Of a DNA stretch of 64,000 nucleotides, positions 1-64,000 are shown piece by piece. The DNA is from Mycobacterium sp. MS1601. GTDB taxonomy: Bacteria > Actinomycetota > Actinomycetes > Mycobacteriales > Mycobacteriaceae. Numbering within the stretch: the stretch's first letter is position 1; each line of letters starts with the position of its first letter. The notes under the pieces are model-generated. The model ran no database searches and was not told the DNA's origin. It worked only from the letters and a program-made list of their open reading frames with translations. The stretch spans positions 6,076,001 to 6,140,000 of the forward strand of contig NZ_CP019420.1 of assembly GCF_001984215.1 (NCBI RefSeq). The letters run 5' to 3'. A program made the position numbers and the translations under genes.

Positions 1-7
1 CGCCCGC

Positions 8-1459
8 TCACGCGCGCACACTCGGGATGGCCGGCACCGCTACGGCTCGGTGGCCGTCGGCCGGCGATCGGTGCAGGAAACGCCCGCTGCCAGGCTGCAG
101 CGCCGTTTCCGACACCGCGCCGGACAGCTGGTCCACCACCATGTCACCATCGGCCATCACCATGACCGCCCGACCGGTGAGCTTCGCGCCGGCGTACGCC
201 GAATGGTCCATGTTGTCGTGCAGATCGTCCACGCAGACCTCCCATTCTCGTTGTGGATCCCACAGCACCAGATCGGCATCTCCACCGACGAACACACCGC
301 CCTTGGTAGCCGCCACACCCATCACCTCGGCCGGCCGGGTGCAGCACAGATCCACCACCTGCGGCAGCGTGAGCCGACCGGTGGTCAACGCCTCGGACAC
401 CATCAGGGGCATCCGGAGTTCCACTCCGGCAATGCCATTGGCACATTCGGTGAACACCGTGGCATCACCGCTGGGCAGTTTGCCGTCGTCGAGTCGATAC
501 GGCGCGTGGTCAGAGGCCACCACGTCGATGGCCCCCGAGGTGAGCGCCTGCCACAGCGCCTCACGGTCGGCGCCGTCGCGCAGCGGCGGGCTGCACATCG
601 ACTGCACGGCGAGTTCCAGCGGCCCGTGCAGCCGGTCCTCTTCGAGAAACAAGTAGTGCGGGCAGGTTTCGGTGATCAGCCGCACTCCGCGCGACCGCGC
701 CTCGCTCACCACGTCCAGGGCGCGGGCAGACGACAGGTGCACCAGATACACCGGCATATCCAGATATTCGGCCAGATGCGCCACCTCGCTGACTCCGGCG
801 GCCTCGGCGTTGCGGCTGTGGGCCAGCAGATGCGCGTCGGGCCGCACCCGGCCCGACGACACCGCCTGGTTGGTTGCGTAGCCGATCATGCCGTGATGCT
901 CGGCGTGCACCATCACCGTCATACCCAGATCCCGTGCGCAGGCCAGCGTCGTGACCAACTCCTTGTCGGCCAGCCGCAGCCGGTCGTAGGTCAGGAACAC
1001 CTTGAGCGAGACGATTCCCTCGGCAACCGCCAGCCGCAGCCCGGCGGTGGCATCCTCTCCGCTGAAATCGGTCACGATCAGATGCACCCCGACGCTGGTC
1101 GCCGCCCGCTCCGCCGAGACCAAGCCACGGCGCACTGCGGTGGCCACCGCTTCACCTCGGGCCTGCACCGAAAACGCCATCACCGTCGTGGTACCGCCGT
1201 GTGCTGCCGACCGGGTGCCGGTGTGGAAGTCGTCCGCGGTGCGAAAACCCTTGGCCGACATCTGGTCCAGATGGGTGTGGACATCGACGCCGCCGGGCAG
1301 CACCAGCAGCCCCTCGGCGTCGACGACCCTGGTCGCCGGACCGTCCAGCCTGGCGGCCACCGCGGTGACCTTGCCGTCGGAGACACCCACGTCGGCCACC
1401 GTGGTGCCGCTGCGGTCCACCACCGTGCCGCCGCGGATCAGGATGTCGAAATGAGTCAT
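8..1459 (-). CDS. Dihydropyrimidinase / D-hydantoinase-family amidohydrolase
   Basis: A 483-residue cyclic amidohydrolase that should hydrolyse a cyclic amide or ureide ring such as a hydantoin or dihydropyrimidine. The binuclear metal site is intact: H61 and H63 in DVHTHLD, carboxylated lysine K153 in SLKVFLTY, H185 in VMVHAEHHG, H241 in YLVHLSS, and the catalytic aspartate D317 in VASDHAP. The length is usual for the family. The ATG start lies in an ATGA overlap with the stop of the aldolase gene upstream, so it is translationally coupled. It is the last gene of the operon visible here; transcription may continue past the window edge. The substrate is inferred: a racemase and a nitrilase-type enzyme in the same operon favour a hydantoin or ureide over allantoin. 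Confidence 0.88.
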   Translation of the reverse strand: MTHFDILIRGGTVVDRSGTTVADVGVSDGKVTAVAARLDGPATRVVDAEGLLVLPGGVDVHTHLDQMSAKGFRTADDFHTGTRSAAHGGTTTVMAFSVQARGEAVATAVRRGLVSAERAATSVGVHLIVTDFSGEDATAGLRLAVAEGIVSLKVFLTYDRLRLADKELVTTLACARDLGMTVMVHAEHHGMIGYATNQAVSSGRVRPDAHLLAHSRNAEAAGVSEVAHLAEYLDMPVYLVHLSSARALDVVSEARSRGVRLITETCPHYLFLEEDRLHGPLELAVQSMCSPPLRDGADREALWQALTSGAIDVVASDHAPYRLDDGKLPSGDATVFTECANGIAGVELRMPLMVSEALTTGRLTLPQVVDLCCTRPAEVMGVAATKGGVFVGGDADLVLWDPQREWEVCVDDLHDNMDHSAYAGAKLTGRAVMVMADGDMVVDQLSGAVSETALQPGSGRFLHRSPADGHRAVAVPAIPSVRA

Positions 1460-2376
1460 GGCCGCACTCCGGCCGGCTGGGGGGCGCGGGCCATCAGCCG
1501 GTCCAGCTCCCGATGATCCATGGCGCTCAGCGGTACGGCGGGGTGACGGCTGACGGCGGTGGTGATGGCACCGCGGCGACGCAGAATCTCCTTGCGCACA
1601 CCGATTCCGCCACGCAGTTCGTGCCGATTCAGCGGTAGGTAGCTGTCGAAGAGATCCTCGGCGGCGTCACGCTGCCCCTGGCCGTGCCGGCGGCACACCT
1701 CGGCCAGCACGTCAGGGTAGGCGAATCCGGTCATCGCGCCGTCGGCGCCACGGTCGAGTTCCTGGGGCAGCGCGATGCCGTTGTTGCCCGCCAGGATGGT
1801 CACCCGGCGCAGCCCGTCGGCTTCGGCCGCGCGAATGGCGCTGAGCTTGCCCAGACCCGGAACGTCCTCGTGCTTGAGCATGAGCACCGACGGGCAGTCG
1901 GTCACGATCCGGCGCCAGGCCGCCAGGGTCAGCGGCACGTCACTGGACTGCGGGAAATCCTGGTAGCACACCGGGATGTCGGGCCCCAGCGCCCTGGTCA
2001 CCGCGCCGAAGTAGGCAACCAGAGCATCGTCGCCGCGCAGACCTGTCAGCGGTTGCACCAGTACCCCCGCCGCACCCAGGCCGGCGGCGACGCGCGCGGT
2101 CTCGGTGAGCCGCTCCAACGACGAATCCGAAGCGCCGACCAGAAACGGCACCCGGCCGTCGAGTGCCTCGGCGGCGGCCGCGAGCACCTGGCGGGATTCC
2201 GCGGCGGTCAGCCGGTTCGCCTCCCCCATGACCCCGAGCAGGGCCACCCCGGCGACCCCGGCGCCGACATAGAACTCCATGAGTGTGCCGACAGACTCGG
2301 CATCGACCTCACCGCCGTCGGTCAACGGGGTGACCGCAACTGCGGTCAGCCCGGCCGTGGGCAGTTCGCCGGTCAT
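1456..2376 (-). CDS. DapA-like (dihydrodipicolinate synthase / N-acetylneuraminate lyase family) aldolase
   Basis: A 306-residue class I aldolase of the DapA/NanA superfamily, a TIM barrel that forms a Schiff base with a 2-oxo acid. The Schiff-base lysine is in SVLMLKHEDVPG (about residue 167) and the conserved tyrosine in VCYQDFPQ. The substrate loop reads LLGVMGEANRLT where DapA has a GTTGES-like motif, so the threonine that anchors the pyruvate carboxylate is not conserved and true DapA activity is unlikely. It overlaps both neighbours by ATGA junctions. In this operon it probably performs a retro-aldol cleavage or a hydration/deamination step late in the pathway. The fold is clear; the reaction is not. 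Confidence 0.82.
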   Translation of the reverse strand: MTGELPTAGLTAVAVTPLTDGGEVDAESVGTLMEFYVGAGVAGVALLGVMGEANRLTAAESRQVLAAAAEALDGRVPFLVGASDSSLERLTETARVAAGLGAAGVLVQPLTGLRGDDALVAYFGAVTRALGPDIPVCYQDFPQSSDVPLTLAAWRRIVTDCPSVLMLKHEDVPGLGKLSAIRAAEADGLRRVTILAGNNGIALPQELDRGADGAMTGFAYPDVLAEVCRRHGQGQRDAAEDLFDSYLPLNRHELRGGIGVRKEILRRRGAITTAVSRHPAVPLSAMDHRELDRLMARAPQPAGVRP

Positions 2377-3041
2377 CTGATCACCCCTTCGGCCAGCACC
2401 GCGTCCTGCAGAGCGGCCAGCGCCGCACCGACAGCGGCGCGGCAGGGATCAACAACGGGCACACCCAGTTCGGCTTCCAGCCCGGCGCGCATGTGGGTCA
2501 GGCCCGCGCATCCGAGGATCACCACGTCGGCGTCGCACTCGTCGACCAGGCGGTGAGCCACCGCCCGCACGTCGGCCGCAGCCTGCGCGGTGTGCAACTC
2601 CAGCACACCGTGACCGACCGCGATGTCGGCAACCACCCTGGACGCCAGACCCAAGCGCTCCCAATATCTCTGGTGGCGTGGAACCGATGCGGCCACGCTG
2701 GACACGATGCCCACCCGCCGACCCCGGCCCAGGGCCACCAGCATTGCCGATTCCGCGATACCGAACACCGGCCGGCCCAGCCGCTGGCGCATCAGGTCTA
2801 TCCCGGGGTCGGAGAAGCAGGCCACCACATAGGCGTCCGCTTCCCGGGCGGTCACCAAGGCGAGCATCGGATCCACCGCCGCGGCCCCGTCGGCGTCGGA
2901 CTGAATGGCCGCCGGGCCCGCACCGGAGGTCACGACCTCCACGTCGAACCCCGCGGGACGCCACAGATCGCGCACCGCGTCGGCGATCTGATCGGTCATG
3001 GCCTCGGTGGAGTTCGGATTCACCACCAGGACTGTGGGCAC
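2373..3041 (-). CDS. Asp/Glu/hydantoin racemase family protein
   Basis: A 222-residue member of the Asp/Glu/hydantoin racemase superfamily. The N-terminus VLVVNPNSTEAMT is the family signature. Two catalytic cysteine positions are visible, in VVACFSDPGID (about residue 76) and VILGCAGLTHM (about residue 178), as expected for cofactor-independent two-base racemases or for arylmalonate decarboxylases and maleate isomerases of the same fold. It starts with GTG behind AAGAGG, the only gene in the operon with its own clear ribosome binding site, after a 47-base gap. It overlaps the aldolase gene by four bases. Beside a hydantoinase, the simplest reading is a hydantoin racemase, but the sequence alone does not separate racemase from isomerase. 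Confidence 0.82.
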   Translation of the reverse strand: MPTVLVVNPNSTEAMTDQIADAVRDLWRPAGFDVEVVTSGAGPAAIQSDADGAAAVDPMLALVTAREADAYVVACFSDPGIDLMRQRLGRPVFGIAESAMLVALGRGRRVGIVSSVAASVPRHQRYWERLGLASRVVADIAVGHGVLELHTAQAAADVRAVAHRLVDECDADVVILGCAGLTHMRAGLEAELGVPVVDPCRAAVGAALAALQDAVLAEGVIR

Positions 3042-3088
3042 GGAAGCACCTCTTTCTTCGGTATGAAATGACGAGGGATCTCGACGGT

Positions 3089-3997
3089 TCAGGCGGTGAC
3101 GATCTCGTCGCGGACCGGGACGGCCTTGAGGATGTCGATACCTGCCCGCACCCAGGCCGCCGACGGTTGGTCCAGCGCCAGCACGGTCAGCCGGGAGAAG
3201 CCGAGCTCGGCCAGTCGAGCCACGCCGTCGACCACGTCGTCGGGGGTGCCCGCGAGTTCCAGCGGGCGCGAACGGTGCCGGCTGGTGCCGCCCAGTCGCA
3301 GCGTGACGCGGGCCCCGAAGCAGATCGGGTGTCCCGCCGCCGATGCCGACCCGCGTGCGCTGTCGATGTAGTTGTGCAGCCGGTCGGCATCGAGCACCAG
3401 TGCCTCATCGGCGTCGTCTGGTGACAGGATCTCCAGTCGGTCGGCGTAGGTACCGGCCGCGGCTATCAGCCGCGGCCGCGACGCACCGACGACGATGGGG
3501 ATGGTGCGTACCGTCGGTTGCCATGCGACGTCGACGTGCGCGCGGTAGAACTCACCGTCGACGTGCACCCGCCCGTGATCGGTGAACATCTGCCGGCAGA
3601 TTGCCAGGCTCTCCAGCAGGCGGGCCACCCGCGTGCCCGGGGTGCCGAGATCGATGCCGACGGCCTGGTGTTCTGGGACGTACCAGCCCGCCCCCAAACC
3701 CAGTTCGGCGCGACCACCGCTGAGCCGGTCCAGCGTGGCAATGGCCTGGGCCACCTCGGTGGGATGGCGACGGGTGACGTCGAGCATGGTCTGAGTGAGC
3801 ACAATCCGGTGTGTCACCGCGGCGGCGGCACCGAGGGCCACCAGCGGGTGATCGAAGGTGTTGACGGGCCCGTCGTTGATGGCGCAGAAAAGGTGGTCGA
3901 GCACCCGCACGCCGCTGAAGCCCGCTGCCTCGGCGGCGCGCGCCTCGCCGACGACGTCGGCACCGAGAGCTGGTCCGTACACCTGCATCGTGGTCAT
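3089..3997 (-). CDS. LLM-class (luciferase-like) flavin-dependent oxidoreductase
   Basis: A 302-residue luciferase-like TIM barrel using FMN or F420. Family features include the strand-helix start EARAAEAAGFSGVRVLDHLF, the segment HRIVLTQTMLDVTRRHPTEVAQ, and the hallmark LSGGRAELGLGAGWYVPEHQ around residues 92-110, followed by PIVVGASRPRLIAAAGTYAD in the cofactor region. It may be a two-component monooxygenase or, as is common in mycobacteria, F420-dependent. No flavin reductase is encoded in the window. The start ATG overlaps the stop of the permease gene (ATGA). In the operon it could attack the heterocycle oxidatively, as the LLM enzyme RutA does in uracil catabolism, but that is an analogy only. 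Confidence 0.8.
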   Translation of the reverse strand: MTTMQVYGPALGADVVGEARAAEAAGFSGVRVLDHLFCAINDGPVNTFDHPLVALGAAAAVTHRIVLTQTMLDVTRRHPTEVAQAIATLDRLSGGRAELGLGAGWYVPEHQAVGIDLGTPGTRVARLLESLAICRQMFTDHGRVHVDGEFYRAHVDVAWQPTVRTIPIVVGASRPRLIAAAGTYADRLEILSPDDADEALVLDADRLHNYIDSARGSASAAGHPICFGARVTLRLGGTSRHRSRPLELAGTPDDVVDGVARLAELGFSRLTVLALDQPSAAWVRAGIDILKAVPVRDEIVTA

Positions 3998-4839
3998 TGC
4001 AGATCCAGCTGTGATTCGTGCCAGCGCAGCAGGATGTGCTCAGCAGCGGCCGCCACCGCGAACGCCGCGATGCCCAGCAGCGAGGAACAGATGATGGCGA
4101 CGAACAGGGTGCCGGTGTTCAGCGAGGCCTGTGCCGTCATCAGGACGTACCCCAAACCCTTTGTCGAGGAGATGAATTCACCGATGATGGCGCCGATGAC
4201 CGCGGCGGGCACCGCGATCTTCAGCGCACCGAGCAGCTGCGGCAGAGCAAACCAGACCTTCACCCGCCAGAAGACGAATCCCCTGGGCGCGTTGATGACT
4301 CGCAACAGGTCGAGCACATCGCGGTCCGATGACCGCAGTCCGACGGTCGTCATGATGACAATCGGGAAGAACGACGTGAGAAACGCCGTCACCATCTTGG
4401 GCAGCGCGTCGTAGCCGAACCACACGGTCAGCATCGGTGCGATCGCGATGGTCGGGGTCACTTGCAGCAGCACCAGGTACGGCGTCATGATCCGGTCCAG
4501 CAACCGCCACTGCGCCAGCATCAGGGCCAGCCCCACCCCGATCACCAGGGCGCCCAGCAATCCGGCCAGCGCCTCGTATCCGGTCACCGCGGTGTGATAG
4601 GCGAAATCGCCTGGCCGCGCTGCGAAACTACTCCAGATCAACGACGGCGACGGCACGACGAACCGGGGGATCTCGAAGACCCGGCAGGCCAGTTCCCACA
4701 GCCCGATCACGATCACCAACACCACCGTCGGCAGCACCCACTTACCGCGCACCAGACGTGTCAGGGGTCCGGCCGCCGGTGGCGACGCAGGGCTCAGCGA
4801 CACCCTCGAGCCGGTGGCCTCCACAGGTGTGGTGGTCAT
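3994..4839 (-). CDS. ABC transporter permease of the SsuC/TauC (NitT/TauT) type
   Basis: A 281-residue inner-membrane permease with about six hydrophobic helices, the first near residues 34-52 after a basic, proline-rich N-terminal tail. The cytoplasmic EAA-like loop is visible around AVIGAIIGEFISSTKGLGYVL near the C-terminus, typical of the nitrate/sulfonate/taurine/pyrimidine-precursor importers. It overlaps its ATPase gene by ATGA. No periplasmic substrate-binding protein of this system is encoded inside the window; it may lie beyond position 1. The transporter presumably imports the compound degraded by this operon. Confidence 0.88.
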   Translation of the reverse strand: MTTTPVEATGSRVSLSPASPPAAGPLTRLVRGKWVLPTVVLVIVIGLWELACRVFEIPRFVVPSPSLIWSSFAARPGDFAYHTAVTGYEALAGLLGALVIGVGLALMLAQWRLLDRIMTPYLVLLQVTPTIAIAPMLTVWFGYDALPKMVTAFLTSFFPIVIMTTVGLRSSDRDVLDLLRVINAPRGFVFWRVKVWFALPQLLGALKIAVPAAVIGAIIGEFISSTKGLGYVLMTAQASLNTGTLFVAIICSSLLGIAAFAVAAAAEHILLRWHESQLDLQ

Positions 4840-5642
4840 GACGCCACCTCGCCGAGACGCGCCGAGGTGTCGTGATGGTGGTACAGCAGGTCACGCACCC
4901 GGTTCTCCAGCGCCAGGAACTCGCCCGTGCGCCGGATCTCGGGGCCACGGTCCCGCGGCAGAGTGACCGGGATGGCGCCCCTGACCCTGGTGGGCCGATC
5001 GTCCATCACCACCACGCGGTCGGCCAGATAGACCGCCTCCTCCAGGGAGTGCGTGACGAACAGCACGGTGCAGGCGTTGCGCCGCCAGATCTCCAGCAGC
5101 ACCTGGTTCAGCCGCTCGCGGGTGATCTCGTCGAGCGCGCCGAAGGGCTCGTCCATCAGCAGCAGCGACGGCGCCAGGATCAGCGACCGCGCGATGGCCG
5201 CACGCTGCTGCATGCCGCCGGAGCATTCCCGCGGCAGCGCGTCGGCATACTCGCCCAGCCCCACCAGCTCGAGCATGTCTTCCGGGCTGAACAGCGGGGT
5301 GCGGGTCTTGTCGATCTGCAGGGGCACCCGCACGTTGTCCAGTAGCGAGCGCCAGGGCAGCAGCGCCGGTCGCTGGAACATGAAAGCGATCTCCCGGGCT
5401 CGGCGCGCCTGCTCCACCGTGCGACTGCCGATCCGCAACTCACCGGTGTCGTGGCCCTGGGGATGCAGGCCGGCCAGCGCCCGCAGCAGCGTCGACTTCC
5501 CACATCCGGAGGGCCCGATCAGGGCCACGAACTCCCCTGGTGCCGTATCCAGGCACAGGTTGTCGATCACGTGCCGACGCCCGCCCGCCGACGTCGAGTA
5601 CCAGGCGCTGAAACCGTCGACCGCGACGCCGCCGTCCCTCAT
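4836..5642 (-). CDS. ABC transporter ATP-binding protein of the SsuB/TauB (NitT/TauT) type
   Basis: A 268-residue ATPase that powers the adjacent permease. Walker A is GPSGCGKST at about residues 43-51, the Q-loop lies in FMFQRPALLPW, the signature is CSGGMQQRAAIARSL, Walker B is LLLMDEPFGALDE, and the H-loop is VTHSLEEAVYLADRV. All catalytic elements are present. Length and the FMFQ..LLPW segment match the aliphatic sulfonate/taurine/nitrate importer ATPases. ATGA overlaps on both sides tie it to the permease and the nitrilase-family gene. Confidence 0.9.
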   Translation of the reverse strand: MRDGGVAVDGFSAWYSTSAGGRRHVIDNLCLDTAPGEFVALIGPSGCGKSTLLRALAGLHPQGHDTGELRIGSRTVEQARRAREIAFMFQRPALLPWRSLLDNVRVPLQIDKTRTPLFSPEDMLELVGLGEYADALPRECSGGMQQRAAIARSLILAPSLLLMDEPFGALDEITRERLNQVLLEIWRRNACTVLFVTHSLEEAVYLADRVVVMDDRPTRVRGAIPVTLPRDRGPEIRRTGEFLALENRVRDLLYHHHDTSARLGEVAS

Positions 5643-6688
5643 CGCGCACCTCCACTGGCCGCGGTGGCCTCCAGACGGGTGCGGGCCACTGCGGCGGGTG
5701 CCTGGATCTGGCTGTATTCCCGCAGCGGCAGGTCCAGGAACGCGTTCGGCGGGTAGAGGCTGCCCTGGTAGGTCGCGGCGATGGTTTCCATCCGCAGCCG
5801 CAGCAACGGGTTGGCCATCGACAGGTCAGCCCTCAGCGCCCGCACGGACTCCACGTCGATCTCGGCCTTCAGGATCGCCGGGCGGTGCGCGTCCTCGGCG
5901 GCCAGGGCGACACCGGTGGGTGCGATGATCTGCGAGCCGCTGCCCACCTCATCGGTGCTGGGTCGGTTGTCGACCTGCCCGCCGTGCAGGGATCCGGAGA
6001 CATTGGCCGAGACGACGTACAACCCGTTGCCGGACGCCGCGACGATCTTGGCCGCATCCTGGCCGGGCGTACGAGTTTCCCAGGTGGGGTGAAGCAGTAT
6101 CTCGGCGCCGCGCAAGGCCACGGTGCGCACGGCCTCGGGTACCGCGATCTCGCCGCACGGCACCATGGCGATGCGTCCCAGCGGAGTGTCGACCACCGGC
6201 CACACCTGGTCGAGACCGCCGTAGCGGGCCAGGTAGTCGTCCCAGACATCGTGCGGAGAGCACCACATGGCGGTGTGCACGCGCCGGTAGCGCAGCACCA
6301 CCTCACCGTCGGGATCGATGAGCCAGCTGGTGTTGAAGAACCGGTCCGGCCACTCCGGGTCGCTCTCGAACTGGTTTCCGCCGATGTAGACGCCGAGTTC
6401 GCGTGCCAGCTCGGCGAAATGCGCGGTGATCGATCCCGGCACCGGGGCGCAGCCCTTCTCGAGCCACTGCGCGACGGTGCCGCCGTTGGGTTGGCCGCTG
6501 AAGGCATATTCGGGCAGCAGGATCAGTGCCGGCCGCGGGTCGGAGGCCACGGCCTCCCGCACGGCCGCAGTCGCGGTGGCGATGTTGGCGGCGATGACGG
6601 ACGGCACGTCGGCTACCGGGTGCGGCCACAGGATCTCGGTGGGCATCTGGATGGCCGCGGCGTACCACGGCTGGATGGGTTGTGTCAC
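5639..6688 (-). CDS. Nitrilase-superfamily carbon-nitrogen hydrolase with Lys-to-Arg at the catalytic lysine position
   Basis: A 349-residue carbon-nitrogen hydrolase of the nitrilase/amidase/N-carbamoylase superfamily. The catalytic glutamate is E60 in LILLPEYAFSG and the nucleophilic cysteine is C178 in MVPCGEIAVPEAVR. The catalytic lysine normally found in a YRK(V/I) motif is arginine here: VLRYRRVHTAMW, R136. The alignment is unambiguous because both flanking motifs fit. The residue may still supply positive charge, or the enzyme may use an altered mechanism. In a hydantoin-type pathway this gene would be the N-carbamoyl-amino-acid hydrolase; other nitriles or amides are possible. It overlaps the HicB-like and ABC ATPase genes by ATGA. 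Confidence 0.82.
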   Translation of the reverse strand: MTQPIQPWYAAAIQMPTEILWPHPVADVPSVIAANIATATAAVREAVASDPRPALILLPEYAFSGQPNGGTVAQWLEKGCAPVPGSITAHFAELARELGVYIGGNQFESDPEWPDRFFNTSWLIDPDGEVVLRYRRVHTAMWCSPHDVWDDYLARYGGLDQVWPVVDTPLGRIAMVPCGEIAVPEAVRTVALRGAEILLHPTWETRTPGQDAAKIVAASGNGLYVVSANVSGSLHGGQVDNRPSTDEVGSGSQIIAPTGVALAAEDAHRPAILKAEIDVESVRALRADLSMANPLLRLRMETIAATYQGSLYPPNAFLDLPLREYSQIQAPAAVARTRLEATAASGGAR

Positions 6689-7023
6689 AAACTTGCTCCG
6701 AAGTCGTTGTGGTGGGCCAGGGTTCGGGCGACCTCCGCGCGCTGCCAGGGCACAAACGAGGGCACGGAGGGACGCGGGGACGGGGGCTGCTCACCGGCGT
6801 CGAGCAGTGCCAACGTCAGTTCCACCCGCACCGTTTCGAGCCTGTCGAGCGCGGCGGTGAGCAGCTCGGAGGTGGTTTCGCAGCCGGGGAACTCCGGGTA
6901 GGCGGCGCGGAAGCGCCACACCCCGTCGCGGCCTCGCACCGGCTCCACGGTCAACAGCAGTGGCACCGCCAGGTGCGCGGCCGCCTGGTCCACCAATGCG
7001 CTGTCCAGCTGTCCGGATGTCAT
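6685..7023 (-). CDS. Small HicB-like domain protein inside the oxygenase operon
   Basis: A 112-residue protein, started here at the ATG overlapping the stop of the upstream Rieske gene (ATGA); longer upstream reading would run into that gene. Residues 20-75 fit the HicB/UPF0150 RNase-H-like antitoxin pattern: VPLLLTVEP, then WRFRAAYPEFPGCETTSEL with the PGC.T turn, a helix of the LLTAALDRLETVRVEL type, then the proline-rich GEQPPSPRPS exit. No HicA toxin is adjacent and no DNA-binding domain follows. The C-terminal 30 residues (FVPWQRAEVARTLAHHNDF) are unlike HicB. In this position it may be a small accessory or assembly subunit for the oxygenases rather than an antitoxin. Function unknown. 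Confidence 0.7.
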   Translation of the reverse strand: MTSGQLDSALVDQAAAHLAVPLLLTVEPVRGRDGVWRFRAAYPEFPGCETTSELLTAALDRLETVRVELTLALLDAGEQPPSPRPSVPSFVPWQRAEVARTLAHHNDFGASL

Positions 7024-8339
7024 TTCCGCTCCCCGGCTGGCACAGCAGCGGCCTGCTTGACGCGCATCGCCGCGGTGGCCGCCTCGTGCCAGTCCTGGCC
7101 GCCGCCGACCTCGATGAACACCGACGGCAGGTCGTAGCCCAGTCCGGTTGCGCCGGGCCAGCTTCCGGCACCGACGCCGCGCTCGACATCGTGCGCCATG
7201 GCCAGCAGTGTGCGTCGGGTGGCGATCACCGCGGCGTCGGTGGGTACCAGCCGCTCGCGACTGCGGTCGTAGGCCGGACCCATCGACGCGGTGATGATGT
7301 CGTCCTGTTCCTGATTGCCCGCCACACCGGACCAGTGCGTGCCGCACTGCTGGGCGTGCCTGTCGAATTCGTAGTTGTTGGCCGGATTACGACGAGCCAG
7401 GTACTGCCCCGGCAGCAGTTCGGCGTAGATGCCCGCGACACCGCGGCGGAAGCGCTCGCGTTGCTCGGCGGTCAGGTCCCCCCGCACAGTCCAGGTGAAG
7501 CCGTACACCCAGCACGATTCGTCGTCGATGGGCACCCAGGCGTGGATGCCCAGCAGACCTTCGGGATTGTCGGCGGGCACCACGGTGTAGAAGGGGGCCA
7601 GCCAGTGGTTGATCCGCACATAGTCGTTGCCGGTGGGCAGATGCCGGATGGCGGCGATGGACAACCCCGCCTCGCAGCGTTCGACGCAGAAGTCCGGATC
7701 GGTGTGTTCGATCATCGCCCGGGTGTGCGGCGTTCCGGCGGCAAGCAGGTCTTCGCGGTGCAGATAGGCCACATGGGCGGAGTCGATATCGGCCTCCAGC
7801 GCCTGCAGCCAGTGGCAGGAGTGCAGACGCTTGCTGACGAACCGGGCGCTGTCGGGCACCTGCGCCCAGCCCAGATCAGGCAGGGACGGGGGCGTGCCCA
7901 CACCGAGGTAGGCGAACACCAGTCCGCCCACCTCGGCGGTGGGATACGACGGTTGCCTGACCCGCTCGTCGGACACCAGCGCTGGGCAGGTCGGGTTCTG
8001 TACGCAGTTGCCTGACGTATCAAAAGTCCAACCGTGGTAAACACATTGGATGCCGGTGTGATCCACCCGTCCCGTCCACAGCGATGCACCGCGGTGGATG
8101 CAGTGCTCGGCCAGCAGACCGACTGTGCCGTCGGCGCCTCGGAACGCGATCAGGTCTTCGCCGAGCAGGCGCACCCGCACCGGCGCCGACGGCGAGTCGG
8201 CCACCTCCTCGCTGAGCAGCGCCGGCACCCAGTAGTGGCGCAGCGCATCGCCCAGCGCGGTGCCCGCTCCCGTCCGGGACAACACCTGGTGCTCGGCAGG
8301 GGTGAATCGCACCACCAGATCTTTTGTCGCAGAGGTCAT
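7020..8339 (-). CDS. Rieske non-heme iron oxygenase, alpha subunit (second copy)
   Basis: A 439-residue aromatic ring-hydroxylating or demethylating oxygenase alpha subunit. The Rieske [2Fe-2S] ligands are C80 and H82 (HCIHRGA) and C99 and H102 (CVYHGW). The mononuclear iron site is D186..H189....H194 in DIDSAHVAYLHRED. The length and the absence of an adjacent beta subunit match the phthalate 4,5-dioxygenase / monooxygenase-demethylase branch of alpha-only oxygenases. It is distantly similar along its length to the gene immediately upstream, with matching segments such as LRHYWVPALLSEE and VRLLGEDLIAF. It overlaps both neighbours by ATGA. No ferredoxin or reductase is encoded nearby, so electrons must come from elsewhere. 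Confidence 0.9.
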   Translation of the reverse strand: MTSATKDLVVRFTPAEHQVLSRTGAGTALGDALRHYWVPALLSEEVADSPSAPVRVRLLGEDLIAFRGADGTVGLLAEHCIHRGASLWTGRVDHTGIQCVYHGWTFDTSGNCVQNPTCPALVSDERVRQPSYPTAEVGGLVFAYLGVGTPPSLPDLGWAQVPDSARFVSKRLHSCHWLQALEADIDSAHVAYLHREDLLAAGTPHTRAMIEHTDPDFCVERCEAGLSIAAIRHLPTGNDYVRINHWLAPFYTVVPADNPEGLLGIHAWVPIDDESCWVYGFTWTVRGDLTAEQRERFRRGVAGIYAELLPGQYLARRNPANNYEFDRHAQQCGTHWSGVAGNQEQDDIITASMGPAYDRSRERLVPTDAAVIATRRTLLAMAHDVERGVGAGSWPGATGLGYDLPSVFIEVGGGQDWHEAATAAMRVKQAAAVPAGERK

Positions 8340-9709
8340 GCCGGTGCCTCAGAGGGTTGACGCGTCTGCTTGCGGTAGAGCTCGGAGCTGATCTCCTCCC
8401 ACGATGCGGTGCGCGGAAGCACAGTGTTGGGGATGGCCGTCACCGGGGGGAAGGTGTCCTGCGCAGGTGGCTCCGCCCCGGTTTCGGCAAGTGCAATCGC
8501 ACTGTTGAGCAGCACCCGCCGGACCATCGCCACCGCTGCGTCGGAGGACACCAGGCGTTCGGTGGAGCGGTCGAGGATCGGGCCCATTCCCTCGGTACAC
8601 GCGCGGTCCTGCGCCCAGACGCCCACGATGCCGGCGAAGTAGTCGTAGGGATTGTCGTGGTCGAGCCCATATTCGTTGTCGCGCCCCAACTTCGGCACCC
8701 AGCGTGACTCCGGGCTGCCGTCGGGTTCCCGGTACCCACCCACCGGGACGTGCGCGCCGTGCCCGTCGAGCAGCTCTGCACGCTCATCGTCGTCCAGCGG
8801 GCGGTCGACGTAGTAGGAGACCCGCCAGACGATGGTGGTGCCGTCGTCCATCGGGACCCAGATGTTGCACTGTGCGGGCAGTTCGCAGTCCCCGGGCGGG
8901 CCTGCGTAGAACGGCAGGATGAACTGGTTGAAACGGTAGTAGTGCGTGGACGGGCCGGCGTCGCGGCGCGCTCCGGAGAACATGCCGTACGGGGTGGACA
9001 TGACGGTCAGCTTCGGCCACGGTTCCCGATGCCAGTACAGCCGTTCGAGTTTCGAGGTGAGGATGCCGTCTTCGGGTTCTGGTGCATCCTCGGGCGTCGC
9101 GTCGGGGTCACGGGAGATGAACTCGCGGTAGGCGGTCACCGACCCGTGCAGGAAGGAGATGTGCGACGGGTCGAAATCACCTTCGAGGACCTGCGCCCAG
9201 TTGGCGTCGATGCGCTGTTTGGTGATGAGCCGGTGGCTTTCGGGAATAGCGACGAAATCCAGCGGAGGCAAGTCCTCCGGCATCAGCTCCGGTGCACCCA
9301 TGAAGGTCCACACGATGCCATTGAGTTCGCGGGTGGGATACCACCGGATGTGCACCCGGTCGGTGAACTGGGTCTCCATCGGAACGTTGGGCATCTGCAT
9401 GCAGACGCCTTCGGTGTTGAACTTCCAGCCGTGGTAGATGCAGGTCAGTCCGCCATCTTCATTGCGGCCGTAGTACAGCGGGGCCTTGCGGTGCGGGCAC
9501 AACGCCTCGAGGATGCCCACCTTGCCCTCGCTGTCACGGAAGGCCACCAGGTCTTCGCCCAGCAGGCGGAGCCGAATGGGGCGACCATTGGGCAACAACT
9601 CCTCGGCCAGCACGGCCGGGATCCAATACCGACGCATGAGCTCGCCCATCGGCTTGCCGGCCGACACCTCGGTCAGAATTTTGTTGCGTTCGGCGCTGAG
9701 CATGCGCAC
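8336..9709 (-). CDS. Rieske non-heme iron oxygenase, alpha subunit (first gene of the operon)
   Basis: A 457-residue alpha subunit of the phthalate-dioxygenase type. Rieske ligands are C71 and H73 (CPHRKA) and C90 and H93 (CIYHGWKF). The catalytic iron ligands lie in GDFDPSHISFLHGS (bridging D180, H183, H188). The ATG is preceded by AGGAG nine bases upstream. It is the promoter-proximal gene of a ten-gene transcription unit and sits directly downstream of a strong interrupted palindrome. The protein presumably starts degradation by hydroxylation or O/N-demethylation. The second oxygenase gene overlaps its end, so the two may act in sequence on one substrate or on alternative substrates. Confidence 0.92.
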   Translation of the reverse strand: MRMLSAERNKILTEVSAGKPMGELMRRYWIPAVLAEELLPNGRPIRLRLLGEDLVAFRDSEGKVGILEALCPHRKAPLYYGRNEDGGLTCIYHGWKFNTEGVCMQMPNVPMETQFTDRVHIRWYPTRELNGIVWTFMGAPELMPEDLPPLDFVAIPESHRLITKQRIDANWAQVLEGDFDPSHISFLHGSVTAYREFISRDPDATPEDAPEPEDGILTSKLERLYWHREPWPKLTVMSTPYGMFSGARRDAGPSTHYYRFNQFILPFYAGPPGDCELPAQCNIWVPMDDGTTIVWRVSYYVDRPLDDDERAELLDGHGAHVPVGGYREPDGSPESRWVPKLGRDNEYGLDHDNPYDYFAGIVGVWAQDRACTEGMGPILDRSTERLVSSDAAVAMVRRVLLNSAIALAETGAEPPAQDTFPPVTAIPNTVLPRTASWEEISSELYRKQTRQPSEAPA

Positions 9710-9722
9710 CCACTCCTAGCGT

Positions 9723-9753
9723 TCAGTATGCTGAATCAGATTCTTGATACTGA
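9723..9753. promoter_or_regulatory. 31-base interrupted palindrome, candidate operator of the Rieske operon
   Basis: Outer arms TCAGTAT (9723-9729) and ATACTGA (9747-9753), and an inner perfect palindrome GAATC-A-GATTC (9733-9743), are both centred on 9738. That gives 12 of 15 base pairs symmetric. It lies 14 bases upstream of the first Rieske gene and overlaps the expected promoter. It has the size and symmetry of a TetR- or GntR-family operator. No regulator gene for this operon is visible in the window. Confidence 0.6.
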
Positions 9754-9853
9754 CCTAAGAGTGCGCGTGTTTTACTGCCGATCCGGGACGACGTCGTTAC
9801 GTCCGCATTAAGTCGCCCTCGGCCGGGCGGTCGGTCACTGCCGGTGTGTGCGC

Positions 9854-11635
9854 CTAGTCCGCCACTCGCCCAGCGGTTTTCGGCTTGGCGTCGATGCCGG
9901 ATTCCTTACGCTGCTGCGGCGTGATGGGCGCCGGAGCGTCGGTCAGCGGGTCGACGCCGCCGCCGGACTTGGGGAAGGCGATCACTTCGCGGATCGAATC
10001 AACCCCGGCCAGCAGGGCCACGATGCGGTCCCAGCCGAAGGCGATCCCGCCATGCGGCGGCGCGCCGTAGGTAAAGGCGTCCAACAGGAATCCGAACTTC
10101 TCCTGCGCCTCGTCGTGATCGATGCCCATCATCGCGAACACCCGCTCCTGGACGTCGCGCCGGTGGATGCGGATCGATCCCCCGCCGATCTCGTTGCCGT
10201 TGCACACGATGTCGTAGGCGTTGGACAGCGCCGCACCCGGGTCGGTGTCGAAAGTGGCCTCGGACTCGGGAGTAGGTGAGGTGAAGGCGTGGTGCATGGC
10301 TGTCCAGGCACCGGACCCCACCGCGACATCGCCGGAGGCGGTGGCGTCGTCGGCCGACTCGAACATCGGCCAGTCCACCACCCAGGTGAAGGCCCAGACG
10401 TCCGGGTCGATCAGGTCCAGGCGCTTGGCGATCTCGATGCGGGTGGCCCCCAGCAGCGCGCGGGCACTCTTGGCCGCACCGGCCGCGAAGAACACACAGT
10501 CGCCCGGTGCGGCACCTACGTGCGCGGCCAGACCGTCACGTTCGGCCTCGGACAGGTTCTTGGCGACGGGTCCGCCGAGAGTGCCGTCCTCACCAACCAG
10601 CACATAGGCCAAGCCTTTGTGCCCGCGTTGCTTGGCGAATTCCTGCCAACCGTCGAGGGTGCGACGCGGCTGCGACGCCCCGCCCGGCATGACGACAGCG
10701 CCGACGTAGGGCGCCTGGAACACCCGGAACGGGGTGTCGGCGAAGTAGTCGGTGCACTCGACGAGTTCGACACCGAAGCGCAGGTCCGGCTTGTCGGAGC
10801 CGAACCGACTCATGGCTTCGGCATAGCTGATCCGCGGCAGCGGCAAAGGCAGGTCGTAGCCGACCAGCGACCACAGCGCCTTGAGGATCTGCTCCGACAC
10901 CGCAATCACGTCGTCGGCGTCGACGAAGCTCATCTCCATGTCCAGCTGGGTGAACTCCGGCTGCCGGTCGGCGCGGAAATCCTCGTCGCGGTAACACCGC
11001 GCGATTTGGTAGTAACGCTCCATGCCCGCCACCATCAACAGCTGCTTGAACAGCTGCGGGCTCTGCGGCAGGGCGTAGAACGAGCCCGGCTGCAGCCGCG
11101 CCGGAACCAGGAAGTCGCGGGCACCCTCCGGGGTGGACCGGGTGAGCGTCGGCGTCTCGATCTCCACAAAATCGTGATCGGACAGCACCGAGCGGGCTGC
11201 GGCGTTGACCTTCGAGCGCAGACGCAGCGCGTTACCCGGCCCCTCCCGGCGCAGGTCGAGGTATCGGTACTTCAGCCGCGCCTCTTCGCCGGCGGTCTCG
11301 TCGAGCTGGAAGGGTAGCGGTGCGCTCTCGCTCAGCACGGTCAGCGTGGTGGCGTTGACCTCGATCTCGCCGGTGGCGATCTCGGTATTGGCGTTGCCCT
11401 CGGGCCGCACCTCGACCACGCCTTCCACCAACACGCAGAACTCGGCGCGCAGCCGATGCGCGGCTTCGAGAACCGCGGCATCTCGGAACACCACCTGCGA
11501 CACCCCGGACGAGTCGCGCAGGTCGATGAAGATGACGCCGCCGTGGTCGCGGCGCCGCGCCACCCACCCGGCCAACGTCACCGTCTGGCCTGCGTCGGAG
11601 GCCCGCAACGAACCGGCGGTATGACTGCGCAGCAC
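9854..11635 (-). CDS. aspS: Aspartyl-tRNA synthetase (probably non-discriminating Asp/Asn type)
   Basis: A 593-residue class IIb synthetase that charges tRNA with aspartate. An N-terminal OB-fold anticodon domain occupies residues 1-110 ([33 protein letters not shown]). The class II motifs follow: motif 2 in [22 protein letters not shown] and motif 3 in [13 protein letters not shown], with the GAD insertion domain between them (KGLAYVLV around residue 340). In mycobacteria this enzyme also makes Asp-tRNA(Asn) for GatCAB, which is inferred from family knowledge. It starts with GTG behind GAGGAG. The gene is the start of the conserved mycobacterial backbone in this window. Confidence 0.96.
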
Positions 11636-11667
11636 AAATACTCCTCAAAGGTCGAAAGCCGGTCAAC

Positions 11668-11673
11668 AGTCTA
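11668..11673 (-). promoter_or_regulatory. Candidate sigma-A -10 hexamer of aspS
   Basis: TAGACT on the minus strand, a good TANNNT -10 element, lies 33 bases upstream of the aspS GTG and would give a leader of about 25 bases carrying the GAGGAG ribosome binding site. The same hexamer precedes yebC and pdxS. Confidence 0.4.
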
Positions 11674-11706
11674 GAGGTCGCCCCCCTAGCCACCCGCGTC
11701 TGCGCA

Positions 11707-11732
11707 GTAGACAGTTATCGTGAGCTGTCTAC
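11707..11732. promoter_or_regulatory. Perfect 8-base inverted repeat upstream of the SRPBCC gene
   Basis: GTAGACAG (11707-11714) and CTGTCTAC (11725-11732) are perfect inverted repeats separated by 10 bases, ending three bases before the GGGAGG ribosome binding site. It could be an operator or a 5'-leader hairpin. It also faces the aspS promoter region. Confidence 0.5.
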
Positions 11733-11747
11733 CCGGGAGGTAACCCA

Positions 11748-12257
11748 ATGCCCAAACGTCACGACTGTGATCGCGTGGACCTGGAGTTCATCAACACCGC
11801 GCCCTACCGCTTCGTCAGCACCGTAGACCTGGCCATCTCCCCCGAGCAGTTGTTCGACGTTCTCTCCGACGCCGAATCCTGGCCGCAGTGGGCCGGCGTC
11901 ATCACCAAGGTCCAGTGGACCAGCCCCAAGCCGTTCGGCGTGGGCACCACCCGCACTGTGCACATGCGCGGTTTCATCGTCGGCGACGAGGAATTCCTGG
12001 CCTGGGAACCGTTCACGCACATGGCCTTTCGGTTCAACACAGCTACCACCGGCAGCATCGCCGCATTCGCCGAGGACTACCGCGTGCGGGAGACGCCCAC
12101 CGGCTGCCACCTGACCTGGGTCATGGCGATGAAGCCCAACGGCCTTGCCGCGGGCATCGGCATGTTCCTCGGCCGGCCGGTCATGGGGTGGCTGTTCCAG
12201 CGCTTCCTGCACAACCTGCGCCGCTACACCGACGCAATCAAGTCAGTGCAGGCCTGA
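11748..12257 (+). CDS. SRPBCC-superfamily (START-like / polyketide cyclase-like) protein
   Basis: A 169-residue protein with the SRPBCC helix-grip fold. It contains STVDLAISPEQLFDVLSDAESWPQWAGVITKVQW at residues 23-56, the usual start of the polyketide cyclase/dehydrase family, then alternating beta strands and a long amphipathic C-terminal helix (IGMFLGRPVMGWLFQRFLHNLRRYTDAI). Such proteins bind hydrophobic ligands in a deep cavity; no catalytic residues can be assigned. The start is fixed by GGGAGG seven bases upstream of ATG. It converges with the carboxylesterase gene and overlaps its 3' end by 15 bases. Confidence 0.8.
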   Translation: MPKRHDCDRVDLEFINTAPYRFVSTVDLAISPEQLFDVLSDAESWPQWAGVITKVQWTSPKPFGVGTTRTVHMRGFIVGDEEFLAWEPFTHMAFRFNTATTGSIAAFAEDYRVRETPTGCHLTWVMAMKPNGLAAGIGMFLGRPVMGWLFQRFLHNLRRYTDAIKSVQA

Positions 12258-13736
12258 CCAAGCAACGCGGCGCTGCCGGTCCGGGTCGGCGACGGTGACG
12301 TCGCGGGCTGTCTGGATGACGCGGGTCTTCCTGGCACCGGCGTCGTAGCGCGGCCACTCGGGATCCCACACCTGATCCGGCGCCCAGCCGTGGGTGGCGA
12401 AGTTCAGCCACGTGCGTTGCATACGACGACCCACTGCGGGCTGGACCCGGCGACCCAGCGGGTGCAGTTTGCGGCCCAGATACGACCCGTAGCTGTGCTG
12501 GATGTGCACGATCTCGCTGCCGTGGGTGGCACCCAGCCCCAGGGCCCGCAACGTCCAGGTGGTGTGCTCGAAGCGGTAGACGTAGGTGGGTGCGTGCGCG
12601 CTGTAGGCGTCGGTGAACGCCCAGACAGGAGCACCGAACATCACGTCGGAACCGATCGAGATCAACGCTCGTCTGCGCGGGAACTCGGGATATCCCGAGA
12701 GCACCTGGTCCCGAACCTCCGGTGCGGTGCGGGTGAAGAACGCGTCGACGGTCTCGGGTGTGGTCGGCAGCATCGGCGGTTTGGTCCAGGCGAACATCGA
12801 CGCCTCGTGCGAATTGGTACCGATGATCAACGGCATCCGGTTGACCGCGCCGACGCGAGCCGCTTCGATCGGGTGCCGCGGCAGCAGCTCCGTACCGTGC
12901 GTCAACCCATAGGCCAGCGTCGGCGAGTTCGACGCGCTGCGAAGTTGCAGCACCCCGGCGGCCCGACGCAGCCGACGCTGCGGCAGCTCCTTGAGCTCTG
13001 CCGGCGTTGCGCCCACCTCCTGCAGGAACCGTTCGGCCTGCTCGGCTCTGCTGTCGCGGTCGGCGATCAACGGCAGAGCCGGGCTCTGCGCGATGGCGCG
13101 GGCGAAGAGGCCGGCGGCCTCCGGGCAGGCCAGCAGGGCCAGCACGGATGTCGCCCCCGCGGACTCGCCGAACACCGTCACCCGATCGGGGTCACCGCCG
13201 AAGGCAGCGATGTTCTCCCGAACCCAGCGCAGCGCCGCCAGCTGATCACGCAGGCACAGGTTGTCGTCGAATCCCGCACCGAGTGAGCCCAATTCGAATC
13301 CGCCGAACACCCCGATCCGATAGGTGACGTTGACCACGACGACACCGTTGGCAGCCAGCCGGGATCCGTTGTACAGCTGCAGTTGCCCGGCCCCGTAGAC
13401 AAACGCCCCGCCCGGGATCCACACCATCACCGGCAGCGAAGCAGACGTGTCGGGTGACCAGATGGTCACCGTGAGGCAGGCCTCATCCCGGATCTTGGGA
13501 TCGTCGCGGCCGCGGCCGACGAAGGTGCGGCCCTGCGGGGGCAGTGGTCCGTGTTCGACGACGTCGCGCACACCTGTCCACGGCCGAAGGGGTGCGGGGG
13601 CCAGAAAACGACGGTCACCCACGGGTTGCTGGGCGTACGGCACTCCCCGCCAGACCGCTACCCCGCCCTCGGTGGTGCCGCGCAGCACCCCCTCGGACGT
13701 CTGCGCCACAGGATCGAGTCCGACGAGGTGGGTCAC
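12243..13736 (-). CDS. Type B carboxylesterase / lipase family protein
   Basis: About 497 residues with a GTG start chosen because the family's N-terminal motif (SEGVLRGTTEGGVAVWRGVPYAQQP) begins some 14 residues later; a longer open frame upstream has no support. The alpha/beta hydrolase nucleophile is in TVFGESAGATS, and the oxyanion-hole motif PVMVWIPGGAFVYGAG and LCLRDQLAALRWVRENIAAFGGDP are typical of carboxylesterase type B. The C-terminal histidine is probably in LGATHGSEIVHIQHSY. It should hydrolyse carboxylic esters of unknown identity. No signal peptide is evident, so it is likely cytoplasmic. It is divergent from the metallopeptidase gene with 66 bases between starts. Confidence 0.88.
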   Translation of the reverse strand: MTHLVGLDPVAQTSEGVLRGTTEGGVAVWRGVPYAQQPVGDRRFLAPAPLRPWTGVRDVVEHGPLPPQGRTFVGRGRDDPKIRDEACLTVTIWSPDTSASLPVMVWIPGGAFVYGAGQLQLYNGSRLAANGVVVVNVTYRIGVFGGFELGSLGAGFDDNLCLRDQLAALRWVRENIAAFGGDPDRVTVFGESAGATSVLALLACPEAAGLFARAIAQSPALPLIADRDSRAEQAERFLQEVGATPAELKELPQRRLRRAAGVLQLRSASNSPTLAYGLTHGTELLPRHPIEAARVGAVNRMPLIIGTNSHEASMFAWTKPPMLPTTPETVDAFFTRTAPEVRDQVLSGYPEFPRRRALISIGSDVMFGAPVWAFTDAYSAHAPTYVYRFEHTTWTLRALGLGATHGSEIVHIQHSYGSYLGRKLHPLGRRVQPAVGRRMQRTWLNFATHGWAPDQVWDPEWPRYDAGARKTRVIQTARDVTVADPDRQRRVAWSGLH

Positions 13737-13802
13737 GCCAGAATCGTAGTGTGCAAAGCTATATACGCACGTTGTGACCGTTTCTGCCAGGAGGGTTCCC
13801 CG

Positions 13803-14687
13803 ATGACTTTCAACGAGGGAATGCAGATAGACACCAGCACCACGTCGTCCAGCGGGGGCCGAGGCCCCGGCCGCGGGATGGCCATCGGCGGTGGTGTCGG
13901 CGGTCTGCTGATCGTGGTGTTGGCAGTCTTCCTCGGCGTCGACCCCGGCAACATCCTCAGCCAGCAGCCACTGGACACCCAGGGCGTCGAGGCTCCCGGG
14001 GTCGACATCAGCGGTTGCCGCACCGGGGTGGACGCCAACACCAACGTGGACTGCCGGGTGATCGCGACCGGCAACTCGGTGGACGCGGTGTGGGCCCAGT
14101 TGATGCCCGGCTACACCCGCCCACAGATGCGGCTGTTCACCGGCTCGGTGCAGACCGCCTGCGGCCCGGCCACCAGCGATGTCGGCCCGTTCTACTGCCC
14201 GGCCGACCAGACCGCCTACTTCGACACCGACTTCTTCGACGTTCTCAGAGACCAATTCGGGTCCAGCGGTGGACCTTTGGCGCAGGAGTATGTGGTGGCC
14301 CACGAGTACGGACACCACGTTCAGAACCTGACTGGCGATCTTGGCCGTGCGCAGCAGGGCGCGCAGGGCGCCACCGGCAACGGCGTGCGCACCGAACTGC
14401 AGGCCGACTGCTACGCCGGGGTGTGGGCGCATTTCGCCGCCATCACCAAACAACCCGGCACCGATGTCACCTTCCTGCAACCGTTGACCGACAAGGACAT
14501 CAACGACGCGCTGTCAGCAGCGGCGTCGGTCGGCGACGACCGCATCCAGGAAGCCGCCACCGGTCGGGTGAACCCCGAAGCGTGGACTCACGGTTCGGCG
14601 GCGCAGCGGCAGAAGTGGTTCACCGAGGGTTACCGCACCGGCGACCCCAACTCGTGCGACACCTTCGCAGCGGGCAACCTTGGCTAG
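13803..14687 (+). CDS. Membrane-anchored neutral zinc metallopeptidase (YpfJ-like)
   Basis: A 294-residue protein; the ATG follows AGGAGG. Residues 1-25 are a Gly/Ser-rich cytoplasmic tail, residues 26-45 (MAIGGGVGGLLIVVLAVFL) a single membrane anchor, and the rest is extracytoplasmic. The zinc site is the HExxH motif HEYGH in EYVVAHEYGHHVQNLTGD (about residue 165), followed by the family segment ELQADCYAGVWAHF. It matches the putative neutral zinc metallopeptidase family PF04228. In M. tuberculosis the similarly sized Rv2575 sits at the same place. The physiological substrate is unknown. It overlaps the DUF885 gene by eight bases. Confidence 0.88.
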   Translation: MTFNEGMQIDTSTTSSSGGRGPGRGMAIGGGVGGLLIVVLAVFLGVDPGNILSQQPLDTQGVEAPGVDISGCRTGVDANTNVDCRVIATGNSVDAVWAQLMPGYTRPQMRLFTGSVQTACGPATSDVGPFYCPADQTAYFDTDFFDVLRDQFGSSGGPLAQEYVVAHEYGHHVQNLTGDLGRAQQGAQGATGNGVRTELQADCYAGVWAHFAAITKQPGTDVTFLQPLTDKDINDALSAAASVGDDRIQEAATGRVNPEAWTHGSAAQRQKWFTEGYRTGDPNSCDTFAAGNLG

Positions 14688-16302
14688 GGGCACAACAGCT
14701 GTCGACGAGATCGCCGAGCGCTACCTCGACACCTACGCCGCCCTCGACCCCTGTGCTGCAACCGAACTCGGTGTCCTCGGGCACGACGACGAGCTCACCG
14801 ACTACTCGCCGGACGGCGTCGCCGCCCGCGCCGACGCCGCGCGGGCCGCACTGTCCGAACTGGCCGGCGTCGACCCGGTGGACGACACCGACCGGGTGAC
14901 TATTGCCGCCATGCGCGAACGCCTTCGCGTTGCCGTCGACCTGAACGACGCCGGACTCGACGTCGGCGAGCTCAACGTCATCGCCTCTCCCCTGCAGACC
15001 ATGCGTGACGTCTTCGACCTGATGGCCACCGAATCCGATTCCGACTGGGCGGTGATCGACCGCCGGTTGACGCTGATCCCGGAGCGGGTGGACGGCTACC
15101 TGGCATCCCTGCGCAAGGCATCCCCGGCGGTCCGGCAGGTGCAGCGGGGCATCACCCAGGCGCACCGCACCCAGGGACTTCTTGTGGCGATGGTGGCCGG
15201 TGGGCCGGCACAGAGTCCACTGCTGAACTCCGACCTCGAACGGCATGCCGAAGCCGCCGCAGTTGCCTACGGACGGCTGGCCGAGGCACTGCGGATCGAG
15301 ATCGCCCCCCGGGCCGGCGACACCGACGCCTGCGGGCGTGATGCCTACCGGTTGCACTCCCGCTCCTTCCTGGGCGCCGAGATCGACCTCGACGAAACCT
15401 ATTCCTGGGGCCTGCAACAGCTGCGAAGCATTGTCGCCGAACAGGAGTCGATCGCCGAACAGCTCTACCCCGGCGAATCGGTGGCCGGAGCGCTGAAGCG
15501 GCTGGACGCCGACCCGCGATACCTCATCCGAGGCACCGACGCACTCCAACGCTGGATGCAGGACCTGTCGGACCGGGCCGTGGATGCCCTGGCAGACACC
15601 CACTTCGACATCGCCGACCCGCTGCGCAATCTCGAGTGCCGCATCGCACCCACCCAGAACGGCGGCATCTACTACACCGGACCCTCTGAGGACCTGTCGC
15701 GCCCCGGCCGGATGTGGTGGTCGGTGCCGCCCGCGGTGGAAGAGTTCCACACCTGGCAGGAGACCACCACGGTGTTCCACGAGGGGGTGCCGGGTCATCA
15801 CCTGCAGATCGGCCGCGCCGTGGTGCTGGCCGATCAGCTCAACCGGTGGCGCCGCCTGGCCTGCTGGGTGTCCGGGCACGGCGAAGGCTGGGCGCTGTAT
15901 GCGGAGCGGTTGATGGCCGAGCTGGGCTGGCTCGATGACCCCGGTGCACGCATGGGAATGCTGGATGCCCAACGTTTCCGGGCTGCCCGGGTGGTGATCG
16001 ACATCGGCGTGCATTGCGGCCTGCGCGCGCCCGACGGCGGCACCTGGGACGCCGCACGGGCTTGGGACTTCCTGACCACCCACAGTGCGATGGCCGAGGA
16101 CAACCTGCGTTTCGAGCTGGACCGCTACCTCGGCTGGCCCGGTCAGGCCCCGTCGTATGCGGTGGGACAGCGGATCTGGCAACGGCTACGGGGGCAGGTC
16201 ACCGCAACAGGGGTTCCGCTCAAGGAATTCCACAGTCGTGCACTGGATCTCGGCGGTCTCCCGTTGAGCGTGCTGGAATTCGCACTGTCCGGTCAGCGCT
16301 GA
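14680..16302 (+). CDS. DUF885 family protein (putative metal-dependent peptidase)
   Basis: A 540-residue protein of the DUF885 family. It carries the zinc-protease-like motif HEGVPGHHLQIG near residue 367 (HExxPGH) followed by an E-rich helix containing GHGEGWALYAERLMAELGW, the arrangement that led to DUF885 being viewed as M32-like carboxypeptidases. The start is a TTG eight bases inside the preceding gene, giving translational coupling; the frame has no better start nearby. No signal peptide is visible, so it is likely cytoplasmic. Substrate unknown. Confidence 0.85.
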   Translation: MARGTTAVDEIAERYLDTYAALDPCAATELGVLGHDDELTDYSPDGVAARADAARAALSELAGVDPVDDTDRVTIAAMRERLRVAVDLNDAGLDVGELNVIASPLQTMRDVFDLMATESDSDWAVIDRRLTLIPERVDGYLASLRKASPAVRQVQRGITQAHRTQGLLVAMVAGGPAQSPLLNSDLERHAEAAAVAYGRLAEALRIEIAPRAGDTDACGRDAYRLHSRSFLGAEIDLDETYSWGLQQLRSIVAEQESIAEQLYPGESVAGALKRLDADPRYLIRGTDALQRWMQDLSDRAVDALADTHFDIADPLRNLECRIAPTQNGGIYYTGPSEDLSRPGRMWWSVPPAVEEFHTWQETTTVFHEGVPGHHLQIGRAVVLADQLNRWRRLACWVSGHGEGWALYAERLMAELGWLDDPGARMGMLDAQRFRAARVVIDIGVHCGLRAPDGGTWDAARAWDFLTTHSAMAEDNLRFELDRYLGWPGQAPSYAVGQRIWQRLRGQVTATGVPLKEFHSRALDLGGLPLSVLEFALSGQR

Positions 16303-16325
16303 TCGAGCCAACCCGTCCCCCGGTA

Positions 16326-16351
16326 GTGAACAGTCCGGTTAGTGTGTTCAC
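16326..16351. promoter_or_regulatory. Inverted repeat upstream of the NTF2-like gene
   Basis: GTGAACA (16326-16332) and TGTTCAC (16345-16351) form a perfect 7-base inverted repeat with a 12-base spacer, in the 73-base gap before the next gene. Candidate operator; no cognate regulator is adjacent. Confidence 0.45.
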
Positions 16352-16375
16352 ACCACCGGAACCGAGGGAGAACCG

Positions 16376-16807
16376 ATGAGCCAGTCCACCACCGACATCT
16401 CGCCCGCGTTGGCCGCATCGCAGAGTTCGTGGAAAGCGGTGCAAGCGCACGACAAGGACGCGTGGCTGGCACTGATGGCCGACGACGTGGTGATCGAAGA
16501 CCCGATAGGCCAGGCCATCACCAACCCGGACGGCACCGGCGTGCGCGGCAAGGAAGCGGTCTCGGCGTTCTACGACACCAACATCGCGTCGAACAACCTG
16601 CACATCACCTGCGAGGAGACGTTTCCGTCCAGCTCGCCCGACGAGATCGCCCACATCCTGATCCTGCGCAGCCAGTTCGAGGGCGGCTTCTCCAGCGAGG
16701 TGCGAGGCGTGTTCACCTACCGCGTCGACGGTGACGGCAAGATCGCCAACATGCGCGGCTACTGGAACATGGACGTCATGAAATTCCATACGGCGCAACA
16801 TGATTAG
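16376..16807 (+). CDS. NTF2-like / SnoaL-type protein (ketosteroid-isomerase fold)
   Basis: A 143-residue protein with the SnoaL/ketosteroid isomerase layout: an N-terminal helix pair (SSWKAVQAHDKDAWLALMADDVVIEDPIG), the GKEAVSAFYDTNI helix, then a curved beta sheet ending in NMRGYWNMDVMKFH. Acidic residues in the DDVVIEDP pocket are present, but the family covers isomerases, hydrolases and non-enzymatic binders, so the role stays open. The ATG follows GAGGGAG. The stop codon overlaps the stop of the convergent radical SAM gene (TTAG). Confidence 0.78.
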   Translation: MSQSTTDISPALAASQSSWKAVQAHDKDAWLALMADDVVIEDPIGQAITNPDGTGVRGKEAVSAFYDTNIASNNLHITCEETFPSSSPDEIAHILILRSQFEGGFSSEVRGVFTYRVDGDGKIANMRGYWNMDVMKFHTAQHD

Positions 16808-17823
16808 AACAATGTAGCCTGAACGGGTTCGGCCACCGACGCCACCGGCGGCTGCGGCACCCGGGAGAACCGGTTGCCGTCACCGCTGAGGCGGTATTTG
16901 GCCACCAGCGGAGCCACCCGGGGGCGCAACAGGTCGCGGTACTCCTCCGGGAGGTAGGCGCCACGTCGGTAGAGCTGGCGATACGGCGCCACCAGATCCG
17001 GGTGCGTGTCGGCCAGCCATGACATGAACCAGCCGCGTGTCGAACCGCGCAGATGCAACCCGAAGACGGTCACCCCGGTGGCTCCCGCCTCGGCGATCTG
17101 CCCCAAGAGAATGTCCAGGTGCCGGGCAGAATCGGTGAGGTGCGGCAGCACCGGCGCCACCATGACGTGGCAGTCCAATCCGGCGGCACGGATGGCCGAG
17201 ATCAGCTGCAGCCGGGCCTGCGGCGTCGGGGTTCCCGGCTCCACCTGGCGGTGCAGCTCGGCGTCGCCGATGGCCAGCGAAACCGACACCGAGACAGGAA
17301 CTCTGGTAGCGGCATCGGCTATCAACGGCAGGTCTCGACGCAGCAGGGTGCCCTTGGTCAGGATCGAGAACGGTGTACCGAAGTCGGTGAGCGCACCGAT
17401 GATTCCGGGCATCAGGGCGTAACGACCCTCGGCCCGCTGGTACGGATCGGTGTTGGTACCCAGCGCCACCGTCTCGCGTCGCCACCCCGGCCTGCTCAGC
17501 TCGCGGCGCAACACGTCGACCACGTTGGTCTTGACCACCACCTGCGAGTCGAAATCGTCGCCGCAGTCCAGATCCAGGTACTCGTGCGTGGGCCGGGCGA
17601 AGCAGTAGCGGCAGGCGTGCGAGCAGCCCCGGTAGCCGTTGACGGTGTAGGTGAACGGCAACTGGGATTCCGCGGGGACCTTGTTCAGCGCCGACTTGCA
17701 GAGCACCTCGTGGAAGGTGATGCCGTCGAACTGTGGTGTGCGCACACTGCGGACGAAACCGATGCGCTGAAGCCCGGGCAGCGCACCGTCGTCGACATTG
17801 ACACCCTGGGCCGCCCATCGCAT
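16804..17823 (-). CDS. Radical SAM protein, spore photoproduct lyase-like (Rv2578c type), SOS-controlled
   Basis: A 339-residue radical SAM enzyme. The [4Fe-4S] cluster motif CxxxCxxC is in GYRGCSHACRYCFARPTHEY (about residues 67-85), followed by glycine-rich SAM-binding segments such as FSILTKGTLLRRDLPLI. The whole resembles the Rv2578c / SPL-like family whose substrate is not established. An SOS box lies nine bases upstream of the ATG, so the gene should be induced by DNA damage, in line with my memory of Rv2578c as a LexA-regulon member. The C-terminus ends in VQATLF, resembling a beta-clamp-binding QxxLF tail. Confidence 0.85.
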   Translation of the reverse strand: MRWAAQGVNVDDGALPGLQRIGFVRSVRTPQFDGITFHEVLCKSALNKVPAESQLPFTYTVNGYRGCSHACRYCFARPTHEYLDLDCGDDFDSQVVVKTNVVDVLRRELSRPGWRRETVALGTNTDPYQRAEGRYALMPGIIGALTDFGTPFSILTKGTLLRRDLPLIADAATRVPVSVSVSLAIGDAELHRQVEPGTPTPQARLQLISAIRAAGLDCHVMVAPVLPHLTDSARHLDILLGQIAEAGATGVTVFGLHLRGSTRGWFMSWLADTHPDLVAPYRQLYRRGAYLPEEYRDLLRPRVAPLVAKYRLSGDGNRFSRVPQPPVASVAEPVQATLF

Positions 17824-17831
17824 CGGTCAAT

Positions 17832-17847
17832 GCGAACATACGTTCGA
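17832..17847. promoter_or_regulatory. SOS box (LexA operator) of the radical SAM gene
   Basis: GCGAAC-ATAC-GTTCGA matches the mycobacterial consensus TCGAAC-N4-GTTCGA with one mismatch in the first base. It sits 9-24 bases upstream of the ATG, so LexA bound here would cover the promoter, and the transcript is probably nearly leaderless. Confidence 0.82.
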
Positions 17848-17872
17848 CCCGGGTGTCAACGCCCGCGGCGAA

Positions 17873-18298
17873 TCACCACTGGGAAAGCTGGCACCGCACG
17901 TTGTAGGGATCGTCGTGGGCGGTCTGGACCACGCCGTCGACGGCGATGTCACAGTGCACGTTCGGGGCCGCCCGTCCACCGTGGGTGGTGCTACCGACCT
18001 GCAGAATGGCCCACTGCGGGTCGGCCATGGTGGTCTCGAAAACCCACGGCACACCCGGGGCCAGGTTCACCGTCTCGCGCTTGGCGTAGGCATAGGCGTC
18101 GGCGTTGAAAGCCGCCATGCTGGGCGGCTGCGATGTCAGATAGAAGAGGTCGAACTCGTAGGGGGCCGCGGAGACCAGCGTGTAGCGCACCTGCTGTCCG
18201 GCCGGCTCCGCGCTCGCAATCCCGGCACCGAAGATCCCCGCTGCCGCGAGAACCACTGCCGCACCAACTGTGACTGTCCCTTTTCGCATGTTGGTCAT
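17873..18298 (-). CDS. Secreted MmpS-like small protein
   Basis: About 141 residues starting at ATG 18298, behind a GAAAG motif; ATG 18289 is an alternative. Residues 1-33 form a Sec signal peptide (basic MRKG, hydrophobic VTVGAAVVLAAAGIFGAG, cleavage near ASA-EP). The mature part has the MmpS/secreted-protein beta-sandwich pattern: VRYTLVSAAPYEFDLFYLT, a central PWVFETTM segment, and the cysteine pair C-DIAVDG in NVHCDIAVDGVVQ and a final VRCQLSQW. No MmpL transporter gene is adjacent, unlike classical mmpS-mmpL pairs, so it is probably a stand-alone secreted member. Exact function unknown. Confidence 0.75.
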   Translation of the reverse strand: MTNMRKGTVTVGAAVVLAAAGIFGAGIASAEPAGQQVRYTLVSAAPYEFDLFYLTSQPPSMAAFNADAYAYAKRETVNLAPGVPWVFETTMADPQWAILQVGSTTHGGRAAPNVHCDIAVDGVVQTAHDDPYNVRCQLSQW

Positions 18299-18456
18299 AT
18301 CTTTCGACGCTACCTCATCGTTACATGGCGGCCGTCGAGGCGTTTGCAGCAACCAGCTAAGCCCCTAGCCATGCTGTCAAACAACCGGATAACCCCGCCT
18401 GGCCACCAGGTTAATTTGTTCGTGACACACAGATATTTCCCAGAAACATAACGGCC

Positions 18457-18565
18457 CTAGGTTCCTTTTCGGCACCCGCGGGGGGTGCCAGCCGGGTCGT
18501 GACAAGCCTTTTCACGAGGGCATTTCTGGTCGCGGGCCGCGTTCACCCTTCACGAAAGGCTCTCG
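18457..18565 (+). promoter_or_regulatory. Promoter and structured leader of the urt operon
   Basis: TAGGTT (18457-18462) is a plausible -10. The leader of about 95 bases that follows contains a hairpin GGCACCC (18471-18477) / GGGTGCC (18483-18489) with a 5-base loop and a second inverted pair CGTGA / TCACG around 18498-18516. The ribosome binding site GAAAGG precedes the urtA ATG. Upstream, GTGAC (18422) and GAAAC (18443) resemble GlnR half-sites but are one base off the expected spacing. Confidence 0.4.
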
Positions 18566-19843
18566 ATGCGCAGATCTGTGCGTCCCCAGCGTTCGTCGCT
18601 GAAACGTTCGGCTATCGCAGCCGGTGGCGTCCTCTTCGCGACCAGTCTGGTGCTGGTCGGTTGTGGTAGCAAAGCCAGTGACACCGGAACCGCCGCTGAC
18701 GCGGCCTCCTGCGTCGACACCGAAGGACCGACCATCAAGGTCGGATCGCTGAACTCACTGTCGGGCACCATGGCGATCTCCGAGGTCACCGTGCGCGACG
18801 CCATCAAGCTGGCGGTCGACGAGATCAACGCCTCGGGTGGCGTACTGGACAAGCAGATCGAGCTCATCGGCGAAGACGGCGCCTCTGAGCCCACGGTGTT
18901 CGCCGAGAAGGCCGAGAAGCTGATCAGCAGCGACTGCGTGGCCGCGGTCTTCGGCGGATGGACCTCCTCCAGCCGCAAGGCCATGTTGCCGGTGTTCGAG
19001 AGCGCCAACTCGCTGCTGTACTACCCCGTGCAGTACGAGGGCCTGGAGTCCTCCCCCAACATCTTCTACACCGGTGCCACCACCAACCAGCAGATCGTTC
19101 CCGCCCTGGACTACCTCAAGGAGAAGGGCGTCAAATCGCTCTACCTGGTGGGTAGCGACTACGTCTTCCCGCAGACCGCCAACCGCATCATCAAGGCGTA
19201 CGCCGAGGCCAACGGCATCGAGATCAAGGGCGAGGACTACACCCCGCTGGGCTCCACCGACTTCTCCACCATCGTCAACAAGGTGCGCACCGCTGATGCC
19301 GACGCGGTGTTCAACACCCTCAACGGCGACTCCAACGTGGCGTTCTTCCGCGAATACAAGAACGTCGGCCTGACCCCTCAGGACATGCCGGTGGTCTCGG
19401 TGTCCATCGCCGAGGAAGAGGTCGGCGGCATCGGTGTGGAGAACATCACCGGCCAGCTCACCGCCTGGAACTACTACCAGACCATCGACACCCCGGTGAA
19501 CACCGCGTTCGTCGACGCCTACAAGGCCGCCTACGGCGCCAACAAGCCCACCTCCGACCCCATGGAAGCCGCCTACACCTCGGTATACCTGTGGAAGAAC
19601 ACCGTGGAGAAGGCGGGCGCCTTCGACACCAAGGCCATCCAGGACAACGCCGGCGGCGTGACCTTCGACGCCCCCGAGGGTCTGGTCACCATCGACGGCG
19701 AGAACCACCACATCACCAAAACCGCCCGCATCGGTGAGATCCGCCCCGACGGCCTGATCTACACCATCTGGGAATCACCCGGCCCCATCGAGCCGGATCC
19801 GTTCCTGAAGTCCTACCCGTGGGCCGCCGGACTCTCCGGCTAG
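18566..19843 (+). CDS. urtA: Urea ABC transporter, substrate-binding lipoprotein
   Basis: A 425-residue periplasmic-type binding protein with a long basic N-terminus, a hydrophobic stretch and a lipobox LVLVGC at residues 29-34, so it is anchored as a lipoprotein. The mature part carries features I associate with Urt[53 protein letters not shown] and [20 protein letters not shown]. These distinguish it from branched-chain amino acid LivJ proteins. It is first in urtABCDE. Urea capture for nitrogen supply is the expected role; urease genes are not in the window. Confidence 0.94.
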
Positions 19844-19853
19844 GTACGACTAC

Positions 19854-20738
19854 ATGGATGTCCTGATCGGACAGCTGGCAACAGGATTGAGCCTCGGCTC
19901 AATCCTGTTGCTCGCTGCACTCGGATTGTCACTGACCTTCGGCCAGATGGGCGTCATCAACATGGCGCACGGCGAGTTCATCATGGCCGGCTGCTACACC
20001 GCGTTCGTGGTGCAGCAAGTTGTCTCCAACGCCGGTGCGTCACTGTTCATCTCGCTGATCGTCGGCTTTCTCATCGGCGGCGCGCTCGGTGTGCTGCTGG
20101 AGGTGACGCTGATCCAGCGGATGTACGACCGACCACTGGACACCCTGCTGGTGACCTTCGGCGTCGGCTTGATCCTGCAGCAGGTCGCCCGGGACATCTT
20201 CGGTGCACCCGCCGTCAACGTCATTGCGCCGGCCTGGCTTTCGGGCGGATTCGACATCATGGGCGCGGTGGTCCCCAAGACCCGCCTGTTCATCCTGGTG
20301 TTGGCCGTGGTGTGTGTGACGGTGCTGGCCATGGTGCTCAAGGTGAGCCCGATGGGCCGACGCATCCGGGCCGTGGTGCAAAACCGCGACCTGGCAGAGA
20401 CCAGCGGCATCTCGTCCCGCAAGACCGATATCACCACGTTCTTCATCGGCTCCGGGCTGGCCGGCGTGGCAGGCGTGGCGCTGACGTTGATCGGTTCCAC
20501 CAGCCCGACCATCGGCCAGAGCTACCTGATCGACGCCTTCCTGGTGGTCGTGGTGGGTGGCCTCGGGCAGATCAAGGGCACCGTCATCGCGGCCTTCGGC
20601 ATCGGCTTCCTCAACTCGTTCATCGAGTACAACACCACCGCATCACTGGCCAAGGTGATCCTGTTCGTCCTCATCGTGATCTTCCTGCAGGTCCGGCCGC
20701 AGGGCCTGTTCACCGTTCGGACAAGGAGTCTCGTATGA
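19854..20738 (+). CDS. urtB: Urea ABC transporter, permease UrtB
   Basis: A 294-residue LivH-type permease with about eight hydrophobic segments. The opening LATGLSLGSILLLAALGLSLTFGQMGVINMAHGEFIM and the late SYLIDAFLVVVVGGLGQIKGTVIAA are typical of UrtB. It forms the membrane channel with UrtC. The ATG follows urtA by 10 bases; its stop overlaps the urtC start (ATGA). Confidence 0.93.
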   Translation: MDVLIGQLATGLSLGSILLLAALGLSLTFGQMGVINMAHGEFIMAGCYTAFVVQQVVSNAGASLFISLIVGFLIGGALGVLLEVTLIQRMYDRPLDTLLVTFGVGLILQQVARDIFGAPAVNVIAPAWLSGGFDIMGAVVPKTRLFILVLAVVCVTVLAMVLKVSPMGRRIRAVVQNRDLAETSGISSRKTDITTFFIGSGLAGVAGVALTLIGSTSPTIGQSYLIDAFLVVVVGGLGQIKGTVIAAFGIGFLNSFIEYNTTASLAKVILFVLIVIFLQVRPQGLFTVRTRSLV

Positions 20739-21838
20739 CACGCGTCCTGGGTAGGTGGCAGACGTGGGCCGGTTTCGGTATCGCCGCGGTACTGCTGTTC
20801 GGTGTCATGCCCGCGGTGCTCTCCGATTTCCGGTTGAGCCTGCTCGGGCGTTTCCTGTGCTTCGCCATCGTCGCGGTCGGGATCGGTCTGGCCTGGGGTC
20901 GCGGCGGCATGCTGGTGCTGGGCCAGGGCGTGTTCTTCGGCCTCGGCGGCTACATGATGGCGATGCACCTCAAGATCGCCGACGCCCAGATCGCCGGCGA
21001 CGCGGTGCCCGACTTCATGCAGATCCAAGGCACCCGCGAATTGCCCGGATACTGGGCCCCTTTCGCGTCCCCACTGGTGACCTTGCTGGCCATCCTGATC
21101 ATCCCCACCGCCATCGCGGCGGCGCTGGGCTTTGGCGTGTTCAAGCGCCGGGTCAAGGGCGCGTACTTCGCCATCCTGTCGCAGGCGTTGGCGGCAGCCC
21201 TGGCCATCCTGCTGATCGGGCAGACCGGCCTCGGCGGCTCCAACGGACTCAACAGATTCCGCACGTTCTTCGGATTCAACCTCAACGACCCGTTGAATCG
21301 GCAGATGCTCTATTTCATCGCCGCCGGTGTCCTGCTGGTGGTGGTGGCCGTCGCACGCCAGCTGATGCAAAGCCGCTACGGCGAGCTGCTGGTGGCGGTG
21401 CGCGACGGCGAGGAGCGGGTGCGCTTCCTGGGGTACGACCCGGCCAACATCAAGGTGGTGGCCTACACCGTCGCCGCACTGTTCGCCAGCATCGCCGGCG
21501 CGCTGTTCGCACCCATCGTCGGCTTCATCGCGCCGTCGCAGGTCGGCATCCTGCCGTCCATCGCCTTCCTCATCGGTGTTGCCATCGGCGGACGCACCAC
21601 ACTGCTGGGTCCGGTACTGGGCGCCATCGGTGTGGCGTGGGCGCAGACCCTGTTCTCCGAACAGTTCCCGTCGGCATGGACCTATGGGCAGGGCCTGTTG
21701 TTCATCCTGGTCGTCGGATTCTTCCCCGCCGGCTTCGCCGGGCTTGCGGTGTTCTTCAAGCGCAAACGCAAGGCCGCCAAGGGCGAGTCCGCACCCGATC
21801 CGGACCTCGAGAGCGAGAAAGTGGGCGCGCCGTCATGA
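20735..21838 (+). CDS. urtC: Urea ABC transporter, permease UrtC
   Basis: A 367-residue LivM-type permease. The start is the ATG overlapping the urtB stop; the open frame extends upstream but that part lies in the urtB shadow. About nine to ten membrane helices are visible, with the UrtC features AWGRGGMLVLGQGVFFGLGGYMMAMHL and GRTTLLGPVLGAIGVAWAQTLFSE. A charged C-terminal tail (KRKRKAAKGESAPDPDLE) faces the cytoplasm. It overlaps urtD by ATGA. Confidence 0.93.
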   Translation: MTRVLGRWQTWAGFGIAAVLLFGVMPAVLSDFRLSLLGRFLCFAIVAVGIGLAWGRGGMLVLGQGVFFGLGGYMMAMHLKIADAQIAGDAVPDFMQIQGTRELPGYWAPFASPLVTLLAILIIPTAIAAALGFGVFKRRVKGAYFAILSQALAAALAILLIGQTGLGGSNGLNRFRTFFGFNLNDPLNRQMLYFIAAGVLLVVVAVARQLMQSRYGELLVAVRDGEERVRFLGYDPANIKVVAYTVAALFASIAGALFAPIVGFIAPSQVGILPSIAFLIGVAIGGRTTLLGPVLGAIGVAWAQTLFSEQFPSAWTYGQGLLFILVVGFFPAGFAGLAVFFKRKRKAAKGESAPDPDLESEKVGAPS

Positions 21839-22671
21839 CGCAGCCGGAAATCAAAGAGCCACATGCGGGCGGCAATGTCGGCATGGGCACCCAGTATCTC
21901 GAAGTACGCGGTCTCACAGTGGATTTCGACGGGTTCAAGGCCGTGCAGAACGTCGACCTGACGCTCTTCCAGGGTGATCTGCGGTTCCTGATCGGCCCCA
22001 ATGGCGCCGGCAAGACCACGGTCATCGACGCCATCACCGGCCTGGTGTCGGCCAGCGGATCGGTCAACAAGTCCGGTACCGAACTGCTGGGCAAGAAGGT
22101 GCACCAGATCGCCAGAAAGGGTGTGGGACGTACGTTCCAGACCGCCAGCGTGTTCGAAAAGCTGACAGTGCTGCAGAATCTCGACATCGCGGCGGGCGCC
22201 GATCGATCGTGGTGGACGCTGCTGCGGCGACGCCCCGGCATCCTGCCCTCCATCGAGGAGGCACTGGAGATTACCGGACTGGCCAGCCTGGCAGACAAGC
22301 CGGCAGGTGTGCTGGCGCACGGGCAGAAGCAGTGGCTGGAGATCGGCATGCTACTGGTACAGAACGCCGACGTGCTGCTGCTCGACGAGCCGGTGGCAGG
22401 CATGAGCACCGAGGAGCGGGAAGAGACCGGAAACCTGCTGCGACGCATCGGTTCCGAGCGCACCGTGGTGGTGGTGGAACACGACATGGACTTCATGCGC
22501 GCGTTCGCCACGTCGGTGACGGTGCTGGCCCGCGGCCAGGTGATCGCCGAGGGCACGGTGGCCGAGGTGCAGGCCAACCCCAAGGTCCAGGAGGTCTACC
22601 TGGGTACGGCCGCCGCGGGTGCGGACGGGCTCGAAGAAACCCAGGACCTCGAAGAGACAGGGGCGCCCTGA
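21835..22671 (+). CDS. urtD: Urea ABC transporter, ATP-binding protein UrtD
   Basis: A 278-residue ATPase with Walker A GPNGAGKTT (about residues 53-61), the Q-loop in GVGRTFQTASVFEKLTVLQNL, the degenerate signature LAHGQKQWLEIGMLL characteristic of UrtD, Walker B VLLLDEPVAGMS and the H-loop EHDMDFMRAFA. The start is the ATG in the urtC stop overlap. The last base of its TGA is the first base of the urtE ATG. Confidence 0.93.
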   Translation: MTQPEIKEPHAGGNVGMGTQYLEVRGLTVDFDGFKAVQNVDLTLFQGDLRFLIGPNGAGKTTVIDAITGLVSASGSVNKSGTELLGKKVHQIARKGVGRTFQTASVFEKLTVLQNLDIAAGADRSWWTLLRRRPGILPSIEEALEITGLASLADKPAGVLAHGQKQWLEIGMLLVQNADVLLLDEPVAGMSTEEREETGNLLRRIGSERTVVVVEHDMDFMRAFATSVTVLARGQVIAEGTVAEVQANPKVQEVYLGTAAAGADGLEETQDLEETGAP

Positions 22672-23363
22672 TGCTGCAGATGATCGACGTACATTCCGGC
22701 TACGGCCGCTCCGAGGTGATCCACGGCGCCAGCATCGAGGTGCCCTCGGACGGTGTCGCCGCGGTGATGGGACACAACGGGGCAGGCAAAACCACGCTGC
22801 TGCGGGCGGCGGTGGGTCTGCTCAAATGCAGTGCGGGCAAGGTGATGTTCGATGGCGAGGACATCACCAAGCTGCGGCCCTCGGCGCGGGTGGCCCGGGG
22901 TCTGGCGTATGTGCCGCAGGGCCAGCAGTCGTTCGGGCAGCTGACCACCATGGAGAACCTGCAGGTGGTGGCCGACGGCCGCAAGGACGGCAAGCGGCTG
23001 ATCGACGAGCAGCTGGACCTGTTCCCCGCACTCAAGGAATTGCTGACCCGTCGCGCCGGTCTGCTCTCGGGCGGTCAGCGCCAGCAGTTGGCCATCGCGC
23101 GGGCGCTGATCACCGAGCCGAAGACGCTGATCCTCGACGAACCCACCGAAGGCATCCAGCCGTCGGTGGTGCACGAGATCGAGGAGACCATCACGGCATT
23201 GACGCAGCGGGGCAATCTCGGGGTGTTGCTGGTGGAACAGCACATCGGGTTCGCGCTCGAATCAGCGCAGACGTACTACATCCTCGAAGCCGGTCGGGTC
23301 ACCTCCAGTGGCACCGGCGGCTCCGCCTCGGAAGAGGACGTCCGCGCCGCAATGGCCATTTAG
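22671..23363 (+). CDS. urtE: Urea ABC transporter, ATP-binding protein UrtE
   Basis: A 230-residue second ATPase of the LivF type. Walker A is GHNGAGKTT, the signature LLSGGQRQQLAIARAL, Walker B LILDEPTEGIQPS with the UrtE-typical EGIQPSVV continuation, and the H-loop VEQHIGFALESA. It pairs with UrtD to drive UrtBC. It is the last gene of the operon; 37 bases separate it from a small membrane-protein gene. Confidence 0.93.
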   Translation: MLQMIDVHSGYGRSEVIHGASIEVPSDGVAAVMGHNGAGKTTLLRAAVGLLKCSAGKVMFDGEDITKLRPSARVARGLAYVPQGQQSFGQLTTMENLQVVADGRKDGKRLIDEQLDLFPALKELLTRRAGLLSGGQRQQLAIARALITEPKTLILDEPTEGIQPSVVHEIEETITALTQRGNLGVLLVEQHIGFALESAQTYYILEAGRVTSSGTGGSASEEDVRAAMAI

Positions 23364-23400
23364 GGGTACCGGCCCGCTCCGGGCTGGCAGGCTGCACACC

Positions 23401-23937
23401 ATGACCGCGCCTGCCACCCCCCGGATCCTGCTCGACGCCGGCGGCCTGGTGGTCACCGACGACGGCCGCCGCGTCAACGTGGTCGACCGCGCGACAGGCG
23501 GGTTGGGCACCACCGCCTTCGTCCTCGGCGTGCTGGCGGTGTGCGTCGGCGGTTTCGGCGTGGTGGCACTGGTGACCGGTGCGCCGGCACAGCTGCTGGG
23601 CGCGCTGTTCGTGCTCATCGGGCTTGCGCTGGCCGGGGCGGTGTTCTCCGTGGTGCGCCGCATCCGGTCGCGGCGCACTGCGCCCTTGAGCAGCTGCCGT
23701 TCCGTGGCGGTGCTGGACCGCAAGCTGAACCTCTTCACCGTTGCCGGCGGCGCGTTGTTACCGCTGGACCGGATCCGCTTCGACAAGCGGCTACAGCTCG
23801 GCTCCAGCTCGGCCAAGCTGGTCGCCGTCAGCCCCGAAGGGGTGCACGTGCTCAAGCGTGGCAATCCGTTCGACGGAAGTTTCGGTGACGCCGACCAGGT
23901 ACTCAACGCCGTCGTCGCGGGCACATCGTTGGCCTAG
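23401..23937 (+). CDS. Two-helix membrane protein of unknown function
   Basis: A 178-residue protein with two adjacent membrane segments (about residues 40-61 and 64-84; [23 protein letters not shown] and [18 protein letters not shown]) followed by a basic RRIRSRRTA stop-transfer region and a soluble C-terminal half that resembles a PH-like small beta domain ([27 protein letters not shown]). No family name comes to mind. The ATG follows GGCAGG. It may be co-transcribed with urtE. Its TAG and the hisS TAG share the palindrome CTAG, so the two genes converge with no gap. Confidence 0.7.
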
Positions 23938-25196
23938 GCGGACAGGCGCGAAAGCACGTGGGCGACAACCTCGTCCGCGGCAATATCCACCTGCTCGCCG
24001 GTGCTGAGGTCCTTCACACCGACGGTGCCCGCGTCGATGTCGCGGTCCCCGGCCACCAGCGCCAGCGCGGCACCGGAACGGTCGGCCCCCTTCATCGCCG
24101 CCTTGAGACTGCGGTCGCCATAGGCCAGGTCCACCCGGACACCGGCGCCCCGCAAGGCCGCCGCCAACACCGCCAGTTCCAGCTTGGCCTGCTCCCCCAG
24201 CGGCACACAGAACACGTCGACGCGGTTCGTCGGCGCAGGTGTTTTGCCCTCGGCGCGCAACGCCAGCAGCGTGCGGTCCACCCCGAGGCCGAAGCCGATG
24301 CCGGAGAGATCCTGGCCACCGAGCTGCCTCATCAACCCGTCGTAGCGCCCGCCGCCGCCGATCCCCGACTGCGCGCCCAGGCCGTCGTGCACGAACTCGA
24401 ACGTCGTCTTGGTGTAGTAGTCCAGCCCGCGCACCATCCGCGGATTCACCACGTACGGCACCCCGAGCCGGTCCAGATGTGCCAGCACGGCGTCGAAGTG
24501 CGCCTTCGCCGCGTCGGAGAGGTGGTCGAGCATCAGCGGTGCGTCGGCGGTCATCGCCTTCACCTCCGGACGCTTGTCGTCGAGCACCCGCAGCGGGTTG
24601 ATCTGCGCGCGGGCCCGGGTGGCCTCGTCGAGATCCAGCTTGAGCAGGAAGTCCTGCAGCAGTTGGCGGTAGGCGGGCCGGCAGGTGTCATCACCGAGTG
24701 AGGTGATCTCCAGTCGGAACCCGTCAAGCCCCAGGGCGCGAAACCCGGCGTCGGCGACGGTGATCACTTCGGCATCCAGGGCGGGGTCGTCCACGCCGAT
24801 GGCCTCGACGCCCACCTGCTGCAGTTGGCGGTAGCGCCCCGCCTGGGGGCGTTCGTAGCGGAAGAAGGGGCCGGCGTAGCAGACCTTCACCGGCAACGCC
24901 CCGCGGTCCAGACCGTGCTCGATGACGGCGCGCATCACGCCGGCCGTGCCTTCCGGTCGCAGCGTCACCGAGCGGTCACCGCGGTCGGCGAAGGTGTACA
25001 TCTCCTTGGAGACCACGTCGGTGGATTCGCCCACTCCGCGCGCGAACAGCGCCGTCTCCTCGAAGATCGGCAGCTCGATATCGCCGTAGCCGGCGCGGCG
25101 GGCGGCGGTCAGCAATCCGTCACGGACCGCGACGAACTGCGCAGAGTCGGGCGGTAGATAGTCGGGAATGCCTTTGGGCGCCTTGAACTCGCTCAC
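23934..25196 (-). CDS. hisS: Histidyl-tRNA synthetase
   Basis: A 420-residue class II synthetase charging tRNA-His. Motif 1 region [25 protein letters not shown], motif 2 in [25 protein letters not shown], the histidine-A motif [11 protein letters not shown] with GGGRYDGLM, and motif 3 [15 protein letters not shown] are all present. The C-terminal Rossmann-like anticodon domain covers residues 325-420. Twenty-one bases separate it from the upstream metallo-beta-lactamase-fold gene, the arrangement seen in mycobacteria (Rv2581c-Rv2580c). Confidence 0.96.
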
Positions 25197-25217
25197 TTGC
25201 GGTGTCAGCTCTCTCGA

Positions 25218-25766
25218 TCAGTTGCGGGTGTATCGGCGCACCGCGCCGATGGTGGTGGACGAGCCGTGACCAGGTAGTACCACGGTCTGGTCGTCCAGGG
25301 CCAACAGGTAACCGGTGAGTGCGGCGTCCCCGGTGAACACCACGGGGACCGGGCCTTCGTCAGTGTCCGCACTCACCTGGTACACCACCGATCCCGGGGT
25401 GTGTCCAGGTGTGTGTTCGACGCCGACCAGGATATCGGCCACGGCCAGTTGCTCACCGCCCTGCACGTCCAACAGGTTCTCCGGCTGTTCGGCACCCAGC
25501 TCGGCCAGCAGCGGCCGGTCGGCCGGATGCAGATAGGTGGGGATATCCCAACCGGCGCCCAGGTCGAACGCCGAGGCGGCGTGGGTGGCGTGACCGTGTG
25601 TCAACAACACAGCCGCCGGGGTCAGGTCGTTGACGGCGAAGTAGTACTCCAATGTCGCCACCGCCTCGTCACCGGGGTCGATGACGATCGCAGCGGATCC
25701 GGGCGCCGCCGCCACCAGATAGCAGTTGACGTCGCCCGCTCCGGAGGCGAAGCCCGTGATCAGCAC
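25218..25766 (-). CDS. Glyoxalase II-like metallo-beta-lactamase-fold protein with degenerate metal site
   Basis: A 182-residue protein started at GTG (MLITGFASG, matching the family's usual N-terminus). It has the MBL fold motifs but the central HxHxDH reads LLTHGHATHAAS: H57, H59 and H62 remain while the conserved aspartate is threonine at 61. The HTPGHTPGS motif and the C-terminal VVLPGHGSSTTIGA are intact. The family normally runs about 220 residues; the segment after FTGD, normally TLF plus about 30 residues, is shortened (FTGDAALTGYLLAL). It is in the position of Rv2581c. Hydrolase activity is doubtful; a one-metal or non-catalytic role is possible. Confidence 0.8.
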   Translation of the reverse strand: MLITGFASGAGDVNCYLVAAAPGSAAIVIDPGDEAVATLEYYFAVNDLTPAAVLLTHGHATHAASAFDLGAGWDIPTYLHPADRPLLAELGAEQPENLLDVQGGEQLAVADILVGVEHTPGHTPGSVVYQVSADTDEGPVPVVFTGDAALTGYLLALDDQTVVLPGHGSSTTIGAVRRYTRN

Positions 25767-25863
25767 GCCGACAAGTTTCGCATGCGGGTCGACACGTGCT
25801 CTGCCGCCGCGGGCTGGCAGACTCGGAGCCAACCGTGTAATCGACGACCGGAGGGCTTCGGCG

Positions 25864-26763
25864 GTGCCGACCAACGAACAGCGACGAGAAGCTGCCAAAC
25901 GCAAGCTGGAGGAACAACTGCAGCAGCGTGAAGCGCAGGCGAAGAAACGCCGGACCATGACCATCATCGGTGGATCCGTGGCGGCAGTGCTGGTGATCGC
26001 CGCGGTGGTGGCCACCGTGGTCATCGTGCAACGGGACTCCGGAGGTGGCAGCACCACCGCATCCGCGGCCACCACCGAGCCCGGCTTGCCCATGCCCGAG
26101 GACGGGCCCACCGTCGCCCCGCCCGCCAACGGTCAGCTGCCGCCGTTCACCCCGCTGGCCAGCACCGGGGCCAACTGCCAGTACCCGGCGGCGCAGGCTG
26201 CCAGCAAGCAGAACACCCCGCCGCGCACCGGCCGGGTGCCCACCGATCCCGCCCTGATCAGCGCGAGCATGACCACGTCGCAGGGCAACATCGGGTTGCA
26301 GCTGGACAACGCGAAGTCGCCGTGCACCGTCAACAGCTTCGCCAGCCTGGCCCAGCAGGGCTACTTCAACGACACCACCTGCCACCGGCTCACCACCGCC
26401 GAGTCGCTGTCGGTGCTGCAGTGCGGCGATCCTGCGGGCACCGGCATGGGCGGCCCCGGCTACGAGTTCGCCAACGAGTACCCCACCGACCAGTACCCGC
26501 AGAACGATCCCGGTCTGCAGCAGCCGGTGGTCTACCCGCGCGGCACGCTGGCCATGGCCAATGCCGGCCCCGGGACCAACGGCAGCCAGTTCTTCCTGGT
26601 GTACGCCGATTCGCAGCTCCCCCCGCAGTACACGGTGTTCGGCACCATCGACGAGACCGGGCTGGCCACACTCGACAAGATCGCCGAGGCCGGGGTGCAG
26701 GGCGGCGGCCAGGACGGAGCGCCGGCTCAGGAGGTTCTGATCAAGACGCTTGCGCTGGACTGA
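25864..26763 (+). CDS. ppiB: Membrane-anchored cyclophilin-type peptidyl-prolyl isomerase
   Basis: About 299 residues from a GTG start preceded by GGAGGG. Residues 1-35 are a charged coiled segment (NEQRREAAKRKLEEQLQQREAQAKKRR), residues 36-58 a membrane anchor (MTIIGGSVAAVLVIAAVVATVVIV), then a Thr/Pro-rich linker and an extracytoplasmic cyclophilin domain from about residue 135 (TTSQGNIGLQLDNAKSPCTVNSFASLAQQGYF) with CHRLTTAESLSVLQCGDP, where the active-site arginine follows CH, and GTLAMANAGPGTNGSQFFLVY. It catalyses proline isomerisation on exported proteins. It matches Rv2582. A paralogue follows immediately. Confidence 0.9.
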   Translation: MPTNEQRREAAKRKLEEQLQQREAQAKKRRTMTIIGGSVAAVLVIAAVVATVVIVQRDSGGGSTTASAATTEPGLPMPEDGPTVAPPANGQLPPFTPLASTGANCQYPAAQAASKQNTPPRTGRVPTDPALISASMTTSQGNIGLQLDNAKSPCTVNSFASLAQQGYFNDTTCHRLTTAESLSVLQCGDPAGTGMGGPGYEFANEYPTDQYPQNDPGLQQPVVYPRGTLAMANAGPGTNGSQFFLVYADSQLPPQYTVFGTIDETGLATLDKIAEAGVQGGGQDGAPAQEVLIKTLALD

Positions 26764-26770
26764 TCACCTC

Positions 26771-27790
26771 ATGACGGTCCCGCCGCCCTACGGGCCGCCC
26801 ACCCCGCAGTGGCCTCAGCAGCCGTGGCCGCCCCATCCCTATCCCTGGCCGCCGCAGCCGCGAAACCCCACCAACGGACTGGCGGTCGCCTCCATCATCA
26901 GCGCGGTGTTGCTCCCGCCCCTGGGAGCGTTGCTCGGACACCTGTCGTTGTGGCAGATCAAGAAGGCCGACGACGCCGCCCCGCAGGAGGGGCGCAATCT
27001 GGCCATTGCCGGACTCATCATCGGCTACTCGCTGACCCTGGTGACGGTGCTGGCTGTGGTGGCGGTGTCGTCGCTCTCGTCGTGGGTCAACAGCGAGTTG
27101 GACCGCTACGACCCGATTTCCGTGCCCGCACCGCTGACGCCCCGCCCGGAGCCGGCGGGACTGCCGCGATTCGATCCTCCCGCCGATCTGGGCAGCGCCT
27201 GCGCCTACCCGGCCACCGCGAGCCCCGCCAGTAAGCCGGTCAAGTCGCCGCGAAGCGGCGCGGTGCCCACCTCCCCCGCCGTGGTGGCTGCCACCATGAC
27301 CACAAGCGACGGCGCCATCGGCCTCGAGTTGGACAACGGCAAGTCGCCGTGCACGGTCAACAGCTTCGTCAGTCTGGCCCAGCAGGGGTTCTTCGACAAC
27401 ACCCCGTGTCACCGGCTGACGTCCAACAACTCGCTGTCGGTGCTGCAGTGCGGAGATCCCACCGGAACCGGAACAGGCGGTCCCGGTTACGAATTCGCCA
27501 ACGAGTATCCGAGCAATCAGTTCGCCCCCGACGATCCCGACCTCGCCAAGGCGGTGCTGTATCCGCGGGGCACACTCGCGATGGCCAACGCCGGACCCGA
27601 TACGAACGGCAGTCAGTTCTTCATCGTCTACGCGGACTCCAGGCTGCCCCCGACGTACACGGTGTTCGGTTCCGTCGATGAAACCGGTTTGGCCACGGTG
27701 GACGATATCGCCGCACGCGGGGTCGTCGGCGGCAACCTCGACGGCAGACCCGCACGGCCGGTCACCGTCGAATCAATCCGCCTGGACTGA
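26771..27790 (+). CDS. DUF4190-cyclophilin fusion, tandem paralogue of the upstream isomerase
   Basis: A 339-residue protein beginning at ATG seven bases after the upstream stop. Residues 1-30 are a Pro/Tyr/Trp-rich cytoplasmic tail, then two membrane helices form a DUF4190 unit (NGLAVASIISAVLLPPLGALLGHLSLWQIKKAD ... NLAIAGLIIGYSLTLVTVLAV). From about residue 170 a cyclophilin domain follows that is closely similar to that of the neighbouring gene (DNGKSPCTVNSFVSLAQQGFF, CHRLTSNNSLSVLQCGDP, GTLAMANAGPDTNGSQFF). It has no clear ribosome binding site and is likely translated by coupling. Tandem duplication followed by exchange of the N-terminal anchor is the simplest origin. Confidence 0.88.
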   Translation: MTVPPPYGPPTPQWPQQPWPPHPYPWPPQPRNPTNGLAVASIISAVLLPPLGALLGHLSLWQIKKADDAAPQEGRNLAIAGLIIGYSLTLVTVLAVVAVSSLSSWVNSELDRYDPISVPAPLTPRPEPAGLPRFDPPADLGSACAYPATASPASKPVKSPRSGAVPTSPAVVAATMTTSDGAIGLELDNGKSPCTVNSFVSLAQQGFFDNTPCHRLTSNNSLSVLQCGDPTGTGTGGPGYEFANEYPSNQFAPDDPDLAKAVLYPRGTLAMANAGPDTNGSQFFIVYADSRLPPTYTVFGSVDETGLATVDDIAARGVVGGNLDGRPARPVTVESIRLD

Positions 27791-27824
27791 GGCTCGCGCG
27801 AACAATCCGGAATGCGAAGAGGGA

Positions 27825-27863
27825 TTCAGCAAACGAATTGTGATCAACGCGTGCCTTGCTGAA
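27825..27863. promoter_or_regulatory. Perfect 8-base inverted repeat before the VCBS-like gene
   Basis: TTCAGCAA (27825-27832) and TTGCTGAA (27856-27863) with a 23-base spacer lie in the 145-base gap after the second cyclophilin gene. It may be an operator or a long-loop hairpin; a TTTACA -35-like element follows at 27875. Confidence 0.35.
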
Positions 27864-27935
27864 CCATCGGAGCCTTTACACTTGGTCAGCAGGTGCCTTC
27901 TGGGGGATGCGGCATCAGGTCCGCGAGGGGAACGA

Positions 27936-28394
27936 ATGGCCGATCACAGCGCATTCGCGCGGTTGAGCGACTCGCCGCGCACACTTCGGGCGGCAGGCGT
28001 CGATTCCACGGTCCGCCACGACACCGCTGCGCTGGCACGCGCACACAGCGTGATACAGCTAATGATTGCCCCGACGGCATCATCGATAGAGGTCATTCCT
28101 GTCACTGTCGGCGACCTGGCCCTGGACAGCGACAGCGGTACCGTCACCGGAATACTGTCGAGTCCTCGGCCACTGACCTTCACGCCGCAGTTTGTCCACA
28201 CCAACAAGGGCCGGGCCCGGGTGAACCGCGACGGCTCGATCACCTATACCCCCGGGGCCGCGGCGCGGCGAGCCGCCTCCCGGATCGGGGCCGCCTACCG
28301 GCATCACGATCGTGACATCGTGTCGATCGATGCAGTCGATAGCGATGGAGCACGCGTATCTGCCCAAGCCACCATCGCCATTCTCGGATTCTGA
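27936..28394 (+). CDS. Orphan protein with a single VCBS/cadherin-like repeat
   Basis: A 152-residue protein; ATG 27936 follows GAGGGG. Residues 50-150 look like one bacterial VCBS/cadherin-like repeat: IEVIPVTVGDLALDSDSGTVTG, then GRARVNRDGSITYTPGAAARRAASR, then a closing strand DGARVSAQATIAIL. The N.DGS.TYTP.AAA.RAA string is the signature I associate with large mycobacterial surface proteins. Here it stands alone with no signal peptide or anchor and an Ala/Arg-rich N-terminus. It may be a remnant of a larger adhesin gene or an independent small protein. Function unknown. Confidence 0.6.
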   Translation: MADHSAFARLSDSPRTLRAAGVDSTVRHDTAALARAHSVIQLMIAPTASSIEVIPVTVGDLALDSDSGTVTGILSSPRPLTFTPQFVHTNKGRARVNRDGSITYTPGAAARRAASRIGAAYRHHDRDIVSIDAVDSDGARVSAQATIAILGF

Positions 28395-28446
28395 TCCCAG
28401 CGTCGCCTCCCACATCCGCCTGCGACGGTGCGTTAGCCTGCTCGGC

Positions 28447-29109
28447 ATGCCGCTGGAAAGCGACCTCTATCCCCCGGTCAAAGCACTGCTGGAGAGCCAG
28501 GGCTACGTGGTCAAAGGCGAAGTGGCGCATTGTGATGTGGTCGGTGTCCGCGATGACGGGCCACCGGTGATCGTCGAGCTCAAACGCGCCTTCAACCTGG
28601 GTCTGCTGTTGCAGGGAGTGGACCGGCTGGCCCTCACCGACACGGTGTATCTGGGGATCGGCCGAATTCCGAAGCAGAGCAAGGAGATCCGCGGTCTTTG
28701 CCGGCGGCTCGGGCTGGGCCTCATCGTGGTCACCGGGCAACGGGCCGAGGTCCTGCTGGACCCGGCGCCCTACGCGCCGCGGAAGAACAAGCGCAAGGTG
28801 GGCCGTCTGCTCGGTGAGCACGCCCGCCGCGTCGGAGACCCCAACCTCGGCGGCTCGTCGACCAAGGTCCCGATGATGACGTCCTATCGTCAGGAGGCGG
28901 TACGCTGCGCCGAACTGCTGCGCGCCGGACCGATGAAGCTGGCCCAGATGCGCGCGTCCGCCGACGTTCCCAATGCCGCCAAGATCCTGCAGAAGGACTA
29001 CTACGGCTGGTTCGAACGTGTCGAGCGCGGGACCTACGCGTTGACACCGGCGGGACTGACGGGCATCGCCCGCTACACAGAACCGTCGGTTTCTGCAGCC
29101 GGGTCGTGA
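28447..29109 (+). CDS. DUF2161 protein with PD-(D/E)XK nuclease fold and C-terminal winged helix
   Basis: A 220-residue protein starting at ATG 28447. Residues 1-100 contain the PD-(D/E)XK core: LLESQGYVVKGEVAHCDVVGVRDDGPPVIVELKRAFNLGLLLQGVDR, with aspartate in CDVVGV and the E-x-K pair in VELKR. This matches DUF2161 (PDDEXK-type phosphodiesterase). Residues 140-210 look like a winged helix (RCAELLRAGPMKLAQMRA ... YGWFERVERGTYALTPAG). Its DNA or RNA target is unknown. The 3' end, including the stop codon, lies inside a large hairpin that separates it from the convergent rel gene. Confidence 0.8.
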   Translation: MPLESDLYPPVKALLESQGYVVKGEVAHCDVVGVRDDGPPVIVELKRAFNLGLLLQGVDRLALTDTVYLGIGRIPKQSKEIRGLCRRLGLGLIVVTGQRAEVLLDPAPYAPRKNKRKVGRLLGEHARRVGDPNLGGSSTKVPMMTSYRQEAVRCAELLRAGPMKLAQMRASADVPNAAKILQKDYYGWFERVERGTYALTPAGLTGIARYTEPSVSAAGS

Positions 29110-29149
29110 TCCGCGGCGCCGGACCGCCCGGCTGCAGAAAACAACGGTT
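29081..29149. terminator. Large hairpin between convergent DUF2161 and rel genes
   Basis: TTTCTGCAGCCGGG (29090-29103) pairs perfectly with CCCGGCTGCAGAAA (29127-29140), 14 base pairs, and AACCGT (29081-29086) with ACGGTT (29144-29149) extends it. The stop codon of the upstream gene falls in the loop, so the hairpin starts inside the coding region. No T-tract follows in either direction. Probable bidirectional terminator. Confidence 0.6.
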
Positions 29150-29170
29150 TCTGCTCGTGGGCAGCCTTCG

Positions 29171-31519
29171 TCAGGCGGCGGAGGTTACCCGGTAGACGTC
29201 GTACACGCCCTCCACATTGCGCACCACATTCAGCACGTGCCCCAGATGCTTGGGGTCGCCCATCTCGAAGGTGAAGCGGCTCACGGCCACCCGATCATCG
29301 GAGGTGGTGACCGACGCGGACAGGATGTTCACCTTCTCGTCGGCCAGCACGCGCGTGACGTCGGAGAGCAACCGGTGGCGGTCCAGCGCCTCGACCTGAA
29401 TGGCCACCAGGAACACCGAACTGGGACCCGGCGCCCACTCCACGTCGATGATCCGCTCGGACTGCTCCTGCAGCGAAGCGGCATTGGTGCAGTCGTTTCG
29501 GTGCACGCTGACGCCGCCGCCCCGGGTGACGAACCCCATGATGGTGTCACCGGGAACCGGCGTGCAGCACTTGGCGAGCTTGCTCAACACACCTGGCGCC
29601 CCTGGCACCGCGATACCCACATCGTCGCTGCTGCGCTGGCGCATCGGCACGTTCGACGGCGTGGACCGCTCGGCGATCTCGTCCTCGGCGTCATCGGCAC
29701 CGCCCAGTGTGGCGATGAGCCGCTGCACCACATGGTGCGCCGAGATATGCCCCTCACCGACGGCGGTGTAGAGCGCCGAAACATCGGTGTAGCGCAGCTC
29801 GCGAGCCAGCGTGCCCATCGATTCGGCATTCATCAAGCGCTGCAACGGAAGGCCACCACGGCGCACCTCGCGGGCAATGGCGTCCTTACCGGACTCCAGG
29901 GCCTCTTCACGGCGTTCCTTGGCAAACCACTGCCGAATCTTGGCCTTGGCGCGCGGTGACACCACGAAGCTCTGCCAGTCACGCGTGGGCCCGGCATTGG
30001 GAGCCTTGGAGGTGAACACCTCGACCACTTCACCATTTTCGAGCTTGCGCTCGAGCGCCACCAGGCGGCCGTTGACCCGCGCACCGATGCAGCGGTGTCC
30101 CACCTCCGTGTGCACGGCATAGGCGAAGTCGACGGGTGTGGACCCTGCGGGCAGCGTGATCACGTCGCCCTTCGGGGTGAAGACGAAGATCTCCTGCACC
30201 GCAAGGTCGTAGCGCAGCGATTCCAGGAACTCGCCGGGGTCGGCAGCCTCTCGCTGCCAATCCAGGAGCTGGCGCATCCACGCCATGTCGTCGATCTCGG
30301 TGGCGGCCAGCGTGGCGGGAACTCCGTTGCGGCCCTTGGCTTCCTTGTAGCGCCAGTGCGCGGCGATGCCGTACTCGGCGGTGCGGTGCATGTCACGGGT
30401 GCGAATCTGCACCTCCAGCGGCTTGCCCTCCGACCCGATGACCGTGGTGTGCAACGACTGGTAGACACCGAAGCGCGGCTGAGCGATGTAGTCCTTGAAC
30501 CTGCCCGCCATGGGCTGCCACAGGGAGTGCACCACACCCACGGCGGCATAACAGTCGCGGATCTCGTCACAGAGAATCCGCACACCAACCAGATCATGGA
30601 TGTCGTCGAAGTCGCGGCCCTTGACGATCATCTTCTGATAAATCGACCAGTAATGCTTGGGGCGACCCTCGACGGTAGCGCTGATCCGCGAAGCATTCAG
30701 TGTCGCAGCGATTTCCGCGCGGACCTTGGCCAGATAGGTGTCGCGCGACGGCGCCCGGTCGGCGACCAGCCGGACGATCTCCTCGTACTTCTTGGGGTGC
30801 AGGATCGCAAACGACAGATCCTCGAGCTCCCATTTCACCGTGGCCATGCCAAGTCGGTGTGCCAGCGGCGCAATGACTTCCAGTGTCTCGCGGGCCTTGC
30901 GGGCCTGCTTCTCCGGCGGCAGGAAGCGCATGGTGCGCATGTTGTGCAGGCGGTCGGCGACCTTGATCACCAGCACCCGCGGATCACGGGCCATCGCGAT
31001 GATCATCTTGCGGATGGTCTCGCCCTCGGCGGCCGTGCCGAGCACCACCCGGTCCAGCTTGGTGACGCCGTCGACCAGGTGGCCGACCTCTTCCCCGAAT
31101 TCGGTGGTCAGCGCCTCCAGCGTGTACCCGGTGTCCTCCACGGTGTCGTGCAGCAGTGCCGCCACCAGTGTGGTGGTGTCCATGCCCAGCTCGGCAAGGA
31201 TGTTCGCCACGGCCAGCGGATGGGTGATGTACGGGTCACCGGAGCGGCGCAGCTGCGTGGCATGACGTTCCTCTGCCACGGCGTAGGCACGCTGCAGAAT
31301 CGTGAGGTCCGCTTTGGGGTAGATCTCGCGGTGTACCGCCACCAGCGGTTCGAGCACCGGGTTGATGGCGCTGCGCTGCGCGGTCATCCGGCGGGCCAAC
31401 CGGGCCCGCACTCGGCGCGAGGCGCTGCTGGTGGCTTTCGGCGTCTCCGCCCGCGGTTCGACAGGGGGAACCGTCTGGCCGGCCGCAGGTTCAGCGACAG
31501 TTACCGGATCATCGGCCAC
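29171..31519 (-). CDS. rel: Bifunctional (p)ppGpp synthetase/hydrolase Rel
   Basis: A 782-residue long RelA/SpoT homologue controlling the stringent response. Order: HD hydrolase domain (about 60-200) with [12 protein letters not shown] and [11 protein letters not shown]; synthetase domain with [17 protein letters not shown] and [28 protein letters not shown] domain ([28 protein letters not shown]); helical and CC region with [11 protein letters not shown]-terminal ACT domain. Both active sites look intact. I place the start at GTG 31519, eight bases after AGGAGG and giving MADDPV, which matches the M. tuberculosis start; GTG 31528 overlaps the ribosome binding site. It is adjacent to apt as in other mycobacteria. 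Confidence 0.96.
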
Positions 31520-31602
31520 GCACGCCACCTCCTGTCGCTGCGATGTTCAAGTCTCCGTCACCGAGAATATCCTCCCGCGGGCATCCCCACGGAAAGGTCT
31601 CG

Positions 31603-32127
31603 TCAGACCACGTGCAGGCTGGTGACCGGCAGCGGCGACACCTTGCTTCTGCCGCCGAGTGCTTCGAGTTCCAGCACCACCGCAGCCACGGTCACCACCG
31701 CGCCACTCTGCACCAGAAGGCGGTGCGCGGCCATCATGGTGCCGCCCGTGGCCAGCACGTCGTCGAGCAGGACGATCTTGCGGCCGGCCAGCTCGATGCC
31801 CTCGGCAGGGATCTCCAGCACCGCGCTGCCGTACTCCAGCGTGTACTCCTGACGGTGCACCGGCGGCGGCAGCTTTCCCCCCTTGCGAATGGCCAGCACC
31901 CCGGTGCGCAGTTTCGTCGCCACCGCGGCGCCCAGCAGAAAGCCGCGGGCGTCGATACCGGCCACCAGGTCGGCGCCCTCGGCGATCTCGGCCAGGGCAT
32001 CCGTCACCGCCGCCAGGCCGTCGCGGTCGGCGAGCACCGGCGTCAGGTCCTTGAACTGGATGCCCGGCTCCGGGAAGTTGGGGACCTCGCGTGTCAGGGA
32101 CCCGATGATCCGGGATACGTCGCTCAC
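31603..32127 (-). CDS. apt: Adenine phosphoribosyltransferase
   Basis: A 174-residue type I phosphoribosyltransferase that converts adenine and PRPP to AMP. The PRPP-binding motif is [15 protein letters not shown], the flexible-loop region [21 protein letters not shown], and the start has the family's [21 protein letters not shown] start. It lies between the lipoprotein gene and rel in the usual mycobacterial order, linking purine salvage with ppGpp control. Confidence 0.94.
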
Positions 32128-32158
32128 TCTGTAGCCATCCTCACCAAAGTCGGCACCG

Positions 32159-33808
32159 TCACGAGTTCAGCTGCCAGCGGTCCATGTTCCAACCCGCACC
32201 CCAGCGGGTCGGGTTGCTGCTGACGGCCTCGATGTTCTTCGAGGTCATCAGTGTGCGCTGCTGACGGTACAGCGGCATGGTCGGCATGTCGGCCCACAGG
32301 ATCGGGGCGCCCTCGCCATACAGCCGCGCCTGTTCCTTGGGGTCCAGTGTGACAGCGAGTGCGCTGATGATGCCGTCGATCTGGCCGTTGGCGTACCGGG
32401 ACAGGTTGTCACCATTGCCTGCGAACAACGCGTAGGCGTCCACCACCGAGGAGCCCGAGGAGCCGCTGCCCGTCGCTCCCCCGGTGCTGGCGATCAGCAC
32501 GTCGATCTGTCCGTCCCGAAGGGCCTGTGGGCCCGCGACGTCCGACGAGGCGTCGGTGACGGTGATTCCCGCCGGCTCACAGGCTTTGGCGATGGCGCCG
32601 ACGGTGGCAGCCAGGCGCGCGTTGGGTGTCTGGTATCCGATCCGCACGGTCAGTGGCCGGCCCTCGAGGGTGTCGCGCGCCGCGATCGGATTCGATGTCA
32701 TGAAAGGCCCGGCTGCGGGCACGTTCTCCGTGAGCGCCAGGGTGTCCTCGTTGGCCGGATTGAGGCGCGCATTGGACACCGGCACTTCGGCGTTGCGAGC
32801 GATCACGTCACGCGGTGTGCAGTGCGCCAGCGCAAGGCGTTCAGGGATCTGTGACATCACCCCCTCGGGGGCGAAGATCATCTGCTCGATGCCTGTCGAC
32901 GGCGAATCGACGCGGTTGTAGTTGTCCGGGGTGGTCAGGGTTCCCGATGATCCCGTCGCCACGTCGACCACCTCGAAGGTGCCGTCGTTGACGCGGTCCT
33001 GGACATAGAGGCCGCGCTGCCAGACCGTCACCCGCGGAGTGATCGGCGCCGTGCCCCACCAGCGGTCGTTGGCCACCAGCACTACCGCGCCGTCGTCGCG
33101 GACCGAGTCGATCTTGTAGGGCCCCGACGACGGGAAGCGTGTGACGTCCACACCGGGCTCGAGGTTCCAGCCGGTGTTCCACACCTGCGCGATACGTTCC
33201 ACCACGGGCAGGTCGGCGGCCTGCAGCGCCCGGGTGACCCCGCCCTCGCCCAGGCCCAGCTCGTCGGCGATCACGTGCGACGGCATCAGCGAGGTGGCGG
33301 TGAACAGCTGGCCGTAGTCGGCGAAAGCCCGGTCGATCGCGAACGACACCCTGGCCTTCTTCTGGCCGGGCTGGCAGTCGATGGTCGAGATGTCGATGTA
33401 TCCGGCGCGGCTGGCGGCGTCGAACTGCGGGAAGCGACCCGACTGCGCCAACCACGTCAACACCATGTCGTCGCAGGTGATCGGCTTGCCGTCCGAGTAC
33501 ACCGCGTTGTCGGCGATGGTGTAGTCCAACACCAGCGGCTCGCGCCCCACCACGGCGATGGAGCCGAAGTCGTGGTCGGCGACCACCTGTCCGTCCGGCC
33601 CGTGATAGCCGAAACCGGTGAGCACCCGAGCGAACGCCTGGGCGCCGCCGGAGGCCGCGCCGATCACGGTGTTGGTGTTGTAGGTGGCCAGCGCCCCGTC
33701 GATGGCGTAGTCGATCTCGTCGGCGGTGCCGCTACCGCAGCCCACCAACCCCAGCGCGGCGACGGACGACACCACAACCGCCGCAAGGCGCCGGCCTTTG
33801 AGCCCCAT
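32159..33808 (-). CDS. Peptide/solute-binding ABC transporter lipoprotein (DppA/OppA family)
   Basis: About 549 residues starting at ATG 33808, five bases after the secF stop. Residues 1-22 form a lipoprotein signal peptide with lipobox LGLVGC, then an SBP_bac_5 fold: [28 protein letters not shown], a middle domain with [26 protein letters not shown], and C-terminal [19 protein letters not shown]. It matches the Rv2585c position. No permease or ATPase genes are adjacent, so its transporter partners are elsewhere or it acts in another cell-envelope role. It is probably co-transcribed with secDF. Confidence 0.87.
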
Positions 33809-33813
33809 CCTGG

Positions 33814-35052
33814 TTAGCTCCGTCGAGGGCTGCGCTTGCCCGTCGGGCGGCCCGTGGAGCGGGTGGGCCGCGACGGACGGGACGGGCGTGCCTCGGTGCT
33901 GGGCGCCTCCGACGATGCCGACACGGTGGCGGGTTCGGCGTCGCCGTCCTCGATCGCATCCTCTACAGAGTCGTCCGCCTTGGCCTCCGATGCGGTGCCG
34001 GCCGCGCGGGCCCGGCGGTTCATCACCCGTCGGGTGTGCACGCGCACCTTCTCGGTGCGCTCCCGCAGGGTGACCAACAGCGGGGTGGCGAAGTAGATCG
34101 ACGAGTACGTGCCCACCACCACGCCGACCAGCTGCACCAGAGCCAGGTCCTGCAGGGTGCCGACACCCAGCAGCCACACCGCGATGACCATCAGCGCGAT
34201 GATCGGCAGCACCGAGATCAGGGCGGTGTTCAGCGACCGCATGAACGTCTGGTTGATGGCGAGGTTGGCCTGCTCGGCGAAGGTCCGCCGGGTGGTGTGT
34301 TCGAAGCCGTGGGTGTTCTCCTCCACCTTGTCGAACACGATCACCGTGTCGTAGAGGGAGAAGCCCAGGATAGTCAGCCAGCCGATCACCGTCGCCGGCG
34401 TGACCTCGAAGCCCACCAGCGCGTAGACACCGGCGGTGACCACGAGGTCGAACACCAGGGTGGCCAGCGCAGCCATCGCCATGTAGCGCTCGTAGCGCAC
34501 GGTGATGTACACCGCGACCAGCGCCAGGAACACCACCAGCGCGATGATCGCCTTCTCGGTGATCTGGCCGCCCCAGGTCTCCGATACCGCGGAATCGCTG
34601 ATGGCCTGCGGGCTGGGCTGGCCGTCGTCACCGACGGGCTGGAACCGCTCGAACAATGCCTGGCGCAGATCGTTGGTCTGCTGGTTGTCCAGCGTCTCCG
34701 AGCGGATCTGCACGGTGGCCGACGGCCCGTTGCCGACGATGACGACGGACTCCGGCGCCTCTCCGATGACCTCGTTGAAGACGTCTTCGACCTGCTGGGT
34801 CTCGACTGTCCCCCGCGGCATCGAGACCTTCGTCCCGCCTTCGAAGTCGATGCCGAAAGTGAAGCCGCGCAAGACGATTGCGGCAATCGAGATCAGCATG
34901 ATCAGGCCGCTGACGGTGTACCACAGCTTGCGCTTGCCGATGACCTCGAACGCACCGGTGCCGGTGTAGAGGCGGACGAAGAAGCCGTGCTTCGGCTGCC
35001 CGGTCTCCAGGGGTTCGAGTTCGGCGGTGCCTGAGTCGTTCTTGTCTGCCAT
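33814..35052 (-). CDS. secF: Protein translocase subunit SecF
   Basis: A 412-residue membrane protein that with SecD pulls exported proteins through SecYEG using the proton gradient. The N-terminal helix is followed by the SecF motif RGFTFGIDFEGGTKVSMP, a periplasmic P4-type domain, then five membrane helices including TVIGWLTILGFSLYDTVIVFDKVEEN (D and R/K residues of the channel). A long Ala/Ser/Thr/Arg-rich cytoplasmic tail of about 90 residues ends in basic RPSRPSRPTRSTGRPTGKRSP-type repeats, common in actinobacterial SecF. Four bases separate it from secD. Confidence 0.95.
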   Translation of the reverse strand: MADKNDSGTAELEPLETGQPKHGFFVRLYTGTGAFEVIGKRKLWYTVSGLIMLISIAAIVLRGFTFGIDFEGGTKVSMPRGTVETQQVEDVFNEVIGEAPESVVIVGNGPSATVQIRSETLDNQQTNDLRQALFERFQPVGDDGQPSPQAISDSAVSETWGGQITEKAIIALVVFLALVAVYITVRYERYMAMAALATLVFDLVVTAGVYALVGFEVTPATVIGWLTILGFSLYDTVIVFDKVEENTHGFEHTTRRTFAEQANLAINQTFMRSLNTALISVLPIIALMVIAVWLLGVGTLQDLALVQLVGVVVGTYSSIYFATPLLVTLRERTEKVRVHTRRVMNRRARAAGTASEAKADDSVEDAIEDGDAEPATVSASSEAPSTEARPSRPSRPTRSTGRPTGKRSPRRS

Positions 35053-35056
35053 GGCG

Positions 35057-36844
35057 CTATCCCCGTCCCGCCGAAGCCGCGGCCCGGCGTTCCCGGGCGA
35101 TCTGCTGAACCGCTCCCAGCCCGTTGAAGGCCGGCTTCGCCAACATCGTGGACTTCGATGCCAGGAAGATCACCGGCCAGGTGACCAGGAACACGACCAG
35201 AACGTCGAGGATCGTGGTCAGACCCAGGGTGAACGCGAAGCCCTTCACCTGGCCGACCGCCAGGACATAGAGCACCAGCGCGGCCAGGAAGGTCACCGCA
35301 TTACCCGAGACGATGGTCTTGCGGGCGCGCGCCCAGCCTCGTGGCACTGCCGACCGGAAGGATCGGCCCTCGCGTATCTCGTCCTTGATGCGTTCGAAGA
35401 ACACCACGAACGAGTCGGCGGTGGTGCCGATACCGATGATCAGACCGGCGATACCGGCCAGGTCCAGGGTGTAGCCGATGTAGCGGCCGAGTAGCACCAG
35501 GAGCGCATAGGCCATGGCTCCGGAGGCCACCAGGGACACGGTGATCAACAGGCCGAGCACCCGGTAGTACAGCAGCGAGTACAGCAGCACTGCCGCCAAG
35601 CCGACGGCGCCGGCGATGAGGCCGGCCCGCAACGACTGCAGTCCCAGGGTCGCCGACACGGTCTCCGCCTCCGACGATTCGAACGACAGTGGCAGCGATC
35701 CGTACTTCAGGACGTTGGCCAATTCGGCAGCGGACTGTTGGGTGAACTGCCCGGTGATCTGGGTGCGGCCTCCCGGGATGGCCTCCTGGATCTCCGGGGC
35801 ACTGACCACCTGAGAGTCCAGCGTGAACGCTGTTTGCGTTCCGATGTTCTGGGCGGTGAACTGCGCCCAGATGTCGGAGGCTTCGGGCTTGAACTCCAGG
35901 TCGACGATGTAGCGCGCCTGCTGCTGGTCGAATCCCGAGGAAGCGTTGGCAATCTGCTCACCGCTGATGATCGAGGGGTCCAGCAGATAGACGACGGCCT
36001 TGTCCTCGGAGCAGGTGACCAGCGGAAGGTTCGGGTCGTCATTACCGGCGAGAACGTCGTCGTCATTGCAGCGCCCTGCCTGGTACTGCAGTGCCAGCAC
36101 CTGAACGCTCTCGTTGTCGCTCTGGCGGAGCTGCTTCTCGAAGGCGATGCGCTCAGCCAGTGCCGCCCGATCATCCGGTGGCGCCTGCGATCCGGTTGGT
36201 GCCGGTGCCGCGGGGGCCGGAGCGGCGGGCGTGGCCGGTGCTCCCGGGGTTGGCGGTGGCGTCGGGGCCGGCTCCAGTGGGTAGGGCCGCGGCTGTGCTG
36301 CCGGTGCTTCAGGGGCAGGCAGTCCGGCGTCCGGTGGGGCCGCCGGCGCGCCTGGGACACCGCCCGCCGGGGGCTGCCCTGGTGCGGGGGCGCCGGGGAC
36401 GGGAGGAGCACCGCCGGGAACCGGCTGGCCCTGGCCCTGGCCCGTGGCGGCAGCAAGCTGGTCAACCGGCACCGCGTACTTGACCGGACGGATGTAGAGC
36501 CGCGCCGTCTGGCCCAGATTGCGCGCTTCGTTGCCGTCGTTTCCGGGGACGGTGATCACCAGGTTGTCCCCATCGATCACCACCTCGGAACCGGACACAC
36601 CGAGGCCGTCGACACGGCTGGTGATGATTTGCTGCGCCTGGCCGAGAGCCTCGCGCGTGGGCGCGCTGCCGTCGGGAGTCCGTGCGGTCAGCGTGACCCG
36701 GGTTCCGCCCTGCAGGTCAATTCCCAGCTTCGGCTCGGGCTGCTTGTCGCCGGTGAAGAACACCGCCGCGAAAGCTCCGATCAGCAATACCAGGAACAGC
36801 GTCAGGTAGCGGTACGGATGCACCGGCGCCGTAGACGATGCCAC
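35057..36844 (-). CDS. secD: Protein translocase subunit SecD
   Basis: A 595-residue SecD. N-terminal helix [20 protein letters not shown], then [17 protein letters not shown] (P1 head base), a Pro/Ala/Gly-rich linker at about residues 145-240, the second part of the periplasmic domain ([18 protein letters not shown]), and six C-terminal helices with [27 protein letters not shown]. The Pro-rich stretch is an insertion relative to E. coli SecD but is usual in mycobacteria. GTG start behind GGAG. It forms a complex with SecF and YajC, encoded on either side. Confidence 0.95.
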
Positions 36845-36965
36845 GTTGTTGTGTCTCCTCCGAGGTCATGCATGCAGTCATCCATGCTCAGGCCCGGTTC
36901 CGGGCCGCAGCTTCGAGGGCGATCGTTCGCCCGCACCCGGAAAGGGTACGTGGTGACCCTGGCTA

Positions 36966-37304
36966 TCAGTCCTTGGTCAGGCGGTCGGGGTCTGAGGGCG
37001 TGTCCGTGATCTCGCTGTCAGAGTCCAGATCGTCGTCGGCCTCGGTGGTGTCTTCGATCTTGTCGCGGACGGCCAGCTTCATCCATTTGGTCACCACGCC
37101 GGGGGCGATCTCCAGGTCGATGTAGTCGTCACCGACGCCCGTGATGGTGCCCTGCAGGCCCGACGTGGTGTGGATGCGGTCGCCGACGGTCAGCGACTCG
37201 TGCAGGTCGATCGTGGCCTGCATGGCCTTCTTCTGCTTCCGCGACGCAAAGAACATGAATGCGCCCAGGATGATCAACAGGGGCAGGAATACGACCAAAT
37301 CCAT
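36966..37304 (-). CDS. yajC: Preprotein translocase accessory subunit YajC
   Basis: A 112-residue single-pass membrane protein: MDLVVFLPLLIILGAFMFFASRKQKKAMQ followed by the YajC soluble part HESLTVGDRIHTTSGLQGTITGVGDDYIDLEIAPGVVTKWM and a long acidic tail (TEADDDLDSDSEITD). It associates with SecDF. The gap to secD is 121 bases. Confidence 0.93.
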   Translation of the reverse strand: MDLVVFLPLLIILGAFMFFASRKQKKAMQATIDLHESLTVGDRIHTTSGLQGTITGVGDDYIDLEIAPGVVTKWMKLAVRDKIEDTTEADDDLDSDSEITDTPSDPDRLTKD

Positions 37305-37738
37305 GGCAGCTCGAGTCCTTCTACTCTTTCGTGGCTTCTTCAGTTGCGGGCTTTATCGCGTCGGCAGGCACCGCCTCGAAACATGCGGCACCGAGACCGA
37401 CGCCTCATGAGTGACCAGTGTGCCATTGGCGCTGCTCGCGCCCGACCGGCCGCGACGATGATCGCACGGATGGACACGTGCAGTCACATGCGGCCGCTGT
37501 CCCAGCTGGAGAAACACCACTGCGGATCGGATCTGGGAAAAACTGGACCGTCCCCCGGTGGGAACGCCACCGGGGGACTTCATAGACGGTAACTGCAACC
37601 GATTTCGTCCGCAATTCCACGAACTGACACGCATTCCATTGTCCGCACCCGAGGTAGCTGCGTGATCCGCTGGTCGCATCCCGCCAGCACGACTAGGCTC
37701 CTGAGTCGAGCAATCCCGCTGTTGACAGGAGCCATGCC
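37305..37738. other. 434-base gene-free region between yajC and gabT
   Basis: The divergent intergenic region contains no credible coding sequence in either strand; the open frames present have no family match or ribosome binding site. It holds the yajC leader, a strong hairpin at 37550-37578 and, at its right end, the AGGAG ribosome binding site of gabT. Confidence 0.6.
37550..37578 (-). terminator. Perfect 12-base-pair hairpin followed by a T-run on the minus strand
   Basis: GTCCCCCGGTGG (37550-37561), loop GAACG, CCACCGGGGGAC (37567-37578). Read on the minus strand the stem is followed within seven bases by TTTTT. It therefore looks like an intrinsic terminator for a minus-strand transcript, or an attenuator about 245 bases upstream of yajC. 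No gene on that strand precedes it. Confidence 0.5.
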
Positions 37739-39079
37739 GTGTCCACCCTCGAACAGAGCCGCCTGCTGACCACCGAGATCCCCGGCCCGAAGTCCGTGGA
37801 ACTGGCCGCGCGCAAAACCGCCGCGGTGTCGCGTGCCGTGGGGACGACAATGCCGGTCTACGCACAGCGTGCCGGTGGCGGCATCGTCGAGGACGTCGAC
37901 GGCAACCGGTTGATCGACCTGGGCTCGGGCATCGCGGTGACCACGGTGGGCAATGCCTCCCCGCGGGTGGTGGAGGCCGTGGCCGCGCAGGTCGCCGATT
38001 TCACCCATACCTGTTTCATGATCACGCCCTACGACGGATACGTCTCGGTGTGCGAGCACCTCAATCGCCTGACCCCGGGGTCCTACGAGAAGCGCTCCGC
38101 GCTGTTCAACTCCGGCTCCGAGGCGGTGGAGAACGCCATCAAGATCGCTCGGTCCTACACCAAGAAACAGGCAGTGGTCGCGTTCGACCACGCCTATCAC
38201 GGCCGCACCAACCTGACGATGGCGCTCACCGCCAAGTCCATGCCCTACAAGAGCGGCTTCGGGCCGTTTGCGCCGGAGATCTACCGGGCTCCCCTGTCCT
38301 ACCCCTACCGAGACGGTCTGTTGGACAAGGAGCTGGGCAACGACGGTGCGCTGGCCGCCGAGCGCGCGATCACGGTCATCGACAAGCAGATCGGCGCCGG
38401 CAGCCTCGCCGCAGTGATCATCGAACCCATTCAGGGCGAGGGTGGCTTCATCGTGCCGGCGCCCGGGTTCCTGCCCACGTTGCGCGCCTGGTGCGCAGAC
38501 AACGACGTGGTGTTCATCGCCGATGAGGTGCAGACCGGCTTCGCCCGTACCGGTGCGATGTTCGCCTGCGAGCACGAGGGCATCGAGCCAGATCTGATCG
38601 TCACCGCCAAGGGCATCGCCGACGGGTTGCCGCTGTCGGCGGTGACGGGTCGTGCCGAGATCATGGACGCGCCGCACGTGTCCGGCTTGGGGGGCACCTA
38701 CGGCGGCAATCCGATCTCCTGCGCGGCAGCACTGGCCACCATCGAGACCATCGAACTGGACGGTCTGGTGGCGCGTGCAGCCGCCATCGAAGCACTGATG
38801 AAGGACCGACTGCACCGACTGCAGGCCGAGGACGACCGCATCGGCGACGTCCGTGGGCGCGGTGCCATGATCGCGGTGGAGCTGGTGAAATCCGGCACCG
38901 CAGAGCCAGATCCGGAGCTGACCAAGAAATTGAGTTCGGCTGCCCACGCTGCTGGTGTGATCGTCTTGACGTGCGGGACGTTTGGCAACATCCTGCGTTT
39001 CCTGCCGCCACTGAGCATCACCGACGAACTGCTGATCGAGGGGCTCGACGTCCTGGCACTCCTGCTCGCCGACCTCTGA
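37739..39079 (+). CDS. gabT: 4-aminobutyrate aminotransferase
   Basis: A 446-residue class III PLP aminotransferase converting 4-aminobutyrate and 2-oxoglutarate to succinate semialdehyde and glutamate. PLP-binding features: NSGSEAVENAIKIARSYT, FDHAYHGRTNLTMALT, the aspartate in VFIADEVQTGFARTG, and the Schiff-base lysine in LIVTAKGIADGLPLSAVTG. The length is standard. GTG start behind AGGAG. It matches Rv2589. It ends at a strong hairpin shared with the convergent membrane-protein gene. Confidence 0.93.
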   Translation: MSTLEQSRLLTTEIPGPKSVELAARKTAAVSRAVGTTMPVYAQRAGGGIVEDVDGNRLIDLGSGIAVTTVGNASPRVVEAVAAQVADFTHTCFMITPYDGYVSVCEHLNRLTPGSYEKRSALFNSGSEAVENAIKIARSYTKKQAVVAFDHAYHGRTNLTMALTAKSMPYKSGFGPFAPEIYRAPLSYPYRDGLLDKELGNDGALAAERAITVIDKQIGAGSLAAVIIEPIQGEGGFIVPAPGFLPTLRAWCADNDVVFIADEVQTGFARTGAMFACEHEGIEPDLIVTAKGIADGLPLSAVTGRAEIMDAPHVSGLGGTYGGNPISCAAALATIETIELDGLVARAAAIEALMKDRLHRLQAEDDRIGDVRGRGAMIAVELVKSGTAEPDPELTKKLSSAAHAAGVIVLTCGTFGNILRFLPPLSITDELLIEGLDVLALLLADL

Positions 39080-39090
39080 GAGCTCCGAAA

Positions 39091-39131
39091 CCAGGGACTC
39101 CCGGCTGCACGGGGCAGCCGGGAGTCCCTGG
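39091..39131. terminator. Bidirectional terminator hairpin after gabT
   Basis: A perfect 18-base-pair stem, left arm 39091-39108 beginning CCAGGGACTCC and right arm 39114-39131, with loop ACGGG. It lies exactly between the convergent gabT stop and the stop of the frameshifted membrane-protein gene, so it probably ends both transcripts. Confidence 0.75.
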
Positions 39132-39140
39132 TCTTCACCC

Positions 39141-39826
39141 TCAGTGGTGCACGAGAGTTCCATTGCTGCGGAACGGGTTACGCCAACTGCGACGCGGGCG
39201 GGCAGCCGCCGTGGACCCGATGACCTCGGTGCGCTGATCGTCCATCGGCAGTGGACCCGAGACAGGCGCCGAGCCGGTGACCGCAGGATCAGCCACCCGC
39301 TGAGCGTAGGCCACGTCACGCACGCTGCGCACTGACAGCCGGCCTACCGCAAGAGCCCCCAGGAACACGATGAGCGCGCCCAGCCCGGAGAAGTACGCCA
39401 GTTCCAGCGCAACGGTTTTCGCGGGAGTGGCGGCGGCGGGGACACCGATCTCCCCGACGGCAAGCATCGAGGCGAATGCCCGGCCGGCCACAAACCAGGC
39501 ACCGGCGATCACTGCCAGCCAGCCACCGAGCGTGGCGCTGGCACGATTGCGTGAGGTCAGCAGCAGGAGGCCCCGACTGCAGTGACAGCGCCGGGGAGCA
39601 CCTCGAGCCAGCCCCGTGCTTCCGTCCAGACCCAGGGTTGATCAGGCGAGTAGGCGAAGTCGAAGTAGGGGCCGACGAAGGGGATCAGCGCGCCCCAGAT
39701 CCCGAGCAGGACAAGCAGGAAGCCGCTGGCAGCACCGCGACTGCGGGCGATCTTCATACGCCCACCCTTGAGGTGGGATACGTCCACTGCGCCCGTCGAG
39801 GCGTCCGCCGTTCGGACTGTCTTCAT
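39141..39826 (-). pseudogene. Four-helix membrane protein gene with a single-base frameshift
   Basis: Two reading frames on the minus strand join into one protein of about 227 residues. The first (from ATG 39826, with AAGGAGG six bases upstream) encodes a 24-residue tail, two membrane segments (SGFLLVLLGIWGALIPFVGPYF and LEVLPGAVTAVG) and then runs into ASCC-stop. Shifting by one base at the C-run 39571-39574 continues as LLLLTSRNRASATLGGWLAVIAGAWF, two more helices and a charged C-terminal tail ending at 39141. One extra G on the minus strand restores the frame. It may be a sequencing error in the homopolymer or a real, recent inactivation. Family not recognised. Confidence 0.7.
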
Positions 39827-40020
39827 CGTGGCCTCCTTGTGTTGCCGCTTTGGTTACCCAAGGACCTGGTGGCACTAACGCCGCCGCGGGAGCAACTCCG
39901 CACAGCAGTCGCCGCACCCAGGGCGGCATGGACTCAGCAAACTGGATAACCAGCCCTGTTCGGCAGCCTCCGTGACCGCAATCACCCTGTTCCAGCGCCC
40001 TTCGACTGTGATGGTCGCCA

Positions 40021-40055
40021 CAGTGTCACAAGTTCACAGCGAACTTACAGCACTG
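40021..40055. promoter_or_regulatory. Interrupted palindrome upstream of car, candidate operator
   Basis: Inner arms AAGTTC (40030-40035) / GAACTT (40041-40046) and outer arms CAGTG (40021-40025) / CACTG (40051-40055) share one centre at 40038, with non-matching spacers between. It lies just upstream of the AT-rich promoter of car. Confidence 0.5.
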
Positions 40056-40154
40056 GTGGGATTAAATTTAGTTTTACTAACGTAGCTTATTTTGTGGCGC
40101 GCATTGCGCCGCACGATTTGATTTCAACCTGCTAGCACCAAGGGGACTCCCGCG
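40056..40154 (+). promoter_or_regulatory. AT-rich promoter and leader of car
   Basis: An AT-rich island of about 40 bases (40060-40095), unusual in this GC-rich segment, contains TAGCTT (40083-40088) as a possible -10. The leader carries a GGCGC/GCGCC hairpin at about 40097-40111 and ends with AAGGGGA before the ATG. The rest of the 328-base gap from 39827 holds no credible gene. Confidence 0.45.
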
Positions 40155-43100
40155 ATGACTTCACATGACGACGCCGACACCCGCGACACCCGCCTGGTCC
40201 ACCGCATCGCCCGCCTGTACGCCACCGACAGCCAGTTCGCCGACGCCCGCCCCAGCGACGCCATCAACGCCGTGGTGGACGACCCGGATGTCGACCTCAA
40301 CCACATCGTGGAGACCGTCATGGTCGGATACGGCGACCGACCCGCCCTCGCGGCGCGCGCCGTCGACCTGACCGTCGACCCGGAAACCGGACGCACCAGC
40401 GCGACACTGCTGCCCCGGTTCGACACCATCACCTATGCCGAACTGTGGAATCAGGTGCGCGCGCTCACCAACACCTGGCACCACGACGGCGTCCAGGCCG
40501 GCGACCGGGTCGCAATCCTGGGCTTCACCAGCGTGGACTACACCGAAGTCGACATTGCCCTGATCGGACTCGGCGCGATCTCGGTGCCGCTGCAGACCAG
40601 CGCTCCCCTGGCCCAACTACGCCCCATCGTCGAGGAGACCGAGCCGGTGGTGATCGCCTCGAGCATCGACTTCCTCTCCGACGCTGTGGAACTCGCCGAG
40701 TCTGCGCACCAGCCGCGGCGTGTGGTGGTGTTCGACTACCTGCCCGAGGTCGACGACCATCGCGATACGCTGGCATCCGCACGGCAACGCCTGGCCGGAT
40801 CGCCCGTCGTCGTCGAGACCCTTGCTGACGCACTGAGTCGCGGTCGCGGACTCCCGGACACACCGCGCCCGATCAGGGACGAGGCGGATCCCCTGACCCT
40901 GCTGATCTACACCTCCGGCAGTACCGGCGCACCCAAAGGCGCGATGTACCCGGAAAGCAAGGTCGCCGCGATGTGGCGGGCCTCCGCACGCGCTGCATGG
41001 CACTCCGATCAGGAAGCACTGCCCGCGATCGTGCTGAGCTTCATGCCGATGAGCCACGTCATGGGCCGCAGCAGTCTCTATGGAGCTCTGTCAACCGGTG
41101 GCACCGTGTATTTCGCTGCGCGAAGCGACCTTTCGACGTTCCTCGACGATCTTGCGCTGACCAAGCCCACCCAGCTGACGTTCGTTCCCCGCATCTGGGA
41201 GATGCTGTTCAACGAATACGAGAGCCGGGCTTCTCACGGTGACGCCGCCGAGCTACGGCAGTCGCTGCTCGGCGACCGCTACGTCAGCGCGATGAGCGGA
41301 TCAGCGCCCATCTCACCCGAGCTCCGCACCTGGGTCGAGGACCTGCTCGACCTGCACCTGGTCGAAGGCTACGGCTCGACCGAGGCCGGCGCGGTGTTCG
41401 TCGACGGGCTGGTGCGCCGCCCGCCGGTCATCGACTACAAGCTGGTGGACGTCCCCGAACTCGGCTACTTCCACACCGACCGGCCCCATCCTCGTGGCGA
41501 ACTGTTGATCAAGAGCGAACAGCTGTTCCCCGGTTACTACAAGCGTCCCGACGTCACCGCAGAGATGTTCGACGAGGACGGTTTCTACCGCACCGGCGAC
41601 ATCGTGGCCGAACTGGGCGTCGACCACCTGGAGTACCTGGACCGTCGCAACAACGTCCTCAAACTTGCCCAGGGCGAATTCGTCACCGTATCCAAGCTGG
41701 AGGCGGTGTTCGACAGCGCACCACTGGTGCGGCAGATCTACCTGTACGGCAACAGCGCCCGCTCCTACCTGCTGGCTGTTGTGGTGCCTACCGAGGCCGC
41801 ACTGGCCCGAGAGGACCTCAAAGCTGCCATCTCGGATTCGCTGCAGCGCACAGCGCGGGCTGCCGAGCTGCAATCGTATGAGATCCCGCGCGACTTTCTG
41901 ATCGAGACAACACCTTTCACGTTGGAAAACGGTCTGTTGACCGGTATCCGCAAGCTCGCGCGGCCGAACCTGAAGACGCACTACGGTCCCCGCCTGGAAG
42001 AGCTCTACACCGAACTGGCCGACAGCCAGGCCGGTGAGTTGCGCCGGCTTCGGGCCGACGGAGCCGATGGACCGGTGCTCGACACTGTGAGTCGCGCCGC
42101 CGGTGCACTGCTGGGTGCAGCCGCATCAGAGCTTCGTCCCGACGCGCACTTCACCGATCTCGGCGGCGATTCGCTGTCGGCGTTGACGTTTGCCAACCTG
42201 TTGCGGGAGATCTTCGACATCGACGTCCCGGTGGGCGTGATCGTCAGCCCAGCAACCGATTTGGCCGCCATCGCAGCATTCATCGACAGCGAGCGCAGCG
42301 GCGACAGCCTACGTCCCACCTACAGCAGCGTCCACGGCCGAGACGCCCACGAGGTGCACGCCGGCGACCTGACGCTGGACAAGTTCATCGACGCGCACAC
42401 CCTGGCTGCCGCACCGTCGCTGCCCGGGCCGACTCAGCCTGTGCGTACCGTGCTGTTGACCGGCGCCACCGGCTTCCTGGGCCGCTATCTCGCCCTGGAG
42501 TGGCTGGAAAGGTTGAGCCTGGTCGACGGCAAATTGATCTGCCTGGTGCGCGCCAAGTCCGATGAGGACGCCCGCAAGCGCCTGGACGCGACCTTCGACA
42601 GCGGTGATCCCGAACTGCTGCGCCATTACCAGGATCTGGCCGCCGAGCACCTGGAGGTGTTGGCCGGCGACAAGGGCGAGGCCGACCTGGGCCTGGACCC
42701 CGAGACCTGGCAGCGCCTGGCCGACACGGTGGACCTCATCGTCGATCCGGCCGCGCTGGTGAACCATGTGCTTCCCTACAGCCAACTGTTCGCACCGAAT
42801 GCCCTGGGCACTGCCGAATTGATCCGGATCGCGCTCACCACCAGGATCAAGCCGTTCGTCTATGTCTCCACCATCGGCGTCGGCGCGGGCATCGAGCCGG
42901 GACAGTTCACCGAGGACGCAGACATTCGCCAGATCAGTGCCACCCGTGCTGTCGATGACAGCTACGCCAACGGCTACGGCAACAGCAAGTGGGCCGGCGA
43001 GGTGTTGCTGCGCGAGGCTCACGACCTATGTGGTCTCCCGGTGTCGGTGTTCCGGTGCGACATGATCCTGGCCGACGTGACCTACGCCGGACAGCTCAAC

Positions 43101-43634
43101 CTGCCCGACATGTTCACCCGGATGATCTTCAGCCTCATGGCGTCTGGCATTGCGCCGGAGTCGTTTTACCAACTGGACGACCAGGGCGGCCGCCGACGCG
43201 CACACTACGACGGGTTGCCGGTGGAGTTCGTCGCCGAAGCCATCTCCACCCTGGGGGTGAATGTCAGCAGCGGCTTCGAGACCTACCACGTGATGAACCC
43301 CTACGACGACGGGCTGGGCCTGGACACGTTCGTGGACTGGCTGATCGAGGCCGGTTACCCGATTCACCGCGTGGCCGGATACGACACCTGGCTGGCCCGG
43401 TTCGAGACGGCGTTGCGCGGCCTGCCCGACAAGCAGCGCCAAGCATCACTGCTTCCGCTGCTGCACAACTACGCTCATCCCGAGTACCCGATGCAGGGGT
43501 CGTTGGCGCCAGTGGACCGGTTCCGAACGGCGGTGCAGGACGCCAAGATCGGCCACGACAAGGACATCCCGCACCTGTCGGCGCCCGTCATCGTCAAGTA
43601 CGTGACAGACCTGCAGTTGCTCGGTCTGCTCTAG
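40155..43634 (+). CDS. car: Carboxylic acid reductase (adenylation - carrier - thioester reductase)
   Basis: A 1159-residue, ATP- and NADPH-dependent enzyme reducing carboxylic acids to aldehydes (FadD9/CAR). Adenylation domain 1-640 with [29 protein letters not shown] and [34 protein letters not shown]; carrier domain at about 650-730 with phosphopantetheine serine in [12 protein letters not shown]; reductase domain from about 765 with the Rossmann motif [19 protein letters not shown] and the short-chain YxxxK catalytic pair in [14 protein letters not shown]. It needs a phosphopantetheinyl transferase, not encoded here. It sits next to gabT as fadD9 does in M. tuberculosis. Monocistronic. 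Confidence 0.95.
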
Positions 43635-44008
43635 GAGATAGCCAGCAACACCACGGCGATCGCCGGCAGGGTGCCCTGCGTCAGCGCAGCACGCACCTTG
43701 TCCGGCGATGACGCCACCAGCACCACTGCTGCAGCCGCCATGGACCCCGCGCCGGCGAACACGAGTGCGGCACCGACAGCGCTGTGGCCCAACAGGACGG
43801 CCACGATTCCGACACCGGTGACCACCGCGAGGAACAGGTTGTAGAAACCCTGGTTGAGGGCCATTGTCTTGGTGGTTTCAGCTTCCTCGGCGGTGGTGCC
43901 GAACGTCGCGCGGGTGCGCGGGCTGGTCCAGGTGAAAGCCTCCATCACCCAGATGTAGACGTGTAACAGGGCGGCCAGCGCCGCGAAGATCAGAGCCGCT
44001 GTAGTCAT
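43631..44008 (-). CDS. DUF1304 family membrane protein
   Basis: A 125-residue integral membrane protein with four helices and the DUF1304 pattern: [23 protein letters not shown], then a loop with [18 protein letters not shown], then two more helices. Function unknown in the family. Its TAG shares CTAG with the convergent car stop. Its ATG overlaps the end of the MocR gene (ATGA), so the two are co-transcribed. Confidence 0.85.
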
Positions 44009-45390
44009 GATCTGTCGACCTTACGCAGTTCTGGGCAGTTGCGGAGCATCCCCAAGGCATTCCGGATGTCGGCGGGAGCGTGAGCGCTGTAGCCGAACAC
44101 CAGGCCGGGTTTGTCGTACTGCGGCCGGAACCGGAACTCATCGAGATCCAGTAGCTCCACCCCCTGCTGCGAGGCCTCGTCGACCACCTGCGCCGAACTG
44201 AGTTCCGGCTGCAGCATCGCCACGATGTGCAGCCCGGCATCGATGCCGATCAGGTCGACCACCGCGGGCACCGCACGCAACTCCGCCAGCAAGGCGCGAC
44301 GACGATCGGCGTAGATCCGGCGCGCTTTCGCCACATGCCGAGACAGTTCGCCGGCCGCGATGAACCCCGCCACGCCGTCCTGAACCGCGGTGGCCACCGT
44401 CGGCCCCAGATCCTCGCGAGCTGCGCGCACAGCATCGACCAAATGCAGCGGTACTCGTAGGTAGGCCAACCGCAATCCGGGGTCCAGAACCTTGGACAGC
44501 GTGCCGATGAACACCACACTCGACAGCGGCGACAGCCCGGCCATGCTGGTCGACGGCGCCAGTCCGAAGCTGAATTCCCCGTCATAGTCGTCTTCGATCA
44601 CCACGGCACCGGTGCGGTCGGCCCAGGTGATCACCTGACGTCGCTGCGCCTCGGACAACCGGTGTCCCAGCGGGTAGTGGTGGCTGGGTGTCAGGTACAC
44701 CCCGGCCGCGTCGCAGGAGTCAAGCAACCCCGGCACTCGACCGGGGTCGGTGACGTCGATGGGAGCCACGCTCACTGCGTTGCGGCGCAAAACATTACGG
44801 ATCGCCGGGTAACCGGGATCTTCGGTCGCCACTGTCGCTCCAGCCCAGCCCAGGGCGGCCACCAGCAGTGTCACCGCCTCGGCCGTACCTGCACACACCA
44901 CGATCTCGGCGGGGGTGCAGGCCAGGCCGCGTGCTGAAGCCAGATATCCGGCCAGGGCCGCACGCAGCGCAGGCACCCCGCAGGGGTCGGGAGCCGACGC
45001 CGACGGTGCACCCGGACGCCACAGCCTGCGCCAGGCTCCGGGACTGAGCAATGCCGGGTCCACACCGCCGGGCCGCAAGTCGAACAGCGGCACCGCGGTC
45101 GCGGCGGGGGTAGGCATCGGCATGCTGGTGGCGGAATCCCGGCCGGCGACAAACGTCCCCGCCCCCTGCGAACTGACCACCCAACCGTCACCCTCGAGTT
45201 CGAGATAGCAGTTCGTCACCGTCGTCCGGGAAACCCCGAGTGCGGCGGCAAGCAACCGGGTGGACGGCAACGGGTCCCCGGGGGCCAGCACGCGGTCGGT
45301 GATGGCATCGCGCAGCTGCGTGAGGATCTGGGTGCGTACCGGTACCGGCGAACCACGATCGAGCGTTACCGCGACGTTAAGATCGTTCAC
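44005..45390 (-). CDS. MocR-type regulator (GntR DNA-binding domain fused to aminotransferase domain)
   Basis: About 461 residues from GTG 45390 (MNDLNVAVTLDRGSPVPVRTQI); an ATG at 45453 is an alternative. Residues 15-90 are a GntR winged helix (LRDAITDRVLAPGDPLPSTRLLAAALGVSRTTVTNCYLELEGDGWV). Residues 120-461 are a fold-type I aminotransferase domain with the PLP lysine in VVFIGTLSKVLDPGLRLAYL, CAGTAEAVTLLVAAL, and EDDYDGEF. MocR proteins sense PLP or an amino compound. It is divergent from a pyridoxamine-oxidase-like gene, the likely target, with direct repeats between them. Confidence 0.9.
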   Translation of the reverse strand: MNDLNVAVTLDRGSPVPVRTQILTQLRDAITDRVLAPGDPLPSTRLLAAALGVSRTTVTNCYLELEGDGWVVSSQGAGTFVAGRDSATSMPMPTPAATAVPLFDLRPGGVDPALLSPGAWRRLWRPGAPSASAPDPCGVPALRAALAGYLASARGLACTPAEIVVCAGTAEAVTLLVAALGWAGATVATEDPGYPAIRNVLRRNAVSVAPIDVTDPGRVPGLLDSCDAAGVYLTPSHHYPLGHRLSEAQRRQVITWADRTGAVVIEDDYDGEFSFGLAPSTSMAGLSPLSSVVFIGTLSKVLDPGLRLAYLRVPLHLVDAVRAAREDLGPTVATAVQDGVAGFIAAGELSRHVAKARRIYADRRRALLAELRAVPAVVDLIGIDAGLHIVAMLQPELSSAQVVDEASQQGVELLDLDEFRFRPQYDKPGLVFGYSAHAPADIRNALGMLRNCPELRKVDRS

Positions 45391-45391
45391 C

Positions 45392-45440
45392 AAGTGGCAC
45401 ACCGCCTTACACCCGAAGTGGACCTCACTTTCCACGCCTT
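45392..45440. promoter_or_regulatory. Direct and inverted repeats between mocR and the flavoprotein gene
   Basis: AAGTGG occurs at 45392-45397 and again at 45416-45421, and GCCTT at 45404-45408 and 45436-45440. The second copy is also part of AAGTG-N5-CACTT (45416-45430). Direct repeats with a spacing near two helical turns are typical of MocR-type operators. Confidence 0.5.
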
Positions 45441-45459
45441 GTACGGCGATCATTGTGTC

Positions 45460-46128
45460 ATGTCAATCGACACCGACACACCGCCGAACACCGAGGTCAA
45501 TCGCTACAAGTGGTTGCAGACCCACAGCCGCGAGGACCTTTACGACATTCTCGATTCGGGCCTGGTCGCCCACGTCGCCTATATCCGCGACGAGTTCCCC
45601 ATCGTGATCCCGATGAACTACGTGCGTGACGGGGACGCGGTGTTGATGCACGGGTCGACGGGAGCGGGGCTGAACAAGGCTGCTCGTGCCGGGGTGGCCC
45701 TGACCCTGACGGTGACCCTGATCGACGGGCTGGTCTACGAGTACTCGCTGTACAACTCGACAGTGAACTATCGCAGTGTGATGGCGTTCGGGACGGCCAC
45801 CCCGGTGCCCGAGGAGGACAAGGAGCGGGCGGTGCAGCTGCTGTCCGAGCGACTGATGCCGGGCCGCTGGTCCGAGACTCCCCCGCCCACCAGGAAGGAG
45901 TTGGCCTCGACCTACATCCTGCGGTTGCCGCTGGACCACGCCAGCGCCAAGATCCGCAAGGGCGGCCCGTCGTACGACCCGGTGCCCGGAGTGTGGACCG
46001 GACATGTACCCATCAACACGGTGCTCGGTGAGCCCGTGACGCAGCCCGGCGTCGGCACGGCGGTTTCGGCATCGGTGGCCCAGGCCCGGGCGCTGTTCGA
46101 GCGACAGATCTCCGTCATCCCCGAATGA
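45460..46128 (+). CDS. Pyridoxamine 5'-phosphate oxidase-related (NimA-like) flavoprotein
   Basis: About 222 residues from ATG 45460 (MSIDTDTPP). It has the flavin split-barrel pattern of NimA/PNPOx-related proteins: NRYKWLQTHSREDLYDILDSGLVAHVAYI, PIVIPMNYVRDGDAVLMHGSTGAGL for flavin phosphate binding, and YRSVMAFGTATPVPEEDKERAVQLL. Such proteins bind FMN or F420 and reduce small substrates; nitroimidazole reductase is one named activity, unproven here. It overlaps the amidotransferase gene by ATGA and is divergent from the MocR gene, which probably regulates it. Confidence 0.85.
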   Translation: MSIDTDTPPNTEVNRYKWLQTHSREDLYDILDSGLVAHVAYIRDEFPIVIPMNYVRDGDAVLMHGSTGAGLNKAARAGVALTLTVTLIDGLVYEYSLYNSTVNYRSVMAFGTATPVPEEDKERAVQLLSERLMPGRWSETPPPTRKELASTYILRLPLDHASAKIRKGGPSYDPVPGVWTGHVPINTVLGEPVTQPGVGTAVSASVAQARALFERQISVIPE

Positions 46129-46817
46129 TCCTGGAGCTGCGGCACATCGAGTGCGAACCGCCGGGTTCCTACGCCCCGGTGCTCGACAAGTTCGCCCCTG
46201 TCCGGACTGTGCGACTGTGGACGGAACCGGTTCCGGACGACCCGACGGACTTCGCGGCCATCATCGTGATGGGCGGGCCGATGGGCGCAGGCGACGGTGC
46301 CGAGGTGCCATGGATAGACCGGGAGATCAGCTTCCTGCGCCGCGCCGTCGACGCTGATGTCCCGGTGTGGGGTGTGTGCCTGGGCGCACAACTGTTGGCC
46401 GCCGCTTTGGGTGCTCGCGTGCGCACCGGTCCGGCGCCGGAGGTCGGGATGGTCGACGTGACGTTCACCGGTGCCGCCGACCCTGTATGGCCTGATCTGG
46501 ACGTACTTCCGGTGCTGCAGTGGCATTCCGACACGTTCGACCTGCCTGCGGGTGCAACGCTGTTGGCGAGTTCGACGGCCTATCCACAGCAGCTGTTCCG
46601 CTATGGCCGCAGTTACGGCGTGCAGTTCCACCTCGAGGCGGACGTCGCCTTGGCGCAGCAATGGCTGGCGGTGCCGGAGTACCGTTCTGCCCTGGAGTCG
46701 ACGATCGGCGCGGGCGCGGTGCCCGATTTCATGGAAGCCATTGCAGCCAGCGAGGATTCGGCCGCCGACTTGGCGCAGGCCGTGATACTGCGCTGGCTGC
46801 AGATCGCGGTTGGCTAG
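46125..46817 (+). CDS. Class I glutamine amidotransferase
   Basis: A 230-residue stand-alone GATase1 domain. The triad is visible: nucleophilic cysteine in VWGVCLGAQLLAAAL, histidine and glutamate in YGVQFHLEAD. The oxyanion strand is IIVMGGPMGAGD. It resembles the GuaA-like glutamine amidotransferases of unknown acceptor common in actinobacteria. It overlaps the flavoprotein gene by four bases and probably belongs to the MocR-controlled unit. Confidence 0.87.
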   Translation: MILELRHIECEPPGSYAPVLDKFAPVRTVRLWTEPVPDDPTDFAAIIVMGGPMGAGDGAEVPWIDREISFLRRAVDADVPVWGVCLGAQLLAAALGARVRTGPAPEVGMVDVTFTGAADPVWPDLDVLPVLQWHSDTFDLPAGATLLASSTAYPQQLFRYGRSYGVQFHLEADVALAQQWLAVPEYRSALESTIGAGAVPDFMEAIAASEDSAADLAQAVILRWLQIAVG

Positions 46818-46900
46818 GCGGCGCCTGACCCGTCCATTCCGTCGAGCGTTCGTGTCCCCGGTCGACACGCCGTCGACATCGTGGTGCCGTGTTCGCGGGA

Positions 46901-48076
46901 TTACCCGCGCCGCCCGGCCCGCTCGGCGAAATCGTCCAGAGCATCCAAGATTTCAGGTGCTCGCCACGCGCGGTTGCGCGCCCGGTCGGTGAATTCGACG
47001 ACGATGCCGGCCTCAGCGAGAGGACCGATGTGACGACGTGGATGGTCAGTGGAGAGACCCAGCTCATCGCGCAGGAGCACACCGTTGACGACCGGCCGCC
47101 GGGTCAAGAGGTCGGCAACTCTCCACACAGCCGAATCCGACCTCGCGGTGACCCGGTGATTCCAACTCTCGCGGATGTCGCGCAGCGCGCTGATCAGCTG
47201 GCGGCCGTTGACCACGGCGCGCTCGCTGGCGTGGGCGAATCTCTCGACGATAGGCGCAGGATCGCCTTCTCGGTAGGCGGTAAGGGCGGCGAAGTAGCCG
47301 TCGGTGTCCGACAGCAACCCAGCGGAGACTGGGACTGTCACCTGACGGGTCAAACCTTTGTTGCGCAGCATCGACTGGACCAGAGCTCGACCCGTGCGAC
47401 CGTTGCCGTCGGTAAACGGATGAATTGTCTCGAATTGGGCGTGCGCCAACGCGATCTGCGCGAGCAGCGCAACGTCGTCGCGGACGGCGAAAGCGATCAA
47501 GTCGTTGATCGCGGCGGGAACGCGCTCGTGGTGGGGCGGGACGAACATTGCGCCCAGCGGGCTGTTCCCGCCTCCGATCCATACCGGCTCAGCCCGCCAC
47601 TGTCCCGGAGTGTGACGCGATTGCCCGACCATGAGGGCCGCGTGCATGGCCAGGATGGCATCGGCGTCGACGCGATCTGACAACTCGATGGCTGCGGTCA
47701 TCGCGGCCGTGTTAGCGACTATCTGCTCGGCGTTGGCTTTACCCTTGCCGCCGCCGGGTAGTTCGGCCTCTGCGATGGAGCGCGCGGAGGCGGTGAGGTT
47801 TTCGATGCGGGAGCTGGCCGCGGACTCACTGCGCAAAAGCACGGCCGAAAAGGGGGCGATCTCGCCTCCGAGTTCGGCGTCGAATCGGGCGATGGCGAGG
47901 CTGGCATCCTCAGCTGCCGCGTAGACGTCCGACGGCAGCGCCACCTGTAGTTCGGCGATCGCCGGAGGGATCGCCGCCAGGTACCGCCCACCCCGACGAG
48001 ACGACCTGGAGTACCTGTCGCTACTACTGGGAGTCCACTGCAGCGTCTCGTAGCTGAGCGCAGGAAGTGCCGTCAC
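46901..48076 (-). CDS. Fic-domain AMPylase-like protein with C-terminal winged helix
   Basis: About 391 residues from GTG 48076. An N-terminal Fic_N region carries an inhibitory-helix motif S88-x3-E92-N93 (SSRIENL), which in class II Fic proteins blocks ATP. The Fic core has the complete catalytic motif HPFTDGNGRTGR (219-230). Residues 310-375 look like a winged helix (WRVADLLTRRPVVNGVLLRDELGLSTDHPRRHIGPLAEAGIVVEF). Such proteins transfer AMP to unknown protein targets. The promoter holds an array of GCGACAC sites and a 28-base palindrome, suggesting autoregulation through the winged helix. GGAGG lies only one base before the GTG, so the start is uncertain. Confidence 0.87.
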   Translation of the reverse strand: MTALPALSYETLQWTPSSSDRYSRSSRRGGRYLAAIPPAIAELQVALPSDVYAAAEDASLAIARFDAELGGEIAPFSAVLLRSESAASSRIENLTASARSIAEAELPGGGKGKANAEQIVANTAAMTAAIELSDRVDADAILAMHAALMVGQSRHTPGQWRAEPVWIGGGNSPLGAMFVPPHHERVPAAINDLIAFAVRDDVALLAQIALAHAQFETIHPFTDGNGRTGRALVQSMLRNKGLTRQVTVPVSAGLLSDTDGYFAALTAYREGDPAPIVERFAHASERAVVNGRQLISALRDIRESWNHRVTARSDSAVWRVADLLTRRPVVNGVLLRDELGLSTDHPRRHIGPLAEAGIVVEFTDRARNRAWRAPEILDALDDFAERAGRRG

Positions 48077-48394
48077 GCCTCCATGATAGCGACACTTATA
48101 TATATAAGTGTCGCTGTGTCCGCAAGCTGACGACACCTGCGACACTCGACGTGTCGCCATCAATAACTTATGGCGACACTTGTTTGCATAGCTGTCGCCA
48201 CAGCCCGAGATTCGCGGCAGCACCAACCAGGACAGCAACACCCTCGCCGAGCCGCGCCGCCGCGCGGTTCCACTCGTTGGCGGGGACTGGGCCAGTGCGC
48301 AGTCGCAGGCTCGCGACGGGGCTGGATTTTTTTCTTTCGCGCGCTGGGTCAGCCGATTCTTCGTTGCCTGCGCGGCGTCACTCCGAGCGAACTC
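48077..48394. other. 318-base gene-free region between fic and ruvB
   Basis: Apart from the palindrome array, I see no gene. At 48302-48317 a GTCGC/GCGAC hairpin is followed ten bases later by seven T residues (48327-48333), a weak plus-strand terminator-like element with no gene upstream of it on that strand. Confidence 0.5.
48088..48179. promoter_or_regulatory. Array of GCGACAC half-sites with a perfect 28-base palindrome at the fic promoter
   Basis: 48088-48115 is a perfect palindrome (arm AGCGACACTTATAT). GCGACAC (48139-48145) / GTGTCGC (48151-48157) is a second perfect inverted repeat with a 5-base spacer. GTGTCGCCAT (48151-48160) / ATGGCGACAC (48170-48179) is a third with 9 bases between. 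All share the core GCGACAC. The AT-rich centre of the first lies 12-39 bases upstream of the fic start and may itself be the -10 region. Confidence 0.75.
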
Positions 48395-49456
48395 CTAGTC
48401 GAACAGCACGGCCTGCCCCGCACCGGCGGCACCGGGGGGCGGCTTCATCCCCAGGTGCGTCCAGGCCAGGGCCGTCGCCACCCGGCCGCGTGGGGTGCGG
48501 GCAAGCATGCCGGCGCGCACCAGGAACGGTTCGCAGACTTCCTCGACAGTGGTGGCCTCTTCACCGACCGCGACTGCCAGCGTGGACACCCCGACAGGAC
48601 CGCCGCCGAAGCTCTTGGTGAGCGCCGACAGCACAGCGCGGTCCAGCCGGTCGAGGCCGAGTTCGTCGACGTCGTACACCTCTAATGCGGCCTTGGCGAC
48701 GTCGCGCGTGAGGATTCCGTCGGCGCGCACTTCGGCGAAGTCACGGACCCGGCGCAACAACCGGTTGGCAATACGAGGTGTGCCGCGGGAGCGGCGGGCG
48801 ATCTCGGTGCTGGCGTCGTCACCGAGTTCGATGCCGAGAATGCGCGCCGAGCGGGCCAGCACACGCTCCAGTTCGGCGGGCTCGTAGAAGTCCATGTGCG
48901 CGGTGAAGCCGAAGCGGTCGCGCAGCGGACCGGTGAGTGCGCCCGACCGGGTGGTGGCACCCACCAGGGTGAACGGTGCCACCTCCAGCGGAATCGAGGT
49001 GGCCCCAGGGCCTTTGCCCACCACCACGTCGACGCGGAAGTCCTCCATCGCGAGGTACAGCATCTCCTCGGCCGGGCGGGCGATACGGTGGATCTCGTCG
49101 ATGAACAGCACGTCGCCCTCAACCAGGTTGCTCAGCATGGCCGCCAGGTCACCGGCGCGTTCCAGCGCCGGACCCGATGTGACCCGCAGAGAGGAGCCGA
49201 GTTCGGCGGCGATGATCATGGCCAGTGACGTCTTGCCCAGGCCAGGAGGCCCGGACAGCAGGATGTGATCCGGTGTGCCACCGCGGTTCTTGGCACCCTC
49301 GATGACCAGCTGCAGCTGTTCGCGAACCCGAGGCTGGCCGATGAACTCATCCAGCGACTTCGGCCGCAAACTGGCGTCGATGTCTCCTTCTCCGACGGTG
49401 AGTGCGCCGGAAACCTCGCGTTCCTCTTCGGCTTCGCCGTCCTCGAAGCGGCTCAC
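48395..49456 (-). CDS. ruvB: Holliday junction branch migration helicase RuvB
   Basis: A 353-residue AAA+ motor. Walker [14 protein letters not shown] (about residues 66-78), Walker [17 protein letters not shown], sensor 1 LVGATTRSG, sensor 2 arginine in [17 protein letters not shown], and a C-terminal winged helix are intact. With RuvA and RuvC it processes Holliday junctions. GTG start overlaps the ruvA stop (GTGA). The C-terminus ends in GQAVLFD, which looks like a beta-clamp-binding tail. Confidence 0.96.
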
Positions 49457-50046
49457 TTGTTCTTACCCAAGAGGTTCAGCGCCGACCGCAGCACACTCGA
49501 GGTGGTGGCATCAGGCTCAGCGGCCAGCACCTTGTCGGTGGCCTCTTCGGCCTGCTTCTGCGGGAAACCAAGGCCGACAAGCGCTTCCACCACAGGGGTA
49601 CGGATGGCATGGCCGCTGGCAACCGCCGGGCCCGCGGACCCGGACACCGGACCGATCTTGTCGCGCAGTTCCAGCACCAACCGCTCGGCGCTACGCTTGC
49701 CGATGCCCGGCACCCGGGTGAGCGCGGTGACGTCACCGTCAGCCAGCGCCTGCCGTAACGCCTGTGCGTCATACACCGCCAGCGTGGCCAACGCGATCTT
49801 GGGCCCCACCCCGGACACCCCGAGCAGCGTGGTGAACAGGTCACGCGCATCGGCATCGGCGAAGCCGTACAGCGTCATCGAGTCTTCACGCACGATCATC
49901 GCGATGATCAACCGGGCCTCGGTGCCCCGCCGCAGCCCCGCCAGCGTCGACGGCGTGCACATCACCTTGTAGCCGACACCGGCGCATTCGACGACGGCGT
50001 GATCCAAGGCGATGTCGACGACCTCGCCGCGTACCGAGGCGATCAC
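49453..50046 (-). CDS. ruvA: Holliday junction-binding protein RuvA
   Basis: A 197-residue RuvA: N-terminal OB fold ([30 protein letters not shown]), two helix-hairpin-helix motifs ([18 protein letters not shown] and [19 protein letters not shown]), and C-terminal domain III that contacts RuvB ([19 protein letters not shown]). Start GTG overlaps the ruvC stop. Confidence 0.96.
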
Positions 50047-50600
50047 CGGGCTGCCTTCAGTTTGGCTTGGTAGCGCTTCTTCTGTTCGGCGGCCATGGCC
50101 TCGGCTTTGGCCATCCGCGCGATCATGGGGGCCCGCCAGCAGTGGCAGATGGCCAGCGCCAGTGCATCGGCAGCATCCGCCGGGGTGGGTTTCTGCTGCA
50201 GCTCGAGGATTCGGGTGACCATGGCGGTGACCTGGGCCTTGTCCGCGCGGCCGTTGCCGGTAACCGCGGCTTTGACCTCACTGGGGGTGTGGAAATGCAC
50301 CTCGATATCTCTCTTGGCGGCCGCCAGGGCCACCACTCCGCCGGCCTGCGCGGTGCCCATCACGGTCGAGACGTTCTGCTGCGAGAACACCCGCTCGACG
50401 GCCACCACGTCCGGCTTGTGGGTGTCCATCCAGTATTCGACGGTGTCGCTGATGGCGAGCAGCCTGCGGTGCAGCGGAGCGTCCGACGGAGTGCGGACCA
50501 CATCGACGTCCAGGGCGGTGACCTGACGGCCGGTTCCGCCCTCGATCACCGAGAGACCGCAGCGGGTCAACCCCGGGTCGACGCCCATCACGCGCAACAA
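50043..50600 (-). CDS. ruvC: Crossover junction endodeoxyribonuclease RuvC
   Basis: A 185-residue Holliday junction resolvase. The catalytic acidic residues are in [23 protein letters not shown] and [12 protein letters not shown], the standard RNase-H-like set. Two TTG codons in tandem (50600 and 50597) can start it; the second gives the N-terminus seen in M. tuberculosis ([10 protein letters not shown]). GGAAGGGG precedes them. It is the first gene of ruvCAB and has an SOS box 17 bases upstream. Confidence 0.95.
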
Positions 50601-50617
50601 CGGTTACCCCTTCCGAT

Positions 50618-50633
50618 ACGAACAGCTGTTCGA
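50618..50633. promoter_or_regulatory. SOS box (LexA operator) of ruvCAB
   Basis: ACGAAC-AGCT-GTTCGA matches TCGAAC-N4-GTTCGA with one mismatch at the first base. It sits 17-33 bases upstream of ruvC, as expected for damage-inducible ruvC in mycobacteria. Confidence 0.85.
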
Positions 50634-50684
50634 GAGCGTAGCGGGTGCGGACGACAGCGGACGCCAGGGACACGCCCGTTGGGC

Positions 50685-51053
50685 TCAGGGGGCTTCGACG
50701 CCGCCGCTTTCGTGGAGTTCGGTGGCAATCGGCGGCGGTTGCTGCTCGTCTCCGAGTTCGCGCAACCCCGCGGTGATCTCCTTGATGCGGCGACCAGACG
50801 CGCGCCAACCCCGCACTTTCTCGACGCCGAACTCCTCACCGTCGCGTTCGGTGACCACTTTCCACGGCGCCCCGCAGAACTTGGCCAGCAGCCAGAACGG
50901 CCACAGCGCCAGCACGGGCAGCGCCAGCACGAAGACGAACGCCCCGAAGGTGCCGTTACCGGAGATGCTCACAGTGTCCAGCAGTGACCACAGCGACCAC
51001 CACCGTCGGTGGATGCGCCATTTCACGCCGTCGGCGTCGCGGAACTCGGGCAC
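50685..51053 (-). CDS. Small membrane protein of unknown function
   Basis: A 122-residue protein with a basic, Trp-rich N-terminal part (DGVKWRIHRRWWSLWSLLD), one or two close membrane segments at about residues 36-58 (TFGAFVFVLALPVLALWPFWLLAKF) and a soluble charged C-terminal half (SGRRIKEITAGLRELGDE). I do not recognise the family. It starts 15 bases after the tetR stop on the same strand, so it may be co-transcribed with the regulator, and lies upstream of the ruvC SOS box. Confidence 0.6.
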   Translation of the reverse strand: MPEFRDADGVKWRIHRRWWSLWSLLDTVSISGNGTFGAFVFVLALPVLALWPFWLLAKFCGAPWKVVTERDGEEFGVEKVRGWRASGRRIKEITAGLRELGDEQQPPPIATELHESGGVEAP

Positions 51054-51068
51054 CGGATCAGGATAGGG

Positions 51069-51671
51069 TCAGCCCGCCGTCGGTGCTGTCGCCGACGGCG
51101 ACATCGCCACCCCCCGGTAACGTGGCGCCAGCGCCCGCCCGGCCAGGATCAGCGGTTCGGTACTACGCAAGGTGCGGGCCAGGATGAACGCCCCCTCCAG
51201 CGCGGATACCAATACCACGGTGAGCTCACGCGCGGTCTCCGAATCCAGGCCGCGCCCAACAAAATACGCGCTGCCCCCGTCCAGCCAGCCGGTGAACACC
51301 GCGGCGGCAGCCCGACGCAGCTCCTCGTCGATGTCGGCGGTCTCGGCGGCCACGCTGGCCACGGGGCACATGTTGGCGAAGCCGGTGCCTTCCATGTCCT
51401 CGGCGGCCTGGGCGAACACACTCTCGATGGCGGCACCGAGGTCGGTGTGCGGGGCCATCAGGGTGGGAATCAACAGGCCGTAGGCGATGCCGGCATTGGT
51501 CAGCGCCTCCCGGGCGATCTGCGATTTGCCGCCGGGGAAATGGTGGTAGAGGGATCCGACGGGAGCCCCACTGGCGGCCACGACGTCTTTCATCCCGACG
51601 GCGCCGTAACCCCGGTGCCGCATCAGTTCCGCAGCGGCCGTCAGGATCGACTCTCGAGTGGACCTTGCCAT
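51069..51671 (-). CDS. TetR/AcrR-family transcriptional regulator
   Basis: A 200-residue repressor-type protein. The N-terminal helix-turn-helix region is STRESILTAAAELMRHRGYGAVGMKDVVAASGAPVGSLYHHFPGGKSQIAREAL, a textbook TetR_N. The ligand-binding domain (60-200) resembles the TetR_C_33/LmrA-like group (FANMCPVASVAAETADIDEELRRAAAAVFTGWLD). It is divergent from the alpha/beta hydrolase gene, with a double operator in the 65 bases between them, so it very likely represses that gene and itself. Confidence 0.92.
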   Translation of the reverse strand: MARSTRESILTAAAELMRHRGYGAVGMKDVVAASGAPVGSLYHHFPGGKSQIAREALTNAGIAYGLLIPTLMAPHTDLGAAIESVFAQAAEDMEGTGFANMCPVASVAAETADIDEELRRAAAAVFTGWLDGGSAYFVGRGLDSETARELTVVLVSALEGAFILARTLRSTEPLILAGRALAPRYRGVAMSPSATAPTAG

Positions 51672-51691
51672 CGTCTCCTCCTGCGGACATA

Positions 51692-51723
51692 CTAGAGCAT
51701 ACGTTCTAGAATGTTTGTTCTAG
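51692..51723. promoter_or_regulatory. Two overlapping CTAGA-N8-TCTAG operators between tetR and hydrolase genes
   Basis: CTAGA (51692-51696)-N8-TCTAG (51705-51709) and CTAGA (51706-51710)-N8-TCTAG (51719-51723) are two 18-base palindromes sharing the central TTCTAGAA. Centres are 14 bases apart. This suggests cooperative binding of two TetR dimers over both divergent promoters. Confidence 0.72.
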
Positions 51724-51736
51724 CGGAGGTTCGCCG

Positions 51737-52564
51737 ATGAAATCCGTTGATGTGGCCGCAGGGACACTGCAGTACCGCGAGGAAGGCGACCCGACTGGAC
51801 CGCCAGTGGTGTTGTTGCACGGCCTGCTGATGAACGATGCCCAATGGAACCTGGTTCTACCGTTGCTGCCCAAGGGTTTTCGCTATCTTCTCCCCGTCCT
51901 CCCGCTGGGCGGACACCAGGTGCCGATGCGCGCCGACGCCGACCTGACCATGCCCGGCATGGTGGGCGTCGTCGCCGATTTCCTCGACGCGCTGGAGTTG
52001 GTGGATGCCACGCTGGTGGTCACCGACTGGGGCGGGGCACTGTTCCTCACCGACATCGGGCGCGACAAACGAGTGGGCAGGCTGGTGATCTGCCCGTCAG
52101 AAGCGTTCGGGAACTTTCCGCCCGGACTGCCCGGCAAGATCACCTGGGTAGCAACCCGGACCTCGGCAACGGTGAAACTGGCCATGCGGCAACTGCGTGT
52201 CGGATGGCTGCGGCGACAGTGGTTCATGTTGGGTCTGATGGCGAAAAAGCCGGTGCCACAGGACATCGCCGATACCTGGCTGACGCACGGGATCTCCGAT
52301 GCCCGGGTGCGCCGAGATCTGATCAAGTATTGCCGCACCCGCTTCGACAAAGTCGACTTGGTGCGCGCCACCAATCGGCTGGCCGACTTCCACGGCCAGA
52401 CGCTGGTGCTGTGGACTCACAACCGGGTGATGCCCGACACGCATGCGCAGCAGCTGGCCATGCTGACCGGCGGCCGGTTGCGTTACATCGAGGACGCCAG
52501 CGTGCTGGTGATGCTGGATCAGCCGCAACAGACCGCGGATGCGATCAGTGAGTTCCTGACCTGA
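51737..52564 (+). CDS. Alpha/beta-hydrolase fold protein with degenerate catalytic residues
   Basis: A 275-residue protein with the alpha/beta hydrolase fold: VVLLHGLLMNDAQW oxyanion region and a dehalogenase-like nucleophile elbow LVVTDWGGALF with aspartate D97 in place of serine. The usual acid motif (WG..D...P) reads LVLWTHNRVMP with asparagine, and the histidine motif (DAGHF..L.QP) reads EDASVLVMLDQP without histidine. So only one of three catalytic positions is clear. It may be non-hydrolytic. ATG follows GGAGG. It is presumably controlled by the divergent TetR regulator. Confidence 0.82.
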   Translation: MKSVDVAAGTLQYREEGDPTGPPVVLLHGLLMNDAQWNLVLPLLPKGFRYLLPVLPLGGHQVPMRADADLTMPGMVGVVADFLDALELVDATLVVTDWGGALFLTDIGRDKRVGRLVICPSEAFGNFPPGLPGKITWVATRTSATVKLAMRQLRVGWLRRQWFMLGLMAKKPVPQDIADTWLTHGISDARVRRDLIKYCRTRFDKVDLVRATNRLADFHGQTLVLWTHNRVMPDTHAQQLAMLTGGRLRYIEDASVLVMLDQPQQTADAISEFLT

Positions 52565-52566
52565 AG

Positions 52567-52590
52567 AGCCCGGCCCGCTCTCCCCGGGCT
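52567..52590. terminator. Hairpin between convergent hydrolase and yebC genes
   Basis: AGCCCGG (52567-52573) and CCGGGCT (52584-52590) form a perfect 7-base stem with a 10-base loop immediately after the hydrolase stop. No T-tract follows, as is common for mycobacterial terminators. Confidence 0.4.
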
Positions 52591-52648
52591 TGTCCGCCCC
52601 TCGCTCCGCTGGGGGTACCCGCACACCCGCCTCGGCGACCGGGCCGAG

Positions 52649-53404
52649 TCAGTCCTCGTCGAGCTGAGCAGCCACGTCGTCGGGGATGTCGACATTGGTC
52701 CAGACATCCTGCACGTCGTCACTGTCCTCGAGGGCGTCGACCAGCTTGAACACCTTGCGCGCGCCCTCGAGGTCCACCGGCACCGAGACCGACGGCTGGA
52801 AGCTGGCCTCGGCGGAGTCGTAGTCGATACCGGCCTCCTGCAGTGCGGTGCGCACGGCAACGAGGTCGGTGGGCTCGGAGATGATCTCGAAGCTCTCGCC
52901 CTGATCGTTGATCTCCTCGGCGCCGGCCTCCAGCACCGCTGCCAACACGTCATCCTCGGTGAGACCGTTCTTCTCCAGCGTCACCACACCCTTGCGGGAG
53001 AACAGGTAGGACACCGAACCCGGGTCAGCCATGTTGCCGCCGTTGCGGGTCATCGCGACGCGGACCTCGCCGGCGGCGCGGTTCTTGTTGTCGGTCAGGC
53101 ACTCCACCAGGATGGCCACACCATTGGGGCCGTAGCCCTCGTAGGTGATGGTCTGCCAGTCGGCACCGCCGGCCTCTTCACCGGCGCCACGCTTGCGCGC
53201 GCGCTCGATGTTGTCGTTGGGCACCGAGCTCTTCTTGGCCTTCTGGATGGCGTCGTACAGCGTGGGGTTGCCAGCCGGGTCTCCGCCACCGGTGCGGGCT
53301 GCCACCTCGATGTTCTTGATCAGCTTGGCGAAGTTCTTGCCGCGCCGGGCATCGATGATCGCCTTCTTGTGCTTCGTGGTCGCCCACTTGGAATGGCCGC
53401 TCAT
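52649..53404 (-). CDS. yebC: YebC/PmpR/TACO1 family translation and transcription factor
   Basis: A 251-residue protein, started at ATG 53404 ([28 protein letters not shown], the invariant family N-terminus); a longer frame adds seven residues without support. The domains [22 protein letters not shown] and the acidic C-terminus ([14 protein letters not shown]) are canonical. The family has been described as a transcription regulator and as a ribosome-associated factor relieving stalling at polyproline. It matches Rv2603c and precedes pdxT in the usual order. Confidence 0.94.
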
Positions 53405-53446
53405 CGGCGAACTACCTCTCTGCATGACTGCGAAGTTCGACCCGCC

Positions 53447-53452
53447 AGTCTA
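53447..53452 (-). promoter_or_regulatory. Candidate sigma-A -10 hexamer of yebC
   Basis: TAGACT on the minus strand, 43 bases upstream of the yebC ATG, with the GAGAGG ribosome binding site between. Same hexamer as at aspS and pdxS. Confidence 0.4.
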
Positions 53453-53566
53453 CTGGGTGTTCACCGAGCTCCAACCAGCGCAGCTCCAAGTTTCATCTTG
53501 CGTTGAGACTAGTTTCACCGGATCGTGAAACCATGAGTGCTGGCCGCCGACCCGTAACGCCTGCGG

Positions 53567-54157
53567 TTATTGCGTGATGCCGTCGACGAACAGTTTGTGG
53601 ACGCGGCGGTCACCGGTCATCTCGGGGTGGAAGGACGTCGCGAGCGACTTGCCCTGGCGGACAGCGACGGCATGGCCGCCGGCACGGGCCAGGACCTCGA
53701 CCGGCTCCCCCACCCGCTCGACCCAAGGCGCGCGGATGAACACCGCATGCACCGGGGTATCGACGCCCGTGAATTCCAGGTCGTCTTCAAAAGAATCAAT
53801 CTGACGCCCGAAAGCGTTGCGGCGCACCGTCATATCAATGCCACCAAGCGGCAGGGCCTCCCGGCCCGCCACGCCGGCGTCCAGGATCTCCGAGGCCAGC
53901 AGGATCATCCCCGCACACGACCCGTAGGCGGGCAGTCCGTCGGCCAACAACCCACGCAACGGCTCCAGCAGCTCGAAGGCACGCAGCAGGTGGGTCATGG
54001 CGGTGGATTCACCGCCCGGGATCACCAACCCGTCGACACTCTCCAGCTCGGAGAGGCGGCGCACGGTCAGCGCCTCGGCGCCGGCCTCACGCAACGCGGC
54101 GAGATGTTCGCGGGTGTCGCCCTGCAGGGCGAGCACACCGATTCGGACGGCGCTCAC
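53567..54157 (-). CDS. pdxT: Pyridoxal 5'-phosphate synthase glutaminase subunit PdxT
   Basis: A 196-residue class I glutaminase feeding ammonia to PdxS. The start is GTG 54157 ([19 protein letters not shown]), overlapping the thioesterase stop (GTGA). Catalytic features: [11 protein letters not shown], nucleophilic cysteine in [12 protein letters not shown], and the His-Glu pair in [11 protein letters not shown]. The complete deoxyxylulose-independent vitamin B6 route needs only this and PdxS, both encoded here. Confidence 0.95.
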
Positions 54158-54993
54158 GACCGGTAGCCGCGTTGGTATCGGGTCAAGCCCTCCTGCATCA
54201 CCGCGGCCACCATCTCGCCGTAGCGGTTGAAGATCTTGCCCTGTGTCAGCGACCGGCCGCCGCAGGCCGACGGGGAGGACTGGTCGTAGAGCAACCACTC
54301 GTCGGCCCGGAACGGGCGCATGAACCACATGGCGTGATCCAGCGACGCCACCATCAAGTGGCTGCGTTCCTCGGGGTGGGTCACCTGCGCCGAACCCAGC
54401 AGAGTCAGGTCACTCATGTAGGCCAGGGCGCAGATGTGCAGCACCGGGTCATCGGGCAGCGGGTCCCGGTGACGAAACCACACCTGTTGCTGAGATGCCT
54501 TGCCCGGCACCTTGTTCAGCGAATCGTGCGGGATGATCCGGACGTCCCATTCGTCGAACTGCCGGAAACTGGCGTCGTCGAACACCTTGCTGGCCGCCTT
54601 GAAGTCCGGCACATCGTCCGGCGGCAGCGTCACCGGCGGCGCGTCCTGGTGCTCGATTCCACTCTGGTCGGTCTGGAACGACGCCGACATGGTGAAGATG
54701 GTCTGACCGTGCTGGATGGCGCTGACCCGGCGGGTGCAGAATGAGCCGCCGTCACGGATGCGCTCCACCGCGTACACCGACGGTGACCGGGCGTCACCGG
54801 CCCGCAGGAAGTACCCGTGCAGCGAGTGCACCTGGAACGTCGGGTCGACGGTACGCACCGCCGACACCAACGACTGTCCGGCCACGTGACCGCCGAAAGT
54901 GCGTTGCAGGAAACCGGATTCCGGGCTGAACACACCGCCGCGGTAGATGTTGACCTCGATCTGTTCGAGGTCGAGGATCTCCTCTATCGCCAC
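54154..54993 (-). CDS. Acyl-CoA thioesterase II (TesB-like, double hotdog)
   Basis: A 279-residue thioesterase: two hotdog domains, the first with [39 protein letters not shown], the second ending in [27 protein letters not shown]. The conserved aspartate of TesB is in [13 protein letters not shown]. It hydrolyses acyl-CoA thioesters of medium or long chain. The GTG start lies 36 bases after the pdxS stop. A lipid enzyme between pdxS and pdxT is a conserved mycobacterial arrangement (Rv2606c-Rv2605c-Rv2604c) whose meaning is unclear. Confidence 0.92.
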
Positions 54994-55029
54994 TATTCAC
55001 TTCTCTTCACGCAAGCGCTCATCGGCGCC

Positions 55030-55959
55030 TTACCAGCCGCGTTCGGCGAGCCGGTGCGGCACCGGGATGTCGTCGACATTGATGCCGACCATCGCCTCAC
55101 CGAGTCCGCGCGACACCTTGGCCAACACATCCGGATCGTCGTAGAACGTGGTGGCCTTGACGATGGCCGCGGCCCGCTCGGCGGGATTGCCGGACTTGAA
55201 AATGCCCGAACCGACGAACACACCCTCGGCGCCGAGCTGCATCATCATCGCCGCATCGGCCGGGGTGGCGATACCACCCGCGGTGAACAGCGTGACCGGC
55301 AACTTGCCCGCCTTGGCCACTTCCACCACCAGGTCGTACGGAGCCTGCAGCTCCTTGGCTGCGACATACAGCTCGTCGGTGGACAGCGACGTGAGCCGGC
55401 GGATCTCGCCGCCGATCTTGCGCATGTGGGTGGTGGCGTTGGAGACATCCCCGGTGCCTGCCTCACCCTTGGAACGGATCATCGCCGCGCCCTCGGTGAT
55501 GCGCCGCAGCGCCTCCCCCAGGTTGGTGGCACCACACACGAAGGGCACCGTGAACGCCCACTTGTCGATGTGGTTGGCGTAATCGGCAGGGGTCAGCACC
55601 TCGGACTCGTCGACGTAATCGACACCCAGGCTCTGCAGTATCTGCGCTTCGACAAAATGCCCGATGCGGGCCTTGGCCATCACTGGAATGGTGACCGCGG
55701 AGATGATGCCTTCGATCATGTCGGGGTCGCTCATCCGCGACACACCGCCCTGGGCACGGATGTCGGCGGGCACGCGCTCCAGCGCCATGACGGCCACCGC
55801 TCCGGCGCCTTCGGCGATGCGGGCCTGCTCGGGAGTGACGACATCCATGATGACGCCACCTTTGAGCATCTCTGCCATGCCGCGCTTGACCCGGGCAGTC
55901 CCGGTCTGGCCGCCGGCTGAGCCATTGATGTTGGCGGCCCCATTAGCTTCAGCGGACAC
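55030..55959 (-). CDS. pdxS: Pyridoxal 5'-phosphate synthase subunit PdxS
   Basis: A 309-residue TIM-barrel synthase making PLP from ribose 5-phosphate, glyceraldehyde 3-phosphate and ammonia. [52 protein letters not shown] and [14 protein letters not shown] include the two catalytic lysines (in LKGGVIMDV and RSKGEAGTG). It starts at GTG behind AAGGAGA. About 23 extra residues precede the conserved core. Confidence 0.96.
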
Positions 55960-55989
55960 TGCTATCTCTCCTTGTTCGGGTAAATGCCC

Positions 55990-55995
55990 AGTCTA
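55990..55995 (-). promoter_or_regulatory. Candidate sigma-A -10 hexamer of pdxS
   Basis: TAGACT on the minus strand, 31 bases upstream of the pdxS GTG. It would start a transcript for pdxS-tesB-pdxT. The hexamer is shared with aspS and yebC. Confidence 0.42.
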
Positions 55996-56027
55996 GTGGT
56001 GCCGCCGAGCGGGTTTTACCGCAGCGG

Positions 56028-57056
56028 TCAGTGAATGGCCAGTACCGGCGAAGTGGACTGCGCTCCGGCGGCGTCGGCTGCCTCGTTGGCCGCGGCCAAG
56101 AGCTCTGCGAGCTGCAGCGGATACACGGCCTGACCTGCTGCGACCAGGCTTTCGATATCGGCGGAATCACACCAGCGGTGGCCGCGGATGTAGCGCTTCT
56201 CCAGTTCGGTGCGACCCACCTCCGACGGCTCGAAGCCCCGTGTGCGGTGCACGAAGAAGAATTCCTGGCTACGCATCACCGAGCCGTTGAAGTCGATCAC
56301 CGCGTCGCGGCGCCACAGCGGCCCGATCATCACGTCGGCGTCGACCACCAGCCCTGTCTCCTCGGCCAGTTCACGGGCGGCAGCGTCAGACAGGCGTTCT
56401 CCCTGCATGGCCTCACCGCCGACGGTGAACCACCAGATGCGGGCCGTGCCGTCGGTGATCGAGGGATCGGAGCCGCAGAACAGCAGCACCCGGCCCGCCT
56501 CGTCCAGCAGCACCACCCGCGCCGACGTGCGCGGCGCCGCGGCCAGGGTGTCCACCGAGACGGTGCTGGATTCGAGAGAGCGTTCGGTGATCTCGAAGTA
56601 TGTGGGCAACGGGGCTCGGCCACCGAGGTGCAGCCAGCGAACCACCGGTCGCTCGCGCAACGCGAGGGTGTCGCGGACGGCGTCGTTGTGGAAGCGGCGT
56701 GCCAACAGCACCCGGGCCTCGGCATCGGCCATCTCGGCAACCAGCGCGGCGGGCAACTGTGCGATGTCGACCCGGGCCAGCGCCGCGGACAACTCGTTCT
56801 CGGCGGTCTCGCGGTCGGCACGGCCGGCCCGTTCGGCGGTGTCGGCCAGCGCGCTGAGCGCCCGGCCCTGTGCCACGTCGGCGGCCACCGCCCGCGCCAC
56901 CACCGCCCGCCGGGCCAGGGCACCGTCGAGGGCCTGCCAGGACAGGTCGTAGCGCACATGCAGGCGGTCCAGCCGGTTGGCCGTCTGGTAGGCCCACATG
57001 GCCACCAGTGCCAGCACCACCACCAGAAGCAGGGTCCCTGCCACCAACCACACCAC
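56028..57056 (-). CDS. Membrane-anchored LemA-like/NUDIX hydrolase
   Basis: A 342-residue protein. Residues 2-22 form an N-terminal membrane anchor (VWLVAGTLLLVVVLALVAMWAY), residues 25-165 a helical region resembling LemA (NRLDRLHVRYDLSWQALDGALARRAVVARAVAA), and residues 175-320 a NUDIX domain with an intact box GGEAMQGERLSDAAARELAEETGL (G-x5-E-x7-REx2EE-type). Substrate unknown. It corresponds to Rv2609c. Its GTG uses the G of the pimA TAG, so it is the last gene of the thrS-pimA operon. Confidence 0.88.
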   Translation of the reverse strand: MVWLVAGTLLLVVVLALVAMWAYQTANRLDRLHVRYDLSWQALDGALARRAVVARAVAADVAQGRALSALADTAERAGRADRETAENELSAALARVDIAQLPAALVAEMADAEARVLLARRFHNDAVRDTLALRERPVVRWLHLGGRAPLPTYFEITERSLESSTVSVDTLAAAPRTSARVVLLDEAGRVLLFCGSDPSITDGTARIWWFTVGGEAMQGERLSDAAARELAEETGLVVDADVMIGPLWRRDAVIDFNGSVMRSQEFFFVHRTRGFEPSEVGRTELEKRYIRGHRWCDSADIESLVAAGQAVYPLQLAELLAAANEAADAAGAQSTSPVLAIH

Positions 57057-58180
57057 TAGCTGGCCACCTGCACTTTGATACCCGCTCCGGCGACGGTCTC
57101 ATACACCCGCATGATCTGCCCCGCCACCACCGACCAGTCGTAACGCTGTACCGCTACCGCAGCGGCGTCGACGTAGTGTTGGCGAGCCACGTCGTCGGAG
57201 AGCATCTCGATCACGGCTTCCGCCAGAGCATCCGGATCATCAACGGGGACAAGCTTTCCCGACTTACCGTCGTCGAGCACCCGGCGGAATGCGTCCAGGT
57301 CACTGGCCACCACCGCGGTGCCGGCGGCCATGGCCTCCACCAGCACGATCCCGAAGCTCTCCCCGCCGGTGTGCGGGGCACAGTAGACATCGGCGCTGCG
57401 CAGCGCCGAGGCCTTCTGCGCGTCGTCGACCTGCCCGAAGAAGCGTAGTCGCGACGCCAATTCCCCAGCTCGAGAGCGCAATTCGTCCTCATCGCCGCGA
57501 CCGACGATCAAGATCTCGATCTCTGGGAAGCGTGCCACCAGCGCGGGTAGTGCAGCCAGCAGCACCGCCATGCCCTTGCGGGGCTCCCCGAAGCGGCCGA
57601 GGAACAGCACTGAACGACCAGGCTTCGGATAGCCGGGCAGCAGGGGCGCCGAGGCGAAGGATTCGACGTCGACACCGTTGGGAATCTCCACCGCATCGGT
57701 GCCCAGGGCTTCCATCTGCCAGCGCCGCGCCAGGTCCGACACGGCGATCCGGCCCACGATCTTCTCGTGATACGGCCGCAGAACACCCTGGAAAGCGCTG
57801 AGCCACAACGATTTGGTTGTCGACGTGTGAAAGGTCGCGACGATCGGCCCCTCGGCAGCCTGCAGTGCGAGCATCGACAGACTGGGGGCGTTCGGCTCAT
57901 GCAGGTGCAGCACGTCGAAGTCTCCCGCCGCAATCCACTTCTTGACCATGCGGTGGGCAGCCGGCCCGAACCGCAGCCGCGCCACCGAACCGTTGTACGG
58001 AATAGGTGTCGCTTTGCCCCCGGAGACGACGTAGTCGGGCAATTCGGCATCCGGCGAGGACGGCGCCAGCACGCTGACGTCGTGACCGCGCGCACGCATC
58101 ACCTCCGCCAGCTGCAGGATGTGCGACTGCACCCCACCGGGCACGTCGAAGGAGTACGGGCACACCATCCCGATGCGCAT
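57056..58180 (-). CDS. pimA: Phosphatidylinositol alpha-mannosyltransferase PimA
   Basis: A 374-residue GT4 glycosyltransferase that transfers the first mannose from GDP-mannose to phosphatidylinositol at the inner face of the membrane. N-terminal MRIGMVCPYSFDVPGGVQSHI, acceptor-domain HLHEPNAPSLSMLAL, the hinge VLFLGRFGEPRKGMAVLL and donor-site HTGGESFGIVLVEAMAAGTAVV (E-x7-E type). Start ATG overlaps the patA stop (TAATG). It is the Rv2610c counterpart, in the same order as in M. tuberculosis. Confidence 0.95.
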   Translation of the reverse strand: MRIGMVCPYSFDVPGGVQSHILQLAEVMRARGHDVSVLAPSSPDAELPDYVVSGGKATPIPYNGSVARLRFGPAAHRMVKKWIAAGDFDVLHLHEPNAPSLSMLALQAAEGPIVATFHTSTTKSLWLSAFQGVLRPYHEKIVGRIAVSDLARRWQMEALGTDAVEIPNGVDVESFASAPLLPGYPKPGRSVLFLGRFGEPRKGMAVLLAALPALVARFPEIEILIVGRGDEDELRSRAGELASRLRFFGQVDDAQKASALRSADVYCAPHTGGESFGIVLVEAMAAGTAVVASDLDAFRRVLDDGKSGKLVPVDDPDALAEAVIEMLSDDVARQHYVDAAAVAVQRYDWSVVAGQIMRVYETVAGAGIKVQVAS

Positions 58181-59091
58181 TACCCCTCCAACCGCGCTCG
58201 CCGGGAATCGGACAGGTCTGCCAGCCACTGCGGCTGCAGCATGTGCCAGTCCTGGGGATGGGCGGCGATGTTCGCGGCAAAACGATCCGCCAGGTCCTGG
58301 GTGACGACGGCGACGTCGCCCGAGCTGGTGTCCAGGGCGTCCTGGACCTCGACCACGCAGTCCTCGCCGTCGTAGAACACGTGCACGGGGAACAACGGCG
58401 CCCCGGTGGAGATGGCCAGTTTCGCAGATCCCGCGGGCATTCGGGTGAGCTCACCGAAGAACTTGACCTCGACACCGTTGCGGGTGAGGTCACGCTCGGC
58501 CATCAGGCAGACGAAGATGTTCTGCCGCAACCGTTCCGAGAGCAGGTCGAACGGGGGCCGCTGCCCGCCGGAGAGCGGGAACACCTCGAAGCCGAGGCTT
58601 TCCCGGTAGGCGACGAACCGGTTGAACAGCGTTTCCGGTTTCAAGCGCTCGGCAACCGTGGCAAACGTGCCGAACTTCTGCGCCAGCCACACCCCGGCCA
58701 TGTCCCAGTTGCCGCTGTGCGGTAACGCCAGCACCCCGCCCACACCGCTGTCATGGGCGGCCTGCAGCTTGTCGGCGCCGATGAACCGCTGATCCACCCG
58801 GGCCGCCACCGCAGCCAGATCCATCGACGGTAATCGGAACGCCTCACGCCAGTACCGGGCGTAGGACCCCAACGAGGCCCGCATCAATGCTGCGGGCACC
58901 TCCTCGGGCGTCACCCCCGTCACCCTGGCCAGATTCTTGCGCAGCTGGTCCGGGCCACCGCCCCGCGCGGCGTACCACGCTCCGGCTTCGAAGGTGTTGC
59001 GGGCCACGGACTCCGGCATGGCCCGCACCAGTCGCCAGCCCGCCGCGTAACCCCAGTCGGAGAACTGCTCACTACCAGGCAGTCCCCGCAT
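58180..59091 (-). CDS. patA: Phosphatidylinositol mannoside acyltransferase
   Basis: A 303-residue membrane-associated acyltransferase of the LpxL/HtrB-like family that acylates PIM on the mannose. The H-x4-D catalytic motif is in VLALPHSGNWDMAGVWLA (about residue 126), with RNIFVCLMAERDLTR and GAPLFPVHVFY following. Start ATG 59091 shares one base with the pgsA stop; an in-frame GTG precedes it. It is the Rv2611c counterpart. Confidence 0.92.
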   Translation of the reverse strand: MRGLPGSEQFSDWGYAAGWRLVRAMPESVARNTFEAGAWYAARGGGPDQLRKNLARVTGVTPEEVPAALMRASLGSYARYWREAFRLPSMDLAAVAARVDQRFIGADKLQAAHDSGVGGVLALPHSGNWDMAGVWLAQKFGTFATVAERLKPETLFNRFVAYRESLGFEVFPLSGGQRPPFDLLSERLRQNIFVCLMAERDLTRNGVEVKFFGELTRMPAGSAKLAISTGAPLFPVHVFYDGEDCVVEVQDALDTSSGDVAVVTQDLADRFAANIAAHPQDWHMLQPQWLADLSDSRRARLEG

Positions 59092-59753
59092 CACGGCTCC
59101 CCCGGTTCTGGTTCGGCGGTCGGCCCGGTCGGTAACGGATCCATGGCGCCGGGCGAGCACCGCACGCGGTGGATGCGCTGCGCCACCGTCACCAGACTGG
59201 CGACAGCCAGCACCCACATCGCCACATGCAGCAGGATCGGTAGCCCGAACAGCCCGGACAACCCCGCTCCGTTCAGCACGATGATCAACCGCTCCGGGCG
59301 CTCGATCAGGCCACCGCCACCGTCGAGGCCGCTGGCCTCGGCACGGGCCTTGATGTACGAGATCACCTGCGAAGTCACCAGACAGATCATGGTCGCCACC
59401 ACCAGGGAGGTGCTCTGCATCCCGAAGGCCACCCACCACAGCAGGCCGCAGAACACCGCGCCGTCGGCAATCCGGTCACACGTGGCGTCGAGCACCGACC
59501 CGAACCGCGAGCCGTAACCCCGCTCTCGTGCCATGGCTCCGTCGAGCATGTCGGCGAGCACGAAGACGAACACCGCGAACGAACCCCACCACAACTGGCC
59601 GATGGGCAGCAGTGTGAGCGCCGCGATGACGCTGCCCGCCGTACCGATGATGGTGATGCTGTCGGGAGTGAAACCCACGCGCAGAGCGAATTTGGCCACC
59701 GGCCGGGAGAGTTTGGCGTACGCGGCGCGGGAGGTCAGGTAGAAATCGCTCAT
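59091..59753 (-). CDS. pgsA1: Phosphatidylinositol phosphate synthase (CDP-alcohol phosphatidyltransferase)
   Basis: A 220-residue integral membrane enzyme making phosphatidylinositol (phosphate) from CDP-diacylglycerol and inositol (phosphate). The CDP-AP motif D-G-x2-A-R-x8-G-x3-D-x3-D is complete in LDGAMARERGYGSRFGSVLDATCDRIAD, with about six helices. It supplies the lipid acceptor of PimA. Start ATG 59753 overlaps the HIT gene stop (ATGA). Confidence 0.94.
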   Translation of the reverse strand: MSDFYLTSRAAYAKLSRPVAKFALRVGFTPDSITIIGTAGSVIAALTLLPIGQLWWGSFAVFVFVLADMLDGAMARERGYGSRFGSVLDATCDRIADGAVFCGLLWWVAFGMQSTSLVVATMICLVTSQVISYIKARAEASGLDGGGGLIERPERLIIVLNGAGLSGLFGLPILLHVAMWVLAVASLVTVAQRIHRVRCSPGAMDPLPTGPTAEPEPGEP

Positions 59754-60307
59754 GGCTCCGCGGCCCACGCCGTGGCCAGCAGCGCCCTGGTGTCGCGCAG
59801 CAGCTGCGGGATCACCTTGGTGTCGCCGATGATGGTGATGAAGTTGGCGTCACCACCCCAGCGCGGAACGACATGCATGTGCAGGTGCTCGGCCAGCGAA
59901 CCGCCCGCCGATGAACCGAGGTTGAGCCCGACATTGAACCCGTGTGGTTGCGACACGGTCTTCATGACACGAATCGCCTTCTGGGCGAAGGCCATCAGCT
60001 CAGCGCTTTCCTGCGGTGTCAGCTCCTCCAGTTCGGAGACCCTGCGATAGGGCACCACCATCAGGTGCCCGGGGTTGTACGGGTACAGGTTCAGCACCGC
60101 GTAGACCAGTTCGCCGCGGGCCACGATCAGCCCGTCCTCGTCACTCATCTGCGGGATGTCGGTGAACGGCTGCTCCGAGCCCGCCGAACCCGGCCCCTTC
60201 TTCATGGGAGCTTCGGCGATGTAACTCATCCGATGCGGCGTCCACAGCCGTTGCAGGTGGTCCGGTTCACCCGTCCCGACGTCTACCAGCCTGCGCTCCT
60301 CGGTCAC
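59750..60307 (-). CDS. HIT-family protein, diadenosine tetraphosphate phosphorylase type
   Basis: A 185-residue histidine triad protein; the HxHxHxx motif is [19 protein letters not shown]. Its M. tuberculosis counterpart Rv2613c has been described as an AP4A phosphorylase, as I recall. GTG start overlaps the thrS stop (GTGA). Placement between thrS and the lipid genes may reflect that aminoacyl-tRNA synthetases make AP4A as a side product. Confidence 0.9.
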
Positions 60308-62382
60308 GTGCCGGCGCCTACTTCGGGAAGGGCGCCCACGGTCTCAGCGGTGGGGGCGTCGTTGCGCCGGTCACCGATCCAGCGCAGGATCGCGGCGATG
60401 GCCGCCTCCTTCGGGACGCCGTTGACCTGGGTTCGATCGAGGAACCGGAACGACACGGCTTCGCCGGCCACATCCTTGTCACCGGCGAGCAGCATGAACG
60501 GCACCTTCTGATTCGTCTGGTTGACGATCTTCTTGGCCATCCGGTCATCACTGGCATCCACGTCGACCCGTACGCCCAGCGACTTCAGCTCGGCGGCAAC
60601 CTCTTTCAGGTAAGGCACGTGCGCTTCTGCCACCGGGATACCCACCACCTGCACCGGTGACAGCCACGCCGGGAACGCCCCGGCGTAGTGCTCCAGCAGC
60701 ACCGCGAAGAAACGTTCGATGGAACCGAACAGCGCGCGATGGATCATCACCGGACGCTGCCTGGTGCCGTCGGCGGCGGTGTACTCCAACTCGAACCGTT
60801 CGGGGAAGTTGAAGTCCAGCTGGATGGTCGACATCTGCCAGCTGCGGCCCAGGGCGTCGCGGACCTGCACCGAGATCTTCGGCCCGTAGAACGCCGCGCC
60901 TCCGGGATCGGGCACCAGTTCCAGACCGGAGGCCTCGGCGACCTCGGCGAGCACCCTGGTGCTCTCCTCCCACATCTCGTCGGAGCCGACGAACTTCTCC
61001 TCGTCCTTGGTGGACAGCTCGAGGAAGAAGTCGTCGAGGCCGTAGTCCTTCAAGAGGTCCAGCACGAACTGCAGCAACGAGGCCAGCTCGTCGCGCATCT
61101 GCTCACGGGTGACGTAGATATGCGCGTCGTCCTGGGTGAACCCGCGCGCCCGGGTCAACCCGTGCACCACGCCCGATTTCTCGTAGCGGTAGACGGTACC
61201 GAACTCAAAAAGCCGCAACGGCAGCTCGCGGTAGGAGCGTCCCCGGGCACGGAAGATCAGGCAGTGCATCGGGCAGTTCATCGGCTTGAGGTAGTAATCC
61301 TGGCCCGGTTTGCGCACCGTGCCGTCAGGATTGAGTTCCGCGTCGATCTGCATCGGGGGGAACATGCCGTCGGCGTACCAGTCCAGGTGGCCGGAGGTGT
61401 GGAACAGCTGGCCCTTGGTCAGGTGCGGGGTGTTGACGAACTCGTAGCCCGCGGCGATGTGCTGCTTGCGCGAGTACTCCTCCATCTCGTTGCGCACGAT
61501 GCCGCCCTTGGGATGGAAAACCACCAGACCCGAACCGATTTCGTCGGGGAAGCTGAACAGATCCAGCTCGGTGCCGAGCTTGCGGTGATCCCGCTTCAGA
61601 GCTTCTTCGATGAGCTCGAGGTGATGGTCGAGGGCCTCCTGCGATTCCCACGCCGTGCCGTAGATGCGCTGCAGGCTGGCGTTGCGCTGATCACCACGCC
61701 AGTACGCCGCCGAGCTGCGGGTCAGTTTGAACGCCGGGATGAAGCGGGTGGTGGGGATGTGCGGGCCGCGGCACAGATCACCCCAAACCCTCTCTTTGGT
61801 ACGGGGATTGAGGTTGTCGTAGGCGGTGAGCTCGTCACCACCTATCTCCATCACCTCGTCCGATCCCTCCAGTTCACCGGACTTGTCGTCGATGAGTTCC
61901 AACTTGAACGGCTCGGTGGCCAGCTCTTCGCGCGCTTGGTCTTTGGAGGCATACACCCGCCGCGAGAACAGCTGCCCATCCTTGATGATCTTCTGCATCC
62001 GCTTCTCGAGCGCCTGCAGGTTCTCCGGGGTGAACGGCTCGGCGACGTCGAAGTCGTAGTAGAAGCCGTCGGTGATGGGGGGTCCGATACCGAGCTTGGC
62101 CTCAGGGAACAAGTCCTGGACGGCCTGGGCCAGCACGTGCGCGGCCGAGTGTCGGATGACGCTGCGACCGGTGTCGGTGTTGGCGGCCACCGGCGTCACG
62201 TCGGCGTCGACGTCGGGCACCCACGACAGGTCACGCAGTTTGCCGTCGGCGTCGGTCACCACCACGATGGCGTCGGGCTCTCCCCTGCCGGGCAGACCCG
62301 CCTCTCGCACCGCCGCGGCGGCAGTGGTCCCGGCCGGAACCCGGATCACGGCGGCGGGGGCGGGCTGTGCGGGGGCGCTCAT
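60304..62382 (-). CDS. thrS: Threonyl-tRNA synthetase
   Basis: A 692-residue class II synthetase. Order: short TGS-like N-terminus, editing domain N2 with [19 protein letters not shown] (HxxxH zinc/editing site), catalytic core with the zinc cysteine in [23 protein letters not shown], motif 2 [15 protein letters not shown], motif 3 [22 protein letters not shown], and the C-terminal anticodon domain. Start ATG 62382 ([18 protein letters not shown]) follows GGAG. First gene of the PIM operon. Confidence 0.96.
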
Positions 62383-62423
62383 CGGTTGTTCTCCAAAGTC
62401 ACGGCGGCGTTCGGGTCGCGACC

Positions 62424-62429
62424 ATGCTA
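62424..62429 (-). promoter_or_regulatory. Candidate sigma-A -10 hexamer of the thrS operon
   Basis: TAGCAT on the minus strand (TANNNT), 42 bases upstream of the thrS ATG, inside the 73-base gap after the TIGR02611 gene. Confidence 0.38.
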
Positions 62430-62455
62430 TCGGGGCGCCACCGAGCACCGAACCC

Positions 62456-62881
62456 TCAGGACCCCAGGCCGAGCGGACTCTTCAGCCACGGCCAGTCGAT
62501 TCCGAGCAAACCGGCACCCCAGCTGAGCGCGCCCAGCAACCACACCGTCGCCACCACCACGGCACACGTGAAGATCACGCCCAGCGCCTTCACCCACAGA
62601 CCCTGGCGGCCGAACCAGTCCATCACGGCGTCGTAGCGGCGACGCACCCAGTGCAGGGCTCGCTGGGCGAACTCGAATTCGGTGGCCAGGATGCCCAGGC
62701 CGAGGAACACGATGGCCCAGCCCGGACCCGGGTACGGAATGGCGATGATCCCGACGATCAACACCGCGCCGCCCACCACCCCGACCACCACGCGGTAGGT
62801 GAAGTTCGCTGTCCTGCGGTGCCGGAACCCGTCGCGCCAACGTGCCCACCTGCGCGGGATTTCCTTCAGTTTGTCTTTCAC
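62456..62881 (-). CDS. TIGR02611 family actinobacterial membrane protein
   Basis: A 141-residue protein with a basic N-terminus, two adjacent helices containing the family motif [37 protein letters not shown], and a third helix ([23 protein letters not shown]). Function unknown. It starts at GTG immediately before the stop of the thioesterase gene (adjacent without overlap), so they are co-transcribed. Confidence 0.85.
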
Positions 62882-63496
62882 CTACGGCTGTCCTGGTTTG
62901 AGCCGAACGAACAGGGCATGTGCTTCGGCCAGCACGTCGTCGCCGTCGCACACGGTTGCCTCGACAAAGATCTTGCGTCCCACGTCCTCGGCCAGTCGCG
63001 CCTCGACCTGGAGTGTGGTCTCGACAGGGACGATCTTGCGGTAGTCGATGTGCAGGAAGGCGGTGCGCTGGTGCAGTCCGCCGGTGAGTACGGCGGCGCT
63101 GAAGCCCAGGATCGAATCGAAGGCCAGCCCGACGGCTCCGCCGTGCACCGCGCCGTTGCGCCCCAGGTGGTAGCGGGCGAACCGGATCCAGCCGTGCACG
63201 GCGCCGTCCTCGCCTTTGGCCAGCTCCATCGGCACCGACAGGATGTTGCCGCGGTTGGGCAGATCAAGCCTGCGCCCCGACGGCGACGACCATTCGTCGG
63301 CGTCATACGGGCCCAGCAGCGCCGAAGCCTTCTCCAGGAGGTCGGCCGCCTCGGTGATCACCTCATCGGGGGCGTCGGCTGCGCGGGCGTGGTCCTGCAT
63401 CCGGCGGACAGCAGCGACGAAGCGACCATAGTCGGGACCACCCTTGGTGGTCGGTTTCGGCGGATTGAATCCGCCACCTGCATGTGTGCTGGCCAC
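62882..63496 (-). CDS. PaaI-type hotdog-fold thioesterase
   Basis: About 204 residues from GTG 63496 (MASTHAGGGFNPPKPTTKGG). The hotdog thioesterase core is at residues 85-200: GRNGAVHGGAVGLAFDSILGFSAAV with the conserved VHGG, then TAFLHIDYRKIVPVETTLQVEARL and KIFVEATVCDGDDVLAEAHALFV. Likely acts on acyl-CoA or aryl-CoA. The long Gly/Pro-rich N-terminus may be shorter if a downstream start is used. Confidence 0.82.
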   Translation of the reverse strand: MASTHAGGGFNPPKPTTKGGPDYGRFVAAVRRMQDHARAADAPDEVITEAADLLEKASALLGPYDADEWSSPSGRRLDLPNRGNILSVPMELAKGEDGAVHGWIRFARYHLGRNGAVHGGAVGLAFDSILGFSAAVLTGGLHQRTAFLHIDYRKIVPVETTLQVEARLAEDVGRKIFVEATVCDGDDVLAEAHALFVRLKPGQP

Positions 63497-63560
63497 CCCC
63501 ACACCGTATCGGCAGCCCGGTCGACGGGCCCTTGAAGTCGTGCCGGGCGCGTGTTCGCCG

Positions 63561-64000
63561 CTACGAACCTGCAGCTGACAACGTGGCGTACTCCTCATCG
63601 GTGAGCGTGATGTCCGCTGCGGCCACGTTCTCCTCGAGGTGAGCGACCTTGGAGGTGCCGGGGATGGGCACCATCGCGGGCGAGCGCGCGAGCAGCCACG
63701 CCAGCGCGAGCTGCGACGCCGTGGCGCCATGGTCGGCGGCGATCTTCTGCAACGGGCCGTCCTGGGCGGCAAGAGGTCCTGCAGCCAACGGGAACCACGG
63801 GATGAAGCCGATGCCCTCGGCGGTCACCACGTCCAGCAGCGATTCGGACTGGCGCACCGTGAGGTTGTACATGTTCTGCACGGAGACGATGGCGGCCTCC
63901 TTCTGCGCGGCACGCAGTTGATCCACGTCGACCTCCGAGAGCCCGATGTGGCGGATCTTGCCTTCGCGTTGCAGCGCAGCCAGCTCCCCTACCTGGTCGG
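63561..64000 (-). CDS. Aldo/keto reductase, 5' end cut by the window edge
   Basis: The C-terminal 146 residues of a NAD(P)H-dependent aldo/keto reductase. The frame is open to the window edge and continues the family motif DQVGELAALQREGKIRHIGLSE, then VSVQNMYNL, the PLAAGPLA phosphate loop region, ASQLALAWLLARSPAMVPIPGTSKVAHLEENV for NADPH binding, and LTDEEYATLSA at the end. The catalytic Tyr/Lys/Asp/His residues lie in the missing N-terminal half. Confidence 0.87.
   Translation of the reverse strand, partial: DQVGELAALQREGKIRHIGLSEVDVDQLRAAQKEAAIVSVQNMYNLTVRQSESLLDVVTAEGIGFIPWFPLAAGPLAAQDGPLQKIAADHGATASQLALAWLLARSPAMVPIPGTSKVAHLEENVAAADITLTDEEYATLSAAGS

Follow-up and report, generated by a model that had tools for sequence, protein, structure and literature searches.

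A putative co-regulated catabolic islet in Mycobacterium sp. MS1601 combining two phthalate-dioxygenase-type Rieske oxygenases with hydantoinase-type enzymes

Genes of the block

The window analysed here is a stretch of 64,000 nucleotides of the Mycobacterium sp. MS1601 chromosome, and at its left end ten genes, all on the minus strand, occupy positions 8..9709. Each has a start codon and a single terminal stop in an open reading frame check, and eight of the nine junctions are exact 4-bp overlaps, the sole exception being a 47-bp gap between the LLM and racemase genes. A previous sequence-only reading had described a ten-gene operon with mostly ATGA overlaps; all ten genes proved to be present and intact, but the extent was too short, since six further same-strand genes lie to the left of position 8 and bring the block to about sixteen co-oriented genes. 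Families were assigned by matching Pfam and NCBIfam models against the block proteins, and those already named (two Rieske alpha subunits, nitrilase, LLM, racemase, DapA-like protein, amidohydrolase and importer) agree with the Pfam matches. Apart from Lys in the nitrilase-like protein and the DHDPS-type Tyr in the DapA-like one, active-site motifs are intact. Identities below are to counterparts on contig C87 of genome G799, from an uncultured bacterium (hereafter L029).

Rieske oxygenase alpha subunit 1 (8336..9709, minus strand; PF00355 and PF19301; 59% identity) has 457 aa counted from a GTG, its true start likely being the ATG at 9703, and its nearest solved chains are 7fhr, 9ina and 7fjl. 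Alpha subunit 2 (7020..8339, minus strand; 439 aa; PF00355 and LigXa_C, PF19301; 54% identity) is closest to 9ina, an isophthalate dioxygenase. The iron-ligand pattern of Rieske oxygenases is 2-His-1-Asp, and both proteins contain it together with the Rieske and LigXa_C domains, as expected for the phthalate-dioxygenase type. R234/R244 and H257 are carboxylate-anchoring residues (PMC12445078); an equivalent Arg is present in both block proteins, and at the position of H257 Rieske 2 has His and Rieske 1 Asn. The pair is of the same type as the Comamonas testosteroni KF1 isophthalate dioxygenase (9ina) and the phthalate dioxygenase 7fjl, but unlike in those systems no reductase gene lies beside the Rieske genes, and neither a Rieske reductase nor a ferredoxin was recognised by Pfam or NCBIfam models among the 16 block proteins.

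A gene that had previously gone unnamed (6685..7023, minus strand) is flanked by Rieske 2 and the nitrilase-like gene and overlaps each by 4 bp. Its 112-aa product, 54% identical over 71 aa to the L029 counterpart, matched no Pfam or NCBIfam model and probably has a HicB-like fold. No HicA toxin gene adjoins it, and for that reason a toxin-antitoxin reading was ruled out. We know of no function for a HicB-like protein near phthalate-type Rieske oxygenases.

The nitrilase-superfamily protein (5639..6688, minus strand; PF00795; 50% identity) departs from the Glu-Lys-Cys catalytic triad of its superfamily: in alignments of the window and L029 proteins Glu and Cys are present and Lys is replaced by Arg, so the triad of an N-carbamoyl amino acid hydrolase is incomplete. 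Decarbamoylation by this enzyme, as originally proposed, is weakened by this replacement, which argues against a simple carbamoylase.

The ATPase (4836..5642, minus strand; PF00005; 55% identity) and permease (3994..4839, minus strand; PF00528; 48% identity) of an ABC importer are nearest to Ssu/Tau/Ntr-type NCBIfam models. A binding protein encoded outside the window (−2766..−1702, minus strand; PF09084) completes the importer; it is nearest by model to SsuA and NMT1 and by sequence to the solved chains of ThiY (3ix1, E 7.8e-11) and THI5. All three components of an NMT1/THI5-type importer are therefore present, bearing out the proposed NitT/TauT-type assignment.

The LLM-class oxidoreductase (3089..3997, minus strand; PF00296) may be F420-dependent, and its best NCBIfam model, TIGR03560, scores 130.7 bits, below the cut-off of 231.4. 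A tRNA-Ile called by ARAGORN at 3410–3494 falls inside this gene on the same strand and was taken as a false positive. The Asp/Glu/hydantoin racemase family protein (2373..3041, minus strand; PF01177, 185.2 bits, cut-off 31; 53% identity) has both Cys motifs, ACFSDPG and LGCAG, aligned with those of L029 and of two further loci, L133 and L142; we take the Cys residues in them to be catalytic. The DapA-superfamily lyase (1456..2376, minus strand; PF00701; 58% identity) keeps the Lys of LKHED, presumably the Schiff-base residue, and reads QDFP where, as we assume, DHDPS has its YNVP-type motif, placing Gln at the Tyr position. With 75.9 bits against a TIGR00674 cut-off of 206.15, it does not qualify as DHDPS.

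The cyclic amidohydrolase (8..1459, minus strand; PF01979) scores above the cut-off of TIGR02033, the NCBIfam model for D-hydantoinase (410.6 against 393.25 bits), and did not reach the subfamily model PRK13404 (NF009941; 466.9 against 647). Its solved-chain matches are 1nfg and other hydantoinases, and it is 50% identical to an L029 counterpart cut by the contig end. Passing the D-hydantoinase/dihydropyrimidinase-type model supports its prediction as a putative hydantoinase-type ring opener.

The remaining genes lie on the minus strand to the left, in chromosomal sequence L024; their positions are given in window coordinates (L024 coordinate minus 14000). They encode an SDR (−765..11, of which 1..11 is inside the window), an IclR regulator (−1547..−783), a 2OG-Fe(II) oxygenase (−3718..about −2786), and the FAD subunit (−4547..−3720) and fused 2Fe-2S/Mo subunit (−7173..−4540) of an XDH-type hydroxylase.

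Insertion site and candidate operator

The right border is aspS (9854..11635, minus strand), a backbone gene outside the block, and on the other side lies an F420-quinone-reductase-like gene, which we dropped as a block member, its place beside aspS in relatives marking it as backbone. These two genes are directly adjacent, with nothing of the block between them, in four of the eight relatives examined, in agreement with the earlier view that the block lies outside the conserved backbone. A comparison of 13 block proteins with the ~15-kb stretches after aspS in all eight gave no counterpart except a 29% identical SDR. Because the block separates aspS from the gene that adjoins it in half of these relatives, the best reading of the arrangement is a horizontally acquired islet.

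An operator-like palindrome, ATTCAGCATACTGAACG, lies upstream of Rieske 1 (9720..9736, minus strand), and a second copy, ATTCAGCATAATGAACG, upstream of the binding-protein gene (−1662..−1646). The pattern ATTCAGCATA[A/C]TGAACG, with at most one mismatch allowed, has exactly two sites in the 6.8-Mb genome; the palindrome was chosen from those two sites and the genome-wide search made afterwards. A control search with the reversed pattern returned no genome sites. Since the palindrome occurs only ahead of the binding-protein gene and of Rieske 1, the first gene of the series, the block is probably one regulon, switched together, and its IclR protein may be a candidate regulator at these sites. 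No sigma-70-like promoter was found at 9600–9960, and no TTCA-N4-6-TGAA site in L029.

Recurrence of the gene set

Nine of the ten window genes recur in L029 in the same order at 42–59% identity, the LLM gene being the one missing, and for this reason the grouping is more than chance. The binding-protein gene is present too, placed before the ATPase gene. The set of ten is thus conserved except for LLM, and the proposal of a single catabolic unit gains from an order kept in a distant bacterium and from an operator-like site that this genome has only at the two promoter regions of the block. A search of the 12-kb L029 contig showed no genes for LLM, SDR, IclR, the 2OG oxygenase or XDH; these are therefore assigned to the pathway by strand, spacing and the palindrome.

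With Rieske 2 at E 1e-3, some Rieske match occurs in 85 of 100 relatives, the best outside its own genome being 39–42% identical; at strict thresholds (1e-110, 1e-100, 1e-95) the search returned one of 396 genus and one of 394 class genomes, both the window's own, and in the class of G799 one of 247, G799 itself. A single-sequence contig scan with Rieske 2 found no relative, and in an alignment-based scan only L029 carried the core among the best 80 of 269 confirmed Rieske loci. A HicB-like profile at 1e-6 matched one of 178 class genomes, again its own, and no plasmid. DapA at 1e-50 occurred in three of 296 class genomes including its own; the other two have an SDR-DapA pair and, in one (L172), a generic ABC ATPase, with no other member of the set.

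The hydrolytic genes also recur in other bacteria. Racemase matches in the class of G799 came from 14 genomes, and among 13 loci inspected besides L029, L133 has racemase, DapA and hydantoinase in that order without Rieske genes, L141 has a hydantoinase, and the other 11 have neither adjoining, a 29% identical DapA lying about 7 kb from the racemase in L131. Plasmids from Sulfitobacter, Comamonas, Martelella, Microvirga and Rhizobium combine genes for racemase, DapA, SDR and hydantoinase-type amidohydrolases. Three plasmids were chosen by racemase similarity, of which Sulfitobacter (H2) has DapA and SDR and two (H1, H7) do not. Ten loci were chosen by DapA similarity. Among the eight annotated ones, H16, H18, H26 and H32 carry both racemase and hydantoinase-type amidohydrolase, unlike H21, H31 (at a record edge), H34 and H38. 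The other two are unannotated; BLAST places racemase, DapA, SDR and a distant amidohydrolase in L152, and only DapA, plus an SDR further off, in L151. Three more, chosen by hydantoinase similarity, comprise two with a racemase-type gene and no DapA (H58, H62) and the Sulfitobacter record again (H56); two chosen by nitrilase similarity have no member of the set.

Six proteobacterial plasmid cassettes (L142, L148, L149, L152, L153, L157) resemble the block in racemase (39–46% identity), DapA (44–49%) and, except in L148, SDR (28–38%). Their nearby amidohydrolases are 42–43% identical in L148 and L149 and 25–27% in L152, L153 and L157. That of L142 is a weaker match, and a hydA with 40% identity lies about 10 kb from it. 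Unlike the block, five of the six have FAD-type oxidoreductases instead of the Rieske pair (L152 is unannotated), and their annotated importers are of amino-acid or peptide rather than NMT1 type. One Comamonadaceae cassette adjoins annotated PuuE allantoinase and ureidoglycolate lyase genes. The predicted racemase-DapA-SDR-amidohydrolase group is thus a recurring set found elsewhere without the Rieske pair; to our knowledge this pattern has no assigned function.

These cassettes bear on whether two functions merely lie side by side here, an operon for oxygenating aromatic acids or aryl ethers (Rieske, importer, HicB-like) and an independent salvage cassette for hydantoins or N-carbamoyl amino acids (hydantoinase, racemase, DapA, SDR). 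The hydrolytic set does stand without Rieske genes in L133 and with other oxidoreductases and importers in Proteobacteria, and it is absent from 79 of the best 80 of the 269 phthalate-type Rieske loci. However, the parts are interleaved, with the nitrilase between the Rieske genes and the importer and LLM between importer and racemase; they are coupled by 4-bp overlaps; L029 preserves both in one shared order, with comparable divergence; and Rieske 2 and racemase homologues share contigs of equal size in another three cases, including Nakamurella. We regard two separate functions as unlikely.

Proposed pathway

The reading we favour, with a probability of about 0.6, is a co-regulated, acquired sixteen-gene catabolic islet for a putative N-heterocycle degraded via a cyclic ureide or imide. 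The ABC importer with its NMT1/THI5-type binding protein would take up the compound, and the two Rieske oxygenases would oxidise it, perhaps with the HicB-like protein as partner, joined by the XDH-type hydroxylase, the 2OG-Fe(II) enzyme and the LLM enzyme. The amidohydrolase would then open the cyclic ureide or imide ring, the racemase-family protein would set the stereochemistry, the nitrilase-like protein would act on the opened chain, and the DapA-like lyase and SDR would finish the route, probably releasing pyruvate.

Hydantoin-utilisation clusters, made up of hydantoinase, hydantoin racemase, carbamoylase and transporter, share with the block a hydantoinase (TIGR02033), a racemase-family protein with both Cys, a nitrilase-superfamily protein and an importer; one such cluster, on a Variovorax plasmid, has an annotated N-carbamoyl-D-amino-acid hydrolase. 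In contrast to them, the block adds the two Rieske oxygenases, the HicB-like protein, LLM, XDH-type and 2OG enzymes, DapA-like lyase and SDR, and its nitrilase-like protein lacks the catalytic Lys.

The XDH-type genes raise the question of a purine or pterin route, in which the hydroxylase and Rieske N-demethylases would prepare a methylated purine, pterin or pyrimidine, with hydantoinase and racemase as analogues of allantoinase and allantoin racemase. The best model for the Mo subunit is indeed XdhA (395 bits, below the cut-off of 780), but among solved chains it comes closest to 4-hydroxybenzoyl-CoA reductase rather than to xanthine dehydrogenase. The solved-chain matches of the Rieske proteins include NdmA and NdmB, but over the N-terminal part only, and the enzymes are of the LigXa_C type. 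Although allantoin racemase 5lfd is among the five PDB hits of the racemase, and the Comamonadaceae cassette described above has allantoin genes beside it, the amidohydrolase fits D-hydantoinase better than allantoinase (255 bits, cut-off 358), and uricase, HIU hydrolase and OHCU decarboxylase were not recognised among the block proteins. This route seems to us quite improbable.

The cyclic ureide that is opened could also be a pyrimidine ring in a compound formed when flavins are broken down, as in a lumichrome or riboflavin route. According to PMC12746152, the characterised lum cluster of Nocardioides simplex likewise brings together a xanthine-oxidase-type enzyme, a Rieske dioxygenase and opening of the pyrimidine by hydrolysis, and the nearest solved chains of our binding protein are pyrimidine-precursor proteins. 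That Rieske enzyme, however, is of another type (alpha/beta, with its own ferredoxin and reductase), and neither it nor the lum P450, thiamin-dependent decarboxylase or ring-cleaving catechol dioxygenase was recognised among the 16 proteins, which makes such a route very improbable.

Returning to the islet for a putative N-heterocycle, we tentatively extend it to an undescribed aerobic route for a natural N-heteroaromatic (hydantoin, imidazole, purine or pterin-like). Here the Rieske pair and a dedicated HicB-fold partner with no toxin-antitoxin role would supply a reusable module of hydantoinase, racemase, DapA and SDR, with pyruvate as its end product, and the route would pass from one actinobacterial lineage to another as an islet carrying an operator of its own; this extension is possible, with the odds against it.

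Judged by titles and abstract openings, no such cluster is described among the literature matches listed. The literature and database records searched contained no homologous cluster already linked to a substrate, so this finding, which the sequence-only reading had named as speaking against it, did not turn up. Catabolic clusters whose substrate is unassigned give direct access to steps still missing from nitrogen-heterocycle cycling, and since the present block is clearly bordered, with a candidate operator and homologues in Nakamurella, its substrate should be findable by screening.

Content and extent of the gene block

All ten minus-strand genes at 8-9709 are intact, each running from a start codon to one terminal stop, and neighboring genes overlap by 4 bp at eight of the nine junctions, the sole gap being the 47 bp between the LLM and racemase genes. 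The sequence-only reading had described these genes as an operon in themselves; the ten genes proved real, and Pfam and NCBIfam bore out the families assigned to them, but the extent has to be revised, as the block runs on to the left of the window. Within the 6.83-Mb genome the window corresponds to C1:6076001-6140000, and in the chromosomal sequence adjoining it on the left (L024) six further block genes lie on the same minus strand. An SDR gene, whose start overlaps the hydantoinase-type amidohydrolase gene (8-1459) by 4 bp, is followed after a 17-bp gap by an IclR-type regulator and after a 154-bp gap by an NMT1/THI5-type binding protein, beyond which come a 2OG-Fe(II) oxygenase, an XDH-type FAD subunit and a fused 2Fe-2S/molybdenum subunit. 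The binding protein makes the importer complete, though the window alone shows none. The whole block comprises 16 genes in about 16.9 kb. A tRNA-Ile reported by ARAGORN at 3410-3494 (minus strand) lies on the same strand inside the LLM gene and is probably a false positive.

The leader of the first Rieske gene (Rieske 1, 8336-9709, minus strand) carries a 17-bp palindrome, ATTCAGCATACTGAACG, at 9720-9736 on the minus strand; a second copy, ATTCAGCATAATGAACG, lies in the 154-bp gap that precedes the binding-protein gene, at window positions -1662 to -1646 (L024 12338-12354). With one position left free and at most one mismatch allowed, a search of the whole genome returned exactly two sites, one in each promoter region of the block, against about 0.02 expected in random sequence of the same composition and 0 for the reversed pattern used as a control. 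Since the pattern was derived from these two sites, the weight of the result lies in its exclusiveness. The palindrome links the outer with the inner genes, and we read the two groups as one regulon, with the IclR protein of the block as a putative binder of the site. At 9600-9960 there was no sigma-70-like promoter to be seen, and no TTCA-N4-6-TGAA site was seen in L029, a contig of an uncultured bacterium.

Probable insertion site and conservation

On its left the block borders on an F420H2-dependent quinone reductase-like gene (PF04075). F420 enzymes, along with the size of the genus, suggest that the genome is mycobacterial. Of 25 other genomes that match aspS, 8 were drawn on for comparison of this border, each with ∼15 kb starting at aspS. 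The reductase-like gene directly follows aspS in four of the eight relatives (L164, L167, L168 and L170) and lies one gene from it in L166; in L163, L165 and L169 it was not seen in the vicinity of aspS. Queried with 13 of the block's 16 proteins (all except the HicB-like, 2OG and XDH FAD proteins), the eight aspS regions held no counterpart other than an SDR at 29% identity in L168. Given this adjacency in relatives and the absence of block proteins from their aspS regions, we read the block as a putative insertion between aspS and the reductase-like gene, in accordance with its earlier placement outside the conserved backbone. Among these relatives the region after aspS varies, and it may be a spot of variable insertion.

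Conservation of the gene set, proposed as a check by the sequence-only reading, was found in L029 (JAPPFW010000081.1, 11,977 bp), which holds nine of the ten window genes in the same order. Its genes run Rieske 1 (59% identity), Rieske 2 (54%), HicB-like (54%), nitrilase-like (50%), binding protein (42%), ATPase (55%), permease (48%), racemase (53%), DapA-like (58%) and hydantoinase (50%, cut by the contig end), so that the LLM gene is missing and the binding protein lies inside. Among the best 80 of 269 loci from an alignment-based scan with Rieske 2, L029 is the only one with the core set; the runner-up has six matches at ≤42%, which beyond Rieske are only generic ABC, SDR and IclR proteins. 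Homologs of Rieske 2 and the racemase were also found on equal-sized contigs of 1,928,156 bases (Nakamurella; 56% and 61%), 5,702 bases (59% and 61%) and 153,496 bases (53% and 51%), and because the longest contigs are identical in size we take the two homologs to share one contig in each case. Of 396 genomes from the genus and 394 from the class, strict searches with Rieske 2 returned its own alone, and at E 1e-3 most relatives showed some Rieske protein, the nearest at 39-42%. Judged by these comparisons, the block is rare.

The racemase, DapA-like and hydantoinase genes also occur as a trio in one of 13 racemase loci examined, besides L029, in the class of that bacterium (L133; 56, 60 and 45% identity). 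In Proteobacteria the three families stand together, with an SDR in five of six loci, mostly beside FAD oxidoreductases and amino-acid or peptide importers in place of the Rieske pair; the hosts are Sulfitobacter, Comamonadaceae, Martelella, Microvirga and, via BLAST of an unannotated record, Rhizobium SSA_523. Annotated regions chosen by DapA similarity held racemase and amidohydrolase in four of eight cases and not in the other four, and two Actinomycetia keep the SDR-DapA pair without racemase or hydantoinase. The amidohydrolases of the Martelella, Microvirga and Rhizobium loci are only 25-27% identical to that of the block; the one next to the Sulfitobacter cassette is weaker still, and a hydA at 40% lies ∼10 kb off. 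With identities this low, the module is a pattern of families and not of close orthologs. An adjacent SDR and DapA-like pair recurs in Actinomycetia and Proteobacteria (L142, L152-L154, L157, L172 and L173), in some of these loci without hydantoinase or racemase.

Enzymes of the block

The nearest solved chains of both Rieske proteins (Rieske 2, 7020-8339, minus strand) are phthalate/isophthalate dioxygenases. According to PMC12445078, where 9ina is the isophthalate dioxygenase, the substrate carboxylate is anchored by an Arg (R234 in isophthalate dioxygenase, R244 in phthalate dioxygenase), with H257 as the second anchor of the former. Counted along alignments, the Arg is present in both block proteins (YVRIN in Rieske 2, YYRFN in Rieske 1), and at the H257 position Rieske 2 has His and Rieske 1 has Asn. 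All 31 aligned Rieske 2 sequences share R242 and H266. Residues of this kind suggest a planar substrate that is acidic or polar. Among the block genes no Rieske reductase was recognised. The gene at 6685-7023 (minus strand), left unnamed at first, has no match to any Pfam or NCBIfam model and belongs to a family of small HicB-like proteins; further members, at L037 11588-11911, L026 7161-7448 and L029 5073-5360, likewise lie beside or near phthalate-type Rieske genes. In the window, the gene has no HicA toxin beside it.

The amidohydrolase reaches the D-hydantoinase model and is a poorer fit to allantoinase models, and the racemase keeps both Cys motifs. The DapA-like protein (1456-2376, minus strand) keeps the Schiff-base Lys and has Gln, common to three aligned relatives, at the Tyr position of DHDPS, which rules out DHDPS identity and leaves a lyase of the DapA superfamily. 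In the nitrilase-like protein, as in its L029 counterpart, Arg takes the place of the catalytic Lys; this weakens the case for the enzyme in the decarbamoylation step proposed by the sequence-only reading, and for that reason we do not call it a carbamoylase. A haloarchaeal relative on a Haladaptatus plasmid (L158 8851-9957), with an SPHDVWD insertion common to both, keeps the Lys and has Ala at the Cys position, and in this branch one or other catalytic residue is altered in all three sequences compared. The molybdenum subunit scores highest among NCBIfam models with XdhA, below the cut-off, but among solved chains it comes nearest to 4-hydroxybenzoyl-CoA reductase.

Proposed pathway and relation to known clusters

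Most likely, the pathway would begin with uptake of the substrate and its oxidation, next open the ring of a cyclic ureide or imide, and end with lyase and dehydrogenase steps towards pyruvate. A purine or pterin route is a possible rival. A route like that for lumichrome is unlikely, since the characterised lum set of Nocardioides simplex (PMC12746152) has few gene types in common with the block. A full-text literature search, with few subscription journals within its reach, listed no cluster of this kind. The block is a variant of the hydantoin-type catabolic cluster.
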